A stretch of 64,000 nucleotides of DNA from positions 180,051 to 244,050 of the forward strand of contig JAKJXP020000074.1 of assembly GCA_022225965.2 (NCBI GenBank). The letters run 5' to 3'. Position numbers and translations under genes: made by a program. The stretch is from Diatrype stigma. Its lineage: Eukaryota > Ascomycota > Sordariomycetes > Xylariales > Diatrypaceae. How positions within the stretch are numbered: position 1 is the stretch's first letter; each line of letters starts with the position of its first letter. This document shows, piece by piece, positions 1 to 64,000 of the stretch. The notes below the pieces were generated by a model that was not told where the DNA came from, ran no database searches, and saw only the letters and a program-made list of their open reading frames with translations.

Positions 1-3000
1 CACCGCCTAGTCCCCCCATGTGGCAGTCAACCCCGATGAGGTCATAGATCTCTTGCTTGCCGTCTTCCTTTTGAAGTACACGGGAAGTGATGTCTAGATT
101 CTCTAATGGAAAATCAACTAGCACATCGATCTTGTCTCGTCGGAACCCGCTGGAGCTGAACCTCTTGAGGTGCATAACCAGGATATCAGGAGTCTTCCAG
201 AGGTCAAATTTCTTGCTGGCACGGCGGTGCTCTTTGCAGCGAGGACAATACCACATATCTTGCTCTGAGAGGATCTCGTCACGTTCGAATTCATCCAAGC
301 AAGCCTCGATGGTGATGCCATTCTTACGGCGCCTCGTCCGGGCCTGCTGGGCCTTATCCAATTCAGGGTCAGGCAGGGTTTCGCAGTTATCCCAAGTTGA
401 GTCGCGGCCAAACATCTCTACATAGGCATCTTCTGCCCAATCGACTATGATACCTTCTTTGAGGCGAATGAGAGGACCTCCATCAGCGACTGGCTCTTCC
501 ATGTCGAAATGATCAACTTCGAATGGCTTTCGTTTGTCCTTCTGGGCTTGACGTTGCTGTTGCTGATATCTCTTGTTACCCTTATTGCCGTAGACTTGAC
601 GAGGCTTCATCTTCTTGCGACTACCTGCAACCTTAGCACCGGGCCTGGGTTTGGATTTCTGTCTGTGAGGTAGGGGCTGAGACTGTAGGCCAAGTCAGTA
701 AAAATCATCTCCAAGTACTGCTTCCTCTGTATGCTGGACATCCCTCCGGCCTCTGCCTTTGCGGTTAGTGCTTACCTTGACAGCAAAGGAATCATCGTCC
801 TCGCTTTCGTCTGCCATGCGGGTTGGGGCCGTGTCAGTACTTGGTCGTGATGCTGCATCGTCAGAGCTGCTCTCTTCATTTGACGCAGTGCCATTAGTTG
901 CATCATCAAACTGATCTTCCGATAAAGCTGCCTCGGGGGGAATGCGGGAAGATAGTTTCGGGAGCTCCTTATCCTCCGTGAAACCGTGTTGTCCCGTCGG
1001 TAACCAAGTATTCCCTTCCGTCCAATACCCCAGTTCGAACAAGTTCTGTAATATTGGCGGGAGGAGCTTCTTGGAAGAGGGTTTCACCCAAGAAGGCTTC
1101 GTTTGGTTGAAACGGTGTCTTGAGGGATGGCTAGGATCATGAGTCAGCGTGAGCACAGGCCTGAGATAGATACATTTTGACACACCTTTGGTTTGAATCG
1201 TTCGTAGGGCTTCCATTGCTCTTAGCAGCGGTCGCATCTTTCATGTGAACATCTACTATGTCATCTTCGCCCTGAACAGACTGAGCAGCAACCTTGCCTT
1301 CACTGGAGGAACCAAAATCAGAGCCGTTAGTGCCAATCAGCTCGGGTTCAGTACTGTCTGAAACCTCTGGCTCCTCTGCGAAGACCGTATGTCGAGAAAG
1401 GGTCGCTACTTTCTCAAGAACCTTCCGTCGGATGGCGTCCTCGCTTCTGGCCTCTTCGGGCGTGACAGTAATGAAGAACGGAACGGAGGTAAAGGTCCAG
1501 CGTCGTGCCCCTGAATATCCTCGGAGAACCGGTCGTCGCTGAATGACGGGCACTAATAAGTTGTCTGCTTGTTCATCATCCCATGACACAGAGGCGTTGT
1601 GCTCCTCTTCGTCAATGAGCGATCTATAAGTCGTGCCAAGCTTTTGTTGTTTCTGCGCCTTTCCTCCATAATTCGTGGGCTTCGCTTCGAGCTCGAAGAA
1701 CAAGACATTATCGTTGGTTGCTATCTCATCAGCTGCACACGCTAGATCGGCATAGAACCTGTAAAACTTATTCTTCCACTCTTCTGCCCCAAACAGTCGC
1801 TCTACCGGCACCCCTGTACGGGTCGAGATGAACTCCTTTAAGCTTTTAATGCTTGCGTGCTTATCGAGTTCCACCCGGATCTGAATAGGATAGTCATTGA
1901 GAGGGAAAAACTTGATCGTGTGATGCCATTTATTTTCGATTGGGAGAGGCAAGGTCAAGTTGTTGAAAGGATCAAAGGTAATGCTGACTTTCCCGCAGTC
2001 CGGGCAGACGAGCGTTGATTTGTAGAGACCAGTGAAGAGGTCGGCAATAACAGAATCATCGCGCTTCTTGGTGATATCCCAGACTTGCTCAGCCATTTTT
2101 CGGATTGCTTCGGGGTCATTAATCATGTCATCGGTTGAATCTGGTTTCTCAATGTAAGGCTTCTTCTTGATTCGACTGAGGTCTTCCTGCAACCCGTCCA
2201 GCAAGAACCCGACAAACTCTTGAGAATCCTGTTGGCCATAACCAGAAAAGGAGGGTGCATATCGACCGATGGTGTTCTTGAATTGTCGGGGTGTTACGGA
2301 TGCTGGGGGCGGATCCCGGTAGATATCTTCTAGCAGGTGGGCATAAGTGGCTGCGACGTCGCCATTGTGGGCAAGAACGTTGTCCTTGTTCAGCTCCTTC
2401 TTCCATTCTTTGGAGAGGAAGTATTTCGTCAGCTCTTCCACACTTCTCACACACTGGAGAGCCGCATTCATATAGCAAGTGTTTCCCAAATTACTTAATC
2501 CAACACAGCCCAGCGTACGCCCAGACTTCTGCGTCCTACCACGAGTGACCGGGCCTGACGGTGCCGGACTGGTCCGCCCGCTCTTGATAGCTCGGTTTTG
2601 GTTTTGTACCGTAAGGCTAGCCGAACTATTGCGTGTTGGAAGAGACGCCGAGGCTCGAGACGGGGAGTATTTCGAGACATATTCAAAGCCCTCTATATGC
2701 TCATCTAAGACGAAAGATTGATCTGTTGTGATGCCTAGGGTGCTAAGTGTTGCGTGGCCGTTGTATTTAGGATTATTGGTGTGATCGGTCATGTCGACCT
2801 TCTCTCTTTCAGAGTCGTCCAAGGCCATAAAGGGGTCCACATCCACAAGGAGGCCATCGAAAGGCGCTGCCAGCTTGTCTGATTTATTATCATGATCAGG
2901 TGACGCAGGTGGCGTGGGGTTTGAGCCACCAGGTGGGGTAGGTTTATGAGGAACAGTCCATGCTTGAACACGACGGCCAAGATTAATATTTGCGACGTTC

Positions 3001-3911
3001 TTTGCTTGGGCTAAAAGCTTGTTGTACTGAAGTGACCGGCTACGTGCAAGTTTTGGCGGTGGTGGCCTGCTAGCCTTGAGTGTCTGGTCGATAGCGATAG
3101 GGCTGTTGGGAGACCAGAGACGGTGTACGGTCAAGACTACTGGGTGCAGCTCGAACGAGGGATGTTCAAAGGTGTTGTTTTGGCTGAAGTCGTGAGCAGT
3201 CCGACGAATGGGGATCTGGCCTGGCTTTAGCCCTGGCCATTGCATGAGAAGATCCCAGGCGGCTGGAGGAAGGATCTCAACCCGCTCCATATCAATGCCC
3301 TCTCGTAAGCGTACGAAGTTCTTTGTTAGCTCGCTTTCGACACTGCCAACACAAGGGTCCCGTATGACCTCCCATATGATGTCTGAATTGTCTATAGGTT
3401 CGATAGAGGACAAGTCATCAACGATAGTCTTCGACGACGGGCCATCTGGCAACACCTTCGAAAGCCATTGTTTTGAGACAAGATATCCCTCCTGGCCCTC
3501 TCTGTACCGAGTGGCCTTCATCTCCTCAAGCAATGCTTTGATTGTCTTGAAATGTGCCTCTATCGACGGCGGAGGTATAAGGGCTACACACGTTAGCGAA
3601 ATCTAGAATGCAACCGTGACACTTGTCAGAGGCTCACCTGAACTCGTAGTCGCGGATGTAGCAGGTTCTTCGTTGGAAGTATTCGGTCCATCAGCCATGG
3701 TTTCATCCTGTGCAGTCTCCGAAGTCCCTTTCGTTTCCTGCGACGTCGAACCTGCCCTTGTTGCACTATTACTGGTGGCAACTGGTGATGGGGGAGCTGC
3801 AATCATGTCTACATCTTCCTTGGCGTCTAGCTCTGCATCAGGGTCCATACTGGACGCACGTCTCTTCAAGGGCGAGGAAGCTCTGTCCGGTACTTCGGCA
3901 GCACCGCCCAT
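1..3911 (-). CDS. Ubiquitin carboxyl-terminal hydrolase, Ubp12/USP15 type (3' end cut by window)
   Basis: This is a cysteine protease that removes ubiquitin from proteins. Exons read on the minus strand are 3911-3638, 3583-1186, 1130-776 and 682 to beyond base 1; phases agree at all three introns. A DUSP-like domain (YREGQEGYLVSKQWL) precedes the catalytic domain, whose Cys box reads GLSNLGNTCYMNAALQC. Zinc-ribbon cysteine pairs CPDCG and CPRCKEH are visible. The window stops at CHMGGLGG, just before the expected catalytic His box (GGHYTAY-type in the family), so the active site is incomplete here. An acidic Ser-rich insert separates the two halves of the catalytic domain, as in USP4/11/15. 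The start is uncertain: 3911 is the first in-frame ATG, but the frame stays open to about 4385 and encodes a KKRK nuclear-signal-like stretch, so an upstream exon may carry the true start. Confidence 0.9.
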
Positions 3912-4763
3912 AATAGCCCGATGGTGGGTGGTCTTGGTGAACGGCGAAGTGCTCCTGATGGTGGGGTGGACGCTCGTGGCGCTGGAGTAGGGCTCAGAGC
4001 CAGGGGTGTCAGCACCACGATCGCTCTCCAGAGTCAGTTCTGCGTATGCTCCAGACGGCGAACTAGCTGTACTAGAAGCGTATTCGGTGAAGCTGGAGCT
4101 ATTGCTGGTTTGCAAGCGCGGAGGAAGGCTCGACGCAGGAGGCAGCGAGTCAGCACGCAGGTAGGCGGGTGAGACGACAGTGGAAGCGGTCGAAGTGGTG
4201 GAAGAGGCCGAGAAGGAAAAGTTGAGATCGATGTCTTGTTCGCAGGACTGGATTGGGAAATCGGGGGATTCTCTGGAGTTCTGGGGCTCGTCTTTGGCGG
4301 ATTGGCGGGTTGAAATCTTCCTTTTCTTTGAAGAAGACGTCTTGACGGCGAGCTGCCTTGGCAGCTCTAGAACATTCAGCGTGACTTATACGGAGGGGTT
4401 TGGTGCTGATGCAGACTGCCAAAGAATGACTGTGGTTTGTGACTATGACAACGTCTTCGGGTGGGCAGAAGAGACAAACCCGTTGGTGCTAGGGACTCTG
4501 AGGAAGCTGAGGACTATGACGGCAGGAGTGGAGGGAGCGGGTGGAGGGAGTCGGCAAAGAAATATTGACTCCAAGGCTGTCTGTCTGTCTGGTCCAGGTT
4601 GTTGTGCATTAGCCTACCCTACATAAGTAGGTGGTAGAGCGTCTGCGCCGGTGTGCCTCTGTAATGGAGGGTTTGGTGAGGGCCAAATGACCATGCATGT
4701 AAATAAGAGGTAAGAGGTAAGTAAGTTTAGAGGCAAGCGGCAAGAGGTCAGCGCTGTAACACG

Positions 4764-4810
4764 GAATACCGCAATGCCGCAATACCGCAATACCGCAATA
4801 TCACAATACC
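4764..4810. repeat. Period-9 tandem repeat
   Basis: About five imperfect copies of a 9-bp unit resembling ACCGCAATA. It is a noncoding microsatellite-like tract upstream of the deubiquitinase gene. Confidence 0.7.
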
Positions 4811-4982
4811 GTCTGGCCGTGATACTGTGATACCCGGAGCTGGATAATGAAATGCAGGAATGCACGGGAGACAGGCACTCTTCAACGCTGGTTGGTTACA
4901 GGCTGTTCATATCTGATTATCGCTGGGAGGGCTGGAAGATAGCGGTATGGCTGTATGGCTGGTGGGGATGCAGTTCTGGCTT

Positions 4983-5041
4983 GAATGCTTGGGTGCTTGG
5001 GTGCTTGGATGCTCGGATGTTCAGATGCTAAGATGCTTGTG
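4983..5041. repeat. Degenerate period-9 tandem repeat
   Basis: About six diverging copies of a TGCTTGGGT/TGCTCGGAT-like unit. The copies drift from left to right, suggesting an old tandem expansion. Confidence 0.6.
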
Positions 5042-6496
5042 TGGGTGTATGGTTGTATGGGTGGAAATACGTAACGCTGCGCCCGCTACACATACTTTGG
5101 TGCAGTAAAAACAGCAAAAATACAGAAAGTCGGTGCCTGGCGTGAAATTGTATAGGTAGGTAAGTATTGTACTAGGTGGGTAGTCTAGTGGGTGGTGGGG
5201 GAGAGCAGACATGCTAACAAAAATTTCAACTTCTGATAAGTCATGGAGGTAGGTACTTTGGAGTACCATCTGCACGGTAGTTACAGCTATCACTACATTG
5301 AGAGTACCTCTACTGCCTCCCCGTTAACCCACATGCTGTGATGCCTGACAGTGCCGTAGTCCGGTGGCCAATGCACATTCACCATCGTGGATGTCTGCAC
5401 GCAACTTCATATTGCTGTTGTTGTAGAATCAACAGGAACTTGTGCTAAATCACTGCAGGTTTTGTGGTTGTTAACTACCGAATCACCGATGTGCCTGTAT
5501 AACTGTAGGTATCGCTGCCTACATACAGGTACTACATACATGTACCTGTATACCTAGGTATGTATGTATGTAGGTGTTTCAAGGCCAGGCAGATACCAGA
5601 CGTGTAAAGGACATGTATACCAGGTAGGTAGGTACCTCATTAAACCTTCTTGGGTATTCTGGACTCTGGAAAGTACAGGCGAAACAATAGAAACTTGCAA
5701 AGAACCTTGGTCTATATAACACCAGGCAGGTACCACGCACATGTTTGTTGGCTGCCATCCCCTCATTCACTTACACACCGAATTCACTTTTATTCACTAA
5801 GGTTAGCTTTGACTAGAAACTGCTACCGTAGCGACTTAGGCGGGGCTGACTTGACTTCCTTAATCCATTTGTAGCAACCACATAGTGCGTGTAATGGTAA
5901 TGGGTATGGGTGTATACATTAAGTACATATGTACCTCCTATAGTCATGATCGATATGTTATACTCGCTGGTGATTTTCTAAACACGCATCTGCTCTGAAA
6001 AGTATCTTCTATAATGTTGAGTAATTACCCCTAGGGAATTATACCCAAGCAAGTGCAAGGTGCAAGGCATGTAAGTTCCAAGGCCAAGAGCCTATGCAAA
6101 TCTGGCTATAGTCTATAGTTTAAATTCATAGATGCTTCCTCCCCCTCACCTATAGCTTATCTCTATCACGCCTTTCCTCCACATCAATACAGACTAAGAG
6201 ATCATCCCCTTTAGCTTTCATAGCCAGTGGCGGGAGGAAAACATACTTTCTTGTTTTTTCTTATTCCTGCAAGTCAACCACACGTCTTTTGGGCTCTAGC
6301 TAGCATGATGATACACTATAAAATCGAGTTATCAGCACTCCTATCCTCTATGTGCTCTGCCCCTTCTCTCTTTCTATAGCGAGTTCCAACGCCTTGCACA
6401 CATTAGCATACCTATGTATAGTCATTCCGACCCATGTATCCTTGGCCCGTTCATGATGACCAAGCACCTTGATGTTCGTTGCGTTATCTTACCCCC

Positions 6497-9400
6497 TTAT
6501 AGCTTCGAGTCTATGTCTTCGAACTCGCTGAGGTCCCTGACGGGACGGGCCCCCGCGCTAGCAACGAGGCTGGCCTTGAAATCCCGGACGTCCTTGATCT
6601 CAACTGGCACCGTGCCATTCGTGGGGACAGCGTCTTTGCCGTTTGTGACTGTGTCGTTTTCCTGCGTGTCCGGGTTGCTGCTCTGTGCCACTAGGTCCAC
6701 GACGAGTTTGGCACGTGTTGGCGAAGCAGGCGCAATGTAGGTCGAGTAGAACTCAATCATCTCCGACTTGGTGAGGGCGCTGACTTGCGCTGCGTCTTCC
6801 TGGGCTGTACACGGACTGATTAATCACTGGCAATCGTAGAAAGATAATATGGGGGTGGGGGTGGGGTTGCAACTCACCGGCAGCAAAGTCATAGTACTCA
6901 TTGGAAATTTGCGCCCAATGCCTGTTGGTCTCTTGGTCGAGATTCTTCAACTTCTCAAGACGCTTGTTTATCACGCTTCTCTTGTGACTCTCGAATTCAT
7001 CGTCACTCATGGTGGCTATCGTAGTGGCTTGCGATGCGAGGAAGACATCGATGCGCGACTCGAGGTAGTCTGCGGCTTTTTCGCTTTGTATGATGAAGCG
7101 GAAGCCGTAGGTCGTCGATCCGCCTCGCATACCACTAAAGACGACGTACCCAAGCTGTTCCTTAGTTCGCAGCTGGTCGAAGGCCGGTTCGTGAATGAAC
7201 TGATCAAGCAGCTGTGTTTTTGCTCGAACTTTACGGTCCCCCTTATCGCCAATATAAAGGTAATACTCGATACAGTGGTTGACGTTGCCCGGATCCTTCA
7301 GAGCCCTCTTGTAGATGAAGTTGGAACCTGGGGGGAGGATCAACGACCTCATTATAGGCCACTCTTCCTTCGGCAGAGGGTGAGGCTTCAGGATAGCCTC
7401 AATTGTGTCTGTCAGCTTCAGGGCATCCTGCTTGTGCGCGTTCCCATGCACATATGCCTCGATATGAATCTGTGACATGACCTGCTTGTGGAATCCCCTG
7501 ACAGATTCGGCGGTGACGTTGGGCAACTCCTCCACGAACTGCTCCACGACATAGTCATTCTCCGATGTGAGCCACGAGAGATAGTCGCCCACTTGTTGGT
7601 AGGGTTGTTGCCATTCCCAGTTCTGATATCCCCTGATCAGGCGTTCTTTGATGATTTCAAAGCGATCCTCCTTGATCTCGAGGTCTCGCATAGTAATGAG
7701 GACTTGCTCAAGAAGCACTGGGAGCTTGTCGTTGTATCCGGATACTTCAACAAACAGTCCGGGGGAATGAAGGGCGACGTTGTACTGCAAACCAGCTAAT
7801 TCGGCACCGTAGGAGTATTCCTCTAGCGCATCACGTACCAAGTCTGTGAAGACTTTGGCCTTGACCGAATTGGCTGCTGAGGCAGATATCAAACGACTCC
7901 TACAGCTCACTATGAGGTTGGTCTTCGGGACCCAAAAGGTATCGTCCTTCTTCCACCATGTTCGGGCGATTTTGTCGTTGCGAATTACGTGTGGCGCCAA
8001 GGCAGGGTCTTTGACTTCTCTCTTTTCGACTTCGAGCTTCGTCGGGATGAACTGGTTCGCGTGGGGTAGATGTAAAGCAGCTAGCCGGTTCTTCGCAGTA
8101 CTTTTCATAGCAGTCTCTAGTTCCGCTACAAAATCTCCCGGAATGTGCTCCGATTTGTACTCTGTGCCGTACCACTTTTCTTTTTGATCCCAATCACCAG
8201 GGAAGTCCCTGGATACAATGGTCATTCGGAAATTGTCGGGCCTCAGGAGCTCTAGTCCCTTGGTGATGGCCGAAGGATCGAATTTCCGGAAGAGGCTACC
8301 CCCACTCAGAAGCCACTCACGCGGCAAAGGTTTCTGCATCACGGAGCTGATCCTGCTTGTAAAGCGGCTTGCTGGGGTTTTCTGCTTGAACTTGAAGTCC
8401 ACATCAGCCATGCCTTTCTGCTCTTGAAATATCCATTCCTGGGGTGGCGTTTCCCGGAGCAAGGATACGTATTGGAAAAACACCTTGACGATCTCCTTGT
8501 AATGCTTCAGCCCCTGCAAATCGCTGTCAGTATGTCAGAAATTTAGATGACAGTAGGTTCATTCTTACCTCTTTGGTCAGTCGAACCTGGAAATCGAATA
8601 TACCAGGAGTGCCGGAGCAAACGGGATATGCGCCAGCGCTCAGTGTATTGGCCCAACCTTTCGACTTGATGTACGACATGATACTACCGGGCCCTTCATG
8701 TCCGATGAGGTGGCTGATATACCGGCTTGGTTGTGACTCGTATAGATTTTCCTCGTCAAGAAAAGGGAAATAAAGGTTTAGCTCTCTCGAATCCATGACA
8801 GGCTTTGCAAACGTTTGCAAGCAAAGGTACTCTTTAGTAAATGGCGTTTCTGCCTCCCAGCGGTTTTGCGGTAGATCTTTGTTGGGCACCCCGGAGAATA
8901 GTTCGGCGACCCATGTTTCAAGCACGTCAAGCGGCTCCCGCCCAAGCACGACAAGCTTCATGCGATTGGCAGAGTAGTGTTCCCCATGGAACTCGATGAA
9001 CTTCCGTCGAACGTCTACTCCTTCGGCCTCTGGCTTCGTCTTGAGCACCTCGAAGTTTCCGGTAGAGAAGTGGCAATACGGGTGCTTAGGGTTAGAAAGA
9101 CTCTTCTCGAGCTGGTTTAAGCGCCAGGTGTCACTTTGCAGGTTTTTCTTGTTCTCTGAATCAACAGCCCGTAGCTCACGGTCCAGAGTTGATGAAAGGA
9201 AGAGAGGCTCGATGAAGAACTGTGCAAAGCGATCCAAGCCACCGTATAGTGGCGAAGGGTTAGAGGCCGACGGCTCTTCGCCATTGCTGGGCTTAGCAGC
9301 AATGTCAAAATAATAGTTCGTATTGGTGGCACCCGTATAGGCGTTAGAACTTCCCGAGTGTGATGAGAGGTAGACATTGTAGGCATTTTCTACCGGATAC

Positions 9401-9749
9401 TTCTTCGTGCCCATGAACAAAAGCTGGAGTAGTTCAGTATTGGCGCCTCTTTCATATGTTGGTCGAACTAGATGCAACTCACATGTTCTACAGCATGGGC
9501 CATGCCAGGCATGTCACTCTCGTCGCTGAAGTTACCCACACCAACATCCAGAGCTGCGCTGGCCTTGTCGGTCTCGGGGTCATGAACAAGCAGAGCCTCT
9601 AGCCGGTTTGGGAGCCGAATGACTCTATACGTCCGGTCATCTAACGAAGGCGTTTCCAGCTGATCGGTGACTCGCTCGACCGGTCTCTGTCGATGGTCGC
9701 ATGTCGTGCTCTCAGCAGCGGCCGCTGATTGCGGCCCCGAGGGACTCAT
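6497..9749 (-). CDS. Insulin-degrading enzyme-like M16 metalloprotease (insulysin/Ste23 type)
   Basis: This zinc peptidase of the pitrilysin family degrades short peptides inside a closed chamber. Exons are 9749-9483, 9423-8569, 8513-6878 and 6804-6497; the total is 3066 nt, giving 1021 residues, the usual family length. The inverted zinc motif HxxEH (HAVEH, residues 85-89) ends exactly at intron 1, which is followed by LLFMGTKKYP. The third zinc ligand lies in the ELRAVDSENKKN segment. Four M16 half-domains fit the length, with typical IDE text such as TKEQLGYVVFSG in the C-terminal half. The last three residues are SKL, a canonical type 1 peroxisomal targeting signal; animal IDE also carries a PTS1-like end. 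Family assignment is firm. Dual cytosolic and peroxisomal location is inferred. Confidence 0.95.
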
Positions 9750-12700
9750 AGTAGCTAGCTGGGGGTTGTCACGAAGCACCGCGAAACGTGTAAGTGAAAC
9801 GAAGCTGAAAATGAAAGTAAAGGCGGGAAGTTGAAGTTGCTTTCTTTTGCTCTGACTACTAGGACTTAGATATAAGCAGCGGGACACTGGAGTTGCCACT
9901 TTTGATTCACGGACGTCAAAAAGATGGGACGGAAGACGCAATAGTGTCGCTAGTAACAGTGGGGACGCTAGCGAAGAGGTCGGACAATCTGTAGCTTGCG
10001 GATATACCAGCGAGTCGGAATAGATTAGTTGCGTCAAACACTAACAAAGGTGTGATAAAGGTAGGTATGCAAGTGTATACCTATAGGTATGTTTGTCAAC
10101 CTGGGCCCAAGGGTTCTCAACGGCAATGGGGAATGCTGCTATAGTACGGCTGGGCTCGGCGTTAAAACGCTTGTTTGTGCAAGGGGTAAAGGCCGAGTTT
10201 ATCGTGGCAAGTGTTCCTATTCTGTTGCACTAGTTGAAAAGCTGGAATGAAGACAATATGCCTACGCTGTGAGTGGTAAAGGTGAATTCCTATCAGATAG
10301 GTATTGCTCTGTTATTGGACCAGACCTCGGTAGGAGACGTGTTGGTAACACGTTGGACCAACTACCTTGACGGGCTGTGGCATTCGAGGATGAAGACCTC
10401 GAACGACAGACCAAGGCAAGACCAGATGGAAAGATTGCTGTTGTATAAATATATATATCAGGTTTACACCTGCAATGTATGAAAACTGCAGCTTACCCGG
10501 AAGTCTTTCAGCCTAGGGGGAACCCGTGCGGTTGCGCTATATCTATAGTCAACAGCCGCGGATTAGATCCGAAAACTATGTAACAACTCAAGTAGTTAGC
10601 CTGATGTACGTCTCAGCTGAGTTGATATGCTCACTAAAGCATGAGTAATTATGTAAGATCTTATGGGGACAAAAGCTCGCTTGATCATGAGGTCGTGTTT
10701 ACAGTGTGCAGTGGAACATATGTAGTCAGGCTCAGCTCGGTGTGTACATCCGACTCGGGGATATTTGAGAGGTCGGGTGGTAATGTGGACGGATATAGGT
10801 AACTCATGGAAGCCAAAAGGGGAGATGTATGGCGTATGAGATCCAGAGTGTTAGAGAAGGTGCTGGTGGGACAAAATAAGCAAGTCATGGCTAATCGAGG
10901 ATGAGTCTTGCGTCTTGCGTCTTGCGTCTTGCGTCTTGCTGGTTGATTACCTTTCGAATGTTGGCATTAATAAAGGGATGGGTATGTATGCAATGCAAAT
11001 CAAGGCAATCAAGGGTGGCCGTATATACGCCGTATAATACCTATATGTACCTAGGTATGCACAAAGCAGCTCTGGTATGCAGGTATCGAGAGCCAATTGG
11101 ATGCAGGTGTGCGTTGATGGAATTTCAGAAAGAATCTTGGAACCTCCTTGAAGTCCGCCAGGAAGAAGGATCGGTCCTTCGCGGAACCCGACAGTCAGGT
11201 ACGGCGGCAGCTGGGCGGAAGAGCTGCGATGCGACTCGTTACCAAGCGAGTGGGAATGTTGCGGATCGCGACAAGGAGGCGTTTATTTTCTTGAATGGAC
11301 CAGGCTTCCCGTCGAGTCAGCTGGGTAGGCGATACCTCTTCTTGGGCGATCTCTGGAGAGAGGGCGAAGGGGGCCGGCAGTTAATCTGTGATGTATGGGT
11401 GTATGTATGTACGTACACGTGTAGGGAGGAGCCTAGCCGCTATATTGCCTGTATGTAGGTATGTAGGTATGTATGTAGTAGGTAGGTACTAGGTAAGTAG
11501 GACCGCTATAATTATAGCAACAACGGCTGAAGGGGCCGCAAAGGTTAGTACCTACTTAGATATCAAGAGGCAGGCTGGCAGGCAAGGGAATATTGTGGTT
11601 TATGTATGCAAGTGGCTCAAACGAATAGCTCGGGCAGTCTAGACTTATCAAGTACTATTTGTCTTTTTGCGGGCTGAAACCAGTGCACTTCTGAGTGAGC
11701 CTGTCCGCTGCAATTCGAGAAGCAGGAAAGTGACATTGTTTCGTACTTAAGTATTTGAGTAGCAGATCTAAACTCCTCTGCCGCCCAACGGTCCATTGGG
11801 AATCAAGCAGGACACCAAGATGGATGGAATGGGGACACCTACGCTAGTAGATGCATACATCTATTCTACCTCGATCTGCTCGATCCATGTCAGCATCGGT
11901 ATTATATGTAATATGTATTGTGCAGTAGTTAGATCCAGCTACATACCTAGGTACCTACCTAGGTATTGCTATCTGTATACTACCTATAGTATGCAGGTCG
12001 GTAAAAGACAAATGTGAGCACGTGCATAATAAGGCACTCAGTACTACGTTGTGCTGCGTGAATACCTAGCCCAGACTGCCCAGCCTACCAGCCTCTGGGC
12101 GCTAATGCTTGGCTTATAATGTGGGGGAGGACAATGATTATATGCGAGTAGGTATGGAGTATACATGGCAGACAGGTATATAAGAATTGGAGCGGAGTGC
12201 TTGGATCTAGATATCCTATTATAAGTGATGGGTCATATGTACTATAGGGGCGGGTAAAGATCATACTGCATCCGTACCGGCGCCAATAGAAATTGACGGT
12301 CTTGATGGTTGATAGTTGAGAGGTAGACGGTGACAATCTGTCTACAGAAGTCTATGCAAGCGCATACCTTGAGCTACGGTAATAAGAGTCCGGGCCGTGT
12401 CAGTAGTGTCGAGCCAGAATGGTTTATTTGTAACGCTGGCAGCGTTGGGTGAAAATGAGTAGAGGGGCTTGGATAAATCGTAGATAACTCGTAGACATTG
12501 TTTTGTAAGCCAAGCGATAGCTTAAAAGGGGGAGTGTACAGAGTCCCATAGGCCGCCTCTACTCTTTTGATAGTAGTATATTACCATTACCCCAGCAAGA
12601 ATAATCAAAACAAAACCGCGTGTTTCGCCGACCATTATGCATAACATCATACTAGCAAACTACAATAGACCTCTACTAATGTTCCAGTCTGACTATACAA

Positions 12701-14817
12701 GCCTGTAGGTGTACAATGCCTATGTAGAAGAGGTGTGGAAAGAGTGTCAAGGTCAACTAGAGGGTCGATCAGACCGCCAGTCTTGTCTAACGACAGGTAC
12801 CTAATTAATAAGTCTCTTTCATCAGCATACTTCAAGATGTCAAAGGTGGCTCACCGCTGACTAAGAGCATCCACCCCGCATACCTAAGTTCTGGCTGACA
12901 CCCAATTGGGCCCCTATTGATCGGCTCGCGATTCGATGCGTATACTCTGACTTTTGCTTCCTTATTCCCGGGACTAGCATCCAACGTGGAGAGTCTGCCG
13001 CCTAGGTTATATCCGATTCTACCAGGGCCCATCCGATCTTACCTCTCATGGCTTCTGGACAAGTGGTCCTCGGAAAGAGAGAAGCGAAATAAGGGGGCTT
13101 AAATCTCCCGAAGATCTGAGGTTTGTCAAGGTAGTATATTGTCATGTTTCATATAGCTCCATTCTTCTCCCCGGAGAGCAAAGACCACGACATCGTCCAT
13201 AAGAACCAAAATTTAAGAAAGCCCAGATGCTTCTAGATGACTTTAGTGAACTACTCCTGCCCTCTTCAACCATCAACGCCCAACATGCATCCGGCCAACC
13301 GTTAGCCCCGATAAATCAGCCGATATAATGGGGCGGCCTATACATAGCGCGGCATTGGAACACCACTTCCTTCGTCTATTCGAGTTGTCTTGTTCATACC
13401 TCTCCAACGAGATTGGAATGCGCATGCGCTTATATGGAGTCCCTCTCGTCTATTCTGTAGTTATGGGACACATCGACATCTGGCCGCTTATGCATGGTTG
13501 TGGTTGGCCCGGCCCATCCTGCAGGCTTTCTCTCGTGCATCTGCGGATCTTCGATAACAAGTCCAGAGGGAGGATAAAATTCATCGGGCGCTTGTGGGCA
13601 AGGTTGCATTGGATTCTGGAAGTGTTATACATGTGTGTTGCCGTTACCCTCCTAGATAACCCCGGTTTATTGTAAGGGTTTGGTCGAGTACAGACGAGAT
13701 GCGTCCATGCCGAAACATGGATCGCGTACTTGGTATATAGTTGGTGTTAGCATCGAAAAGATCCGAGTTGTCTCATTGGGTATTTATTATGGCCACGGCC
13801 GATGTGCTACAGCTCTCAGCACAACATGAACATGTTACGGATCCAGCCTTGAAATGCTCGGCCACTTTGAAAACCATTCGTGTTGTACAAAGATGGCATG
13901 AGAGGTCGTCGTCTAACATTACATTCCGTGTTGCGTTCTCGGGCCGTGTTAGAGGTTTCGTCCCTAGGAAGACGTCGAGCGTCCTATGGCGGTATGTAGC
14001 ACCGCGTTGTAATTCTTCGGTTACCTCGCATGAAGATCAATATATCGTATGCAGGGGGGAATACTGTCCAACCAATGTGTCGGGTATGGGAAGAGCCTGG
14101 TGCGGCGGCTCGACTGGTCAAGGTAGTCTGCGGCCACAAAAGGGGCCAGTCTGTGCGTGAGCGGATCTGAGAGTCTGCTTAGGCTAACCGTTGTGCCGGA
14201 AACAACACCATAATCTCGCGCTTCGACCGACTTGAGCCATCTATAGATGTTCTGCCGTGAGATGGAAGTCCCAGCGGCTAATTACCTAGGTATACGAGAC
14301 CTGCCTTGGCTACAACATGTTCTTGATATGACTGGGTTATTTATCCCACAGAGGTGGGTGACAGGCCTTCTAATCTTTCTGGTCTCTATATAGCCGATAT
14401 CACGAAAGGGTAAAGTTCAATGGATTGTTTGGACGGTGTCCCGGCTAGATCAGATATGCCAGGACCGTGTTTGTAAAACCGGGTTGACTACGTAATGCTA
14501 CCATGATTGTGATAGTGTCGTGTTCCTCTCGAAGAACCATTTGTTGCATTGAACCCGTTTTCATCTAAGTTGTTCTGCTTGTGAACCAAGCAGCCACGTC
14601 AGAGGCCAAAATAGCATGGCACACTTCTGGTGTGAATGGAATCTTGAACAAACCTCATGTCTCCAACGCAATCGAGCCTTTAACCGACATACGGTCGAAT
14701 ACCATCCGCTATCTTGGTCGAAGACCAGCCTGGATGCTACTCAACTAGTGCGGAGCAGTGCTATGCACGAAAATTACCAGTGAGGCGCATATTGCGCGCC
14801 GAGGTTTACTGAACCGC
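9750..14817. other. 5-kb region without a supportable gene
   Basis: Several open frames of 60-185 codons exist, but none has recognisable protein character, codon bias or splice support. Visible structure is limited to short repeats: a period-7 GTCTTGC array at about 10904-10939, GTAGGTATGTATG runs at about 11450-11500, and CCTAGGTACC palindromes near 11945-11965. Confidence 0.5.
10904..10939. repeat. Period-7 tandem repeat (GTCTTGC)
   Basis: Five near-perfect copies of GTCTTGC in a row, in noncoding DNA. Confidence 0.8.
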
Positions 14818-15733
14818 TTATCTAGCTTCTCCCTTGCATTCGGCAGCCTTGTGTCCGGGTTTCTGACAGCGATGACAAAGGATGTGTGCGGGAAGCCGAC
14901 GTGGCGAAGGAGCGCCACCCCCAGAAGATATGGAGCTCAGCCCAGAGCTAAGGCCTGGTCTATTCAGCTTGACCTCTTTCTTTCTTCGCGCCTCCCCAGC
15001 CTTTGAGACTTTCGCTCGTTCGGCGATCCTCTTCCCAAGTAAGGCTTTTCGAGCTTCACCCGCTCGTTCTGGGTCTACAGGTACTCTGGTATTCGAACCG
15101 TAAGACTTCCGTCCTGCCCCATCCATTTGTGACGAGTCTGACCCTGAAGTAGAGCCCGAGTCTGAATCGGAGGAGTCATCATCGTCCGACTTTCTGTTAT
15201 TTCGCGCCTAGAATTGGGTAAGCTACGCTCGTAGGCGCCGGTACAGCTGTACCAATGGTGAAAGTACATGCCTTCTTTTTGTCCATGTTGTAGCGGCGGA
15301 TGGCCTGGACTGAGCTATGCTCGGCACCAGGTGATCCTAGGTGGTCATCTGCATTATCCGAAGAGTCGATCTGAGCAAAGCCAACCTGCACCACGTTAAG
15401 GGGGGTTTGAACTTGACTACTCCTAGTAGCTCCAGTTTTCTGAGAGTTCAGAACCCAGCGCGCATCCCCAGACTCGGCAGCAAGTCGCACCAGAGCTTCC
15501 TCGCGCTTGCGCTCTTCCTCGGCAAGGGCCTTCTTGACTGCGGCTTGATCTACCAGGGCATCTATGTTGTGGGGGGTCGATGGGCTGTGGGAAAGCTTCC
15601 GGCGCTTCGAAGACTTCTCGTCGGATTGAGGCGTACTTGGAGACGAAGCAGTTGATGAGACAGCTGCTCTTTGCATAAACTTCATAGTCAGTAGCCTAGA
15701 AGACATGGTTTTGGGGGGAGTTTGTGTCGCCAT
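14818..15733 (-). CDS. Mpp6-family nuclear exosome cofactor with C-terminal zinc knuckle
   Basis: Mpp6 links the Mtr4 helicase to the nuclear RNA exosome. The N-terminus SSRLLTMKFMQRAA matches the family signature (human SKNLLRMKFMQR, yeast SSRVMNMKFMKF). A KRRK nuclear-signal-like patch, an acidic D/S-rich stretch and a Lys/Arg-rich stretch follow. The protein ends in a CCHC-type knuckle, CHRCQKPGHKAAEC, which yeast and human Mpp6 lack. Exon 1 is 15733-15272 and exon 2 is 15207-14818, giving 283 residues. The frame closes only if the intron begins with GC (AAG then GCATGT); without splicing the frame stops after 178 residues and loses the knuckle. It is divergent from the complex I gene at 16259, with 525 bp between the starts. 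Confidence 0.8.
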
Positions 15734-16258
15734 GATGCTACGAGTGAGAGAAGCCTAGGAGCCCCTCTTGCTTTCTTGCTCTGAAATGTGAGGTGAAAAA
15801 ACGACTATTGATGATAAGCACTGGCTACATAGGCAGGCTAGGTCCTCAGATAGACGATGTGTATGGGCGTACAGCAGAGGTGTAGGTATGCCCTTGCCAT
15901 GGAATGAATGTATGTGTAGGTATATTGGGTGTTCGAATGCTGAAATTAACGGAGTAGGTACGTTCTCAGTTGGGCACTCAAGTCGCGCCTGCACAATGAG
16001 AAAATTCAGTGGAGCCTCTGTCCAATGTTGCTTATCGCCGAAAGAACATAGAACCGAAGTGGCCCGAGCTCTGTCAATCGCTAGCAGCTCAGCTACCGGC
16101 TACCCGACAGGGCGCTGGACAGGGCTCGGGACAGGGCTCTCTAACTAAATTGCTTCAAGCTCCTTCCAATCAACCTTATTAGATATCCAATCCTACCAAA
16201 ACGACCGACCACAGCAAACCCCCAGACAGCAATCGCTTCGGTAGCGACAGCAAGCACA
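15734..16258. promoter_or_regulatory. Divergent promoter region (Mpp6-like / complex I subunit)
   Basis: These 525 bp separate two start codons on opposite strands and presumably contain both promoters. I cannot identify specific factor sites beyond short GTAGGTAT-like tracts. Confidence 0.5.
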
Positions 16259-16959
16259 ATGCTTTCGCGTGTGACGCTCCGGACGTCGCTGCAGCTGTCC
16301 CAGCGGACGCGCGCAGCCCAACGAACCTTATCCACCTCCGCCCGCCTGTTCGACGCTACAACTCCCATCAAGAAGGGCGAGACGACGCCCGAGGTCAAGG
16401 GAGAGGAGGACTCGCTGGGTGTCACCGAGAACGAAGAGAGAGGCCTGTCCCAGGCGCCCAACCGGAAGGAGATCTGGTCACGGAGTCAGAAACCCAGGGC
16501 TGCGGCCATGCAGGGGCCGAGATTCGAACAGACCGACTTCAGTCTTCAAGTACGACGGCTTCACCAACATCCCGTACAGTTCCATGGGGCATGGGATGAA
16601 TGCTAACGTCTGATGCAGCCCCAAGCCTTGGCCGCGATTGAACTTATTCATAAGCAACCCGTCCGATGGACCCACGACCAAGTGGTGGCCTGCGATGGCG
16701 GCGGTGGCCCGGCTGGACACCCTAGGATCTTTATTAACACGGACAAGCCAGAAATTGCGACATGTAACTACTGCGGGCTTCCATTTGTGAGTTCATCCAC
16801 AAACCAAGCTGAGCCGAGAGTCCTATGCACTCCGAGAGGAAGGGCCTACGGGGTTGGCAGAATTCATACGTATGATCTAACTAACCAAATTCTCAGGCAA
16901 ATGAGCACAACCGGAAACACCTAGAAGCACTACCACAAACCTCTTATCCTCTAGCATAG
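16259..16959 (+). CDS. NADH:ubiquinone oxidoreductase zinc-binding subunit (NDUFS6/NUMM homologue), mitochondrial
   Basis: This is an accessory subunit of respiratory complex I in the mitochondrial matrix arm. Exons are 16259-16549, 16619-16786 and 16897-16959, giving 173 residues with all phases 0. The N-terminus (MLSRVTLRTSLQLSQRTRAA, then TLSTSARLF) is a typical import presequence rich in Arg and Ser. The conserved C-terminal zinc domain reads VACDGGGGPAGHP, then CNYCGLPF and ANEHNRKHLE; Cys, His and the CxxC pair are the expected zinc ligands. Family assignment is secure from this block. The gene shares a 525-bp divergent promoter region with the Mpp6-like gene. Confidence 0.95.
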
Positions 16960-17374
16960 GCCGGATATGGAATGTTAGAATATGTCAATTAGGGATGCTT
17001 TACATTGACATCGTCCGGAAATATCCTGATGGGCGCACTCTGAAGCCAGTTAGGCTTGTACATATGTGACCAGAAATTAGTTCATGCTGGCTTTTAGACG
17101 AGGTTCTGGTATATCCCAGATGCAAAATGGACTACCCAGTGTAGAATGATCAAGCGTTGTTACGATATATCTGCATTGGCTCTTCGATCCAACCATAGGC
17201 GGGCTGCGCGGGCAGGCAGGCGTGGTGGTAAATGACGCTGATATCTGCTTCTCAATGATTGGTGGCATCGATACATCAACTAGTGGACCTCCACCTACAT
17301 AATGCCAAGCTATAAGTCACTAACCTGAGTTAACCCCACCAAAAAGCTCCCACCACAGCCAAACCCACGAAGCT
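16960..17374. other. Intergenic region
   Basis: These 415 bp lie between two plus-strand genes. I see no gene or clear regulatory motif. Confidence 0.5.
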
Positions 17375-18141
17375 ATGCCGTCATCCACAACCACCCACAA
17401 CATCTACAGCCTCCTCCTCCTAACTCTCCTACTGGTCGCACTCTTCCCCGGCGCATTCCACTACCTGATCGTCACATTGCCAATCTCGCTCCTCTTCCCG
17501 TCACCACCCCCACCCCTACCACCACCACCACCACCGATCATGTCTTGGTCCCAGAAAGAGTTCACGCTGCCCCCGCGTTCGCGGGGCTCCTACCTCGTGA
17601 CGGATCACATCGTCAGCCAGCTGCCGGAAATCCGGAACTACCGGGTCGGGCTCCTGAACCTGTTCGTCAAGCACACGAGCTGCGCGCTCAGTCTCAACGA
17701 GAACTGGGACGACGACGTCCGCGCCGACATGAGCGATGCCCTCGACCGCATTGCGCCCGCCGCGGGGCCCAAGGGCGAGGAGCTGTACCGGCACAACGCT
17801 GAGGGGCCCGATGACATGCCGGTACGTGATTTTTCTCTCTTTTTTTTCTTCGCCAACTTGAGACGCTCTTCCTCATAATGCGCGGATAATGGGGCGGGCG
17901 CGCCAGGCGCCGGGGGGTTTCCAGTGTGGGCTCCATTCGTAAAGAGGTTCCAATCTAATAGGATTGCCATCCACACATCTAGGCACACATCAAGAGCGCA
18001 TTGGTTGGCGCGAGCGTCACAATCCCAATCAAGGACGGCCAGCTTGCGACCGGAACGTGGCAGGGCGTTTGGTATCTCGAATTCCGCCAGGTGAAGCATA
18101 CGAGAAGAGTCGTGGCAACCATCCAAGGGGAGAAAGCATGA
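17375..18141 (+). CDS. YjbQ/UPF0047 family protein with N-terminal hydrophobic extension
   Basis: This is a small conserved protein. Bacterial relatives show weak thiamine-phosphate synthase activity, but the true role is unsettled. Exons are 17375-17821 and 17983-18141, giving 201 residues. Family signatures are clear: FVKHTSCALSLNENWD, YRHNAEGPDDMPAHIKSAL, TIPIKDGQLATGTWQGVW and a C-terminal VVATIQGE. The core starts at MSWSQKEFTLPPRSRGSY. Upstream, an in-frame ATG adds 55 residues: a strongly hydrophobic stretch (LLLLTLLLVALF to SLLF) followed by a proline run. Translation may begin at 17375, giving a membrane-anchored form, or at the internal ATG at 17540, giving the ordinary soluble length of about 146 residues. 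Confidence 0.9.
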
Positions 18142-18926
18142 ACTCCGCGCCATAACACCTATCACTACGTAGAACAAGCTCGAGGTGTCCCGACTCGAAT
18201 ATCGGATTCGACCGTGTGAACCAGCCTGTACTGCTGCGGTCACGCTTGGCGGCACTTCAACTACGAGCTCATGAGCGTGGCATGAAGCCGGATTTGCGAA
18301 CCGGCTGGCGGGGTACTCCCTACTATACCCATCGAAGATTCTTGCCGTATATGCAGTCGCCTTAGGAGCAAGCGATGGTGGCATGAAACCAGAGATGGTG
18401 CTTGACCCATAGCCATGTTAGGATTGCATTCAGGCTTCAAACTCTTATTGAAAGAGATGCTGATAAGAAATGGAGTAAAACTTACTATATTATACTGTTG
18501 TGGTCTTGTTATCTGTAGACGGTTTTGAAAAGCACACCCTTTTGATTGTGACTTGTCGTAGGACCCCTCTCATGTCATAGCCCTATCACACTGCCATTCC
18601 GTGATCCCTCGAATCGATTGTTAGGCACTAAGGAAGAAACAAAATGGGGAAGAAAATCACAATTGCATTGATACTCAGTATGGATGAATACCAGGTCTCT
18701 ACCTTGGAGTAATTCTCTCCTTTCATCCTCCAGCTTGGCATTCTAATACAAACCCATCGCAATAGATGGGACCTTTCTATCCCTTCTGCCCAGCCAGCTG
18801 CGGTAGCGCTAAACTATAAGTGCACCTGGAAACGCGACATGCCCTTGCGACGCCGTACGCCAATGATGATTTTGCTACAATAACTCCAACAACGCCAGTA
18901 CGCTATTACGACTGATGGCCGTCCCA
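18142..18926. other. Intergenic region between convergent genes
   Basis: These 785 bp hold the 3' ends of the YjbQ-like (+) and CFIm25 (-) genes. No gene is visible. Confidence 0.5.
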
Positions 18927-19858
<932 letters not shown>

Positions 19859-20260
19859 CTTGTGGGCACTGGCTGTTGTCTTCGTGTTTCTGTCCGGTCC
19901 GCGGTGTTTGTGTCGGGTGTCCTGGTAATGGTAATGAGTGGCCTGATCGGAATAGGTTGGTACGACGCGCTGGACATGCAGGGTTGATGGTTTGCAGCCT
20001 TGCCGAATTGTTTGTCAATTGAACAAGGGAGCAACGAAGCTGTCCTAAACAGGAAGGCGGTCAAAGCTTCGGCTCTTGGGACAAGTACCTAGGTACCTAG
20101 GTACCAACACCCCTATTTCCAGCACCTCTACATCGTACCTTCCTCAACCACGATCAGCAGTCTTGTGATGACATGCCCAAGCATCTGCCCTTTTGCTAAA
20201 TAAAGCATCAAACGAGTGTTTGCTATGATTACAACAAAAACTGTGTAAACCCCACGTAGT
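19859..20260. other. Intergenic region
   Basis: About 400 bp upstream of CFIm25. It contains a run of overlapping TACCTAGGTACC palindromes at about 20087-20104; nothing else is recognised. Confidence 0.5.
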
Positions 20261-20715
20261 TCACATCTTCGTAAGAATCGTAGCTCCAATTGGATACCCG
20301 AGGTTTGCAGCAAAAGCCTCGTCCGGTCTCTCAGGAGGTTCATGCCTTATTTGTCCTTCCTCTTGAAGTCTGAAGCTCACCATATTGCACAATCCACGGA
20401 ATATTACTCGACTTACCTGCGAGTTTTCTCTCTGGTAAATTCTAATACGAGCAAGGCAACAATCTGATCTTCGAGTTGGTAGGGTGCTGTTGTAAGCAGC
20501 ATCTCCATCCACATATCTCCTAGCATGACCTGAAATTGATAGCCATTTCTGGTTATCTTGAAGAATCTCCCAAGCCTTCCAAAATATTTCATGCCATTCT
20601 TTTCAGCACAGGTCAACAACTCGTGGGGTAAAGCCCTGTTGCCCTGTCTACCATTCAGACTACCAACATCATCTACCGGCATTACACTTCCAAGGTTTAC
20701 GAGCACATCTTTCAT
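20261..20715 (-). CDS. Small hypothetical protein, two exons
   Basis: I do not recognise this family. Two frames join cleanly across a 47-bp GT-AG intron (donor CAG|GTAAGT): exon 1 is 20715-20417 and exon 2 is 20369-20261, giving 135 residues and ending ATILTKM. The middle part, KYFGRLGRFFKITRNGYQFQ followed by a hydrophobic LLTTAPYQLEDQIVALLVLEF, reads like a folded protein rather than random translation. The consensus donor and exact frame closure support a real gene, but no homologue comes to mind. It is divergent from the large GTPase gene at 21236. Confidence 0.4.
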
Positions 20716-21235
20716 ACCTCACTGCCAGAATTGGTACCTTTGGAGCTATCTAACTCTCCTCTTTCTGCAGTACATGCCCAACCAACCTTTTCAATTAGTA
20801 CCACTCTCGGACCAGCAGACATGCACCCACTAGATGGTATATGCTTTTTCTTCCCGTCAAGAACAACAGGTACCCAAGACTACTATCACTGTTCGGCAGT
20901 AGTAACTACCTTCTACAGCTCTCCAATTCCTCGACATTGGTTACGAGGATCAAACATCTCTTCACAATTCCACTATCCTCGTTTCTTCCCTTCTATATGT
21001 CATTTTGATGAGGACCCTATCTTTACTTCAGTCAACAGCAGCTTTTCTTCCCAACCCCACAAGTAATCCTGCTCAGTCGCATGATAGTACCACCAAGGTA
21101 TCATTTGTTTCGACATTGATTCAGTTCAGAAGTTAACGCGGGACATCGTTGAAGTTTCGTCTTTCAACAAGTTGATACAAACATTCCAAGGAACCAGGTC
21201 TACAGCCCCCAAACGAGCTAAGAGTATCACAGGGC
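20716..21235. promoter_or_regulatory. Presumed divergent promoter of the GTPase and the small hypothetical gene
   Basis: These 520 bp separate opposed start codons. A plus-strand frame at 20731-21066 runs through it but looks pyrimidine-rich and noncoding. No specific sites were identified. Confidence 0.4.
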
Positions 21236-24200
21236 ATGCCCGACACAATGGATCATCGGTCCTCTGCCGACCGTACATCTATAAAGAGTGGTACTACTTC
21301 TTCGGAGCCAATGGAGACCACTAGTAATGAGAATGGCGAGCACACTTTCCCTAGCCTACAAGAGGCTATGGCATCGACGTCAGTAGAAAGCCTTGAACAT
21401 TACACTACGGTTGGCATCAATGCTGCCAATGATATAATCCAGTGCCTCAATCCTGCCAAGCACAGCAGAGATGCGTTTCACTGGATGAAGTCACTTGAAG
21501 GTCTCCTGCAACAATCTAAACGACCACAGTACATCCTGGGGGTCATTGGCGCAACTGGACACGGCAAGAGCTCTCTCATCAACTCACTACTTGGGGAGGC
21601 TCAATTGGTCCCAACGAATTGTATGCGAGCTTGTACGGCTGTGGTCACTGAAGTTTCTTGGAACCCCTCTGAGAACCCCAACGAGTGCTACGTCGGACAT
21701 ATAGAGTTCATATCCGTGGACGAGTGGCGCTCTGAGCTTGACCAGCTTTTCTCAGACCTCACGCTATCAAGTGGCGAGCTGGTAGGCGAGACGAACAATA
21801 AATCTACTGATGCAGGAGTGGCATGGGCAAAGATCAAAGCCGTTTACCCCCGTATCACCAGCAAAAATCTTGCGGAGACCAACGCAGATACCCTGATCAA
21901 CGACCCCAGTATAACGAATCTCCTTGGCTCTACCAAGACTATATATGGCGCCACCGCTAAGACCTTTTACAAAGACATTCGAACCTATGTTGACAGCAAA
22001 CAAAAACCTTCGGCCGCAGACAGCGAGGACAGTACTCATGACGACCGTGATAAACCCAATAATGACAGCTTACAGAACGAGAATGATGTCGAGTTCGAAG
22101 ATGACGAGACTGTGAACGGCGATAGCGAATATGTCGAGGGACGTTCGGCCGTAAAGGAGCGAATCATGGAGTTATGGCCACTGATCAAAGTCGTCAAGAT
22201 CCAGACGAAAGCAGATGTCTTGTCTACAGGGGCTACCATCGTGGATTTGGTAGGTTTGAACATGAATCATCTCGCGAAGTATAAGTCTTACTGACAAATC
22301 AAGCCTGGTGTCGAAGACTCGAATGCTGCCCGCGCAGCCATCGCCAGCAAGTACATCGAAAAGTGTCACGGCATATGGATCGTTGCTAGCATTCAACGAG
22401 CCGTGGACGATAACTCGGCGCAAAACCTCCTCGGTCGATCATTCAAGCAACAGATGCAGCTGGACGGCAACTTATCTAATATTTCCTTTATCTGCTCCAA
22501 GACAGATGATATCAGTATTGGAGAAGCTGTTGAGTCCCTGGGTCTGCACAAGGAAAATGCACGGGTAACTACAAGGTCGGAGGCAATGAAAAGTTGGGAG
22601 GCATCCAACCAAATACAACTTGAGTACGATGCGGAGTACTCGGACACCCTCTCGAAGTTCTCTGGTGAGATCGACCGGAGTCTTTCACAATGGGAGAAAT
22701 TGGAGCTCCGCCAGAGAGATGGTAAACCTGTCCGTTCATCGGAAATAATACTGAGAAAGCGCAAGGCTAGTAGTCGCAGTATTAGAGCCAACAAACGTCA
22801 AAAGTTAGGGTCCCCAGACGGAGAGGATGCTGCTCAGAAACATTCTTCATTCGACGATCTCTTAGACCAATTGAAGAAAGAAGAGCCCCATTTGCCAGGA
22901 GACCAAACATTGGATGGGGATCAAATCCGTTCTATGATCGAGTATCTCAGATCTAAGAAGAATGCGGCGATTGATGAGAAAGAAGCATTAGACGATCAGG
23001 TCGATAACGCCATTCAGGAGCATGAGAAGCTTTGCGAATCCGCGTCGCAGGCGCAGAGAAACCTAGAAGCTGTATGCATTCGCAGACGAAACGAATATGC
23101 TCGCGAGACTATTCGAAATCATTTCGCCCTCGGATTGAAAGAGTAAGTAAATTCTAGTTTTCTAAAGCTAATACTAGAGACTAATCGAGGATAGGCTTGA
23201 CCAGGACGCCACTCAGCAAGAAGATCCCGAACTTTTCGACCCAGAGGAGTTGCGTCGAGATTACGAAGACGTGGCGAACAAATTACGGGTATTTTGTGTC
23301 AGCAGTCGAGCATACCAATCACTCTGTGGTCTAGTCAAAGCTCACAACCCGAGTCTTGGTTTTGAAAGTCATGAAGCAACTGGAATACCCCAGCTCATAT
23401 CACATGCGAAAGTTCTTACAGAAAGCCGGCGTACCCAGACATGTGTTCAATTTCTGAATGACTTCCTTCAGAATATGAACTCTTTGCGTCTGTGGGCGAT
23501 GCAGGGCGAAGACGAGATTTGTCTCACCGATGAGGAGAAACAGGCTCAAGTGGACGATGTAAAGTCTGCCTTGGTGGCCTTGGAGGAAGTATGCATTCAT
23601 TTCTCTGTGTATCGTATGACCTTCATCATCGTCCGCTAACATTGTTCGCAGGATATCAAGAAAGCGGTATTTGAGTTTGTCGAAACTTGCCACGGAATTA
23701 TCACGAACAAGTTATTCAAGCGTCTACAAAGTTCAGTCGCTAAAGCCATCAAGAAAGCCCCCAAGATTGCTGAAAAGTGGCCTTCGTATGCTAAAGGAGA
23801 TGGAGGCTTGCCATGCCTATCATACAGAGCGACTTGTCGCCGGATGTAAGATATAATTTCCATACGTATAACTACATGTTACTAACTGATTCTAGGGGTG
23901 TATTCTCGGGAAAGAATGGCCCTCGAGATTTCAACGAAGGTGTGCCCCTGAAGCTTGAGTTTATATGCCTGGAATAGTTGCAGTGTAATTTAGTACTGAC
24001 GCTGAACCGAAAACAGATCTCATATTCCCACTAAAGCAAAGGCTTGCCAATTCTTGGGAGCAAAGTTTTACCAAGAAGATACCAGAAGCATTGGAGAAAT
24101 TCACGAAGACTACCGAGAAGCTAATGCGGTCTCTTCATAAGCACATCAAAGCTCAGTTGCAGCAGAAGAGCACATTTACTAGTATCAATATACTCCAAAC

Positions 24201-24772
24201 TCAGCTGCAGGCTCGTGCTGAGGGCCTCACCCACATGGCCAAAGAATTTAATGGCGACGTTACCACGCTCCAGCGAGAAGCAAACCGAGGATTCCACCCT
24301 GCAATCATGGGAGCTATGTCGAAAACGTATCAAGATTGCGCTGAAGAATGCGGTAAGTGCTCCTAAACACGAGCAGTATTGTTCCATACGTTAGACTAAT
24401 GGAACGAAAGGACGTGGATGCTTTGAGCGTATGAAGAAGAAGATGAACAGTGATCTCCGAGACCACGCGCTACTTATTTTCAACGCAGCAGCAGACCCCG
24501 TCAAATCTGACCTTACGGAGTTATGTCTCCATCTCAAAACCGAACTAGAGGAAAAGACCGCCAGTATCCTGGACAACATGACCGAAGATTACTCTAATCT
24601 TATCGCGGGGCGAGACGTGACGAAGGAGTCGAAGAACGCGCGACGTGAAGTGGCCCTGCTTCTTGAAGGCCTGGATGCTCTCTTCGAGCATGCGTTGCGG
24701 ATCAACATTGAACCCTGCCTTCCTGGAACTTCAGCAGGCGAGGACGTACCCATCAAACGCGAGTCTGAGTAG
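21236..24772 (+). CDS. SLIP-GC-like large GTPase (dynamin-superfamily G domain)
   Basis: Seven exons assemble to exactly 1060 residues: 21236-22249, 22304-23142, 23195-23588, 23652-23845, 23896-23939, 24017-24352 and 24411-24772. The P-loop GATGHGKSS lies at residues 105-113 and the SLINSLLG helix follows. The G3 motif DLPG is created across intron 1 (DL before it, PG after it). A G4-like SKTDD follows. The rest is long and helical with coiled-coil character, plus a bipartite basic patch (RKRKASS to NKRQK) suggesting nuclear location and a conserved CRRMGVFSG...GPRDFNED block. The architecture resembles animal nuclear GTPase SLIP-GC (NUGGC) and its many fungal relatives; I infer the link from motif order. 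Fungal function is unknown. Confidence 0.8.
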
Positions 24773-25555
24773 CACTTGAATCGATCCGAATTTAGTGCTG
24801 AACGAAGAGTATCAAGTCCGTTCTGAACGGCTTAACACAGCAAAGCCATTGGATGAGCTCATTTGGATGGTCGGGCTTACACGTACCCGGTGCTTTTGTA
24901 AAAAGATCTCGTGAAAGGGATGCAATCGGAGTGAGGAGAGGATCTATCGGCTATATGATTTTTCTCCCGGTAGCTAGGCCCACGATAGTCATCAAGACCT
25001 CACTGGAGGGACTTCTTTTCGTTATTCCCAGCTTCCCCTTAACTCAGCTTAGGTAACGATTCTCTTGGCCCATTATGGAGCCCCTTAGCTAGGAACTCTT
25101 ACGAATGAATTCATCAATTATACATGTTCCCCATCATCTGGCCGTGCATTATATATTTCCGGGTGAGCTATTATATCGTCCTATGTAGACAAGCCAAATA
25201 ATTCGCGTGTAGCTACATGCATCTAATGAGCTGTGGCAAGAAACATCCCCCGAGTCTTAAGATTATTTTGGTATAGTATTTATGGAAATGATCATTCGTG
25301 TATCTTTAGTTTAGTGAGGGACGTCAAAATACCGGCCACTGACCCCCGATTTTCAGTTATATCTAGTAATTTCCATCCCCCCAGATTCGGGGGTCCTTGC
25401 GAGAAGGAAACCGGTGAACTGATCCACACACACCCCCCCAATCCAACGCACATCAATCGGTGGTAAGGATAGGGAGTATCTAATTCCTATTCGTCAACCC
25501 ACCCACTCATTCGTCAATCCAGGCAGACGGACGGACATAACACGACAGACATACC

Positions 25556-25576
25556 TAACATGACATGACATGACAT
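25556..25576. repeat. Period-5 tandem repeat (CATGA)
   Basis: About four copies of ACATG/CATGA, noncoding. Confidence 0.7.
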
Positions 25577-27911
25577 GCCTGCTCGCCTTCCTGCCGAACG
25601 ACCCCGCAGTGTAGTGCTGCAAGCCACTTCCACCATGAGCTGGCTGCTCTGCATAAATATCAATTCCCTCCAATAGCCTGCTGTGTGGAATCTTCACCGT
25701 TTCTGTCCTACCTAATACACGCCTGCCTGCCTAGTTGCTTCTCTGCCTGTTCGTCCGCCTGCCGTAGGCATATATAACACACAGTACTTCTCAACGCTCG
25801 ATGCCGGCCCCTCGCATGCACGTGCAAGATCCTTGGCCCAGCCGCTCGAGGAAACCGGCTCGCACGTACTCGCGTGGCTTTCTCCGAAAATATGTGTGCG
25901 TGCGTAACTAGCTAAAAAGGGGCATTATGAGCGCCTCTTCACCAAGGGTGTCAAACGGCAAAAGATAGATTATTGGCACAAATGTCCAACCTAATTATTT
26001 GACAAGGGTTGGAAACCGGGCGGAGGAACCAAAATATTACTGGCATCCCTCTTATTTTATCATGGTGTGAGGGGGCGGTAAAGTTTGGTAATTTGTCTAG
26101 GGCTACACATATTCCCCATGTATGTGTGTATATCCATTGCTTGTCTACTTTCGGGCTGGTATTTATTTCCTATTTTCAGGGTTGATTTGGTTCGGAGTAG
26201 ATGAACAGAATCATATGTGTGACAATCACCCCATACAATAACAAGGGGGGGTGGTGTGTACGCGCAGGCGTGTGTATAGATGTTAAGCCGTTGCCAAGTT
26301 GAACAGATTGCCATGCTCGAGCCGCTTTCTACATACCGACATTCATACATCTACGCCAGGATCCCAGTACTTTAGTTGGGAGCCCAGGTTAACTATCCGA
26401 TGTTCATGCGTATTTAACAGGGCTGAAGAGGATCCTTCCTCTTCCTCGGGTGTACTATCCGGTCGAGATGCAGATAGACCTGCAGTCCTATGGTCCTATG
26501 GAGCGTTGAAGTCATATTCTATCCCGTACTTAAGACTCACCATTCTCCTGAATCCGCATACAAAAACCTATTCTGATGTGACTAGATGAGGAAGAATATG
26601 ATTCTAACATGTCATATACATATATGAGGAGGTTTGAGTCGCGGGACGGGGGGTCAATTAGCTGGGTAGCTAGGCTGCTAGCTAATACTTCCACAGGTCT
26701 CTAGAATCATGGCACTTATATTAATAGGCAGGGTTCGGCACTTCTCCGTGGCGGGCTCGGTGAGATAACGTAATATCGTATTTTTCACCGAGGAGGTTCA
26801 GATACCCTTGACAATACATGTACACCTCCTAAAAGATACGAACAAACCCGGGAGCGGGTTCCCCTCCTCGATGTAACCGTGGCGTTAAGTCAAATAGTGT
26901 AACTGAAGGGGCGGCCTGCATATGATGTACATACGGCCTAGTACAGATGTGTACAATATATGCGGTGCGATTCTGCGGCGCCCGGTTTAACGGTCGAGAG
27001 CGGTGGGGTGGAGAAAGGGGGTGGTGTGGGGCCGGAGTGATGCAGGTCGGACCTCCTCCCCGGATCTGCCGCTAGAGACGGGGAATTGGAGGAAGCGGAA
27101 ACCCGAGAAGCTGAAGTACGGGGGATGTAACATGAAGGTAAAGGTGAAGTACCCATGGTGGCGCTACTCAGGTATCTGACTAGCCATACGGCATGAACCC
27201 ATCGTAGGAACGTTTCCGCCGCCGCTGCCGCCACGGGGATGCCACTACCAGCTATCCGGTCTGTCCTGATATGCAGCTGAATCTAGATCCTTACATGCCA
27301 ATAGGCGTGTAGATGTGTGTATGCAGGAGCGTTGGTAGGACTCGATGAACCAGTTGTACATATGCAAATCTACGGGAGCGTACGGGCATATGTACATCAT
27401 GCGTAGGTTACCAACACGATAGTCTGCGGGTGTCCGGTAAACCCAAGCAATCTAGGCAGTGAGCACACGAGCATGTTGTAATTAAGCAGGTAGGGCACGG
27501 CAGAGTGGGGGTCTTACGGGGTCACAGCATGATGCAGCACGTAGTTACTTGCAGACCGAAGAGCGTGCTGCAGAAGCCCCTGCGTACCGAGGCACGCGGG
27601 CGAGGCGTGTGTTGCGCATCTCGGGGTTGGGGATGATCGCAGGGCAGGATATAGAGAGGGATGCAGACATCCGACGTCAGGAAATATAAGAAAATGCAGA
27701 AGTACAATTTCCACATTGGACAGATGAATAAAACATTCTGCCGCGTACCACAAACTAACCCTTGTCCACGGAAAGCTGCATTTGACAGGTCTCATCTTGT
27801 GCAACGACTCCTAGGGCTCTAAATATCACGGGCGCCACCGGAGACATGATGCCAATGCCTTGTCCTACCCTTGGCTTACCTTACCCTACACATTGCATTA
27901 CATTACATGAT

Positions 27912-28053
<142 letters not shown>

Positions 28054-29499
28054 TCTCCCCTTATTTCCCCCCACGACTTGCATATAGGAGGGAGGGCGAC
28101 ATCTCCTTTGCAGATAGTTCTCGCCCCCCGCCGCGTGCGTCACTTGCCACGCGACCGAGACCGAGGGATGATTCAAAAGTTCCCCTTTTTCTGATAGATG
28201 ACACGGCACAACAATAACAATAACAGTAGCTGCTGCTGCCACTGCTGCACAACAGGATAAAACCGAGCTACTTTACACCGGCGAGCCCTCCCTCCCGTCT
28301 TCCCGTCTCCCTGCCTGCCTGTCTACCCTCCCGCAAGTCCGTCGAAGAGAGGAGACCGGAACTCCCCCTCCACCCCTTCAGTACAACATGAGATATGACA
28401 GCTCAAATCCAAGAAGGGAGAGAACGGGAGATTATATTATCATGTCCCCGCGGACTTTTTTCTTTCTGACAGCAGTAGCTATCCCCCGGCCCCGAACGAA
28501 GGACGAGATGGTTACCAAAACAAGGAGGAGGGCAGGAAAAAGGGTTCGTCGTCTCATGCCGTCTCAGACGTCTTGTATGAATGGTCCGGCTCTTTCTCTG
28601 CCGACCCCTCCTGCAGCACCGGAGTTTCTATCCGGTCGTGAGGCTCCTTCAAGCGTGGGGCGTGGGGGGGTTCCGAGAAGAGAGAGGGAGAGTGAAATGT
28701 GAGATATGAGAGATGCCCTAAAGGAGGAAACCGAAACCGGGTTCGTGGGAAATCACATCTGCTCATCTGATATCAAGGCCTTGCCGGGGAAGAAAAAACA
28801 CCCCCCCCCCCCCTCCCACCCTCCCTTCCCTCCCGTTCCAGCCACTCCTTACCCCTATCAGGCCGTTGAGCAGGGGAAGCCACACCTGTAGCTCATGATG
28901 CTCCAGTGGCGACCGTGGAGTGGCGGCTGGGGAGAGCAGCAAGCGATACCACAGTGATTATAGTAGGCCATGTGGCATTTACATTACAGGTACACATTCG
29001 AGTATACGAGTACGGAAAGATCTTCCATTCAGACAGGTACATGCGCAAGTCATGATGAGGTAGTTACATTTTCTTGAAGCGGTTCAACTGATCATTGACT
29101 AGGTACGTAGGCAGCGAACCTCCCAAGCCCGAGCCCGAGCCCAGCCTCCCGGTTTATAGATAGCTACTACGCAGGTGAATGAATGACAACGACCACCCTC
29201 TCCATCAATCAATAGACGGCGAACGCCTGCCTGCCCCCGAAAAGAATACTCCCCTCCCCTCCCCTGGATTCGGAACCCCCAAAACAGAGAAAGCCAAGAC
29301 AAGACAAGCCAAGCCTCGCCGATCGATTTACCACCGTAGGGTTGCAATCCCCCCCCTGCTCCCGCCCCGTCCTAGTTTTACCGAAGGTCGTGGTGATGTT
29401 ACATTGTTTCCGGCTGCGCGGGATGGTACGGGATCTCTCTTTTTACCTCAATGATCAAGTAGATTAGTCCCTAGGTAGACAGACAACTACCGTCCACCG

Positions 29500-31132
29500 T
29501 TACTTGGGTGGCCGGGTGGAGCCGTGCGCGATGATCACGTCCGACTTGTGATGATGGGACTTGCTGTTACTGCTGCTGCTGCCCTTTTTGTTGTCTGCCG
29601 CAGCAGTAGAGGAAGAGTGATGATGATGACTATGGGAATGGGAGGACGAGGACAGCGAGCCCTCCCTGTCCTTCTTGCTGTCCCTCTTCTCCCTTTCCCT
29701 CCCCCCGTCGCCCCGGTGGTGGTGGTGGTGACTGTGGTGGGGCCTGGTGGTGGTCCGCGTCGGGGGGCGGTAGCCCGCTGCCCCCTCGTTCTCCGACACG
29801 CCCTCCTTGGTGTGCTCGACGGCGAGTGGGGTGCGGCTGTCGTACTTGTACCCGTGGAGCTTGCGGATCGCCCTGGAAGCGGCATCCTCCGTCTCGAGGG
29901 TGACGGTGGCGTAGCCCCTGTTCGTCTTACTGCTGCTGCTGCCGCTGCCGCTACTACCGTCCGCTAGAAGGGGAAGGTCGATTTGCTGAATCTTATCAGC
30001 ACTGATGCCGGATTTATGCCGGATGAGGTCTTGTACCTGGTGCACCGTAGCCCACGACGGGAGGTGCCTGATGATGATCTTGCGCCTCGTCGTGTGCACG
30101 ACACCGCCGCCATTGGCAGCGGCGGCAGCAGAAGCGCTGTAGGACTTGGTCGGCGGCGCGTAGTCCGCATATGCGTATCCGTTCGAGCCGACTTGGTACT
30201 GATGGTGATGTGCGCTTTGGTGGTAGCTCGCATCGTAGGGGTACTGCTCCATAGTCACAGAACTGTAGTGCGGCTGGTCTGCTGTGTAGTTGCCGGCGGC
30301 GGCTGCTGCTTCGGGCGACCACCCCGGGAACATCTCGGCATAATTGTACGCAGGTGCATGAGTCTGGTATTCGCTTGCCGGGCTGACCATGCAAGCTGAG
30401 GAAGTCGAATGTGTCCACTGTTAGGAAGGATCCAGGGCGGGCGGTCAGCAAAAAGCTGATTTAGGATTGGAAGAGACGGGGAATAAGCAACGAATTTTTG
30501 GGGGGACTCGAGGTAAGAATGGTGGAGAAAAGAAGCAAGTGGCATACTTGTGTATATTCCGAACCTGTGGGTGACATCGTGGTAGAGGAGCTAGATGAGT
30601 ATGGAACCAATGGGTATGATTGATGACGCGACCCCTGCGCATCTTTAATGAGGGTCGGTTGTGTAGCATTGCGTCCGTCCGCAAAAATGCATCTTCCATT
30701 GAAGGTGCCATTTCCAAACAGCTCTGGTTAGTGTTATATAGCATCAGCGAACCATACTTCTTATTGGTGTAAAATAAAAGAGGAAAGGCAGAGACACACC
30801 CATGGCTGCGTCAAAGTTCTCGCGGCCCTTGACTAGAACCCAGCCAGACGTGCTACCGCCGAAAATCTCGACTCGTTCCACTGAGGAGCACACCGTCCGC
30901 ACGTGGTCCTTGAGCTGCTGCCATGATGTTTGGAACGGTAGCTAATGGGGAGGAGGCCCAGAGTATGTCAGCTTTCAAGTGAACCACGTTACTTAGAGCC
31001 GCCTAGTACTTATCGTGGCGTGCGTACGTTTGAGAGCGGTATGTAGTACTGGTTTGTCTCACTCCCCGGAGGAACCACATATGAGACTGTGCCGTTGATA
31101 GGGACTTGGCGTGAGAGGGCTTCGGACGACAT
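29500..31132 (-). CDS. RNA-binding protein with two RRM domains, four exons
   Basis: Exons are 31132-31028, 30941-30800, 30723-30548 and 30417-29500, giving 446 residues with all junctions in frame. The N-terminus MSSEALSRQVPINGTVSYVV leads into a divergent RRM (YYIPLSNLPF as RNP2, GWVLVKGRENF as RNP1). A Tyr/Ala/His-rich linker follows, then a second RRM with RNP2 KIIIRHLP, RNP1 RGYATVTLE and an AIRKLHGYKY helix. The tail is Ser/His/Lys/Arg-rich with several His runs. It probably binds mRNA in the nucleus or cytoplasm; I recognise the fungal family pattern but cannot name an orthologue. CAG/CAC-rich low complexity makes both ends prone to misannotation, and the first three exons are easy to miss because they are short. 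Confidence 0.85.
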
Positions 31133-34100
31133 CGCGAGCGGGTCCCTGCAGGCAAGGAGCTCAGGTCTTTGGCAAAGACTGTCGTCTAGCGTCTAGTATA
31201 GGACGCCTTCGCTAGGGAGAGTCGTGTGGGACAGTATGGGAATCCGACGAGGTTCTTTCTATGCCGTACGACTATGCTATATGCTTCGTCGATAGAGAGG
31301 GATTGGTGGCCGCAACAATGTGGCCTAGAGTTCGGTCTTCCCGGAATACATTGAGAAGGCAAAGATCATCCTGGACGTAGAGAAGATTCAACCTTTATAG
31401 ATATAGACAGATAGATAGACCAAGGCAGCATCGACGTCGACCTGGTATATTGCTCTGCGAGGCCCTCGTCCATTCGGGGAACAATAAATCTGTGAGTAGG
31501 TGAGGTGGTATCGGGCAACTCGAACCGCATGCCTTCGCCATAGTGAATATTATAGACCCCTCCTCCCCCCTGGTTGGCCCGATTACTAAACTCTTTAGAG
31601 AGTCGGGGTACATGCTCCAATAGAACGAAGCAAGTCATCGTGAAAAGGTGACATGCAAGATACAGGTTCAAGTATATGTCAACTGGCTGTGTGGCGGCTG
31701 TGGCAGCATGGCGTTTTGGGAAGGAGGGGGTGAGGTTTGGCAAGTCGACGATGCAGAACCCGGATAGATTAAAGCCACGCTTGATGTATAGAAACGAATC
31801 GAGAACGAGAGATGCAATCACTATTCTCTCACAGATTTGTGAGTGGGATGATAGAAGCCCGCTGCTACCTCTCGAGAAGTCTGTAGACAGCAGCAGCAAA
31901 TGCAAGACCAGGGGGCCATCTTCACAAGGTTATTTGCGATGCTGTGGGATAGATTGATATGCATGAGATGCCTAGCAGCTCCCTCAGTGGCGTATATATC
32001 CAACTACTAGTAGATCTTGGCAAGCGTGTAAGTGGTTCCAGGTACCGGGATCCGTACGAAGTGGTAACCTACCTATACTAGCTACCTAGATACTATAAGA
32101 CTCTTATGGTGTGGGGGCCGTACCGTTGTCACCAGGGGTCTAGACGCCTGTCACTAATGCATGACACATTGCGTCCACACCAGCTGCCACAGCGGCTTTC
32201 AACAGATGACAGCCATTGAGCGCTGCGTGTGGCATTTGTCGTTGTTCTGGGGCCAGGGCCCCTGAGAGGCTTCTCGAGGCCGCAAGCAGACAGGACCGCC
32301 GCTAGCTAAAGCCCTGATCGAGGGTCGCAGTTGGAGGCATGCCGTTATTGCGCCGGTGCTGTAGCTGCAATACCAGTCGATTCGGTGCTAGGCAGCTACA
32401 TGGCACGGTTAACCGTTAACGAAGACAACACACAAAGGTGTGTGATCTGGAATTGTCTAGGTGCGGTATCCCGTACGTAAACTTGGCTGCGGGTATCGAT
32501 GAAAAAGTCACAGTGGCCGGCTACTACCAACGGGCATGCGAAGGGTAACTTCCCAGAAGGTATATCCGTGCATGATTAAGGGAGGGAAGCCTGCTGCTGA
32601 ACCTTGTGCTTGGGGCTCAGCATGGCAGAGTACTTAGTCTTGGCTACTGTTGCCCCAACGGATCGATCGCCGTCGAGCTTAGGTGGAAAGCCTGTCTGCT
32701 GCTTCAGTCAACCAATGGCATGTGCCGGTTGTCGTGGGTGGGCATACTGAAATTCCTTTTGCTTCCTGCTCGGTAGTCATATGTCATATGCAATAGACAA
32801 TAATCCCTATTCTCCGCTCTGGCTTCGATAGACGACGTTGATGACACACGTATATTACGAGGCATAATAACGCAAAGATTTATTTTTAAACACGGATTTG
32901 TTCTTAGAAAAGAAACAAGTTTGCATCATAGCTCCGTTAATCTACTATGTAGGCTCTCGGGGGCCAGGCCTAGTTACATCCGTATATTGGTCTAGTGACT
33001 TGCGGCCCGGCATGTCGGTCCAGACATCGATATCCTATTTGTGCACTATGTGATAATATGCTTAGCTCTCGGCATAAGTGCTGACGGCCTATGGTACCCG
33101 GGATTTCCAAATCAGACCTGTCATTTCTATCTTTCGCTGCTGTATGCAGGGCGGAAGCAACGCGGTCCAACAGATCCAGGCATCGGACTCAGGTTGTCGG
33201 TATCGAGGTTTCCCGGGGCACTCCAGCCCAGAAGCCGCCAAGTTAGTGCTAGGGATATTTTGTAGCTTTCAGAGGCTGTGCTGAAAAATGCAGGGAATTG
33301 TGCCGTTGGAAAATCTCGCTGCAGAATCCAAGTTCGATCTCAACTAGTCACAGCATCTCCAACACAGCTCAACCTTACCCCCTGCATTCAATATGCGCAT
33401 TACACGCATGGAATTCAGATTCGTGACTCTTCCCTCAGAAGATCCTAGACAGATTCGTCCCTGTTTTCATCTTTGTATTCCACATGACATTCATTCAGTG
33501 GTTCCTGAAGCGCCTTTAGCTGTCAGCTGTGCTGGGGGGTGACCAGCCATAAGCCGAGTTCCAAATCCCTTAATCTCCTCGCGTAGGAAGAATCGGGCAC
33601 CAAAGAAAACGAGGCAGATGAGCGCGACTGCCTAGGTAAGGGATCCGAAGAATTTCAAGGGCCTAAAGGAAAGGTTCTTCAGTAGATGGGCAGGTAAAGC
33701 AACGGAACTCTCCGGTTAAGTGATTGGTGATGATGAGTGGCTTTTCTAGCATGTTCGTTGAAAAGCAGACATACGAGAGCAAAAGAAAAGAAAGGATGAG
33801 AGTGAGGGCCAACCTCGAAGCATGCGGTAGTAATGCTCGGTAATAAGCCGTTTTATTATTTCTCCTGCGGCAGGGGAGGGGAAAGACGCGGTAGATCTAG
33901 AATCTCGGCTTCGGATGAGGCTCCAACCCATAAGCGTTGGTACGATCCCCTTGACACGGGCCGTCCGTATCGTCATTACCGGCCTCTTTCAAGAAGGCCA
34001 GGGCAGGGATTAGCCCCTTGAGCAGATGATCGTAGTAATTGGTAGAGCTGAAGTCCCAAATAGCGCTAGTTTCCGCCATCAGTCTTGGCCTCATTGGAGG

Positions 34101-34563
34101 TGCAACAGCTACGTGGTCTATGAAATATCGCTTGGGCATTTCCAATGGTGACGGCGGTTTGCCTCACTGTCTTCCATCATTGCCAACCATAATACGTTAG
34201 ACGATTTGATGAAGGTCAATCTCAAGATGTGCTTTCCTCTGCACCTCGAGATGCAGTATGGCGATCCTTTCGTAGCTTAGTTCCATCATCATTTTGCAGA
34301 CAGGAACTGAAGGACAGCCATTAAACAATAGGTTCTATCCAGAGGACCGTGTCTATCCAAGCAACAATGTATGCTTCCATAGTATAAGTGTGATTAGACC
34401 TACCGACTCGATGCAAGCCTTGTAGCGAGTGATGGTACAAGAAAATCGAGCATGCGCATGATATCATTGATATGTATAATTTGGCCGAAAACCCTCCGCG
34501 ACTCAACTTTGTCAGACTTGGTTACGTGTAGACCAGCTAAGCGGCACCTAGGTCGACAATTGT
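31133..34563. other. 3.4-kb region without a supportable gene
   Basis: No gene is convincing. A minus-strand frame of 179 codons (31366-31905) lacks protein character. Its right end, where the second half of the WRAP73-like gene should lie, shows no WD40 text. Confidence 0.5.
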
Positions 34564-35625
34564 CTATGTTGATTTGATATTCGATTGGCAGAACCGCTCT
34601 TGCCAGAGACTCTGAGGACCTGTCAGCGACGACCACGCACGTTGTACGTAGCTTGCTCAGCTACCGTGGTTAAACTCACCTGGACGGCGTCCCTAGGCTC
34701 CACGTTTTGAGGATGCTGCAGCCTCGCCTCTTCGCTCATGGACAGCAGGTTGATGACGCATATGAAGCAGGAGTCGTCGACGATGGCCACGCGGCGGCCG
34801 TCCGGGCTGAACAGCACGAGCCGGACGCCCGGGCCCAGGTCGCTGTTGACCGCGGGCGAGATGGGGCCCCGCCAGTCCTTGAACAGGTGGCCGTCCTGGG
34901 TGTAGAACAGGACCTTGTGGCCCTGCGACGCCGACTCCCACACCACCAGCCACCGGCCGTCCGGCGACCACTCCAGGCCCTGGGCGTCGATGGTGTCGGG
35001 GAACCAGGCGCGCTGCAGCTCCCGCGCCTGCGGCCCGTGGAGGCTGATCATGTCGCGGCCGGCGGTCTGGGTCAGGACGGCCAGGTGGTGGCCGGTGGTG
35101 GCGGTGGCGCCGGTGCCGGTGGGCGGCCGGAACGAGACGCCCCGCCACGCGGTCGACGGCGCGTAGAACTTGGGGTTGCTGATCTCCAGCGCCTTCGCGG
35201 TCGCGAGGTTGAAGACGGTCAGCTTGATGCCGAAGGCGGACCAGGCGCAGACCTCGTTGTCGTGCGCCCCGAACCGGATGAACATCGACCGGGTCGCCGG
35301 CGAGGCCGAGGGGTGCTGTATGTTCGCGTGGAAGTGCGGCTCGTCGGCCGCGGCGGAGAACACGTGGATCTGGTCGGCCACCGCGAGGAGCACCCGCCGG
35401 GAGGAGCCGGACCACAGAAAGGTGGTCACGTCACCGGAAAGCTCGGGTGGTAGCCGGACGGTGCGGACCACGTCTGAGGACTCCGCGTCTGTGATAGTGA
35501 TACATGCGGAGGAGAGCGTGGCTACCAACACCCCATCGGGACTTGGGATGGATTGAGATGTAGTAGCTAGGGTTCCAGTGTCAGCAGCGCCTGGGCTATA
35601 CCAAAGCACGGGGGCATGTAACTGC
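34564..35625 (-). pseudogene. WRAP73 (WDR8)-like WD40 gene, apparently truncated at both ends
   Basis: WRAP73 is a WD40 protein that works at spindle poles with Msd1/SSX2IP-type partners. The visible part matches the N-terminal half: SPDGVLVATLSSACITI, GLEWSPDGRWLVVWES, KVLFYTQDGHLF and LVLFSPDGRRVAIV, in family order. A consensus donor (CAG|GTGAGT) at 34679 leads to a possible exon at 34611-34564 that encodes SLWQERFCQS and stops after 15 residues. The family normally continues for about 200 more residues, which I cannot find downstream. At the 5' end there is no in-frame ATG in the first 108 codons. An ATG at 35671 would fit only if a 23-nt GT-AG interval were removed, too short for a normal intron. 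The body is intact and GC-rich, so decay would be recent; a diverged but working gene is the alternative. Confidence 0.55.
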
Positions 35626-36753
35626 CTGAATCAAATCATAGCTTACACTTGAGGGCCTTGGGATCACCCATCCCAGTAATATGATGATATGAGTAACGTA
35701 ATGCTACTCATGCGATCCTTGATGATATGTATCGATAGGCAGGGTGATGACGATGGTTAAGATGTACCTAGGGAATTGCTACCTCAGATTATCTACTTGA
35801 TGCAGTTCCGTTCATGTAATATACTGCAATATAATATGGGGAGTCGAAGATCAGAAATGGACCAATGAAACCTTGACATACATAACGAAATACACCGATG
35901 AAATGCGATGGGCAAGACGGACATTTGTTTTTATTGACTTTCCGTATCGGGCTTAGTGAGGGGCTACCAAGGACTGGAAGCAACTGAAGGCGCCAAGCCT
36001 TAATAACTACAGTAAGTACCCCTTGTATGTCATTTGTTTATTGCACATACCCAGAACTGGGGACTTGTATCATAATAACCATTTACCATTTCAATAAGAC
36101 AAGCAGTTCCTCGTAGTAAGAGCATCCTGGCCCTCTTGGAGCGCTTGTTTTTTTGTCTTAGACTGCATCTCCGAAGGCTGTTGGTTCAAGCAATTACGTA
36201 GCAACTTTTTTTTCTTGCCTGGCTACCGGAAGCTTGCCGAGACCTCATTAGGACCTACACTGCCCGTGGATAATACCTGTAAGTATTGTACCTAGGTAAG
36301 ATAACCCCGCGGAGGACGGGGGCGGAGACCGAAAGTCCAGGATCGGCCGAACCAACTCACTCGGCTTCGGACGACTGCTGACTCATCGTGACGACGCTGG
36401 TAGCATCGGAGATGGCGAACTTCATAAGGCGGGTAAATACCTACAGTAGTTTTAAGGTAATTAGGTAACTGGCAGACTAATAAACTAGTGGCAACTGCTT
36501 ATCAACCCCAGCTTTTTGCATCGCCATCTGAGGGGCACAGGCACGTCTTCTCGTTATCTACTTGGTTACCCAGTAGCAGACAGAATACGTAAATACGTAA
36601 ATACGTAACTAGTAGTCAGCTGGATAGATAGTTCAGGGCACTCAGGCCAACATGAAGCACGCTCGTTGAAACTTGCGCTTTTCCCGTTTTTCTGTTCATT
36701 CCCGCTCCTTACCTGATTCCTTCCCTAGCCAGCGACAGCCAACGACAGCCAAC
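35626..36753. other. Intergenic region
   Basis: About 1.1 kb between the WRAP73-like gene and the MoaA gene. It probably includes the MoaA promoter. GTAAATAC-type short repeats occur near 36590-36612; no gene is visible. Confidence 0.5.
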
Positions 36754-38166
36754 ATGTCTCTAAAGACCTTGGCTAGCAGGAGTCGCGTCGGGCCCGTTTT
36801 GAGACAAAGGGGTACCCAAATCATCGCAGCAGCAGCGGTTCCTCGAGATGCCAGCAGAGAACAGGTCCGCGCCATCGCCACAGAGGCGGCGACTCCTCCC
36901 ATCGCCGAACCCTCACAGCTGGTGGAGGACAGTTCGTTCCCTGGACCTGGACCTAGACCTGGGCCTGGACCGGCGACACATCCAAGCCAACAGCAGCCGC
37001 CGTCCCGTCCGAGGAGGAGCCTGCCGAAGGACGCCAAGCCGTTCTCGGACTTCCTCACCGACGGCTTCCAGCGGCAGCACGACTACCTGCGCATCTCGCT
37101 CACAGAGCGGTGCAACCTGCGGTGCGTGTACTGCATGCCGGAGGAAGGGGTGCCGCTGTCGCCGGCGCGGGAGCTCCTCACGACGCCCGAGATCGTCCTG
37201 CTGTCGTCGGTGTTCGTGGCGCAGGGCGTGACCAAGATCCGGCTGACGGGCGGGGAGCCGACGGTGCGGCGCGACATCCTGCCGCTGATGCGGCAGGTCG
37301 GGGCGCTGCGGGCGCGGGGCCTGCGCGAGCTCTGCCTGACGACCAACGGCCTGGCCCTGCACCGCAAGCTCGAGCCCATGGTGTTCGAGGCCGGGCTCAC
37401 GGGCGTCAACCTGAGCCTCGACACGCTCGACCCCTTCCAGTTCCAGATCATGACGCGGCGCCGGGGCTTCGACGCCGTCATGCGCAGCATCGAGCGCGTC
37501 CTCGAGCTGAACGCCCACCGCGGCGCCGGCGTCCGCCTCAAGATCAACTGCGTCGTCATGCGGGGCGTCAACGACCGCGAGATCCTGCCCTTCGTCGAGA
37601 TGACGCGCGACCGCGACGTCGAGGTGCGCTTCATCGAGTACATGCCCTTCGACGGGAACCGGTGGAACCGCGGCAAGATGCTGGGCTACGCCGAGATGCT
37701 CGACCGCATCCGCGAGGCGCACCCGGGCCTGGCAAAGGTGCAGGACCACCCGAACGACACGAGCAAGACCTGGCGCGTGCCCGGGTTCGCCGGCCGCATC
37801 GGCTTCATCACCAGCATGACGCACAACTTCTGCGGCACCTGCAACCGCCTCCGCATCACCAGCGACGGGAACCTCAAGGTCTGCCTCTTCGGCAACGCCG
37901 AGGTGTCCCTGCGCGACATCCTCCGGCGGCGCAACGCCGGCGAGCCGATCGACGAGGAAGCGTACGAGGCGATGAGGAAGATCGAGGCGGACCGGCTGCA
38001 GCAGGGGGGTCTCGCCGCTGATGACTCGATCGGCGGCATGCCTGCGCATGAGAAAGAGCTCCTGGACGTCATAGGAATGGCTGTGAAGCGGAAGAAGGAG
38101 AAGCACGCTGGGATCGGCGAGCTGGAGCATATGAAAAACCGCCCTATGATCCTTATAGGTGGGTGA
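36754..38166 (+). CDS. moaA: GTP 3',8-cyclase (MoaA / MOCS1A / CnxA part), first step of molybdopterin synthesis
   Basis: This radical-SAM enzyme, with MoaC, turns GTP into cyclic pyranopterin monophosphate. It has 470 residues in one exon from ATG 36754. The radical-SAM cluster motif is C120-x3-C124-x2-C127 (CNLRCVYC). LTGGEPTVRRD and LTTNGLAL follow. The second 4Fe-4S site is C360-x2-C363-x13-C377. The frame ends KNRPMILIGG, and the terminal double glycine is essential in MoaA enzymes. The Arg-rich N-terminus without acids (MSLKTLASRSRVGPVLRQRG) looks like a mitochondrial presequence; a Pro/Gly-rich linker follows. The GG codons and stop overlap a splice donor (G|GTGGGT at 38159) that can instead fuse this frame to MoaC. 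High GC at third codon positions contrasts with its neighbours. Confidence 0.95.
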   Translation: MSLKTLASRSRVGPVLRQRGTQIIAAAAVPRDASREQVRAIATEAATPPIAEPSQLVEDSSFPGPGPRPGPGPATHPSQQQPPSRPRRSLPKDAKPFSDFLTDGFQRQHDYLRISLTERCNLRCVYCMPEEGVPLSPARELLTTPEIVLLSSVFVAQGVTKIRLTGGEPTVRRDILPLMRQVGALRARGLRELCLTTNGLALHRKLEPMVFEAGLTGVNLSLDTLDPFQFQIMTRRRGFDAVMRSIERVLELNAHRGAGVRLKINCVVMRGVNDREILPFVEMTRDRDVEVRFIEYMPFDGNRWNRGKMLGYAEMLDRIREAHPGLAKVQDHPNDTSKTWRVPGFAGRIGFITSMTHNFCGTCNRLRITSDGNLKVCLFGNAEVSLRDILRRRNAGEPIDEEAYEAMRKIEADRLQQGGLAADDSIGGMPAHEKELLDVIGMAVKRKKEKHAGIGELEHMKNRPMILIGG

Positions 38167-38437
38167 ACGTCCCCCCGTTCAGCCGCGTTGCTCTATATAC
38201 ACCCATCGTATTGCAGTTGGTTCTACCAGAGCAATTTTGCTCCGACTCCTTCCTTCTGACTTGTGGAACGATGTCGGTTGTATGTTCATGCGAAATGCAA
38301 TATCGATCTGGGCTACCCAAGATGTGAACTGAATGGAACATGTGGCAGACCCGGCACATTCATTTCTCGGTAACTCGTTACAACCACCACCACTACCACC
38401 ATCACCGCATCACGATGATCCCAGCAGAAGCCGCTCC

Positions 38438-39124
38438 ATGGCATCTACAATACCCCCTCGACTTATTCCTCATCATCTTCTTCGCACACCAATAATCAAC
38501 ACCAGCTATGGGCAGCAGCTGCGCCCCTTCTCGAGTTCCGGACGACGACGCCAGGATTCCTCGAATAAAAACAACACTGATCCTGCAAAGTTAACGCATG
38601 TATCCGAGACGGGATCGGCCCACATGGTGTCCATATCGGATAAAGCGCCGACAAAACGAGTCGCCACCGCGGTCTGCCGCGTCCTCTTCACCGACGCCAC
38701 CGCCGTCCGCCTCATCCGCGAGAACCAGGTCCAGAAGGGGGACGTGCTGGGCGTCGCGCGGGTGGCGGGGATCATGGCGGCGAAGAGGACGCCGGACCTG
38801 ATCCCGCTGTGCCACCCGATCGCGATCACCAAGGTCGCCGTGGAGTTCTCGGTCGGCGATGGCGGAGCAGGGCCTGATGGTAGCGGCGGCAGCAGTGCTG
38901 GAGGCCCATCGGCCATAGGCATCGAGGCCACGGTTGCCTGCGACGGCAAGACCGGCGTGGAGATGGAGGCCCTCACGGCCGCCTGCACGGCCGCCCTCAC
39001 GATCTACGACATGTGCAAGGCGGTGGACAAGGGGATGAGCATCGAGGGGCTGAGGGTGGTCCTCAAGGAAGGGGGGAAGAGCGGTCGCTGGGTCGATGGA
39101 GTGCGGGAGCTTCCAACATCTTAG
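38438..39124 (+). CDS. moaC: Cyclic pyranopterin monophosphate synthase (MoaC / MOCS1B / CnxC part)
   Basis: MoaC converts the MoaA product to cyclic pyranopterin monophosphate. The domain starts at [17 protein letters not shown] and continues [32 protein letters not shown] and [20 protein letters not shown], then [12 protein letters not shown] with the catalytic Asp and Lys. A Gly/Ser-rich insert sits in the middle. From ATG 38438 the protein has 228 residues and its own presequence-like start ([18 protein letters not shown]...[10 protein letters not shown]). Alternatively the coding exon begins at 38349 after an AG acceptor and continues in frame from MoaA, giving one 726-residue protein as in Aspergillus cnxABC. 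Both reading options are intact. Confidence 0.9.
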
Positions 39125-40144
39125 GTCCGATTCTGGTAGGGCCGATCTCTGTACATATACCCTGTAACTAGGTACCTACCACATACCTAGGTAGGTGTGT
39201 AGCGCGCACCATCACAATTCGTACGACGCTTGCCTTGAGGCTGGCATTCACTTGAATCCGTGTTCCTTTCTTCTCTTCCTCGTAATCGGTACCGAAAATC
39301 ACACCTGCCCGGGGAACACAATCACCTTCCAGGATCCGCACGGGCTATGGAGGGGATGGGGACACTTGGTTGGGCGAGGCCCGCGATTCTGGGGTTTCGC
39401 AACCGAAGTAATGTAATGTCTCTTCTTACATCAGCAATGAAGATCCCGGGCTTCAAAAGCTGGTGAATGGGAAAGTGGGCGGGTAGGTAGGTCGTTGCCA
39501 CAGTCGGCGTAGAAAGAGAAGGTGGACTGAATACTTGACAAGATAGGGTCTGACTAGGTACCTGAAGGGATGTATCATATACGTAAGTGATGTCCACTGG
39601 TACTAGAGGACGTCTGATGGTTTATATACGATAGTACCTACACAGTCATGTTGGGCCATATTGAACTGGGGTGCCTTGTTCAGGGGGGAAGTCCCGTAGA
39701 GCTGAGCGGTATTGCACCTTCTAAGCTCAATGTTGATATGAGAGTCGGAATCAACATGTCCACGGGCACTTGAAAGATATGTACTTAGGTGGGCAGGTAC
39801 GTACTAGTAAGTGGTAGGGAAGAGGGAGGGGCGTGGGGGTAGGAGGGAAGGGGAAGGTCTCGAAAGGATGTAATCACATTTCCCATGGTAGCACGGTTGT
39901 TTATTTTGTTTAGTTCTGGTTGATTTTCTCTATCCGAAGAGCTCGCTGATAACTATGCATGTGCAGACAGACGCAGAGTCAGCCAGGGTACCATACCAAC
40001 CGCTATCTATAGCTGGTATAAAACTCCATCAGGCAAAACTAGTAGAAAATCCATCCATGCATCCATCGCAGGTGAATAGATGATATTCAATGCCTGCCTG
40101 CCTGCCTGCCTGCCTGCCCATAACCAGCATTGCAACCCAACCCA
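39125..40144. other. Intergenic region
   Basis: About 1 kb with TACCTAGGTA-type palindromes near 39170-39195 and a CCTG tetranucleotide array at 40090-40116. No gene is seen. Confidence 0.5.
40090..40116. repeat. Tetranucleotide repeat (TGCC)n
   Basis: About six copies of the tetranucleotide TGCC just downstream of the RING gene stop codon, probably in its 3' UTR. Confidence 0.8.
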
Positions 40145-41129
40145 TCACAAGAAGATGCCTACCCAGGCCGTCTTGTTGCTGACCTCCGACTCGCAGTCAT
40201 CCACCACGCAGAGGATCTTGCCTTTGGTGCCCTTAGGGTCCGGTCGGAAAGGATTGGGGATCGCAGGGGCGCGAGCTGTAGGCTTGCGGTTCTCGTAGCA
40301 TTTTCTGCAGAAGACCTGTAATCATGTTAGTATACCCGATCTTGAAGGTCATGATAGAGCGAGCAGCGGGGGATAATCTCACATGTCCGCATGCTTTCAC
40401 GGCCCAGAAGTGGTGCTCCGCCTTGTCTTTCTTCGTACGGGGCTTCTTGGCAGGCGGAGCAGCATCCTCGTCGCCATCCGGGTCGTAAGCAAGCTCCTGA
40501 TCGCAGCCGGGGCAGATGGCAATAACGTCTTCACCAGTATCTCTGGTGAAACCCTCTCTAGCGGCCTTCGGGGGTTCGTGCGTGGGTCTGGGGGCAGCAC
40601 CAGCATCTTGGTGGGCCCGAAACGCGTTGTGTCCATAGTCGAGGCGCATCCCAATATTAATGGGAAGTGGTCCTAGAGGACGCTGACGCTCGCCAACGAT
40701 AGCAAGGTCGTCAGCTGGCGCCTGCTCTCGCAGGGCCGCGTTGTTGAAAAGACCGAACATGGGGAGTTGCTGGATGAAGTTCGCAAACCGCATGAAATGG
40801 GGGCGTTCCTGTGGTTCGTCTGGGCGACGATGGTGGTGGTGGTGGTGGTGGTGATGGTGGTGGTGCCGTGAAGCTCTCTCTGAGCGAGCACGGTTGTTGA
40901 GGTTGTTTGAGTTGCTGGCTGGGTTGTGTCTGGGTGCAGGCCTAGCAGAAGGGTTTGGTTCATCGTCTGAATCAGAGATGAGATCAATGACCTGATTAAG
41001 TTGATTGCCTTGGTTTCTTTGATTCCTGGGGTTCCCTTGGTTCCCTCTAGCAGGCGAGGAATCATCGGCAGTAAGGTCCACTACCTCTGCCGGTGGATTG
41101 GGATTGGGTCTGGGTCTCCTATTGTCCAT
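40145..41129 (-). CDS. C-terminal RING finger protein with SUMO-interaction-like motifs (STUbL candidate)
   Basis: Exons are 41129-40383 and 40315-40145, giving 305 residues; the intron has a perfect TACTAAC branch site. Near the N-terminus two hydrophobic-acidic motifs, VVDLTADDSS and VIDLISDSDDE, match SUMO-interaction motifs. A run of 12 histidines follows. The C-terminus holds a RING-like zinc pattern: CPGCDQEL, a Lys-rich loop (AKKPRTKKDK), then ACGHVFCRKC, and a last pair CVVDDC. The protein ends KTAWVGIFL. SIMs plus a C-terminal RING is the architecture of SUMO-targeted ubiquitin ligases such as fission yeast Rfp1/Slx8, which act in genome stability. The assignment rests on architecture only, as the RING spacing is unusual. 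Confidence 0.8.
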
Positions 41130-41429
41130 GTTTAGCAAGTGGCTCTCGCGGCAAATTCCTTGAGAGTCGGTGATATCTCGAGACAAGGTGAATGGAGTAC
41201 AGAAGGTAAGAATAGTATCGTGTGCCACATGCTAGTCTGGCACCACTGCAAGCACCGAAGGGGACAAACGGATTGGCAGCCACTTAGAGGAAAGGTGCTA
41301 ATCGGTTTCGTGATGGAGATATGCTGGGGTTCCTATGTCACTGCCGAAGCATAGAATGCCAAGGTGCATAAAATCGGCCAGCTAGGCAACAGGGATGGAG
41401 TAACTTCAGATGAAAGACAGGGAAGGAAC

Positions 41430-41807
41430 TCACCGGAAATAGACGGGAGGTTCGTGATTTACCATAGGAGACGATCTGGGAAGCCCGCCAAAATGCTGCT
41501 GGATCGGAGGCAGTTCAATAGGGCCTTCTTCCTCGAACTCGTTCACGAATAGACTTTCCTCATCTTCCATGTCTACGATGGCATCCAGATCAGCGTACTC
41601 TGGAAACAGGTCATCTAAAATGTCGTCTCCATCCTCCTCATCATACAAAGATGAGAGCCGGTCGTTGGACGGCGAAGGTGAGAGTGGATCGGGAAGACCG
41701 TGATCCTGAGCCTCGTGATTTGCGAATGGTGAATCAGAAAGATCGGACTCCTGTTCATATACGCTGCTACCCGGACCGTCCTCGTCCTCATAGATTGACG
41801 ACGACAT
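41430..41807 (-). CDS. Acidic small protein, possibly incomplete
   Basis: The frame from ATG 41807 encodes 125 residues rich in Asp, Glu and Ser, starting MSSSIYEDEDGPGSSVYEQE and containing EEDGDDILDDLFPEYADLD. I do not recognise it. The codons just before the stop form a good donor (CCG|GTGAGT at 41433), so the coding part may continue. One option is a short exon at 41332-41284 ending in APFL; another is joining the RING gene start through an acceptor at about 41149. Composition and a plausible donor argue that it is real, but its extent is open. Confidence 0.4.
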   Translation of the reverse strand: MSSSIYEDEDGPGSSVYEQESDLSDSPFANHEAQDHGLPDPLSPSPSNDRLSSLYDEEDGDDILDDLFPEYADLDAIVDMEDEESLFVNEFEEEGPIELPPIQQHFGGLPRSSPMVNHEPPVYFR

Positions 41808-43186
41808 TGTGTGTGAAATCTAGAAGGCAAAAGCTGTATGGCCGACTTTCGCTGTTCAATGTTGACGATGACGCTAACAGCAATAGAAGGTTAAGGTCTG
41901 GAGAATATTAAAGGAACCTAAGAATAAGCCGGGGTAATAGAAAAGAACGGAAGGCGGTTCGGCTGCTTCTACCAGACGCGCTTCTATCTTCCCATTCCCG
42001 GGTGGACAGTGGGAAGAGAAATAAAATGGTAGAGTTGTATTAAGTCTAAAAGCCAGCCAGGGCCATTACGTCGTGGTTGTTGTGGAAGTAAAGCCCAAGT
42101 TGCCGCCAAACAGATGCGTACAATAGGTAGGTATGTAGGTACTTTACAGCCCTTACAATAGGCAGTTTGGTAGTGGCAATATGTTAAGAGGCAGTACTTG
42201 ATAACGGAGTATGATTGGTCGAGAGGCCAAGGCTGAAGCGGGATATCCGGTACCTATTGTACAAGCTCGGCGTATCTGAGTAATGCTAGTGCCCCTCCAT
42301 CAATTCAATACAGCAGCTAACGTGACCCTGTGTATGTAGGTGTGCACCCACAGTACCTACATACCTAGGTAGGTAGTTACAAGTACACACTTAATTTTCA
42401 TTCACTGCATGTCAGCATATTCACAGACGTGTATTATACATACAGTACACATGTACATACGTATATCAATAGCAATGTCAGGGTGTACCTATGCCACAGC
42501 AGCATGGCAATAGGAACGTTCTGTAATTACAGCATTAAGCATCTTGACTTATGCACATGAGTAGGCGCATGTAGTCAAGTAACACGATGGAACCTACACA
42601 ATACATGGGTAATAAGTGAGTAGAACCTAGACTAACTTGTAAGTAACTTATAGAAGTAGCATGTACATACATACAGGCTATCAGCTCTATCATTTGCAGG
42701 GATCATTTCAGATATCCCCTTTCTTCTGCCTAGGCATTACCCATACTCGGCATCTTGATATCTCTGGTGCTACAGCATCAAAAGCGTTTCAGAACTCAAA
42801 GTCTTGCTTGTTTGCTGCCTTAAGGCTGCAGTGTTATAATCACTGAATCAACCGAACGATCCCTGTCAAATACCTAGGTAGCTGGTCACTATAGTAGAAG
42901 AAGAGGCATCTAGAAACAACCATCCTGATGTTCACACAAATAGGATGGTATCATTTGCTATGATATTATACACCCAGATACCTCCTGAGTTTTCCAGGTC
43001 CTCACTTCGCTTTCTTTCGTGTTAATCAACCTTTATACATGCGAGATCTCCCCCGTGATATCTAGGTACTTCCAAGTTGGCCCACCTTTCCGTTCCGTTC
43101 GGCCCCGTTCCGTTTTCCTCACTTAAATAGCTAGGTAGCAGCCCCTTACTAAGGATTCCTCGAACCAGTGATGAAACGAACCAGGC
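41808..43186. other. Intergenic region
   Basis: About 1.4 kb of AT-leaning DNA with CCTAGGTAGGTAG-type repeats near 42365. No gene is seen. Confidence 0.5.
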
Positions 43187-44924
43187 CTATGCCGCCGCAG
43201 GAGGGGCCAGAACGCTGACGACCCCGTCCTTGTTGACGGCGACCAGCTTCGAGGCGCCCTCGCCCCACTTAACGCTGATGGCGGCGCCGCCGCCGACGGC
43301 CGCCCGGACCAGCTCGGACCACGACTTGGCGCTCTTGGCGTAGTGCTGGACGGTGACGCCGTCGGCGCCGGCAACGGCCAGGAACTGCTGCGAGTAGTCC
43401 CAGGCGAGCCCCCGGACGGCGCTGCCGGTGTCCAGGACCTTGACCCGGGCCGCGTCGCCGTCCTTCCGCAGGTCGATGATCGTGACCGTCGTCTGGCCCG
43501 CGGCCGCGGCTGCGAACCAGTACCCGTTCTCCGAGAACTCGATCGCCTGCACGGGCGCGCCCGGCGCCCCCAGCGAGAACGACTTGGCCTCCTCGCCCGT
43601 CTTCGCCATCAGGAGCTTGATCTCGCCCGAGCTCGTGCCGACCGCGAAAATGTGGCCGTCCGGGTGAAACGCGCAGGTCGTCAATGCTGTCGGTCTGTCA
43701 GCTTTGCTGTTTCAACAGACGTTCTCCCAGAGTAGGTACTTACCAGAGTTGGTGTAGACGCGCGTAACGCGCTGTAAGTTGACAAGGTCGTAGAATATAA
43801 AACTCTTGTCAGAACCCACAGTTGCCAACAAGTCGTGGCTTGGGTGTACCGAGAGACCAGTCACGGCGCCTGCATGATCTGAAAAGGAGGCCACCTCTTT
43901 CCCGCTATCGAAGATCTTCACTGATCCCTTGGCTGTGGCGAATATGACCTTGGCGCCGGCCCATGTAGCGCCAGTGACTGGCTCCTCGATATTCAGCTCG
44001 CGCTCTAGCTTATCCGCCTCGACCGAGTAGATGGCTACATTGCCTTCTAAGCCAGCAATCGAAGCGTATCCGCCCTGAACGGTAAGTGTCGTCGTTTGAG
44101 GGACCGGGAGGGAATTTGAGGTTCCGACTTGGAAAGATGAGACGTCTTGTGCCGTCGCCCATCCTTCGGGGACAGGTCGCTTCTTCCGGCTCTTCGATAA
44201 TCTACACTATAGTATGAGCTCAAATCTTTCGAAACTGTGTGGAATGCTTTGTGGACGTACCGTGCTTGTGTTTCATCTACCTTGGCAGCTAACTCTTCGG
44301 GCAATCCCTCAGAGTCAATGGCCATAGCATCACCATTGCTCGGGTCGCCTGCCGACACAGTGACTTTTGACAGCGCATCTCTAGCTTCGTCGCGTTCTCT
44401 CGTCAATCTAGCAATGACGCGAACCGCAGCATCATGTTGATATAGCGACGTGGCGAGCTCTTCCCGCGTGCGCGTAAGTTGCTCCTTCAGGTTGTACGTC
44501 TCGAGCGCGAGCGCGTCCCATTCGTTTTGGAAAGTCGTTAGAAGGGCGGGAATGGAGGTCAAAGTAGGTGGCCGAGGCCGGACAACACTGGACGACTTGA
44601 CAACGATGAGGTCTTCGGGGGATATGTCTTCGCCGGTAACGGGATCTTTGCCATTCTCCTCGATATACTTGTCGATCAGACGCTTCTCGAAAACGGCGCC
44701 TAGATGTTATGCATTGGTTAGCTTGGAAAGGGGACGCCAAAAGTGTTTGGTTGACGGGCGTAACAAGACGTACCTGATATCTTGGACACCACAGGCTCCT
44801 GGGGAGGTTCACCGGATACTATGTGATAAATAAGATTAGAATCGGGATAGTTACGCCAGCGATTGGTATCTTGGTAGATATGTAGCTAGATAGGCGCATG
44901 GTGATACTCACTTGCGCACAGCAT
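43187..44924 (-). CDS. prp19: Pre-mRNA-processing factor 19 (Prp19, U-box E3 ligase)
   Basis: Prp19 is the core of the NineTeen complex in the activated spliceosome and is a ubiquitin ligase. Exons are 44924-44912 (13 nt), 44818-44774, 44699-44261, 44201-43744 and 43686-43187, giving 484 residues with all phases matching. The U-box starts MLCAISGEPPQEPVVS and continues VFEKRLIDKYI, DPVTGEDIS, DLIVVK. Then follow the Prp19 helix TSIPALLTTFQNEWDALALE, a coiled coil, and a C-terminal WD40 propeller (HAGAVTGLSVHPSHDLLATV, TTCAFHPDGHIFAVG). The 13-nt first exon and a 45-nt second exon make automated models likely to miss the U-box start. It is divergent from the OHCU decarboxylase gene. Confidence 0.97.
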
Positions 44925-45641
44925 CTTGAAGAAATCTGTCGCCTCGAATGGTGGGTTTGCCAATTCAATTCAATATCTTCCTGAATAAACTGATCAAAAT
45001 GACGAGAGATATCGGGCGGTGTGGAATGGATGTTTGCTATTTGAGCGCAATGTGTGCTGCGCTGCTTCTTTTTTTGAGATTATAATATTAGGTTATTTGT
45101 GATTCGTAGATGCAACCTTTGAAGCTACGAGTTACGAGTTGAAATTTCGAAGGTCAACAAAGCTCCCCCAGCCTCGCGGCGGCGCCTTCCAACTTGCTTG
45201 GTAGACTTTAGCCTGTTGTGGCTCTAGACTCTCTGACTAGCGGGCTAGACTAGGCTGTAAACATATACATACATGTATGTATGTAGTCATATGCAAAATG
45301 ATGTAGTTAGCGTGATAAGGGCTGCATGTCAAGGTCAAGCCCCACCAACTAGGTACCTAGAGTCAAGTACCTAATAGAGCTCAACTAACAAACCATCTCC
45401 CATCCCTTCCCCTCTCCCCTCCCTATTTCCCTCCTAACGATATTTCCTTCGTTCGGGAACCGGCGATGGGCGATGCGAGACCGGAAGCTCCAGCTCGATT
45501 TCCAGCTATACTAGAAATCCAGTATCAGCTGTCTCAGCTGGGGCTTTCGTCTAGTGATTTCCATGTAAACATCTAGAGCTATCAGGCGGTTCTTTCCCAT
45601 TCACTCTTCCGTAGCAATTGTTCGCCCGTCCGATCACGAAG
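44925..45641. promoter_or_regulatory. Divergent promoter region (Prp19 / OHCU decarboxylase)
   Basis: These 717 bp separate opposed starts. They contain a TACATACATGTATGTATGTA palindrome at about 45265-45284 and a pyrimidine-rich tract near 45395-45440. The functional sites are not known. Confidence 0.45.
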
Positions 45642-46283
45642 ATGGCGTCGTCTCCGAACCTGCCGCCGATCGAATCGCTCTCTGCAGCGGCCGACAACGA
45701 CGACGGGGCCCTCAAGTCAGCCCTCGACACGCTCTTCGAGCCCTCTCCCGAGCTCCACGCCCTCGCCATCCCGTCCCTCCGGGACGAGCTCTCCGCTAGA
45801 AAGCACGATGCCACGTTCACCTATACCACACTGATCGAACACGTCGGCGGGCTCCTCTCATCCCTCGCTACATCACACAGCAGCCCCAGCCCCAACCCCA
45901 CACTCTACGCGATCCTCGGCTCGCACCCGCGGCTCGGGGCGAAGAAAGTGGACAGCGCGCAGAGCCGGGCCGAGCAGGCACAGCTCAACCCCTCTTCTTC
46001 TTCCCATTCTTCCTCCTCTGGCACCAACCTCATGGATGATAAGAAAAAAGACACGGGCGCGGACACGGACGAGCTAGCGGCGCTGAACGCCGCGTACGAG
46101 GCCCGCTTCCCGGGCCTGCGGTACGTGGTGTTCGTCAACGGGCGGGGGCGGGAGGCGATCGCCGCGGACGCGCGGGCGCGCATCGCGCGCAGCGACGCGG
46201 CAGCCGAGGAGCGCGAGATCGTGCGCGCCATGGTGGACATCGCGCTGGATCGGGCGCGGAAGCTCGGCGGCGTGATGGGTTGA
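45642..46283 (+). CDS. 2-oxo-4-hydroxy-4-carboxy-5-ureidoimidazoline (OHCU) decarboxylase, uric acid catabolism
   Basis: This enzyme converts OHCU to S-allantoin, the third step of urate breakdown after urate oxidase and HIU hydrolase. It is a single exon of 213 residues from ATG 45642. Signatures are LFEPSPELHALAIPSL, the HPRLGAKK block with the active-site region, and YEARFPGLRYVVFVNGRGRE near the end, then EEREIVRAMVDIALDRARKL. A Ser-rich low-complexity insert (about residues 113-127) breaks the core between the two halves. The C-terminus, GGVMG, is not a PTS1, unlike the peroxisomal location of this pathway in many eukaryotes. GC-rich third positions. Confidence 0.93.
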   Translation: MASSPNLPPIESLSAAADNDDGALKSALDTLFEPSPELHALAIPSLRDELSARKHDATFTYTTLIEHVGGLLSSLATSHSSPSPNPTLYAILGSHPRLGAKKVDSAQSRAEQAQLNPSSSSHSSSSGTNLMDDKKKDTGADTDELAALNAAYEARFPGLRYVVFVNGRGREAIAADARARIARSDAAAEEREIVRAMVDIALDRARKLGGVMG

Positions 46284-47250
46284 GCTATGCAGGTACTGAT
46301 TGCTAAGGTAATTAGAGTTCAAAGTAGGGTAGGAGAACCTGAAGAGGATGTAGTTATCGTTGCTACGTAACAGGGGGCATATATATGCTCACAGAACCAG
46401 GCGCTTATTTATTATTATAAATAGATGTTGAGGCATTCTTCCCCCCCCTTCCCTCTCCCCTTGCCCCCTTTCTCGCGGATTGGGGCTCGACTTCGTATAT
46501 ACCCCTTTTCCCTACAAGATGTCTAGCCCCCACCCCGCCTCCTTTAATTTGAGCAGTCAAAATCCAAATTCATATCCATGTCTGACTGGGCTACGGGGCT
46601 GAGAGCTGGCAGTTGGGCGCTTTGGTCGGCGGCGTGTCGATTCGTTCTTAAGCAATACCGTGTGTGTGCTCTGGTCTTCGTACATCAAGATATGGCCTAT
46701 CCATCCAAAGCTACAAGGAATCCATCTTTGGTCCAGGGTCGATCACGTAGCGAACTGGCCCACAAGCAAATGCACAGACAAAAGCCATAGGAGAGAGGCT
46801 TCCCCGCCACTCCAGATACTGTTCTTATAGCTCACCGTCCAGGATGGGGGATCCCAACTAAGCTATATCATGTGGCCTAACAACAGTCGAGTGATAGCTC
46901 CACGGATAAACCACTAGATAAACAGATTTCAGTTGCTTGTTTACTTGCCTGCTTGCTTCTCTCATGATCACTTGCTCGCTTGCTAAATCATGTATGGTTT
47001 TTTTGGATCCCAGCCTCCGAACCATGACCTATCCTGCCCTACCTAACCTTACCTTACCTATACTGACCTGACCTGACTTGTCCTAACCTGACTTGTCCTG
47101 ACCTGACATGGCCCAATATATCCGTCCCCCTTCCAGAGATAAGAAAGGGCTCCGTCCTTATTCCTTACCCTTTTCCATCTATGCCGGTCCCATTCCCAAA
47201 TCCCTAAGCCGAATATGTCTGATATATTTTCCGTCCCTTTCCATTCCCCA
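46284..47250. other. Intergenic region between convergent genes
   Basis: About 970 bp with homopyrimidine tracts and a CCTGACCTGACTTG-type repeat at about 47055-47110. No gene is seen. Confidence 0.5.
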
Positions 47251-49326
47251 TTAAGTAACCCAAGGAATCCCATCCAGCTCATCGAGATACTCCTCGTAGA
47301 AGTGCTCCTCATCCCCTTCTTGGCCTGTTGGGCCCTGACCTTGCCCTTCTTGCCCTAGGCCATCATTACCACCGCCACCACGACCGTGATCATCAGACGA
47401 CGGGGCTCCGCCGCCACCGCCGCCGAACAGCACCCCGAAGTCGGCATAAACGTCATCCATGTCGTCGTCCGAGAAGTCCGCGTACCGCGTTTCGAGGTCC
47501 GGCGCCGGGAACGCCAACGCGCCCTCGTCGTCGTCGTCGTCGTTATACCCTTTGTCCCCACCGTTATTGTAGTTGTAGCTGTAGCTGTAGTTGTCTCTTG
47601 CGCTATCGTCGCCATCGCCCAGCACCGGCGTGCATATGCTGCTGCTGTTCTTAGGGGGCGAGGGCGGAGGCGGGTACCTTGATGCAGTGGGCTGCTCTGG
47701 TTTTGGCGGAGATGTTTTTGTTTTTGTTGTTGGTAGGGAGGGCGAGGGCGGATGAGTGACGGGTTCGAGTCGCAGCGCGGGGGGTGCGCGGGGAGGTGGA
47801 GGTGGAAGCGGAAGCGGAAGCGGAGGAGTGGCCGTATTTAACATTGCCTTATTCTCCTGCTTACCACCAACAATTCCACCGCCGTCAACACACCCGGGTA
47901 GCGAAGAAGACCGGGGGGAAGAAAGATGCTCTGTGTGGAGAGCATGCGGCAATTTGGGGGCCAATATCGACGGCGAGGGTGACGCCATCGATCTCAAGGC
48001 AGCACCGGCACCAGCAACAGTAGTAGTATGCGGTCTCCAAGCAGTCGGCACGCCCAGGTCCCCCCCAACCACAACGCTGCCCATATGGCCGCCACCACCA
48101 CCACCACTAGGAAACCGCGCGGCACTATCCGAGGCCGTAACGACGAGCAAGCCATGCGTGAGCGCCTTATGGCGATCCGCCAGCCCGGCCAGCTGGGCGT
48201 GGCCGCGCTGGACGGCGGCCTGGCGGACGCCGATGCGCACGCGGTTCAGGATGGCGGCCTTGCGGACGAGGGCGGTCTGGTGGCCGGCGACGCGGCGGGA
48301 CCGCACGATGTGCAGGCGGCGGAGGAAGTGCGACAGCGCCGGCACTGCTGCTGCCGCTATGCCCGCCCATTCTTTCTCCTGCGCGCCTTTGCCCTGGCCT
48401 TTACTGTTGCCGTTACCACCACCACCACCGGTCTCGCGGTTCAGGATGTGAGTCGCCGGCAGCGAGTATGGCTGCGACAGCCGGCTCGTGATCAGCTGTA
48501 GTCGCAGCCGCCGCTTCTTGCACGATAGCGAGCCGGTCCCCGGCCCGTCGACGTCGTGCAGCGCCCGTAGACGCTTGGGCGGCGGCGGTAGCTGCTGGGG
48601 AAGGAGCGGGAATGGCGGTTGTAGCCGGAACGCCAGATCGGCTGGTTGTTGTTCTTGTTGGAAATTCGATGATGTTGTCGTCGCCGCTGTCGTTGAAGTC
48701 CTAAATCTCTCGCCGCTGTTGCGATCATCAGCTGGGATTAGCGCCCCTGTGAATGGGTAGTAGGTGGTGGTGGGGGTAGTGGTGGTGATCGTCGTTGTCG
48801 TCGTGCTGTATGGCGGCAGCCCGTCGGAAGATGTAGCAGCAGTCTTTTTGATAATGCCGCCGCCGTACTCGCTCGTAGGTGGTGCAGGTCTCTCATGCTG
48901 CTGCTGCTGCCGCCGCGGACTGCTGCTGTTGCCGCTACCGCTACCGCTGCCACTTCCACTATTACCACGAAGAGGAGGTTTTCGCCTCGCAAAGACGGCG
49001 GTGCTGGTGCTGTTGTCGTTCTGGATCTGCTGCTGGTGGTCCTGGGTAGGAGACGCGGGCGAGGGAGGCTCCGCAGACGACGACGACAGCTGCTGTAACT
49101 GCGACTGCGTCGGTGACGGCGTTGGGGGCGGCACTCTCCTCGCTGTCCTCGCCGAAGCGCTGGATGTCGCTTTTCGTGGTGCTGTCGGCGACGTCGGGCA
49201 CGACCTCGACCCATGCGGTGGCGGCCGCCTAGAATGGCACCTGTTCGTCGTCAGGAGCACCCGCGCAAGGTTCTGCGGGGACGACGGAGCAGACAGGGTC
49301 ATGCCGCCGCAGCAATTCAAAACCAT
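47251..49326 (-). CDS. Low-complexity protein with conserved basic helical core, function unknown
   Basis: One uninterrupted 691-codon frame from ATG 49326. The N-terminal 280 residues are Ser/Thr/Pro/Gln-rich. A central block looks folded: KRLRALHDVDGPGTGSLSCK, then KKRRLRLQLITSRLSQPYS, LPATHILNRE, and after a Gly-rich insert a basic helix with AAILNRVRIGVRQAA. The C-terminus is acidic with aromatic residues (ETRYADFSDDDMDDVYADFG, EEYLDELDGIPWV). I recall similar LITSRLSQP-type blocks in uncharacterised filamentous-fungal proteins but know no function. The combination of a basic core and an acidic end suggests a nuclear regulator, as inference only. Antisense frames of up to 237 codons across it are shadows of its repeats. 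Confidence 0.75.
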   Translation of the reverse strand: MVLNCCGGMTLSAPSSPQNLARVLLTTNRCHSRRPPPHGSRSCPTSPTAPRKATSSASARTARRVPPPTPSPTQSQLQQLSSSSAEPPSPASPTQDHQQQIQNDNSTSTAVFARRKPPLRGNSGSGSGSGSGNSSSPRRQQQQHERPAPPTSEYGGGIIKKTAATSSDGLPPYSTTTTTITTTTPTTTYYPFTGALIPADDRNSGERFRTSTTAATTTSSNFQQEQQPADLAFRLQPPFPLLPQQLPPPPKRLRALHDVDGPGTGSLSCKKRRLRLQLITSRLSQPYSLPATHILNRETGGGGGNGNSKGQGKGAQEKEWAGIAAAAVPALSHFLRRLHIVRSRRVAGHQTALVRKAAILNRVRIGVRQAAVQRGHAQLAGLADRHKALTHGLLVVTASDSAARFPSGGGGGGHMGSVVVGGDLGVPTAWRPHTTTVAGAGAALRSMASPSPSILAPKLPHALHTEHLSSPRSSSLPGCVDGGGIVGGKQENKAMLNTATPPLPLPLPPPPPRAPPALRLEPVTHPPSPSLPTTKTKTSPPKPEQPTASRYPPPPSPPKNSSSICTPVLGDGDDSARDNYSYSYNYNNGGDKGYNDDDDDEGALAFPAPDLETRYADFSDDDMDDVYADFGVLFGGGGGGAPSSDDHGRGGGGNDGLGQEGQGQGPTGQEGDEEHFYEEYLDELDGIPWVT

Positions 49327-52036
49327 TCCGCCCCGCGCTCAACGGCACAACGAGACTCTTCGAACAGTACAGTTACAGGCAAACCGGGCAGTGGCGGGAG
49401 GCAAGCGGGCCATGGTCCAAGGCGTTTCAGCGGCAGTGGTGCGTGGGTACCCAACTCTGTACCCATCTAACATCTAACTGTCGCTGGACGGAGAGTGACC
49501 GTTACGGGGATATCAAGCCACTTGCTGCGAAGCTGCATTTATGGGAGCAGAGTAACTATGCTGGACTGGCTTCCCCTTTATCCTGGCGCTTTTCCTTTCC
49601 CAACCCCACTACTCAAATTCACGTAAGTTTCCCCCTTTAATCACTTCTAGGCGAAAGTGGGATTTCTCAGAAATCAGGTAGGGAGGAAAAGAAAAGGCAA
49701 AATGTGTTTGGAATAGAGCAACCAGGGGCGAGTGGAGAGATGATGGTAGTTCAGGTCGGGAAATGTGACATGATCGCGTCTTCCGGTTTGAGTAACGTCA
49801 GCTTGGAGGGCGCAGTCGTTTATTGAAAAACAGTAGGGTAGCACTACTGCCGGAGGTTCGGTTATTGGAGCCTCGCTCTTGCGCCTCTTCGAAAAGGCTG
49901 GACCGTTCCTGTCGGCGTGACGATAGTTTATATTAATCATAGGCGTAGAAGTATACGTTGTCCTTTCACCTATACCCAATCAAAGTTCGAAGCAACCAAG
50001 GTCAGATGCCAAAGCAGCAAGTGGGATTGGAATATAAACGGCAAAATTTCGAAACTAAAGACCTGGGGCATACGTAACAACCTACGATGATCTAGGGAAG
50101 CCGTGTGCGGCCACCGAAAATCCAAAATGGGCGGGACGAGAGAGCAGCTGGGGCCCTGAGGGGAGGCCCGGGTTAGGTCAAGAGTCAAATGATTCGATGA
50201 CGACCCAAGAATCTGGTTCTGTGGGGAAATAAGGCGCCGCGGATGTGTTTGTGGATATGCACCCAGGTATAATATACCCAGATATATACCTTGTGTGTCC
50301 GGGTTGTTTGGTACGGTACTTCGTAAGCTAGGTACTGTACCAAGAAACGTGCTGTACGGAATACCTGGTAACACCTGAGGTAGTGTTCGAGGTAGGATGA
50401 GAATGTCCTTTCGACCTATTGCCGTCGACGAAGCTAGACTCGTGGTCGGCCATGTAATCTCTCGACTACTATGACTCCAACAACTAACGGGCTGGTATGC
50501 GCCTTCGGGGAGTGAAAGAAGGCGAGAAAGAAAAAGCAAAACCCAGTTCCCATGGGATCGACTATGGTAGCAACTAAGACAGGGATTGACGAAAGACGTC
50601 CCGCAATTTGGAATTGCCGAGAGTGGTTTTGGGGATGACTTCTCGGATGTTCAATATCGTACAGTCGCTTCTTTGGGCTCCTCTGACGCTGGATTAGGGA
50701 GTCTGGTCCGTCCCAAGTTGGCACCCGAAGCGACAACGGTTGAGAAAGCAGAAACTCCGCTGATGGATGGAACATATATCGTCGGTTTGGGCTGCTAATA
50801 ATTTTGTCCGTTATGTCAGATTGGTCACATGCAGGGTACGATGGTTGTCCTCACAAGCATCGCGTCAGCCCTTATTCTAAGTGCCACACATGGAGTTACG
50901 GTGAAAAGAAACACTCTAAGACACGACTTGGGGAATACTTCGAGAAGCCCCGAGCCCGGCACTGGCAACTATCAACGTTACTCGTATAACGTTACTCGAA
51001 TGTGCGGATATTCCAACCCGCCAAAAGGTACAAGATGACAGGGTACACGATGCAGTGTGAGGCGAACGAGCAGATCCTAGCAAGTAGGTTGTGGTGAAGT
51101 GAGTAAATCTGTGAAGAGGTGGCAGCTGACTGCCTAAACGAGTTCTGAACTTGGTGAAGTTGGATGACCCGCCTATAGGACAAGGCAGGACAAGGGCAGG
51201 GAGTTTGGTCGGGGATTTCTTCCCATGCGAGAGGGGATGAGGCTTCAGATGGTTTCGTTAGGCCAAAAGGAGGCACACCCGTTAGGAGGAACGAAGAGAT
51301 CTGTTTGGCTCGGGAAAAAGGTAACGTTCTCGAAGCTTTTCAAACAATCGACTGCAATGACTAATGAGGAATCAGAAGGTGGTTAAGGTGGTGGTGGTGG
51401 TAATGGTGGTGGTATTGGGTGACATGGTGACATGGTGACATGGCCTCATCGTTGGATGGAACCCGGGTGCAACTTTCGAACCGATTGCTTCTTTTATCCT
51501 TTCCTTTCCTTTCTTTTTCTCTCTCCCACTCCTCACCCAAGGCCGCTCTTGGGCGCTCGAGAGGATATTAACCACTTTGGGGCTAAGCCGAGCAGCCAAC
51601 CAACTTGAAGGACATGTATGGATTGTGACGGCTTAATTAAGAACGGCTGTAATTCGTCGTTGGCAAGCGAATTTCTCGTCTCCTCCCCTGACTGAGACAT
51701 AGCCGGGCGTAAGACGATCTGACGGGAAGCAGGAAACAACCCCGGTTGTCAATTGGTTCATCTAGTAGTATCACTTCGCTGCACGCACGTCGCTTGGTTT
51801 CTTTTGCTACCAACTACTTGCTTGAAGATGAAGATGCTGAAGAGAGGATTTTGGCGAACCGCTAAGATGCCTACATAATAACCGTAGGTATTGTACATAC
51901 ATAGCAGGGTCCCTAGTAGGGCAAGCACATCGCCTTAGCTCTTAGCCTACAGGGGTAGGTAGTTCCCTACTATGGATAGAGGCCCTATAGATAACATACA
52001 TGTATGTTGGTAGCTACTACTAGTGTATATATAGCC
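49327..52036. other. 2.7-kb region without a supportable gene
   Basis: It holds the presumed promoter of the 691-residue protein gene and several spurious frames. A GGT/GGTGGT tract lies at about 51378-51415, followed by three TGACATGG units at about 51419-51442. Confidence 0.5.
51378..51442. repeat. GGT tract plus TGACATGG tandem repeat
   Basis: A (GGT)n-like tract followed by about three copies of a GTGACATG 9-mer. Noncoding. Confidence 0.6.
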
Positions 52037-52044
52037 CATGTTAT

Positions 52045-52570
52045 GAGACCTGCTATTGGGGCTGTCTCGATTTTACTCATGGGCTGTATCCATATTTATA
52101 CAGCTGGCTGCCGGATTGTTTTAATACGTTACCTAATTTCTCCCATTAGCGGTCATGTTGTATTACTTAACTTCTTACCTAAATTAATAGATTTTGCATG
52201 TAACAACTTGGAAATCTATAGTATCTGGCTACGAAATAATAGTTCGGACCGTCCTGCGTTTGTATAAACGCTTAAAGGGACTTTTAACGCGGCCGTACCA
52301 GTGCCCCTATGCCAGCACCCCCTATGCCAGCACCCCCTATGCCAGCATGCGCCGGTGCCGGGTCAAGCCGGAGCTGAATGCCCATAACCGGGTTGCCTTG
52401 GTATTATGTCGGTGCTATAATAATATATGTAACCTATAATATGACGATACAGTAGTAGTTTGGTAGGTAGCTGTATAAGGGGACCTTAAGTTTTTACTGC
52501 AGGTCCGACAGCTGTTAAGGTGTGGATACAGCCCATGAGTAAAATCGAGACAGCCCCAATAGCAGGTCTC
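52045..52570. mobile_element. hAT-like miniature inverted-repeat element (MITE), 526 bp
   Basis: The ends 52045-52092 and 52523-52570 are perfect 48-bp inverted repeats (outer bases GAGACCTGCTATTGGGG). Weaker similarity, including a shared ACAGCTG, continues inward. The element is flanked by an identical 8-bp CATGTTAT on each side (52037-52044 and 52571-52578), which is the target-duplication length of hAT transposons. It has no transposase frame, so it would be a nonautonomous copy moved in trans. Identical arms and duplications suggest recent insertion. The terminal bases do not match the common CAGGG hAT end, so the superfamily is inferred from duplication length only. Confidence 0.85.
52307..52351. 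repeat. 15-bp tandem repeat inside the MITE
   Basis: Three copies of a 15-bp unit CTATGCCAGCACCCC; the third diverges at its end. Confidence 0.85.
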
Positions 52571-52578
52571 CATGTTAT

Positions 52579-55328
52579 AGGCGAAACGACCGTATAACAA
52601 CGAACGGCTCGGGTAACCCCAGACTTTTCTAGGGCATCTGCGTCGTCACGTTAGCACGTTAGTTGACTACTTAGAGTTCCCCAGGTTCGGGGTCAGGCTT
52701 TGCACTCCTCTGCACCAGGTAGCTACTTAACTACAGTACCTACCCAGGCAGCCCAGGTAACAAGTGGCTCGGCTTGCCCAACAAGAAGAATGGAACTCAT
52801 GCCCCCTGGATCCGGCAGCCCCGGAAATGCTAGACCTCCCGTCTCCGCCTTCTGTCCGACCCTGCGCCGGTGTGCTGACATCCATCTACATGGCCATCCA
52901 TAGTTTACACGTGTTGGTAATAACAAGCCACGGCTTATTACCGATTTCCCACCTGTTAGAGTAGCAGGTAGTCTGATGGGAAGAACTCTAGTTCGCAGTG
53001 GCTACCGGGTGGGCATAACTTGAGCGAGTACCAACACGTAGGTACCTAGGTAAGGATTGGGTGTCCGTACAACGTTAACAGGTAGTCTAACGTGTAGCAC
53101 TTCTATCATTGGTAGGCTCGGACTCGACTACGATGCATATAACTATGTTGCAAGCTTCCGCACAGGCTTCAATATTGATGAAACCGAGGTTAGGTCTCAT
53201 AAGGAGGAAGGCTTGTTGTCAAGGCCTGCGTGGCCGGGCGGGCCATTCTTCTTGTGAAGACCCCTACGTAGTACTTTGCAGAACTCGTGACTATATTTGC
53301 CATGGTCAAGGAGATTACACCCAATCATGCAATCTCGTGTTCACACGAGCACGACATATGTGGCACAATGGACCAGTAATATGTACTGTCGGTACTGTAC
53401 TATGTATTTAGTTTTGACGATGTGCGGACGTTGAAGAACCTCGGCACGGCCCCTCGCGGGTGAAGGCTGGAATCCTTTCGAGTCAAGTGTGTGAGTTCAA
53501 GTTAGTGAGTACCTAGTCTTTCAACTCTTCATCCTCCCTTCTGCCAGTCAGTTCGGTCTTCGGAGTCATCTCATGTCACATAAGGAGGCCGGAAGACACA
53601 AGAAAGTAGGTTCGTACGGGTGTAATCTATGGCCTCTTCAGCCGCATAGCACACCGCTCCCCGCCATTTTCCGATTGTAGCCCGAGACTTGGCAGTGTTC
53701 TTCCCGATTCGAATACCGACATTCGTACGTACGTACTCCGAAGCTAGCCAGCCAGCCAGCCAGCATCCCTCCCTTCCGGTTTCCCAAATATTGGCCCACG
53801 TGAGCGAAGGCGGCACGGCAACCACAGGGACGCTCGCAATAAATTAGTAAAGGCGAAGCAGGGCATAGTAACTAGCCTACCACGCACATGATCTGCAGTG
53901 GTTCGTATGCAAGGCCGGTCGTCGTCGTCGGCTAGTTCTACTAACTTGTATGCCACTTACTCCAGAGCAGAGCGATGGCTTCTTTTAGCACCAAACAAGC
54001 CGTTCTATTATCAGGTAGGTCGCATTTGACAGCAGCCGCGAAACTTAGCGGGGTATGATCGCTCTTCATCGTAGGCTTCAGGGCCCTGTGGTAGGTGGTC
54101 TAATTGTTCTGCTCTCTTCCTATTTCCCTCACTAGCAAATGGTTGCTTGTCTCATGCTTCACGCGATGTCCGTGCTATTATATATATGTATTATTATATT
54201 TAGTGCGCGTTGTACGCATAATGTTCTTAATCTTCAGTCGGCCATGCAATGATCTGCAATGAACCAGGTGCCCCTGGACGGCCTGCTTCAAGCAAGCTAG
54301 TTTATGTTGTTATGTGTACGTCCATAGGCTTCTAGGCTGTTATACCACTACCCCGTTCATATCCACATCCTCTTGTTTTGCCGTAGGTCGTAGCTTAGCT
54401 ATACCACAGTGAAACGAAAGGTTATTATATCACTCACCATCCCCCTTCTCTTTATTCCTTCTCTTTAATGCCACCTATGTCGCTGCTGGGTTAGAAAGGG
54501 GTCATCGAGCTTTACTTACCCCAGCTCCGGAGTAGCTCAACCGAGCTCGGGCGGGCTCGGAGAACCGTTGAGCCTTGGCCAACTCCAGCGCAGCTCGGGC
54601 CGATTTGGGTCAGTTCGGACGGGGTTGAGTTAGCTTGAACCAGCCCCGGCCAGCTCGGCCTAGCTATGGCTCCCTCCTCATGGCGTAGCTCCGGTAGGCT
54701 TCGGCCAATTCCGGTGTAGTTCCGATTCGGAGGGTCGTCGAGTTTAGGTTCGCTTCGGTGCACCCCGGACCAGCTCCCGCGCAGGTCCAGCCGTAAATCA
54801 AAGACGAGGACGAACCATTGTGTTGCTCCAGGATAGACGAGCCCCTTACCCAGCGTTGTCAGTTGCAGATGTTAAAGTTTTATAGCCTTTTGGTTTTTTG
54901 CCCGGATAAGGGGGCTATTTTTATAGTGGGACATGTGCTGTAATGACTTCCATATATTTAGAACGTACTTACCTTTAGAGACCTTGTTGTTATTACCAAT
55001 TCCCCGGCAATATGCAGTGCAACCAACAACCAACAACATCTGAACCCCTAGTCAAAGGGATAGTACTAAAGCAGGAAACGACTTCTCGCATCCAACATCA
55101 CATACATACACGCACCTTTAAGCGTCAAGTAGGTTTCACACCAGCCGATTAGTATCCGTAGTACCGGTGCCCTGGAAGGCGAGAGCAAGTCTGAGACGGC
55201 CTATCCCTTGTCAGTCCCCCCATGGTAGGTATGATAATGGATGAGCCTCCTCCCTATCGTGCGCCATCCCAACACTCATCACACATCACCATCACCAGCT
55301 TGCACCACTCCTGGGGCCAATTGCCGAG
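52579..55328. other. 2.7-kb region without a supportable gene
   Basis: Only short, unconvincing frames. It contains GCCA repeats at about 53747-53764 and a long degenerate AGCTCGG-type repeat at 54520-54785. The last few hundred bases presumably hold the P450 promoter. Confidence 0.5.
54520..54785. repeat. Degenerate short-period repeat (CAGCTCGG-like)
   Basis: About 20 imperfect copies of a roughly 9-12-bp unit resembling CAGCTCGGCC or CCAGCTCGG fill 265 bp. Spacing and sequence drift throughout, so it is old or under loose constraint. Confidence 0.6.
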
Positions 55329-57120
55329 ATGCTCAAGCCGATCTTACTAGCGGTCCTCTCATCGATAGTCACCTACCTGTACAATAAGCTGCATTACAAG
55401 CGCTTCAAGCAATATGCCCAGCTGCCTCAGATGCCACCGACCTTGATGCTAGGGAACCTCAAGACTCTGGATGACCTGATCAAGCGTGGCGAGCCCGACC
55501 GCCACCCTGGTAGGTACCTTGCGCGCCTTTTCGTGATGTGCTTTCACGGCCTCTGACCTCTGGTGGCGTAGATTATGTGTTCTCCGAGATGCACGAGATT
55601 CTCGGCCGGCCCTCCCTGATGCTGGTGGATCTGCGCCCCGTCAACCGCCCCATGGTCCTGGTGAGCAGCCACGAAGTCGCGGAGCAGGTTTCGAAGGCAT
55701 CCAAGGCTTTCCCGACCAGCATACCCAAGACCGACCTCAGCTACCTCCTGCACCTGACGGGGCCAACGTCCATCTTGCTTGCCCATGGAGACAAATGGAG
55801 GGCGCTGCGCAAAAGATACAGCCCGGCTTTTGCCCCACAGCACTTGATGACATTCTTGCCATGCATCCTGGAGAAGACGTCAACCTTTGTTCGTCACCTC
55901 GAGGCCTTGGCCAAGACCGGGGAGGAATTCCCTCTGGTAACTCTCGCCATTAACTTGACCTTCGACATCATCGGAGCGGTCGTTATGGACGTGGACCTCG
56001 AGGCCCAACCTCTAGACGCCCACTCGCCCCAGGGCGAACTGGTCCGGCTCTACATCGAGCTGTTCCAGCAATACTGGGACGACAAGGCCGACATGCCTTG
56101 GTGGCTGATCCCCCGCACCCAGATGAAGCGGCGCCGCTTGGGCCAGCGGATCGACGTGCTCCTGAAAGAGATCATCCGCCGCAAACATGCCGATCAGAGC
56201 ACCCTCCCGCTTTTTGGCGGGGAGAGCGCGGCGGGAAGCCGCAGGCCATCGCGCAGCATCCTGTCCCTCAGCCTGCAAGACGCCGCGGCACCGCTCTCGC
56301 CCCGGCTCGTGGACGAGACGTGCGACCAGATCAAGACGTTCCTGCTGGCGGGCCACGACACGACCAGCATCACCCTGTCCTGGGTGTTCTACTGGCTCTC
56401 GCGCACGCCCCGCGCCCTAGCGGCCGTGCGCCGCGAGCTCGACGAGCTCTTCGGCCCCGGGTCGGCGGCGGCGGACCCGGAGGCCGTGCGGCGCCAGCTC
56501 CTGTCCCCCGGCGGCCCCGACCTCGTCCGCCGCATGACGTACGTCGCGGCGGTGGTCAAGGAGACGCTGCGGCTGCACCCGCCGGCCGCCACGGCGCGCT
56601 ACGTGCCGCCCGGGACCGGCTTCACGGTGCGGACGCCGGCCGGCGAGGACCGCTGCCTCGACGGCCTCATCATCTACAACTGCGAGGGCCTGATCCAGCG
56701 CGACCCGAGCGTCTACGGGGAGACGGCCGACGACTTCGTGCCGGAGCGCTGGCTCGGCGACGCCAGCGCCCAGGTGCCCCCCGCCGCCTGGCGACCCTTC
56801 GAGCGGGGGCCCCGCGGCTGCATCGGGCAGGAGTTCGCCATGATCGAGATCCGCATCATCATCGCGGCGGTAGCCCGCCGGTTCGACTTTAGCAAGGTCG
56901 GTCTAGGCGAGCTGGCTCTCGACGAAAAGGGGCAGCCGATTCTGGGCGAGCATGGCATTTACAAGGCCGCATCACATCTCTACAATGTAAGTTACAAGGC
57001 TTTCGCTAAGTTCACCAATGCAGCTCCAGCTAATCACCGGTCGCCTTACAGACAAGACAGGTCAACGCCAAGCCTGTAGATGGGATGAAGATGACGGTCA
57101 AGTTAGTGGCGTGTAGGTAA
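55329..57120 (+). CDS. Cytochrome P450 monooxygenase, membrane-anchored
   Basis: Exons are 55329-55509, 55572-56986 and 57052-57120, giving 554 residues. An N-terminal anchor (MLKPILLAVLSSIVTYLY) is followed by a Pro-containing linker. The I-helix oxygen-binding motif is AGHDTTS, the K-helix is KETLRLHP (ExxR), the PERF-like motif is FVPERW, and the heme loop FERGPRGCIGQEFA places the thiolate at Cys477. The short last exon adds TRQVNAKPVDGMKMTVKLVA; without this splice the frame runs to an unrelated tail. The family number and substrate cannot be read from sequence. It lies in the same accessory tract as the transporter, repeat precursor and UstYa-like genes, so it may modify their peptide. 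Confidence 0.95.
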
Positions 57121-57804
57121 TTTGTCTAGGTTGGTCGACGATACTGCACAACCCCAGATACTAAGCGCTCCTTGGCTGTGCAAAGCGCGTAGTAATGGTT
57201 ATTGCGTGAGGAAATATCGTAGGGAGATAATTAAGGGAGTACGCGAGCTGTGGCGGACTTGGTGATTTTTTAATCTGTGGTGTTTGATGAAATGGTCAAT
57301 TTCTTCGCTTAGTTAGCGATCTTCAATCATGAAATGCTTCGCAATAACTGTTTGCTATACATACCAAAACCTTTATTACAACTATTTCTAAAATGTTGGC
57401 GAATATCAGTTCAATACCTGATATTGACGCCACCACAGAGCCTGTTAATAATTTCACTTGACCATACTAAGCGAGATAAGGTCGTTTGCTGTGAAGTAAA
57501 AGGTAAATATGATACTTGAAGGTATGAGACTGCAGGATCTTGGAATGGGTACCAGGGAAAGGAGCTTAGGCGTTTATGGGACCTGGGCAAGAAATATGAT
57601 AAGCCTTCAGACCCAGACAGTCTGAACTCAAAAAGACAGGAGCTCGGGGTTTTAAATCGGGGTTTATTGTATTTAAAAATGTGACAAAGTCGATGTCTTT
57701 ATCAAGAAGCGGGATAGGGCTCGTTTGACGGTATGTCTCATTAAATATCGGAATATCCAATCCCTTTCCACCAGCAACTACTGACAATACACTCCGGAAA
57801 TGCA
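57121..57804. other. Intergenic region between convergent P450 and transporter genes
   Basis: These 684 AT-rich bp hold the two 3' ends. No gene is seen. Confidence 0.5.
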
Positions 57805-59288
57805 TCAGGCCTTGGACTCCTCGTCCCCCGACCCCTGGAATATAGCTGTATTTGAAGGATCTTGGTTTTCTCCTGAGGATATATCTTCAGAGCCCTTGGT
57901 TCGACGGTGCGTTACGACCTGCCTCCATCTGGCTGCCCAAATAAATAGTGCACTGGCAATAGTCGCTGTGCCAGCCCAGACCTGCGCCTTGGAGAAGCTT
58001 CCATTGCCGCTCTGGATCAAAGCCCCTGCTGTTGGTGGACCGGCCAGTGATGCAAACGCCAATATGGAACACACCATCCCGAACCGTGTGCCCATCTTGC
58101 TAGGGTCGGTCGTTAACGACGCAAGTCCTCCCACAAATACTGTTGGCATCCAGGGGGTCAGTCAATTCTAGGTAAGAGCACGACAGGATGGGATATGAAA
58201 ATGAGACTGAAAAGAGGAATCTACAAATTTAGGGCTACGGTTGGGAGACGGAAAAATACGAGATTCAGATACTGACTTCCCTGCGTGGCCCCCGTTGCTA
58301 ACCCGTAGAAGACGGACCATGCGTACAACCCCGCGATGGCGTGGACGGCGATCCAGGCATACAACATGATGCCCAGGAAAGTAGCCGAGACGATCAGAGT
58401 AGGCAGAGCGCCAAAATAGCGGTCGGCGGCGAACCCAAGAACGGGTCGCACGGGTATACCGACGGCGTTGATGACTACGAGCAGGTTCACGGCCGCTTCG
58501 GGGGACAGCCCGACGACCGTGGTGGCGTAGGTGTTGATGTAGAAGAAGCAGAAGTACAGGGCCCAGAAAATGAGAAACACGCCAATGGTGAACAGCAGAT
58601 ACGTCGGCTCCCGGAAGGCATGCCACTCGACCAGCGGGCCTGCCTTGCGGGGCGGCAGCCGCGGGCGGAGCAGGAGGTTGATGACAATGGCGAAGGCGAG
58701 CGCCACGTACCCCTGGACCTGCACGGCGAGGGGAAACCCAACCCTCGGCTGGAGGTGCTGCACGATCAGGGGGAATATGATGCTCCCCGTGCCGCTTCCG
58801 GAGGCGGCCATGCCCAGCGCCATGGCCTTGTTCTTCTTCCAGTACGAGCCGATGACGGCCACGGCGGGCATGTACAGGATGCCCATGCCCAGGCCGGTGC
58901 ACAGGCCCTGGGCGAGGAAGATCTGCCAGTACGTCGTGGCCAGGCTCGTCATGAAGGTGCCGAGCACGATCAGCACGGACCCGAGCAGCGCGGTGTGCTG
59001 GGCGTACCCGGCGTCGGCGGAGCGGCCGGAGAAGGTCCCGACGAAGAAGGTCAGGAAGATCTGGATCGAGCCCACCCAGGACACCTGCCACTCGGGCAGC
59101 TGCAGCGCCGTGGAGTAGTACAGCTGGTAGACGCCGAAGGAGGCGGAGTAGCCCCACGTCAGGGCGTTGATCAGATGGCCGGCGAGGATCTGGAGCCAGG
59201 CGCGGGTGCCGCCGTCGGGGGCCGGGCCCGGATCCTCCTGGATCATGGGGCGGAACAGCAGTCCTGCGATGCGGTTGTGTAACCCCAT
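57805..59288 (-). CDS. MFS transporter, monocarboxylate transporter (MCT/SLC16-like) family
   Basis: Exons are 59288-58277 and 58139-57805, giving 448 residues and about 12 membrane segments. The start PDGGTRAWLQILAGHLINAL and WGYSASFGVYQLYYS is the typical fungal MCT-like entry to helix 1. A-loop text (GRSADAGY), GLGMGILYMPAVAVIGSYWK and FGMVCSILAFASLAGPPTAG follow in order. The intron donor is a weak GTCAGT, chosen because it restores the frame as GATQGIFVGG. Fungal members often sit in secondary-metabolite clusters and may import substrates or export products. The direction of transport is unknown. The gene points toward the P450 and lies about 1.5 kb from the repeat precursor gene. Confidence 0.9.
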
Positions 59289-60781
59289 GGCTGCTCCTCA
59301 AAGTGATAGTGGCGTACGCTTCTCGGGGGGTGGCGTAGGAGGGTGAGCCAATCGATTCGTTAGATTCTTGTCCTAGCTGAGAAACGGGGCGCAGTTTGGC
59401 CGTTGAGGCTCACAATCAAAACAAGCTCTCTGCGAATGATCATACGTTGAGAATCAATAGGCGGGAAGAGCAAACGAAGAAAAAAAAGACAAAAGCTGGC
59501 GAAATTCATGGGGTTTTATGGTCTGTCTACCTTGGTATTAAGCACGGCGTGCATGAGTTGGAAAATTCGAGGTTACCTCTAAGTATCAATAATATAACTA
59601 CGGCATGTAAAGTTTTTCAATAACACTGCAACTGCAGGTGATGCCTATGTCGGACTCCTGGGATGGCCCGTGTAGACCCGTGCATTTCGTGGTCATGATA
59701 AGGCGCGGGCGGCATGTATATCTTAGCGCTGCGGAAGGGCGTGCCTATCTATATCTGGAAGGTGTGTCACCCTGTAGACAGGACATACATACATACGTAC
59801 ATGTAGGTAGCATTCGTATGCGTTACAAGGGTTTTTTTTTTTTTTTTTCAAGGTAATATAGGATCTGCGGGAGCTATCAGTGCAACGGCAGCAGTAGCAA
59901 GGAACCAGGGAAGCTTGCGATTCTATCGTGCGCTTCCTCCAGTCATATCTGAGTAAAGCTTCAGGTGAATACTCCTCGCGCAGATCAACGTGCACGCGTT
60001 GATCTGCGTCCTGGCTGCATGTGACTATGTACATAAGTATGTACATAGATATGTAGCGCTTTATACAAAAGGTACGAGGTAAACTGTGCCGCCATAGGCT
60101 GATTGCTAGCGACCGTTAGGGGTGCTACAGCCTACAGCACCCCTTGTTGCTTGACAGCGTGGGGAAACGCGGGAGGTCCCACCGCTCTTCCACTAGTGAT
60201 TAGCTGTATATACTAAAAGTAGCTAGCAACCTAGCCTGGAGATAAGCGAATCGTGCTATGGCGGGAGCCGTTGGAATGCCGGGCGACAAAAGCCGGCCCC
60301 TCTTGGCAGGCAGGTGTGTCCCCCACTTAGTTACATACACGTGCATATATTTTATCAACTTCACAGATCAATCATAAAGATTCTCACACTTAAAGTTCTG
60401 GATTAAGAACCCCAGTGAGGGTAGGCGATCTCGGGATCGCTAATAGGGGGTAGCTTATAGGAGGCAGCGTAAAGTAAAGACCGAATCATCCGTGAGACCA
60501 ATCATACCTCCGAATCCAACTGAACGTCATCCATCAATCAACATGAGAGTTCGCCCCCCTAAAAAATACTTCCCACATCCCACGTCCGACAACATCCAAC
60601 GTCCAGGTGTCGAGGGGGGGAACCACAGTTCTCTCACCAGATTCACAAGTAAGGTCCCCCTCTCGACGTGCGAAGTGCGAGCAGCCGATACCCCGAGTGT
60701 TCTCGTCGCGGGTGCATCCACTAGGCTGTCAACACCCCCTGGACGGACCCAATGCCGTTTTGGCAAAGCATCTTCAACTGC
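59289..60781. other. Intergenic region upstream of the transporter gene
   Basis: About 1.5 kb with a T19 run near 59831-59849, a 12-bp perfect inverted repeat at 59979-60008, and a TATGTACAT repeat near 60025-60055. It probably contains the transporter promoter and the precursor 3' region. No gene is seen. Confidence 0.5.
59979..60008. promoter_or_regulatory. Perfect 12-bp inverted repeat with 6-bp spacer
   Basis: CGCAGATCAACG at 59979-59990 and its exact complement at 59997-60008, separated by TGCACG. It is a possible dimeric-factor binding site or hairpin, lying 690 bp upstream of the transporter start. Confidence 0.45.
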
Positions 60782-61830
60782 TTAGTCATAAAACCTGCTC
60801 GGTGTCAGCAGCTTCACCAGACACTGAATATAGACTGAAGGTCACTCATACTTCGCGGCATCTTGGTCCGCTACCGGGGCGCGGCGGTCGTAGAACTTCG
60901 CGGCGTCCTGGTCAGCGACTGGGGAGCGGTCGTAAAATTTGGCCGCGTCTTGGTCGGCAACGGGAGATCGGTCGTAGAATTTGGCGGCGTCCTGGTCGCG
61001 CTTGTCGTAGAACTTGGCCGCGTCCTGATCGGCTACAGGAGACCGGTCGTAGAATTTCGCCGCGTCCTGGTCAGCTACGGGGGAGCGGTCGTAGAACTTC
61101 GCAGCGTCCTGGTCGCGGCGGTCGTAGAATCTGTGGCACTTTGTTAGTAAGTGGAAGATGGCAAGCTGGAGTCACAAGACAAGGGGGGAGAACTCACTTG
61201 GCTGCATCTTGGTCGGCAACTGGAGATCGGTCGTAGAATTTGGCTGCATCTTGGTCACGGCGATCGTAGAATCTAATTATAATTGTCAACAGTCATGCTC
61301 CCACCTAGAGCAGAAAGGTATCATATCCTCACTTCGCTGCGTCCTGGTCCGCTACGGGAGAGCGGTCGTAGAACCTGTGGGTTCGGTCGTTAGGGCGAAA
61401 GTCGCGACGGGTTCATATGTGTGTAAGTTACTTACTTAGCTGCGTCTTGGTCACGCTTATCATAAAACCTGAGATCGTGTCAGCCATCTGCGACGGGACT
61501 CGAATGGAAGCATGAACAAAATGGACGTGCTTGGCCAGGTCTTGGTCTGCGGCGGCTGTTTTCAAAAATTGGAGAGCTGCTTTCTCTCCTCTGTCATAGA
61601 ACCTAGACCGCTTGCTCTTTAGCTATGGCTAGCCCCGATGTCTATGTCGTCCCTCGACTTGAGGTCTATGGACTCACAACGTCCTGTCTCTAGCTATGTT
61701 CTCTTCGGGGGGGTTAAAGCAGGAACATAGGTTCCTGTGCTACTTACTTGGCAGCATCCTGGTCAGCCACGGGTGCTGCGAGTGCAGTCACTACAAATGG
61801 GGCGAGAAGGGCGAGCTTGTTGAAGTGCAT
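60782..61830 (-). CDS. Secreted tandem-repeat peptide precursor (candidate dikaritin-like RiPP or Kex2-processed repeat protein)
   Basis: Seven exons assemble to 198 residues: 61830-61748, 61602-61531, 61468-61436, 61374-61333, 61272-61198, 61130-60852 and 60794-60782. The start MHFNKLALLAPFVVTALA is a clear signal peptide. The rest is 13 repeats beginning KFYD, alternating an 11-residue unit (KFYDRRDQDAA or KFYDKRDQDAA) and a 14-residue unit (KFYDRSPVADQDAA); the last exon ends KFYD-stop. The first repeat is diverged (KFYDRGEKAALQ). KR and RR pairs are possible Kex2 sites. Every intron interrupts the Lys codon of KFYD after its second base, so each exon carries whole repeats. Fungal cyclic peptides such as ustiloxin come from precursors of this type with a Tyr-containing core. 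A secreted unmodified repeat peptide or pheromone-like role is the alternative. Confidence 0.85.
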
Positions 61831-63725
61831 GATGAACACTGGCCGTGATATAGAATCTGAAGTATTCGAGAAGTAGGCTGTGTGGATGATGGGACAGGGT
61901 TTTGGATATCGACTGCGGGATTCACAGACTGGTATATATACCAAGTTGGCTGGAGCTGTTCTGTTGATCCTCTATAAGCCCTCTTGAGTCAGAGAAATAC
62001 GCCCTTATATATACATTCTATTGTGATGATAAGAGTACCTTTAAGCATACAACTTTCATGCTTTCCCCCTTATTCTCAACCAGACATATCAAGTGTTACT
62101 CCGCATACCTACCACCACCGTATTGCGTCTCTGATTGCATCTCTCCATGCACCTCTTACTTCGCACCTCCTATCGTGCTTTGGGATATTCCCTGCCACTG
62201 ATGCTTCGTTTCTCTTGATACGGAATCCCGAGGCCTGCGAGGCTCGCCTAGAGGCACTGCTCGTCAGAGATCGACCATGGACTATAGTAGCTCGCGTGGG
62301 CCATCGCGACATCGCTCTTGGAAGATGCTTCATCATGCAGAGCCGTTTCGGTAATCCGTGTTTCTTCGACAACAGAATGCATGCCTCCCTGATGGAAGAA
62401 GTCGCTGAATGCATCAATCTGCTCCTGACAAAGGCCGACGCCAGGATGTCTGATGTGACGGAGAGTCAACTGACTTGCTGGGTGGACCATTTCCGGGGCT
62501 CGCGATGCTACTCTAGTCATCAGTAAACTGCAACATTCTGACGCGTTCCTGCTGTCGAAGACGAAAAGAGGTATGGTATACTCTGCGTTCGGAGAGAGAA
62601 CCTCGAAGACGTTGAATTATAGGAGGGTTGGTGTAACTCTTTATTGGTATTCCATGAAGCTGTAAGTACGGTGCATAGTTAGCGTCCTCCATCCCCTCTA
62701 CATTGACGATAAGGAGTAATCTAGGACTCTACCGATAGACTATACTCTTCGTTCGGCCACATTGTTCCGGAATACTAGTGCTGGCTTGTGTCGTGCGTTA
62801 GTGCTTACTATTATCGCTGGGCAGAAGATGGGAAATAGCTTGCGATGGACCATCGCAAGCTACAATTAGGCTTGCATGCATAACTGTACTATATAGAACT
62901 TGCCTCCGCTCTCCGCGGTCCGGTCCGCGCGAATCACAATGAGGTTTGGCCTCGGATATATTACTTCCCCACAAGAGCTGGGGCTGATGCGCCTTCGTGC
63001 AGCTATATCACACACGACTATAAGCTCCTTTATTCGTGGGCCATTCAAGATTCAAGATAACGACAGCCTGGTAAGGCGGCCGTTGCCACTGCTACCTTAG
63101 GTACTACATCATCAAGTCAAGAAGCACCCGAGGTAGTTGCAAGTATGGCCCAGCCACCTTCTTGATAAGGGACCATTCGACGAGGATCCTGGGATGCCTC
63201 GTCAAAGTAGGCATATCGCGTATAAAGTCCCGTTCGTGATGTAATATCTTGGTGGTATAATGCCATGGTGTCTCCCTCCATAGCCTTACGATGCTCCTAT
63301 CAGCGACAGTATCACAATGTTCGTAGATAAGGCTCCTCGATAGGCCCCCCTGAATCTTAGGAGTATCAAGGGCATTATCACGAAAAGGGCAAAATGTCTT
63401 CTGACGTGTATGCCTGAAGCTGCTTGGCCATGCATATGCATCCCCCGCCTTGTTGCAGAATGGATGGAACACTACAAGGGAAATATTATCTCATGATGAA
63501 TCGTGACAACGGAATGGAGATGTATTTTCGAGACAACCGCCTGAGGCGAAGGGGAGGGGGCATCACCGGTGCCGGCTCGACCCAAGAACTAGTACTGCTG
63601 CCTTTTCCGCATTCCTTCGTCAGATTCCCATCTTCTCCTCCGTATCGAGACATTCTTAAGCCAGAGAGGGAGAGAACCACACTCTCACTCCTAGCAGCAA
63701 CATTAATCCTGTCCTATCCAACACC
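61831..63725. other. Intergenic region between precursor and UstYa-like genes
   Basis: Nearly 1.9 kb. The first part is the divergent upstream region of the precursor. A plus-strand frame at 61984-62526 (180 codons) and a minus-strand frame at 63104-63472 (122 codons) are open, but neither has a recognisable family or splice support; they could be relics. Confidence 0.4.
61931..61942 (-). promoter_or_regulatory. TATA-like palindrome upstream of the precursor gene
   Basis: GGTATATATACC is a perfect 12-bp palindrome containing TATATATA, about 100 bp upstream of the precursor start codon. The position suits a TATA element for a strongly regulated gene. Confidence 0.4.
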
Positions 63726-63978
63726 ATGGCAAGCAGTAAGGAGCAGTATCAAGAAATCTCCCGCTCATCTACAAGCGAGGATCTGCCCTTCCTCGACGGC
63801 AATGGCATAACAGGCCATATCTACCAAGGTCGAAAGAGGAGCATTCGACAGTGTCTCTCCAGAGCCGTATGGCCAGCTATATGCCATCTCACCATCATGT
63901 CAATCTACCTCATTGCTATCACAGCCCTGTTCAATAAGTACATGGTGGGCAAAAACTGTCACGAACCGTTGGTATACT
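63726..63978 (+). CDS. UstYa/DUF3328-like protein, first exon (gene continues beyond window)
   Basis: UstYa-type proteins are membrane-anchored oxidative enzymes that crosslink dikaritin RiPP cores. The exon encodes 84 residues plus one base: a charged cytosolic start (MASSKEQYQEISRSSTSEDL), a basic stretch (GRKRSIRQ), one membrane helix at about residues 50-68 (HLTIMSIYLIAITALF), then CHEPLVY. This layout, and the short segment before the first intron (donor T|GTAAGT at 63979), is typical of DUF3328 genes, where an SPA-x-E motif usually follows. The diagnostic HxxHC motifs would lie in later exons outside the window, so the call rests on topology, the N-terminal pattern and the neighbouring precursor. 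Confidence 0.6.
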
Positions 63979-64000
63979 GTAAGTAATCAAACCTATAAAA

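Follow-up and report, generated by a model that had tools for sequence, protein, structure and literature searches.

The gene at 61830-60782, on the minus strand of the window (the whole stretch of 64,000 nucleotides that was analysed, bases 180051-244050 of contig C74, with its right edge at the contig end, in a 49-Mb genome of 224 contigs), very probably codes for a RiPP precursor that holds several cores, is processed by Kex2 and belongs to the dikaritin kind, as do those of ustiloxin, phomopsin and asperipin. A dikaritin-type precursor is the most likely reading in view of its Tyr-bearing units, the neighbouring gene of the UstYa family, the related precursor and UstYa proteins, and four other UstYa loci of the genome with Tyr repeats close by; no tyrosinase match was listed on C74 or C79, a feature shared with asperipin-2a. 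The kind of system is already known; its core was not found in open main texts. What is unusual is that six introns interrupt the repeat at one codon, and that the units follow either a dibasic site or STE13-like dipeptides.

As for the gene model, it was built from the sequence and has seven exons that code for 198 residues with 13 KFYD units. A preliminary description of this DNA had given the same coordinates, the same number of repeats and a last exon ending in KFYD-stop, all of which match the model exactly; its seven exons were recovered as well, with intron 2 read as GC-AG, and its signal peptide was agreed upon by eye, at residues 1-18/19. We infer all the splice junctions of the following exons:

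61748..61830, minus strand: exon 1, opened by the ATG at 61830, with the signal peptide MHFNKLALLAPFVVTALA and then APVADQDAAK, its last codon split; GTAAGT donor after the AA of the Lys codon
61531..61602, minus strand: exon 2, FYD-RGEKAALQFLKTAAADQDLAK, a degenerate unit; TAG acceptor and non-canonical GC donor
61436..61468, minus strand: exon 3, FYDKRDQDAAK; from the gene model, with a shifted frame of P0001 compatible with the same peptide
61333..61374, minus strand: exon 4, FYDRSPVADQDAAK; from the gene model, with shifted-frame compatibility in P0001
61198..61272, minus strand: exon 5, FYDRRDQDAAKFYDRSPVADQDAAK; from the gene model, with an identical peptide in P0001
60852..61130, minus strand: exon 6, seven DQDAAK-bearing units, intron-free between them; from the gene model
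60782..60794, minus strand: exon 7, FYD-stop, 13 bases; GTATGA donor, CAG acceptor and a CTGAC branch-like site

The introns measure, in order, 145, 62, 61, 60, 67 and 57 bases; five of the six have GT-AG ends, and intron 2 requires GC-AG. All six share one site, between the second and third bases of the Lys codon preceding FYD, which suggests the multiplication of an intron-bearing unit; comparison of the intron sequences with shuffles gave no clear support for a common origin in 10 pairs (introns 2-6, intron 1 left out), with z from -0.58 to 2.83 and the highest value for introns 2 and 6. Because the five internal exons (72, 33, 42, 75 and 279 bases) are all multiples of three, skipping any one of them keeps the frame; the modelled coding sequence has no stop and no frameshift.

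Regarding the repeat, the unit DQDAAKFYD is present in 12 exact copies, along with one copy that reads DQDLAKFYD, and Tyr is found in the core of all 13. The spacings from one KFYD to the next are 24, 11, 14, 11, 14, 11, 14, 14, 11, 14, 14, 15 and 4; the two lengths of 11 and 14 described previously both occur, although they do not strictly alternate, given the values 24, 15 and 4 and the doubled 14s. The 12 junctions after KFYD consist of five dibasic pairs (KR twice, RR three times), six RS and one RG, a count that corrects the earlier statement of KR/RR in some repeats and RS in the others while keeping both types. Before the 13 DQD units stands either the R of KR/RR (four cases) or an X-A dipeptide (nine cases: eight PVA, one AAA); four dibasic sites directly precede DQDAAKFYD, and one precedes APVA-DQDAAKFYD. 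The fragments after the first dibasic site have 25, 25, 39, 39 and 13 residues, basic pair included. By the rule worded in Umemura's main text, a KEP has at least three tandem repeats of at least eight residues between Kex2 dibasic sites (PMC7329392), and the precursor is a KEP by this rule, with the fragments counted on the gene model rather than by Umemura's program.

The array reached a score of up to 346 in Tandem Repeats Finder. Nei-Gojobori proportions over the 78 unit pairs were 0.95 for pS and 0.014 for pN; such high synonymous and minimal protein divergence among 13 copies speaks against a fresh duplication, and purifying selection seems to preserve the unit peptide. An NCBIfam scan of a 109-residue piece of the array gave one match far below its cut-off, to LcrR (E 0.0031; 17 bits, where the cut-off is 139.5), which was set aside as chance.

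The main protein search with the precursor, in which the best 7998 candidates by shared words were scored, provided one true relative, P0001, a predicted protein from another assembly that carries the DQD..KFYD units of the precursor. P0001 corresponds to exon 5 and to a portion of exon 6, its RS, RA and RR junctions being ordered differently, and its shifted-frame stretches are compatible, in one of two shifts, with its encoding the peptides of exons 3 and 4. P0002 (E 0.021), an Arg-rich repetitive protein, was dropped as unrelated. When an 89-residue piece of the array served as query in another protein search, nothing came up at E <= 1 among 2354 candidates, P0001 lying beyond the length range of that search.

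The second element of the locus is a UstYa-family gene at the contig end, now in two parts:

63726..63978, plus strand: first exon of a UstYa (DUF3328) family gene, 86 residues, cut by the contig end; recognised by its identity with P0005, with no Pfam match alone
L021:9618-9956 (from base 9956), minus strand: remainder of the UstYa gene at the end of contig C79; PF11807, 4.5e-16

The exon at 63726 is divergent from the precursor, starts 1.9 kb from the precursor start, and has, by eye, a hydrophobic, membrane-anchor-like stretch. The genome-wide PF11807 search gave matches at the very end of C79 (231957 bases), where the piece has an HHLHC motif and, further on, HCIDDVRQ. A protein of another assembly, P0005, aligns to the two pieces, with 78% identity over 86 residues for the C74 exon and 91% over 55 for the C79 piece; since it spans both, the two contig ends are most likely the halves of a single UstYa gene. 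Read inward, the end of C79 begins with eight G, a plausible cause of the assembly break; within the window, a run of 103 G (27912-28014) is accompanied by one of 25 C (28029-28053), and these homopolymers may be a sign of assembly trouble like that at the C79 end.

This UstYa neighbour had been missed in the preliminary description, which proposed a dikaritin-like precursor from the repeats alone and named the absence of modification genes as one refutation; the divergent gene supports the proposal and, because it adjoins the precursor, that absence does not occur. The chance that a random point falls within 2 kb of a UstYa place is about 0.15% in this after-the-fact test (18 places in 49 Mb, from 24 PF11807 matches merged by hand). 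As for relatives of the UstYa gene, P0003 covers 78% of the query, the C79 piece, at 99% identity, and another protein covers about half of it at 83%; the longest contig given for P0001 and for P0003 alike has 4036 bases, a shared figure that suggests, without proving it, that precursor and UstYa are on one contig in the relative. A PDB sequence search with the UstYa piece gave 0 matches. The PF11807 search revealed no second UstYa in the window or on C79, a lower bound given that the first exon in the window was missed too. Of the 25 remaining open frames (at least 90 residues) in the 10 kb of C79 next to the break, 11 were scanned against Pfam, and none gave a match; further into this contig, two frames match a lactonase and GH16.

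Elsewhere the window carries genes that are commonplace in eukaryotes: Prp19, cofactor genes of the MoaC and radical-SAM types, and those of an M16 peptidase, an OHCU decarboxylase and a ubiquitin hydrolase. The shortness of the introns and the presence of UstYa genes would fit a filamentous fungus; a search of the genome for 5.8S rRNA with Rfam gave no hit, and a piece of Prp19 matched only Prp19 chains in the PDB. The Pfam scan covered 36 of the 152 open frames of at least 100 residues and, on the opposite side of the precursor from the UstYa exon, two frames are of interest:

58224..59297, minus strand: MFS transporter open frame, one exon; PF07690, 2.7e-23
55514..57076, plus strand: cytochrome P450 open frame; PF00067, 3.7e-53

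The MFS protein is a possible exporter of the product and a putative member of the cluster, and it is uncertain whether the P450 is part of it. No reductase was matched among the 36 scanned frames of the window and the 11 near-end frames of C79 besides UstYa, and none of the 22 PF00264 (tyrosinase) matches listed genome-wide is on C74 or C79. Profile matches across the genome also include one Kex2-type P-domain and two of the DPPIV type.

Among the known systems, asperipin-2a has the core FYYTGY, which contains FY as does the KFYD core of this precursor, the two cores being otherwise different; the ustiloxin cluster includes an MFS transporter. Asperipin-2a, a dikaritin of Aspergillus flavus, is described as made with one UstY-family (DUF3328) gene (PMC12048977; PMC7329392), and further likenesses to the present locus are the repeat precursor, the lack of a tyrosinase and the transporter in the cluster, as given in the account of PMC12048977; a difference is that no reductase was identified here among the scanned frames. 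The single UstY gene together with a transporter, by which the asperipin-2a subtype is recognised, is what was found here, with the cluster edge on the C79 side partly annotated. Ustiloxin and phomopsin share with this precursor the signal peptide, the Kex2 repeats and the UstYa family, according to the relevant text of PMC7329392, and the ustiloxin cluster has a P450 (so described in PMC12048977), as there is a P450 near the precursor here. In contrast, the YxIx core is absent from the unit DQDAAKFYD, no tyrosinase was matched on C74 or C79, and those systems have two or five UstYa where one was found here. Epichloecyclins, likened here by description, come from GigA, also a multi-core Kex2-type precursor with a DUF3328 gene, and their products are presented as nonapeptides with an internal Tyr (PMC9233826; PMC7317419); unlike the precursor described here, GigA has 27-residue repeats, an N-terminal Ile in its products and a kexin gene in its cluster, for which no counterpart was identified.

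Several results weigh against the dikaritin-type reading: seven of the 12 junctions are not dibasic, no listed tyrosinase match is on C74 or C79, no second UstYa match came from the window or C79, the 11 scanned frames near the C79 end had no Pfam hit, and the search with the 89-residue piece gave nothing although the UstYa relative at 83% identity exists. An improbable alternative is that the protein is a KEP with linear peptides, which Kex2 and STE13 would free as a developmental or pheromone-like signal, and that the proximity of UstYa is coincidental. Known pheromone peptides contain Trp or Cys (the Pezizomycotina motif), and the unit has neither, being dissimilar to them. The precursor does resemble those of ascomycete alpha pheromones, which combine Kex2 sites with X-A/X-P (STE13) spacers, in that X-A dipeptides precede 9 of its 13 units; Le Marquer et al. 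describe Kex2 followed by STE13 as the typical pattern of alpha pheromones, and in their account the STE13 signature is, within Ascomycota, as a rule found only in alpha-type pheromones (PMC6339444). On the other hand, in the part of Umemura's article that deals with them, pheromone KEPs have no nearby DUF3328 genes, apart from three exceptions (PMC7329392). The precursor of this locus has UstYa immediately adjacent, and probably so in the relative, which also argues against a linear signal.

The Ustilago repellent is a structural or surface repeat protein, and it is very improbable that the protein of this locus is of that sort, cut or uncut, with no crosslinked product: 7 of the 12 junctions are non-dibasic and large fragments could persist, yet the Tyr-bearing units lie beside a UstYa gene, and the NCBIfam profiles gave only the far-below-cut-off match for the array piece and none for P0001. 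It is hardly credible that the precursor is decaying and gives little product, as the degenerate unit RGEKAALQFLKTAAADQDLAK and GC donor of exon 2, and the six junctions with RS where a dibasic pair could stand, might suggest, in view of a modelled coding sequence free of stops and frameshifts, of the excess of pS over pN, and of RS and RA junctions that are common to P0001 and hence not a private loss.

Returning to the dikaritin-type precursor, it would enter the secretory pathway, where Kex2 would cleave after KR/RR and a carboxypeptidase would take off the basic residues; a STE13-like dipeptidyl aminopeptidase would trim SP-VA, AP-VA and perhaps DQ-DA, which would bring the units to a common DQDAAKFYD. 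The released product would be either this peptide or, more fully trimmed, AKFYD; as linear peptides the two have calculated [M+H]+ values of 1072.458 and 643.309, and a crosslink would take 2.016 from each. The UstYa oxidase would join Tyr to another side chain, that of a neighbouring residue, and the MFS protein may carry the product out. The single-Arg sites (KFYD-R-S) would need a monobasic cleavage, otherwise two to three cores would remain joined. A tentative and rather unlikely extension of this scheme is a hybrid system, with UstYa-crosslinked peptides freed in pheromone style (by Kex2 or monobasic cutting, then STE13) and with splicing that varies the number of cores through phase-matched introns, without frameshift.

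With respect to novelty, the text of Umemura's survey reports 7878 KEPs in 1345 of 1461 strains, 22% of them with DUF3328 genes, and Tyr in 65.6% of the repeated sequences of the set; most KEP types are described as unique at least at the genus level (PMC7329392), so that a new core is no surprise but is to be expected. The repeat was not recognised in the preliminary description, which allowed for a new peptide, and the core was likewise not found in open main texts: "KFYD" led to no fungal-peptide paper among those listed, by title or start of the abstract, "DAAKFY" was absent from the open main texts (supplementary KEP tables being outside this scope), and "fyd" was absent from the main texts of PMC7329392, PMC6339444, PMC12048977 and PMC7099791. 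On introns in KEP genes, the one paper that came up, a partial match, lacks the word "introns", and "intron" is likewise absent from the gigA main text (PMC7317419). The locus adds to the fungal RiPPs a Tyr core with a nearby gene of a crosslinking family and a candidate transporter, and its same-site introns and dipeptide-preceded units are features worth following. It also illustrates that such clusters can escape notice when an assembly is broken or the exons are small and numerous, with UstYa split across contigs and the precursor across seven exons.

Other UstYa loci of the genome were scanned for repeats, as 5-residue words recurring at least four times, in 14 regions of 6-10 kb (L006-L013 and L015-L020), apart from the C79 end (L014). 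Precursor-like Tyr repeats were present in four of the 14 and absent from nine; the repeats of L016 were judged not precursor-like. The four arrays are:

L007, about 6030-6540, plus strand, contig C119: signal peptide MKYAFTLMALTGAVFAAPVA (by eye), then 16 YAIR units with mostly single-Arg junctions
L009, 250-560, minus strand, contig C34: RGGTIYR repeats (GGTIYR), then GDVEPMT, with a UstYa match some 3 kb away
L018, 7200-7750, plus strand, contig C85: repeats GDDAVAYNPAVYVMEKR (YNPAVYV), with a strong UstYa match some 2 kb away
L019, 3559-4030, minus strand, contig C19: a MQSKQLFILAFAGLVAAAPL exon and eight IPFYPKR units, most of them after [D/E]SDSEA, adjoining the best UstYa match of the genome

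Only L007 can be read through in one frame, signal peptide to stop; its array, with a UstYa gene within about 2 kb (two exon matches), is a candidate for a ustiloxin/POI2-like YxIx precursor. For the L019 core, a search for "IPFYP" in open main texts gave nothing related, judged by title. The L020 region, at about 50-54 kb of C74, has two neighbouring UstYa-family places, and the scan of that 9-kb stretch found no repeat precursor in it.

These four additional UstYa loci with Tyr repeats would make the fungus a good subject for matching UstYa proteins to cores. The UstYa exon of this locus is distant from those of the other loci, with best identities of 32-47% over short stretches (L020, L010 and others); when the UstYa exons were compared with the C79 piece, that of C19 was weakly similar (32%, E 0.002) and that of C119 gave no meaningful match. 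The C19 and C119 candidates resemble the precursor in the signal peptide (by eye), the Tyr repeats and the nearby UstYa, and differ from it in core sequence and intron layout. The C19 unit DSDSEA-IPFYP-KR parallels DQDA-AKFYD-KR, and by this analogy the actual core may consist of just the final five residues, AKFYD, once DQ-DA is removed. In most C119 units YAI is followed by a lone Arg, so cutting at monobasic sites may be normal in this fungus, or that R could belong to the C119 core.
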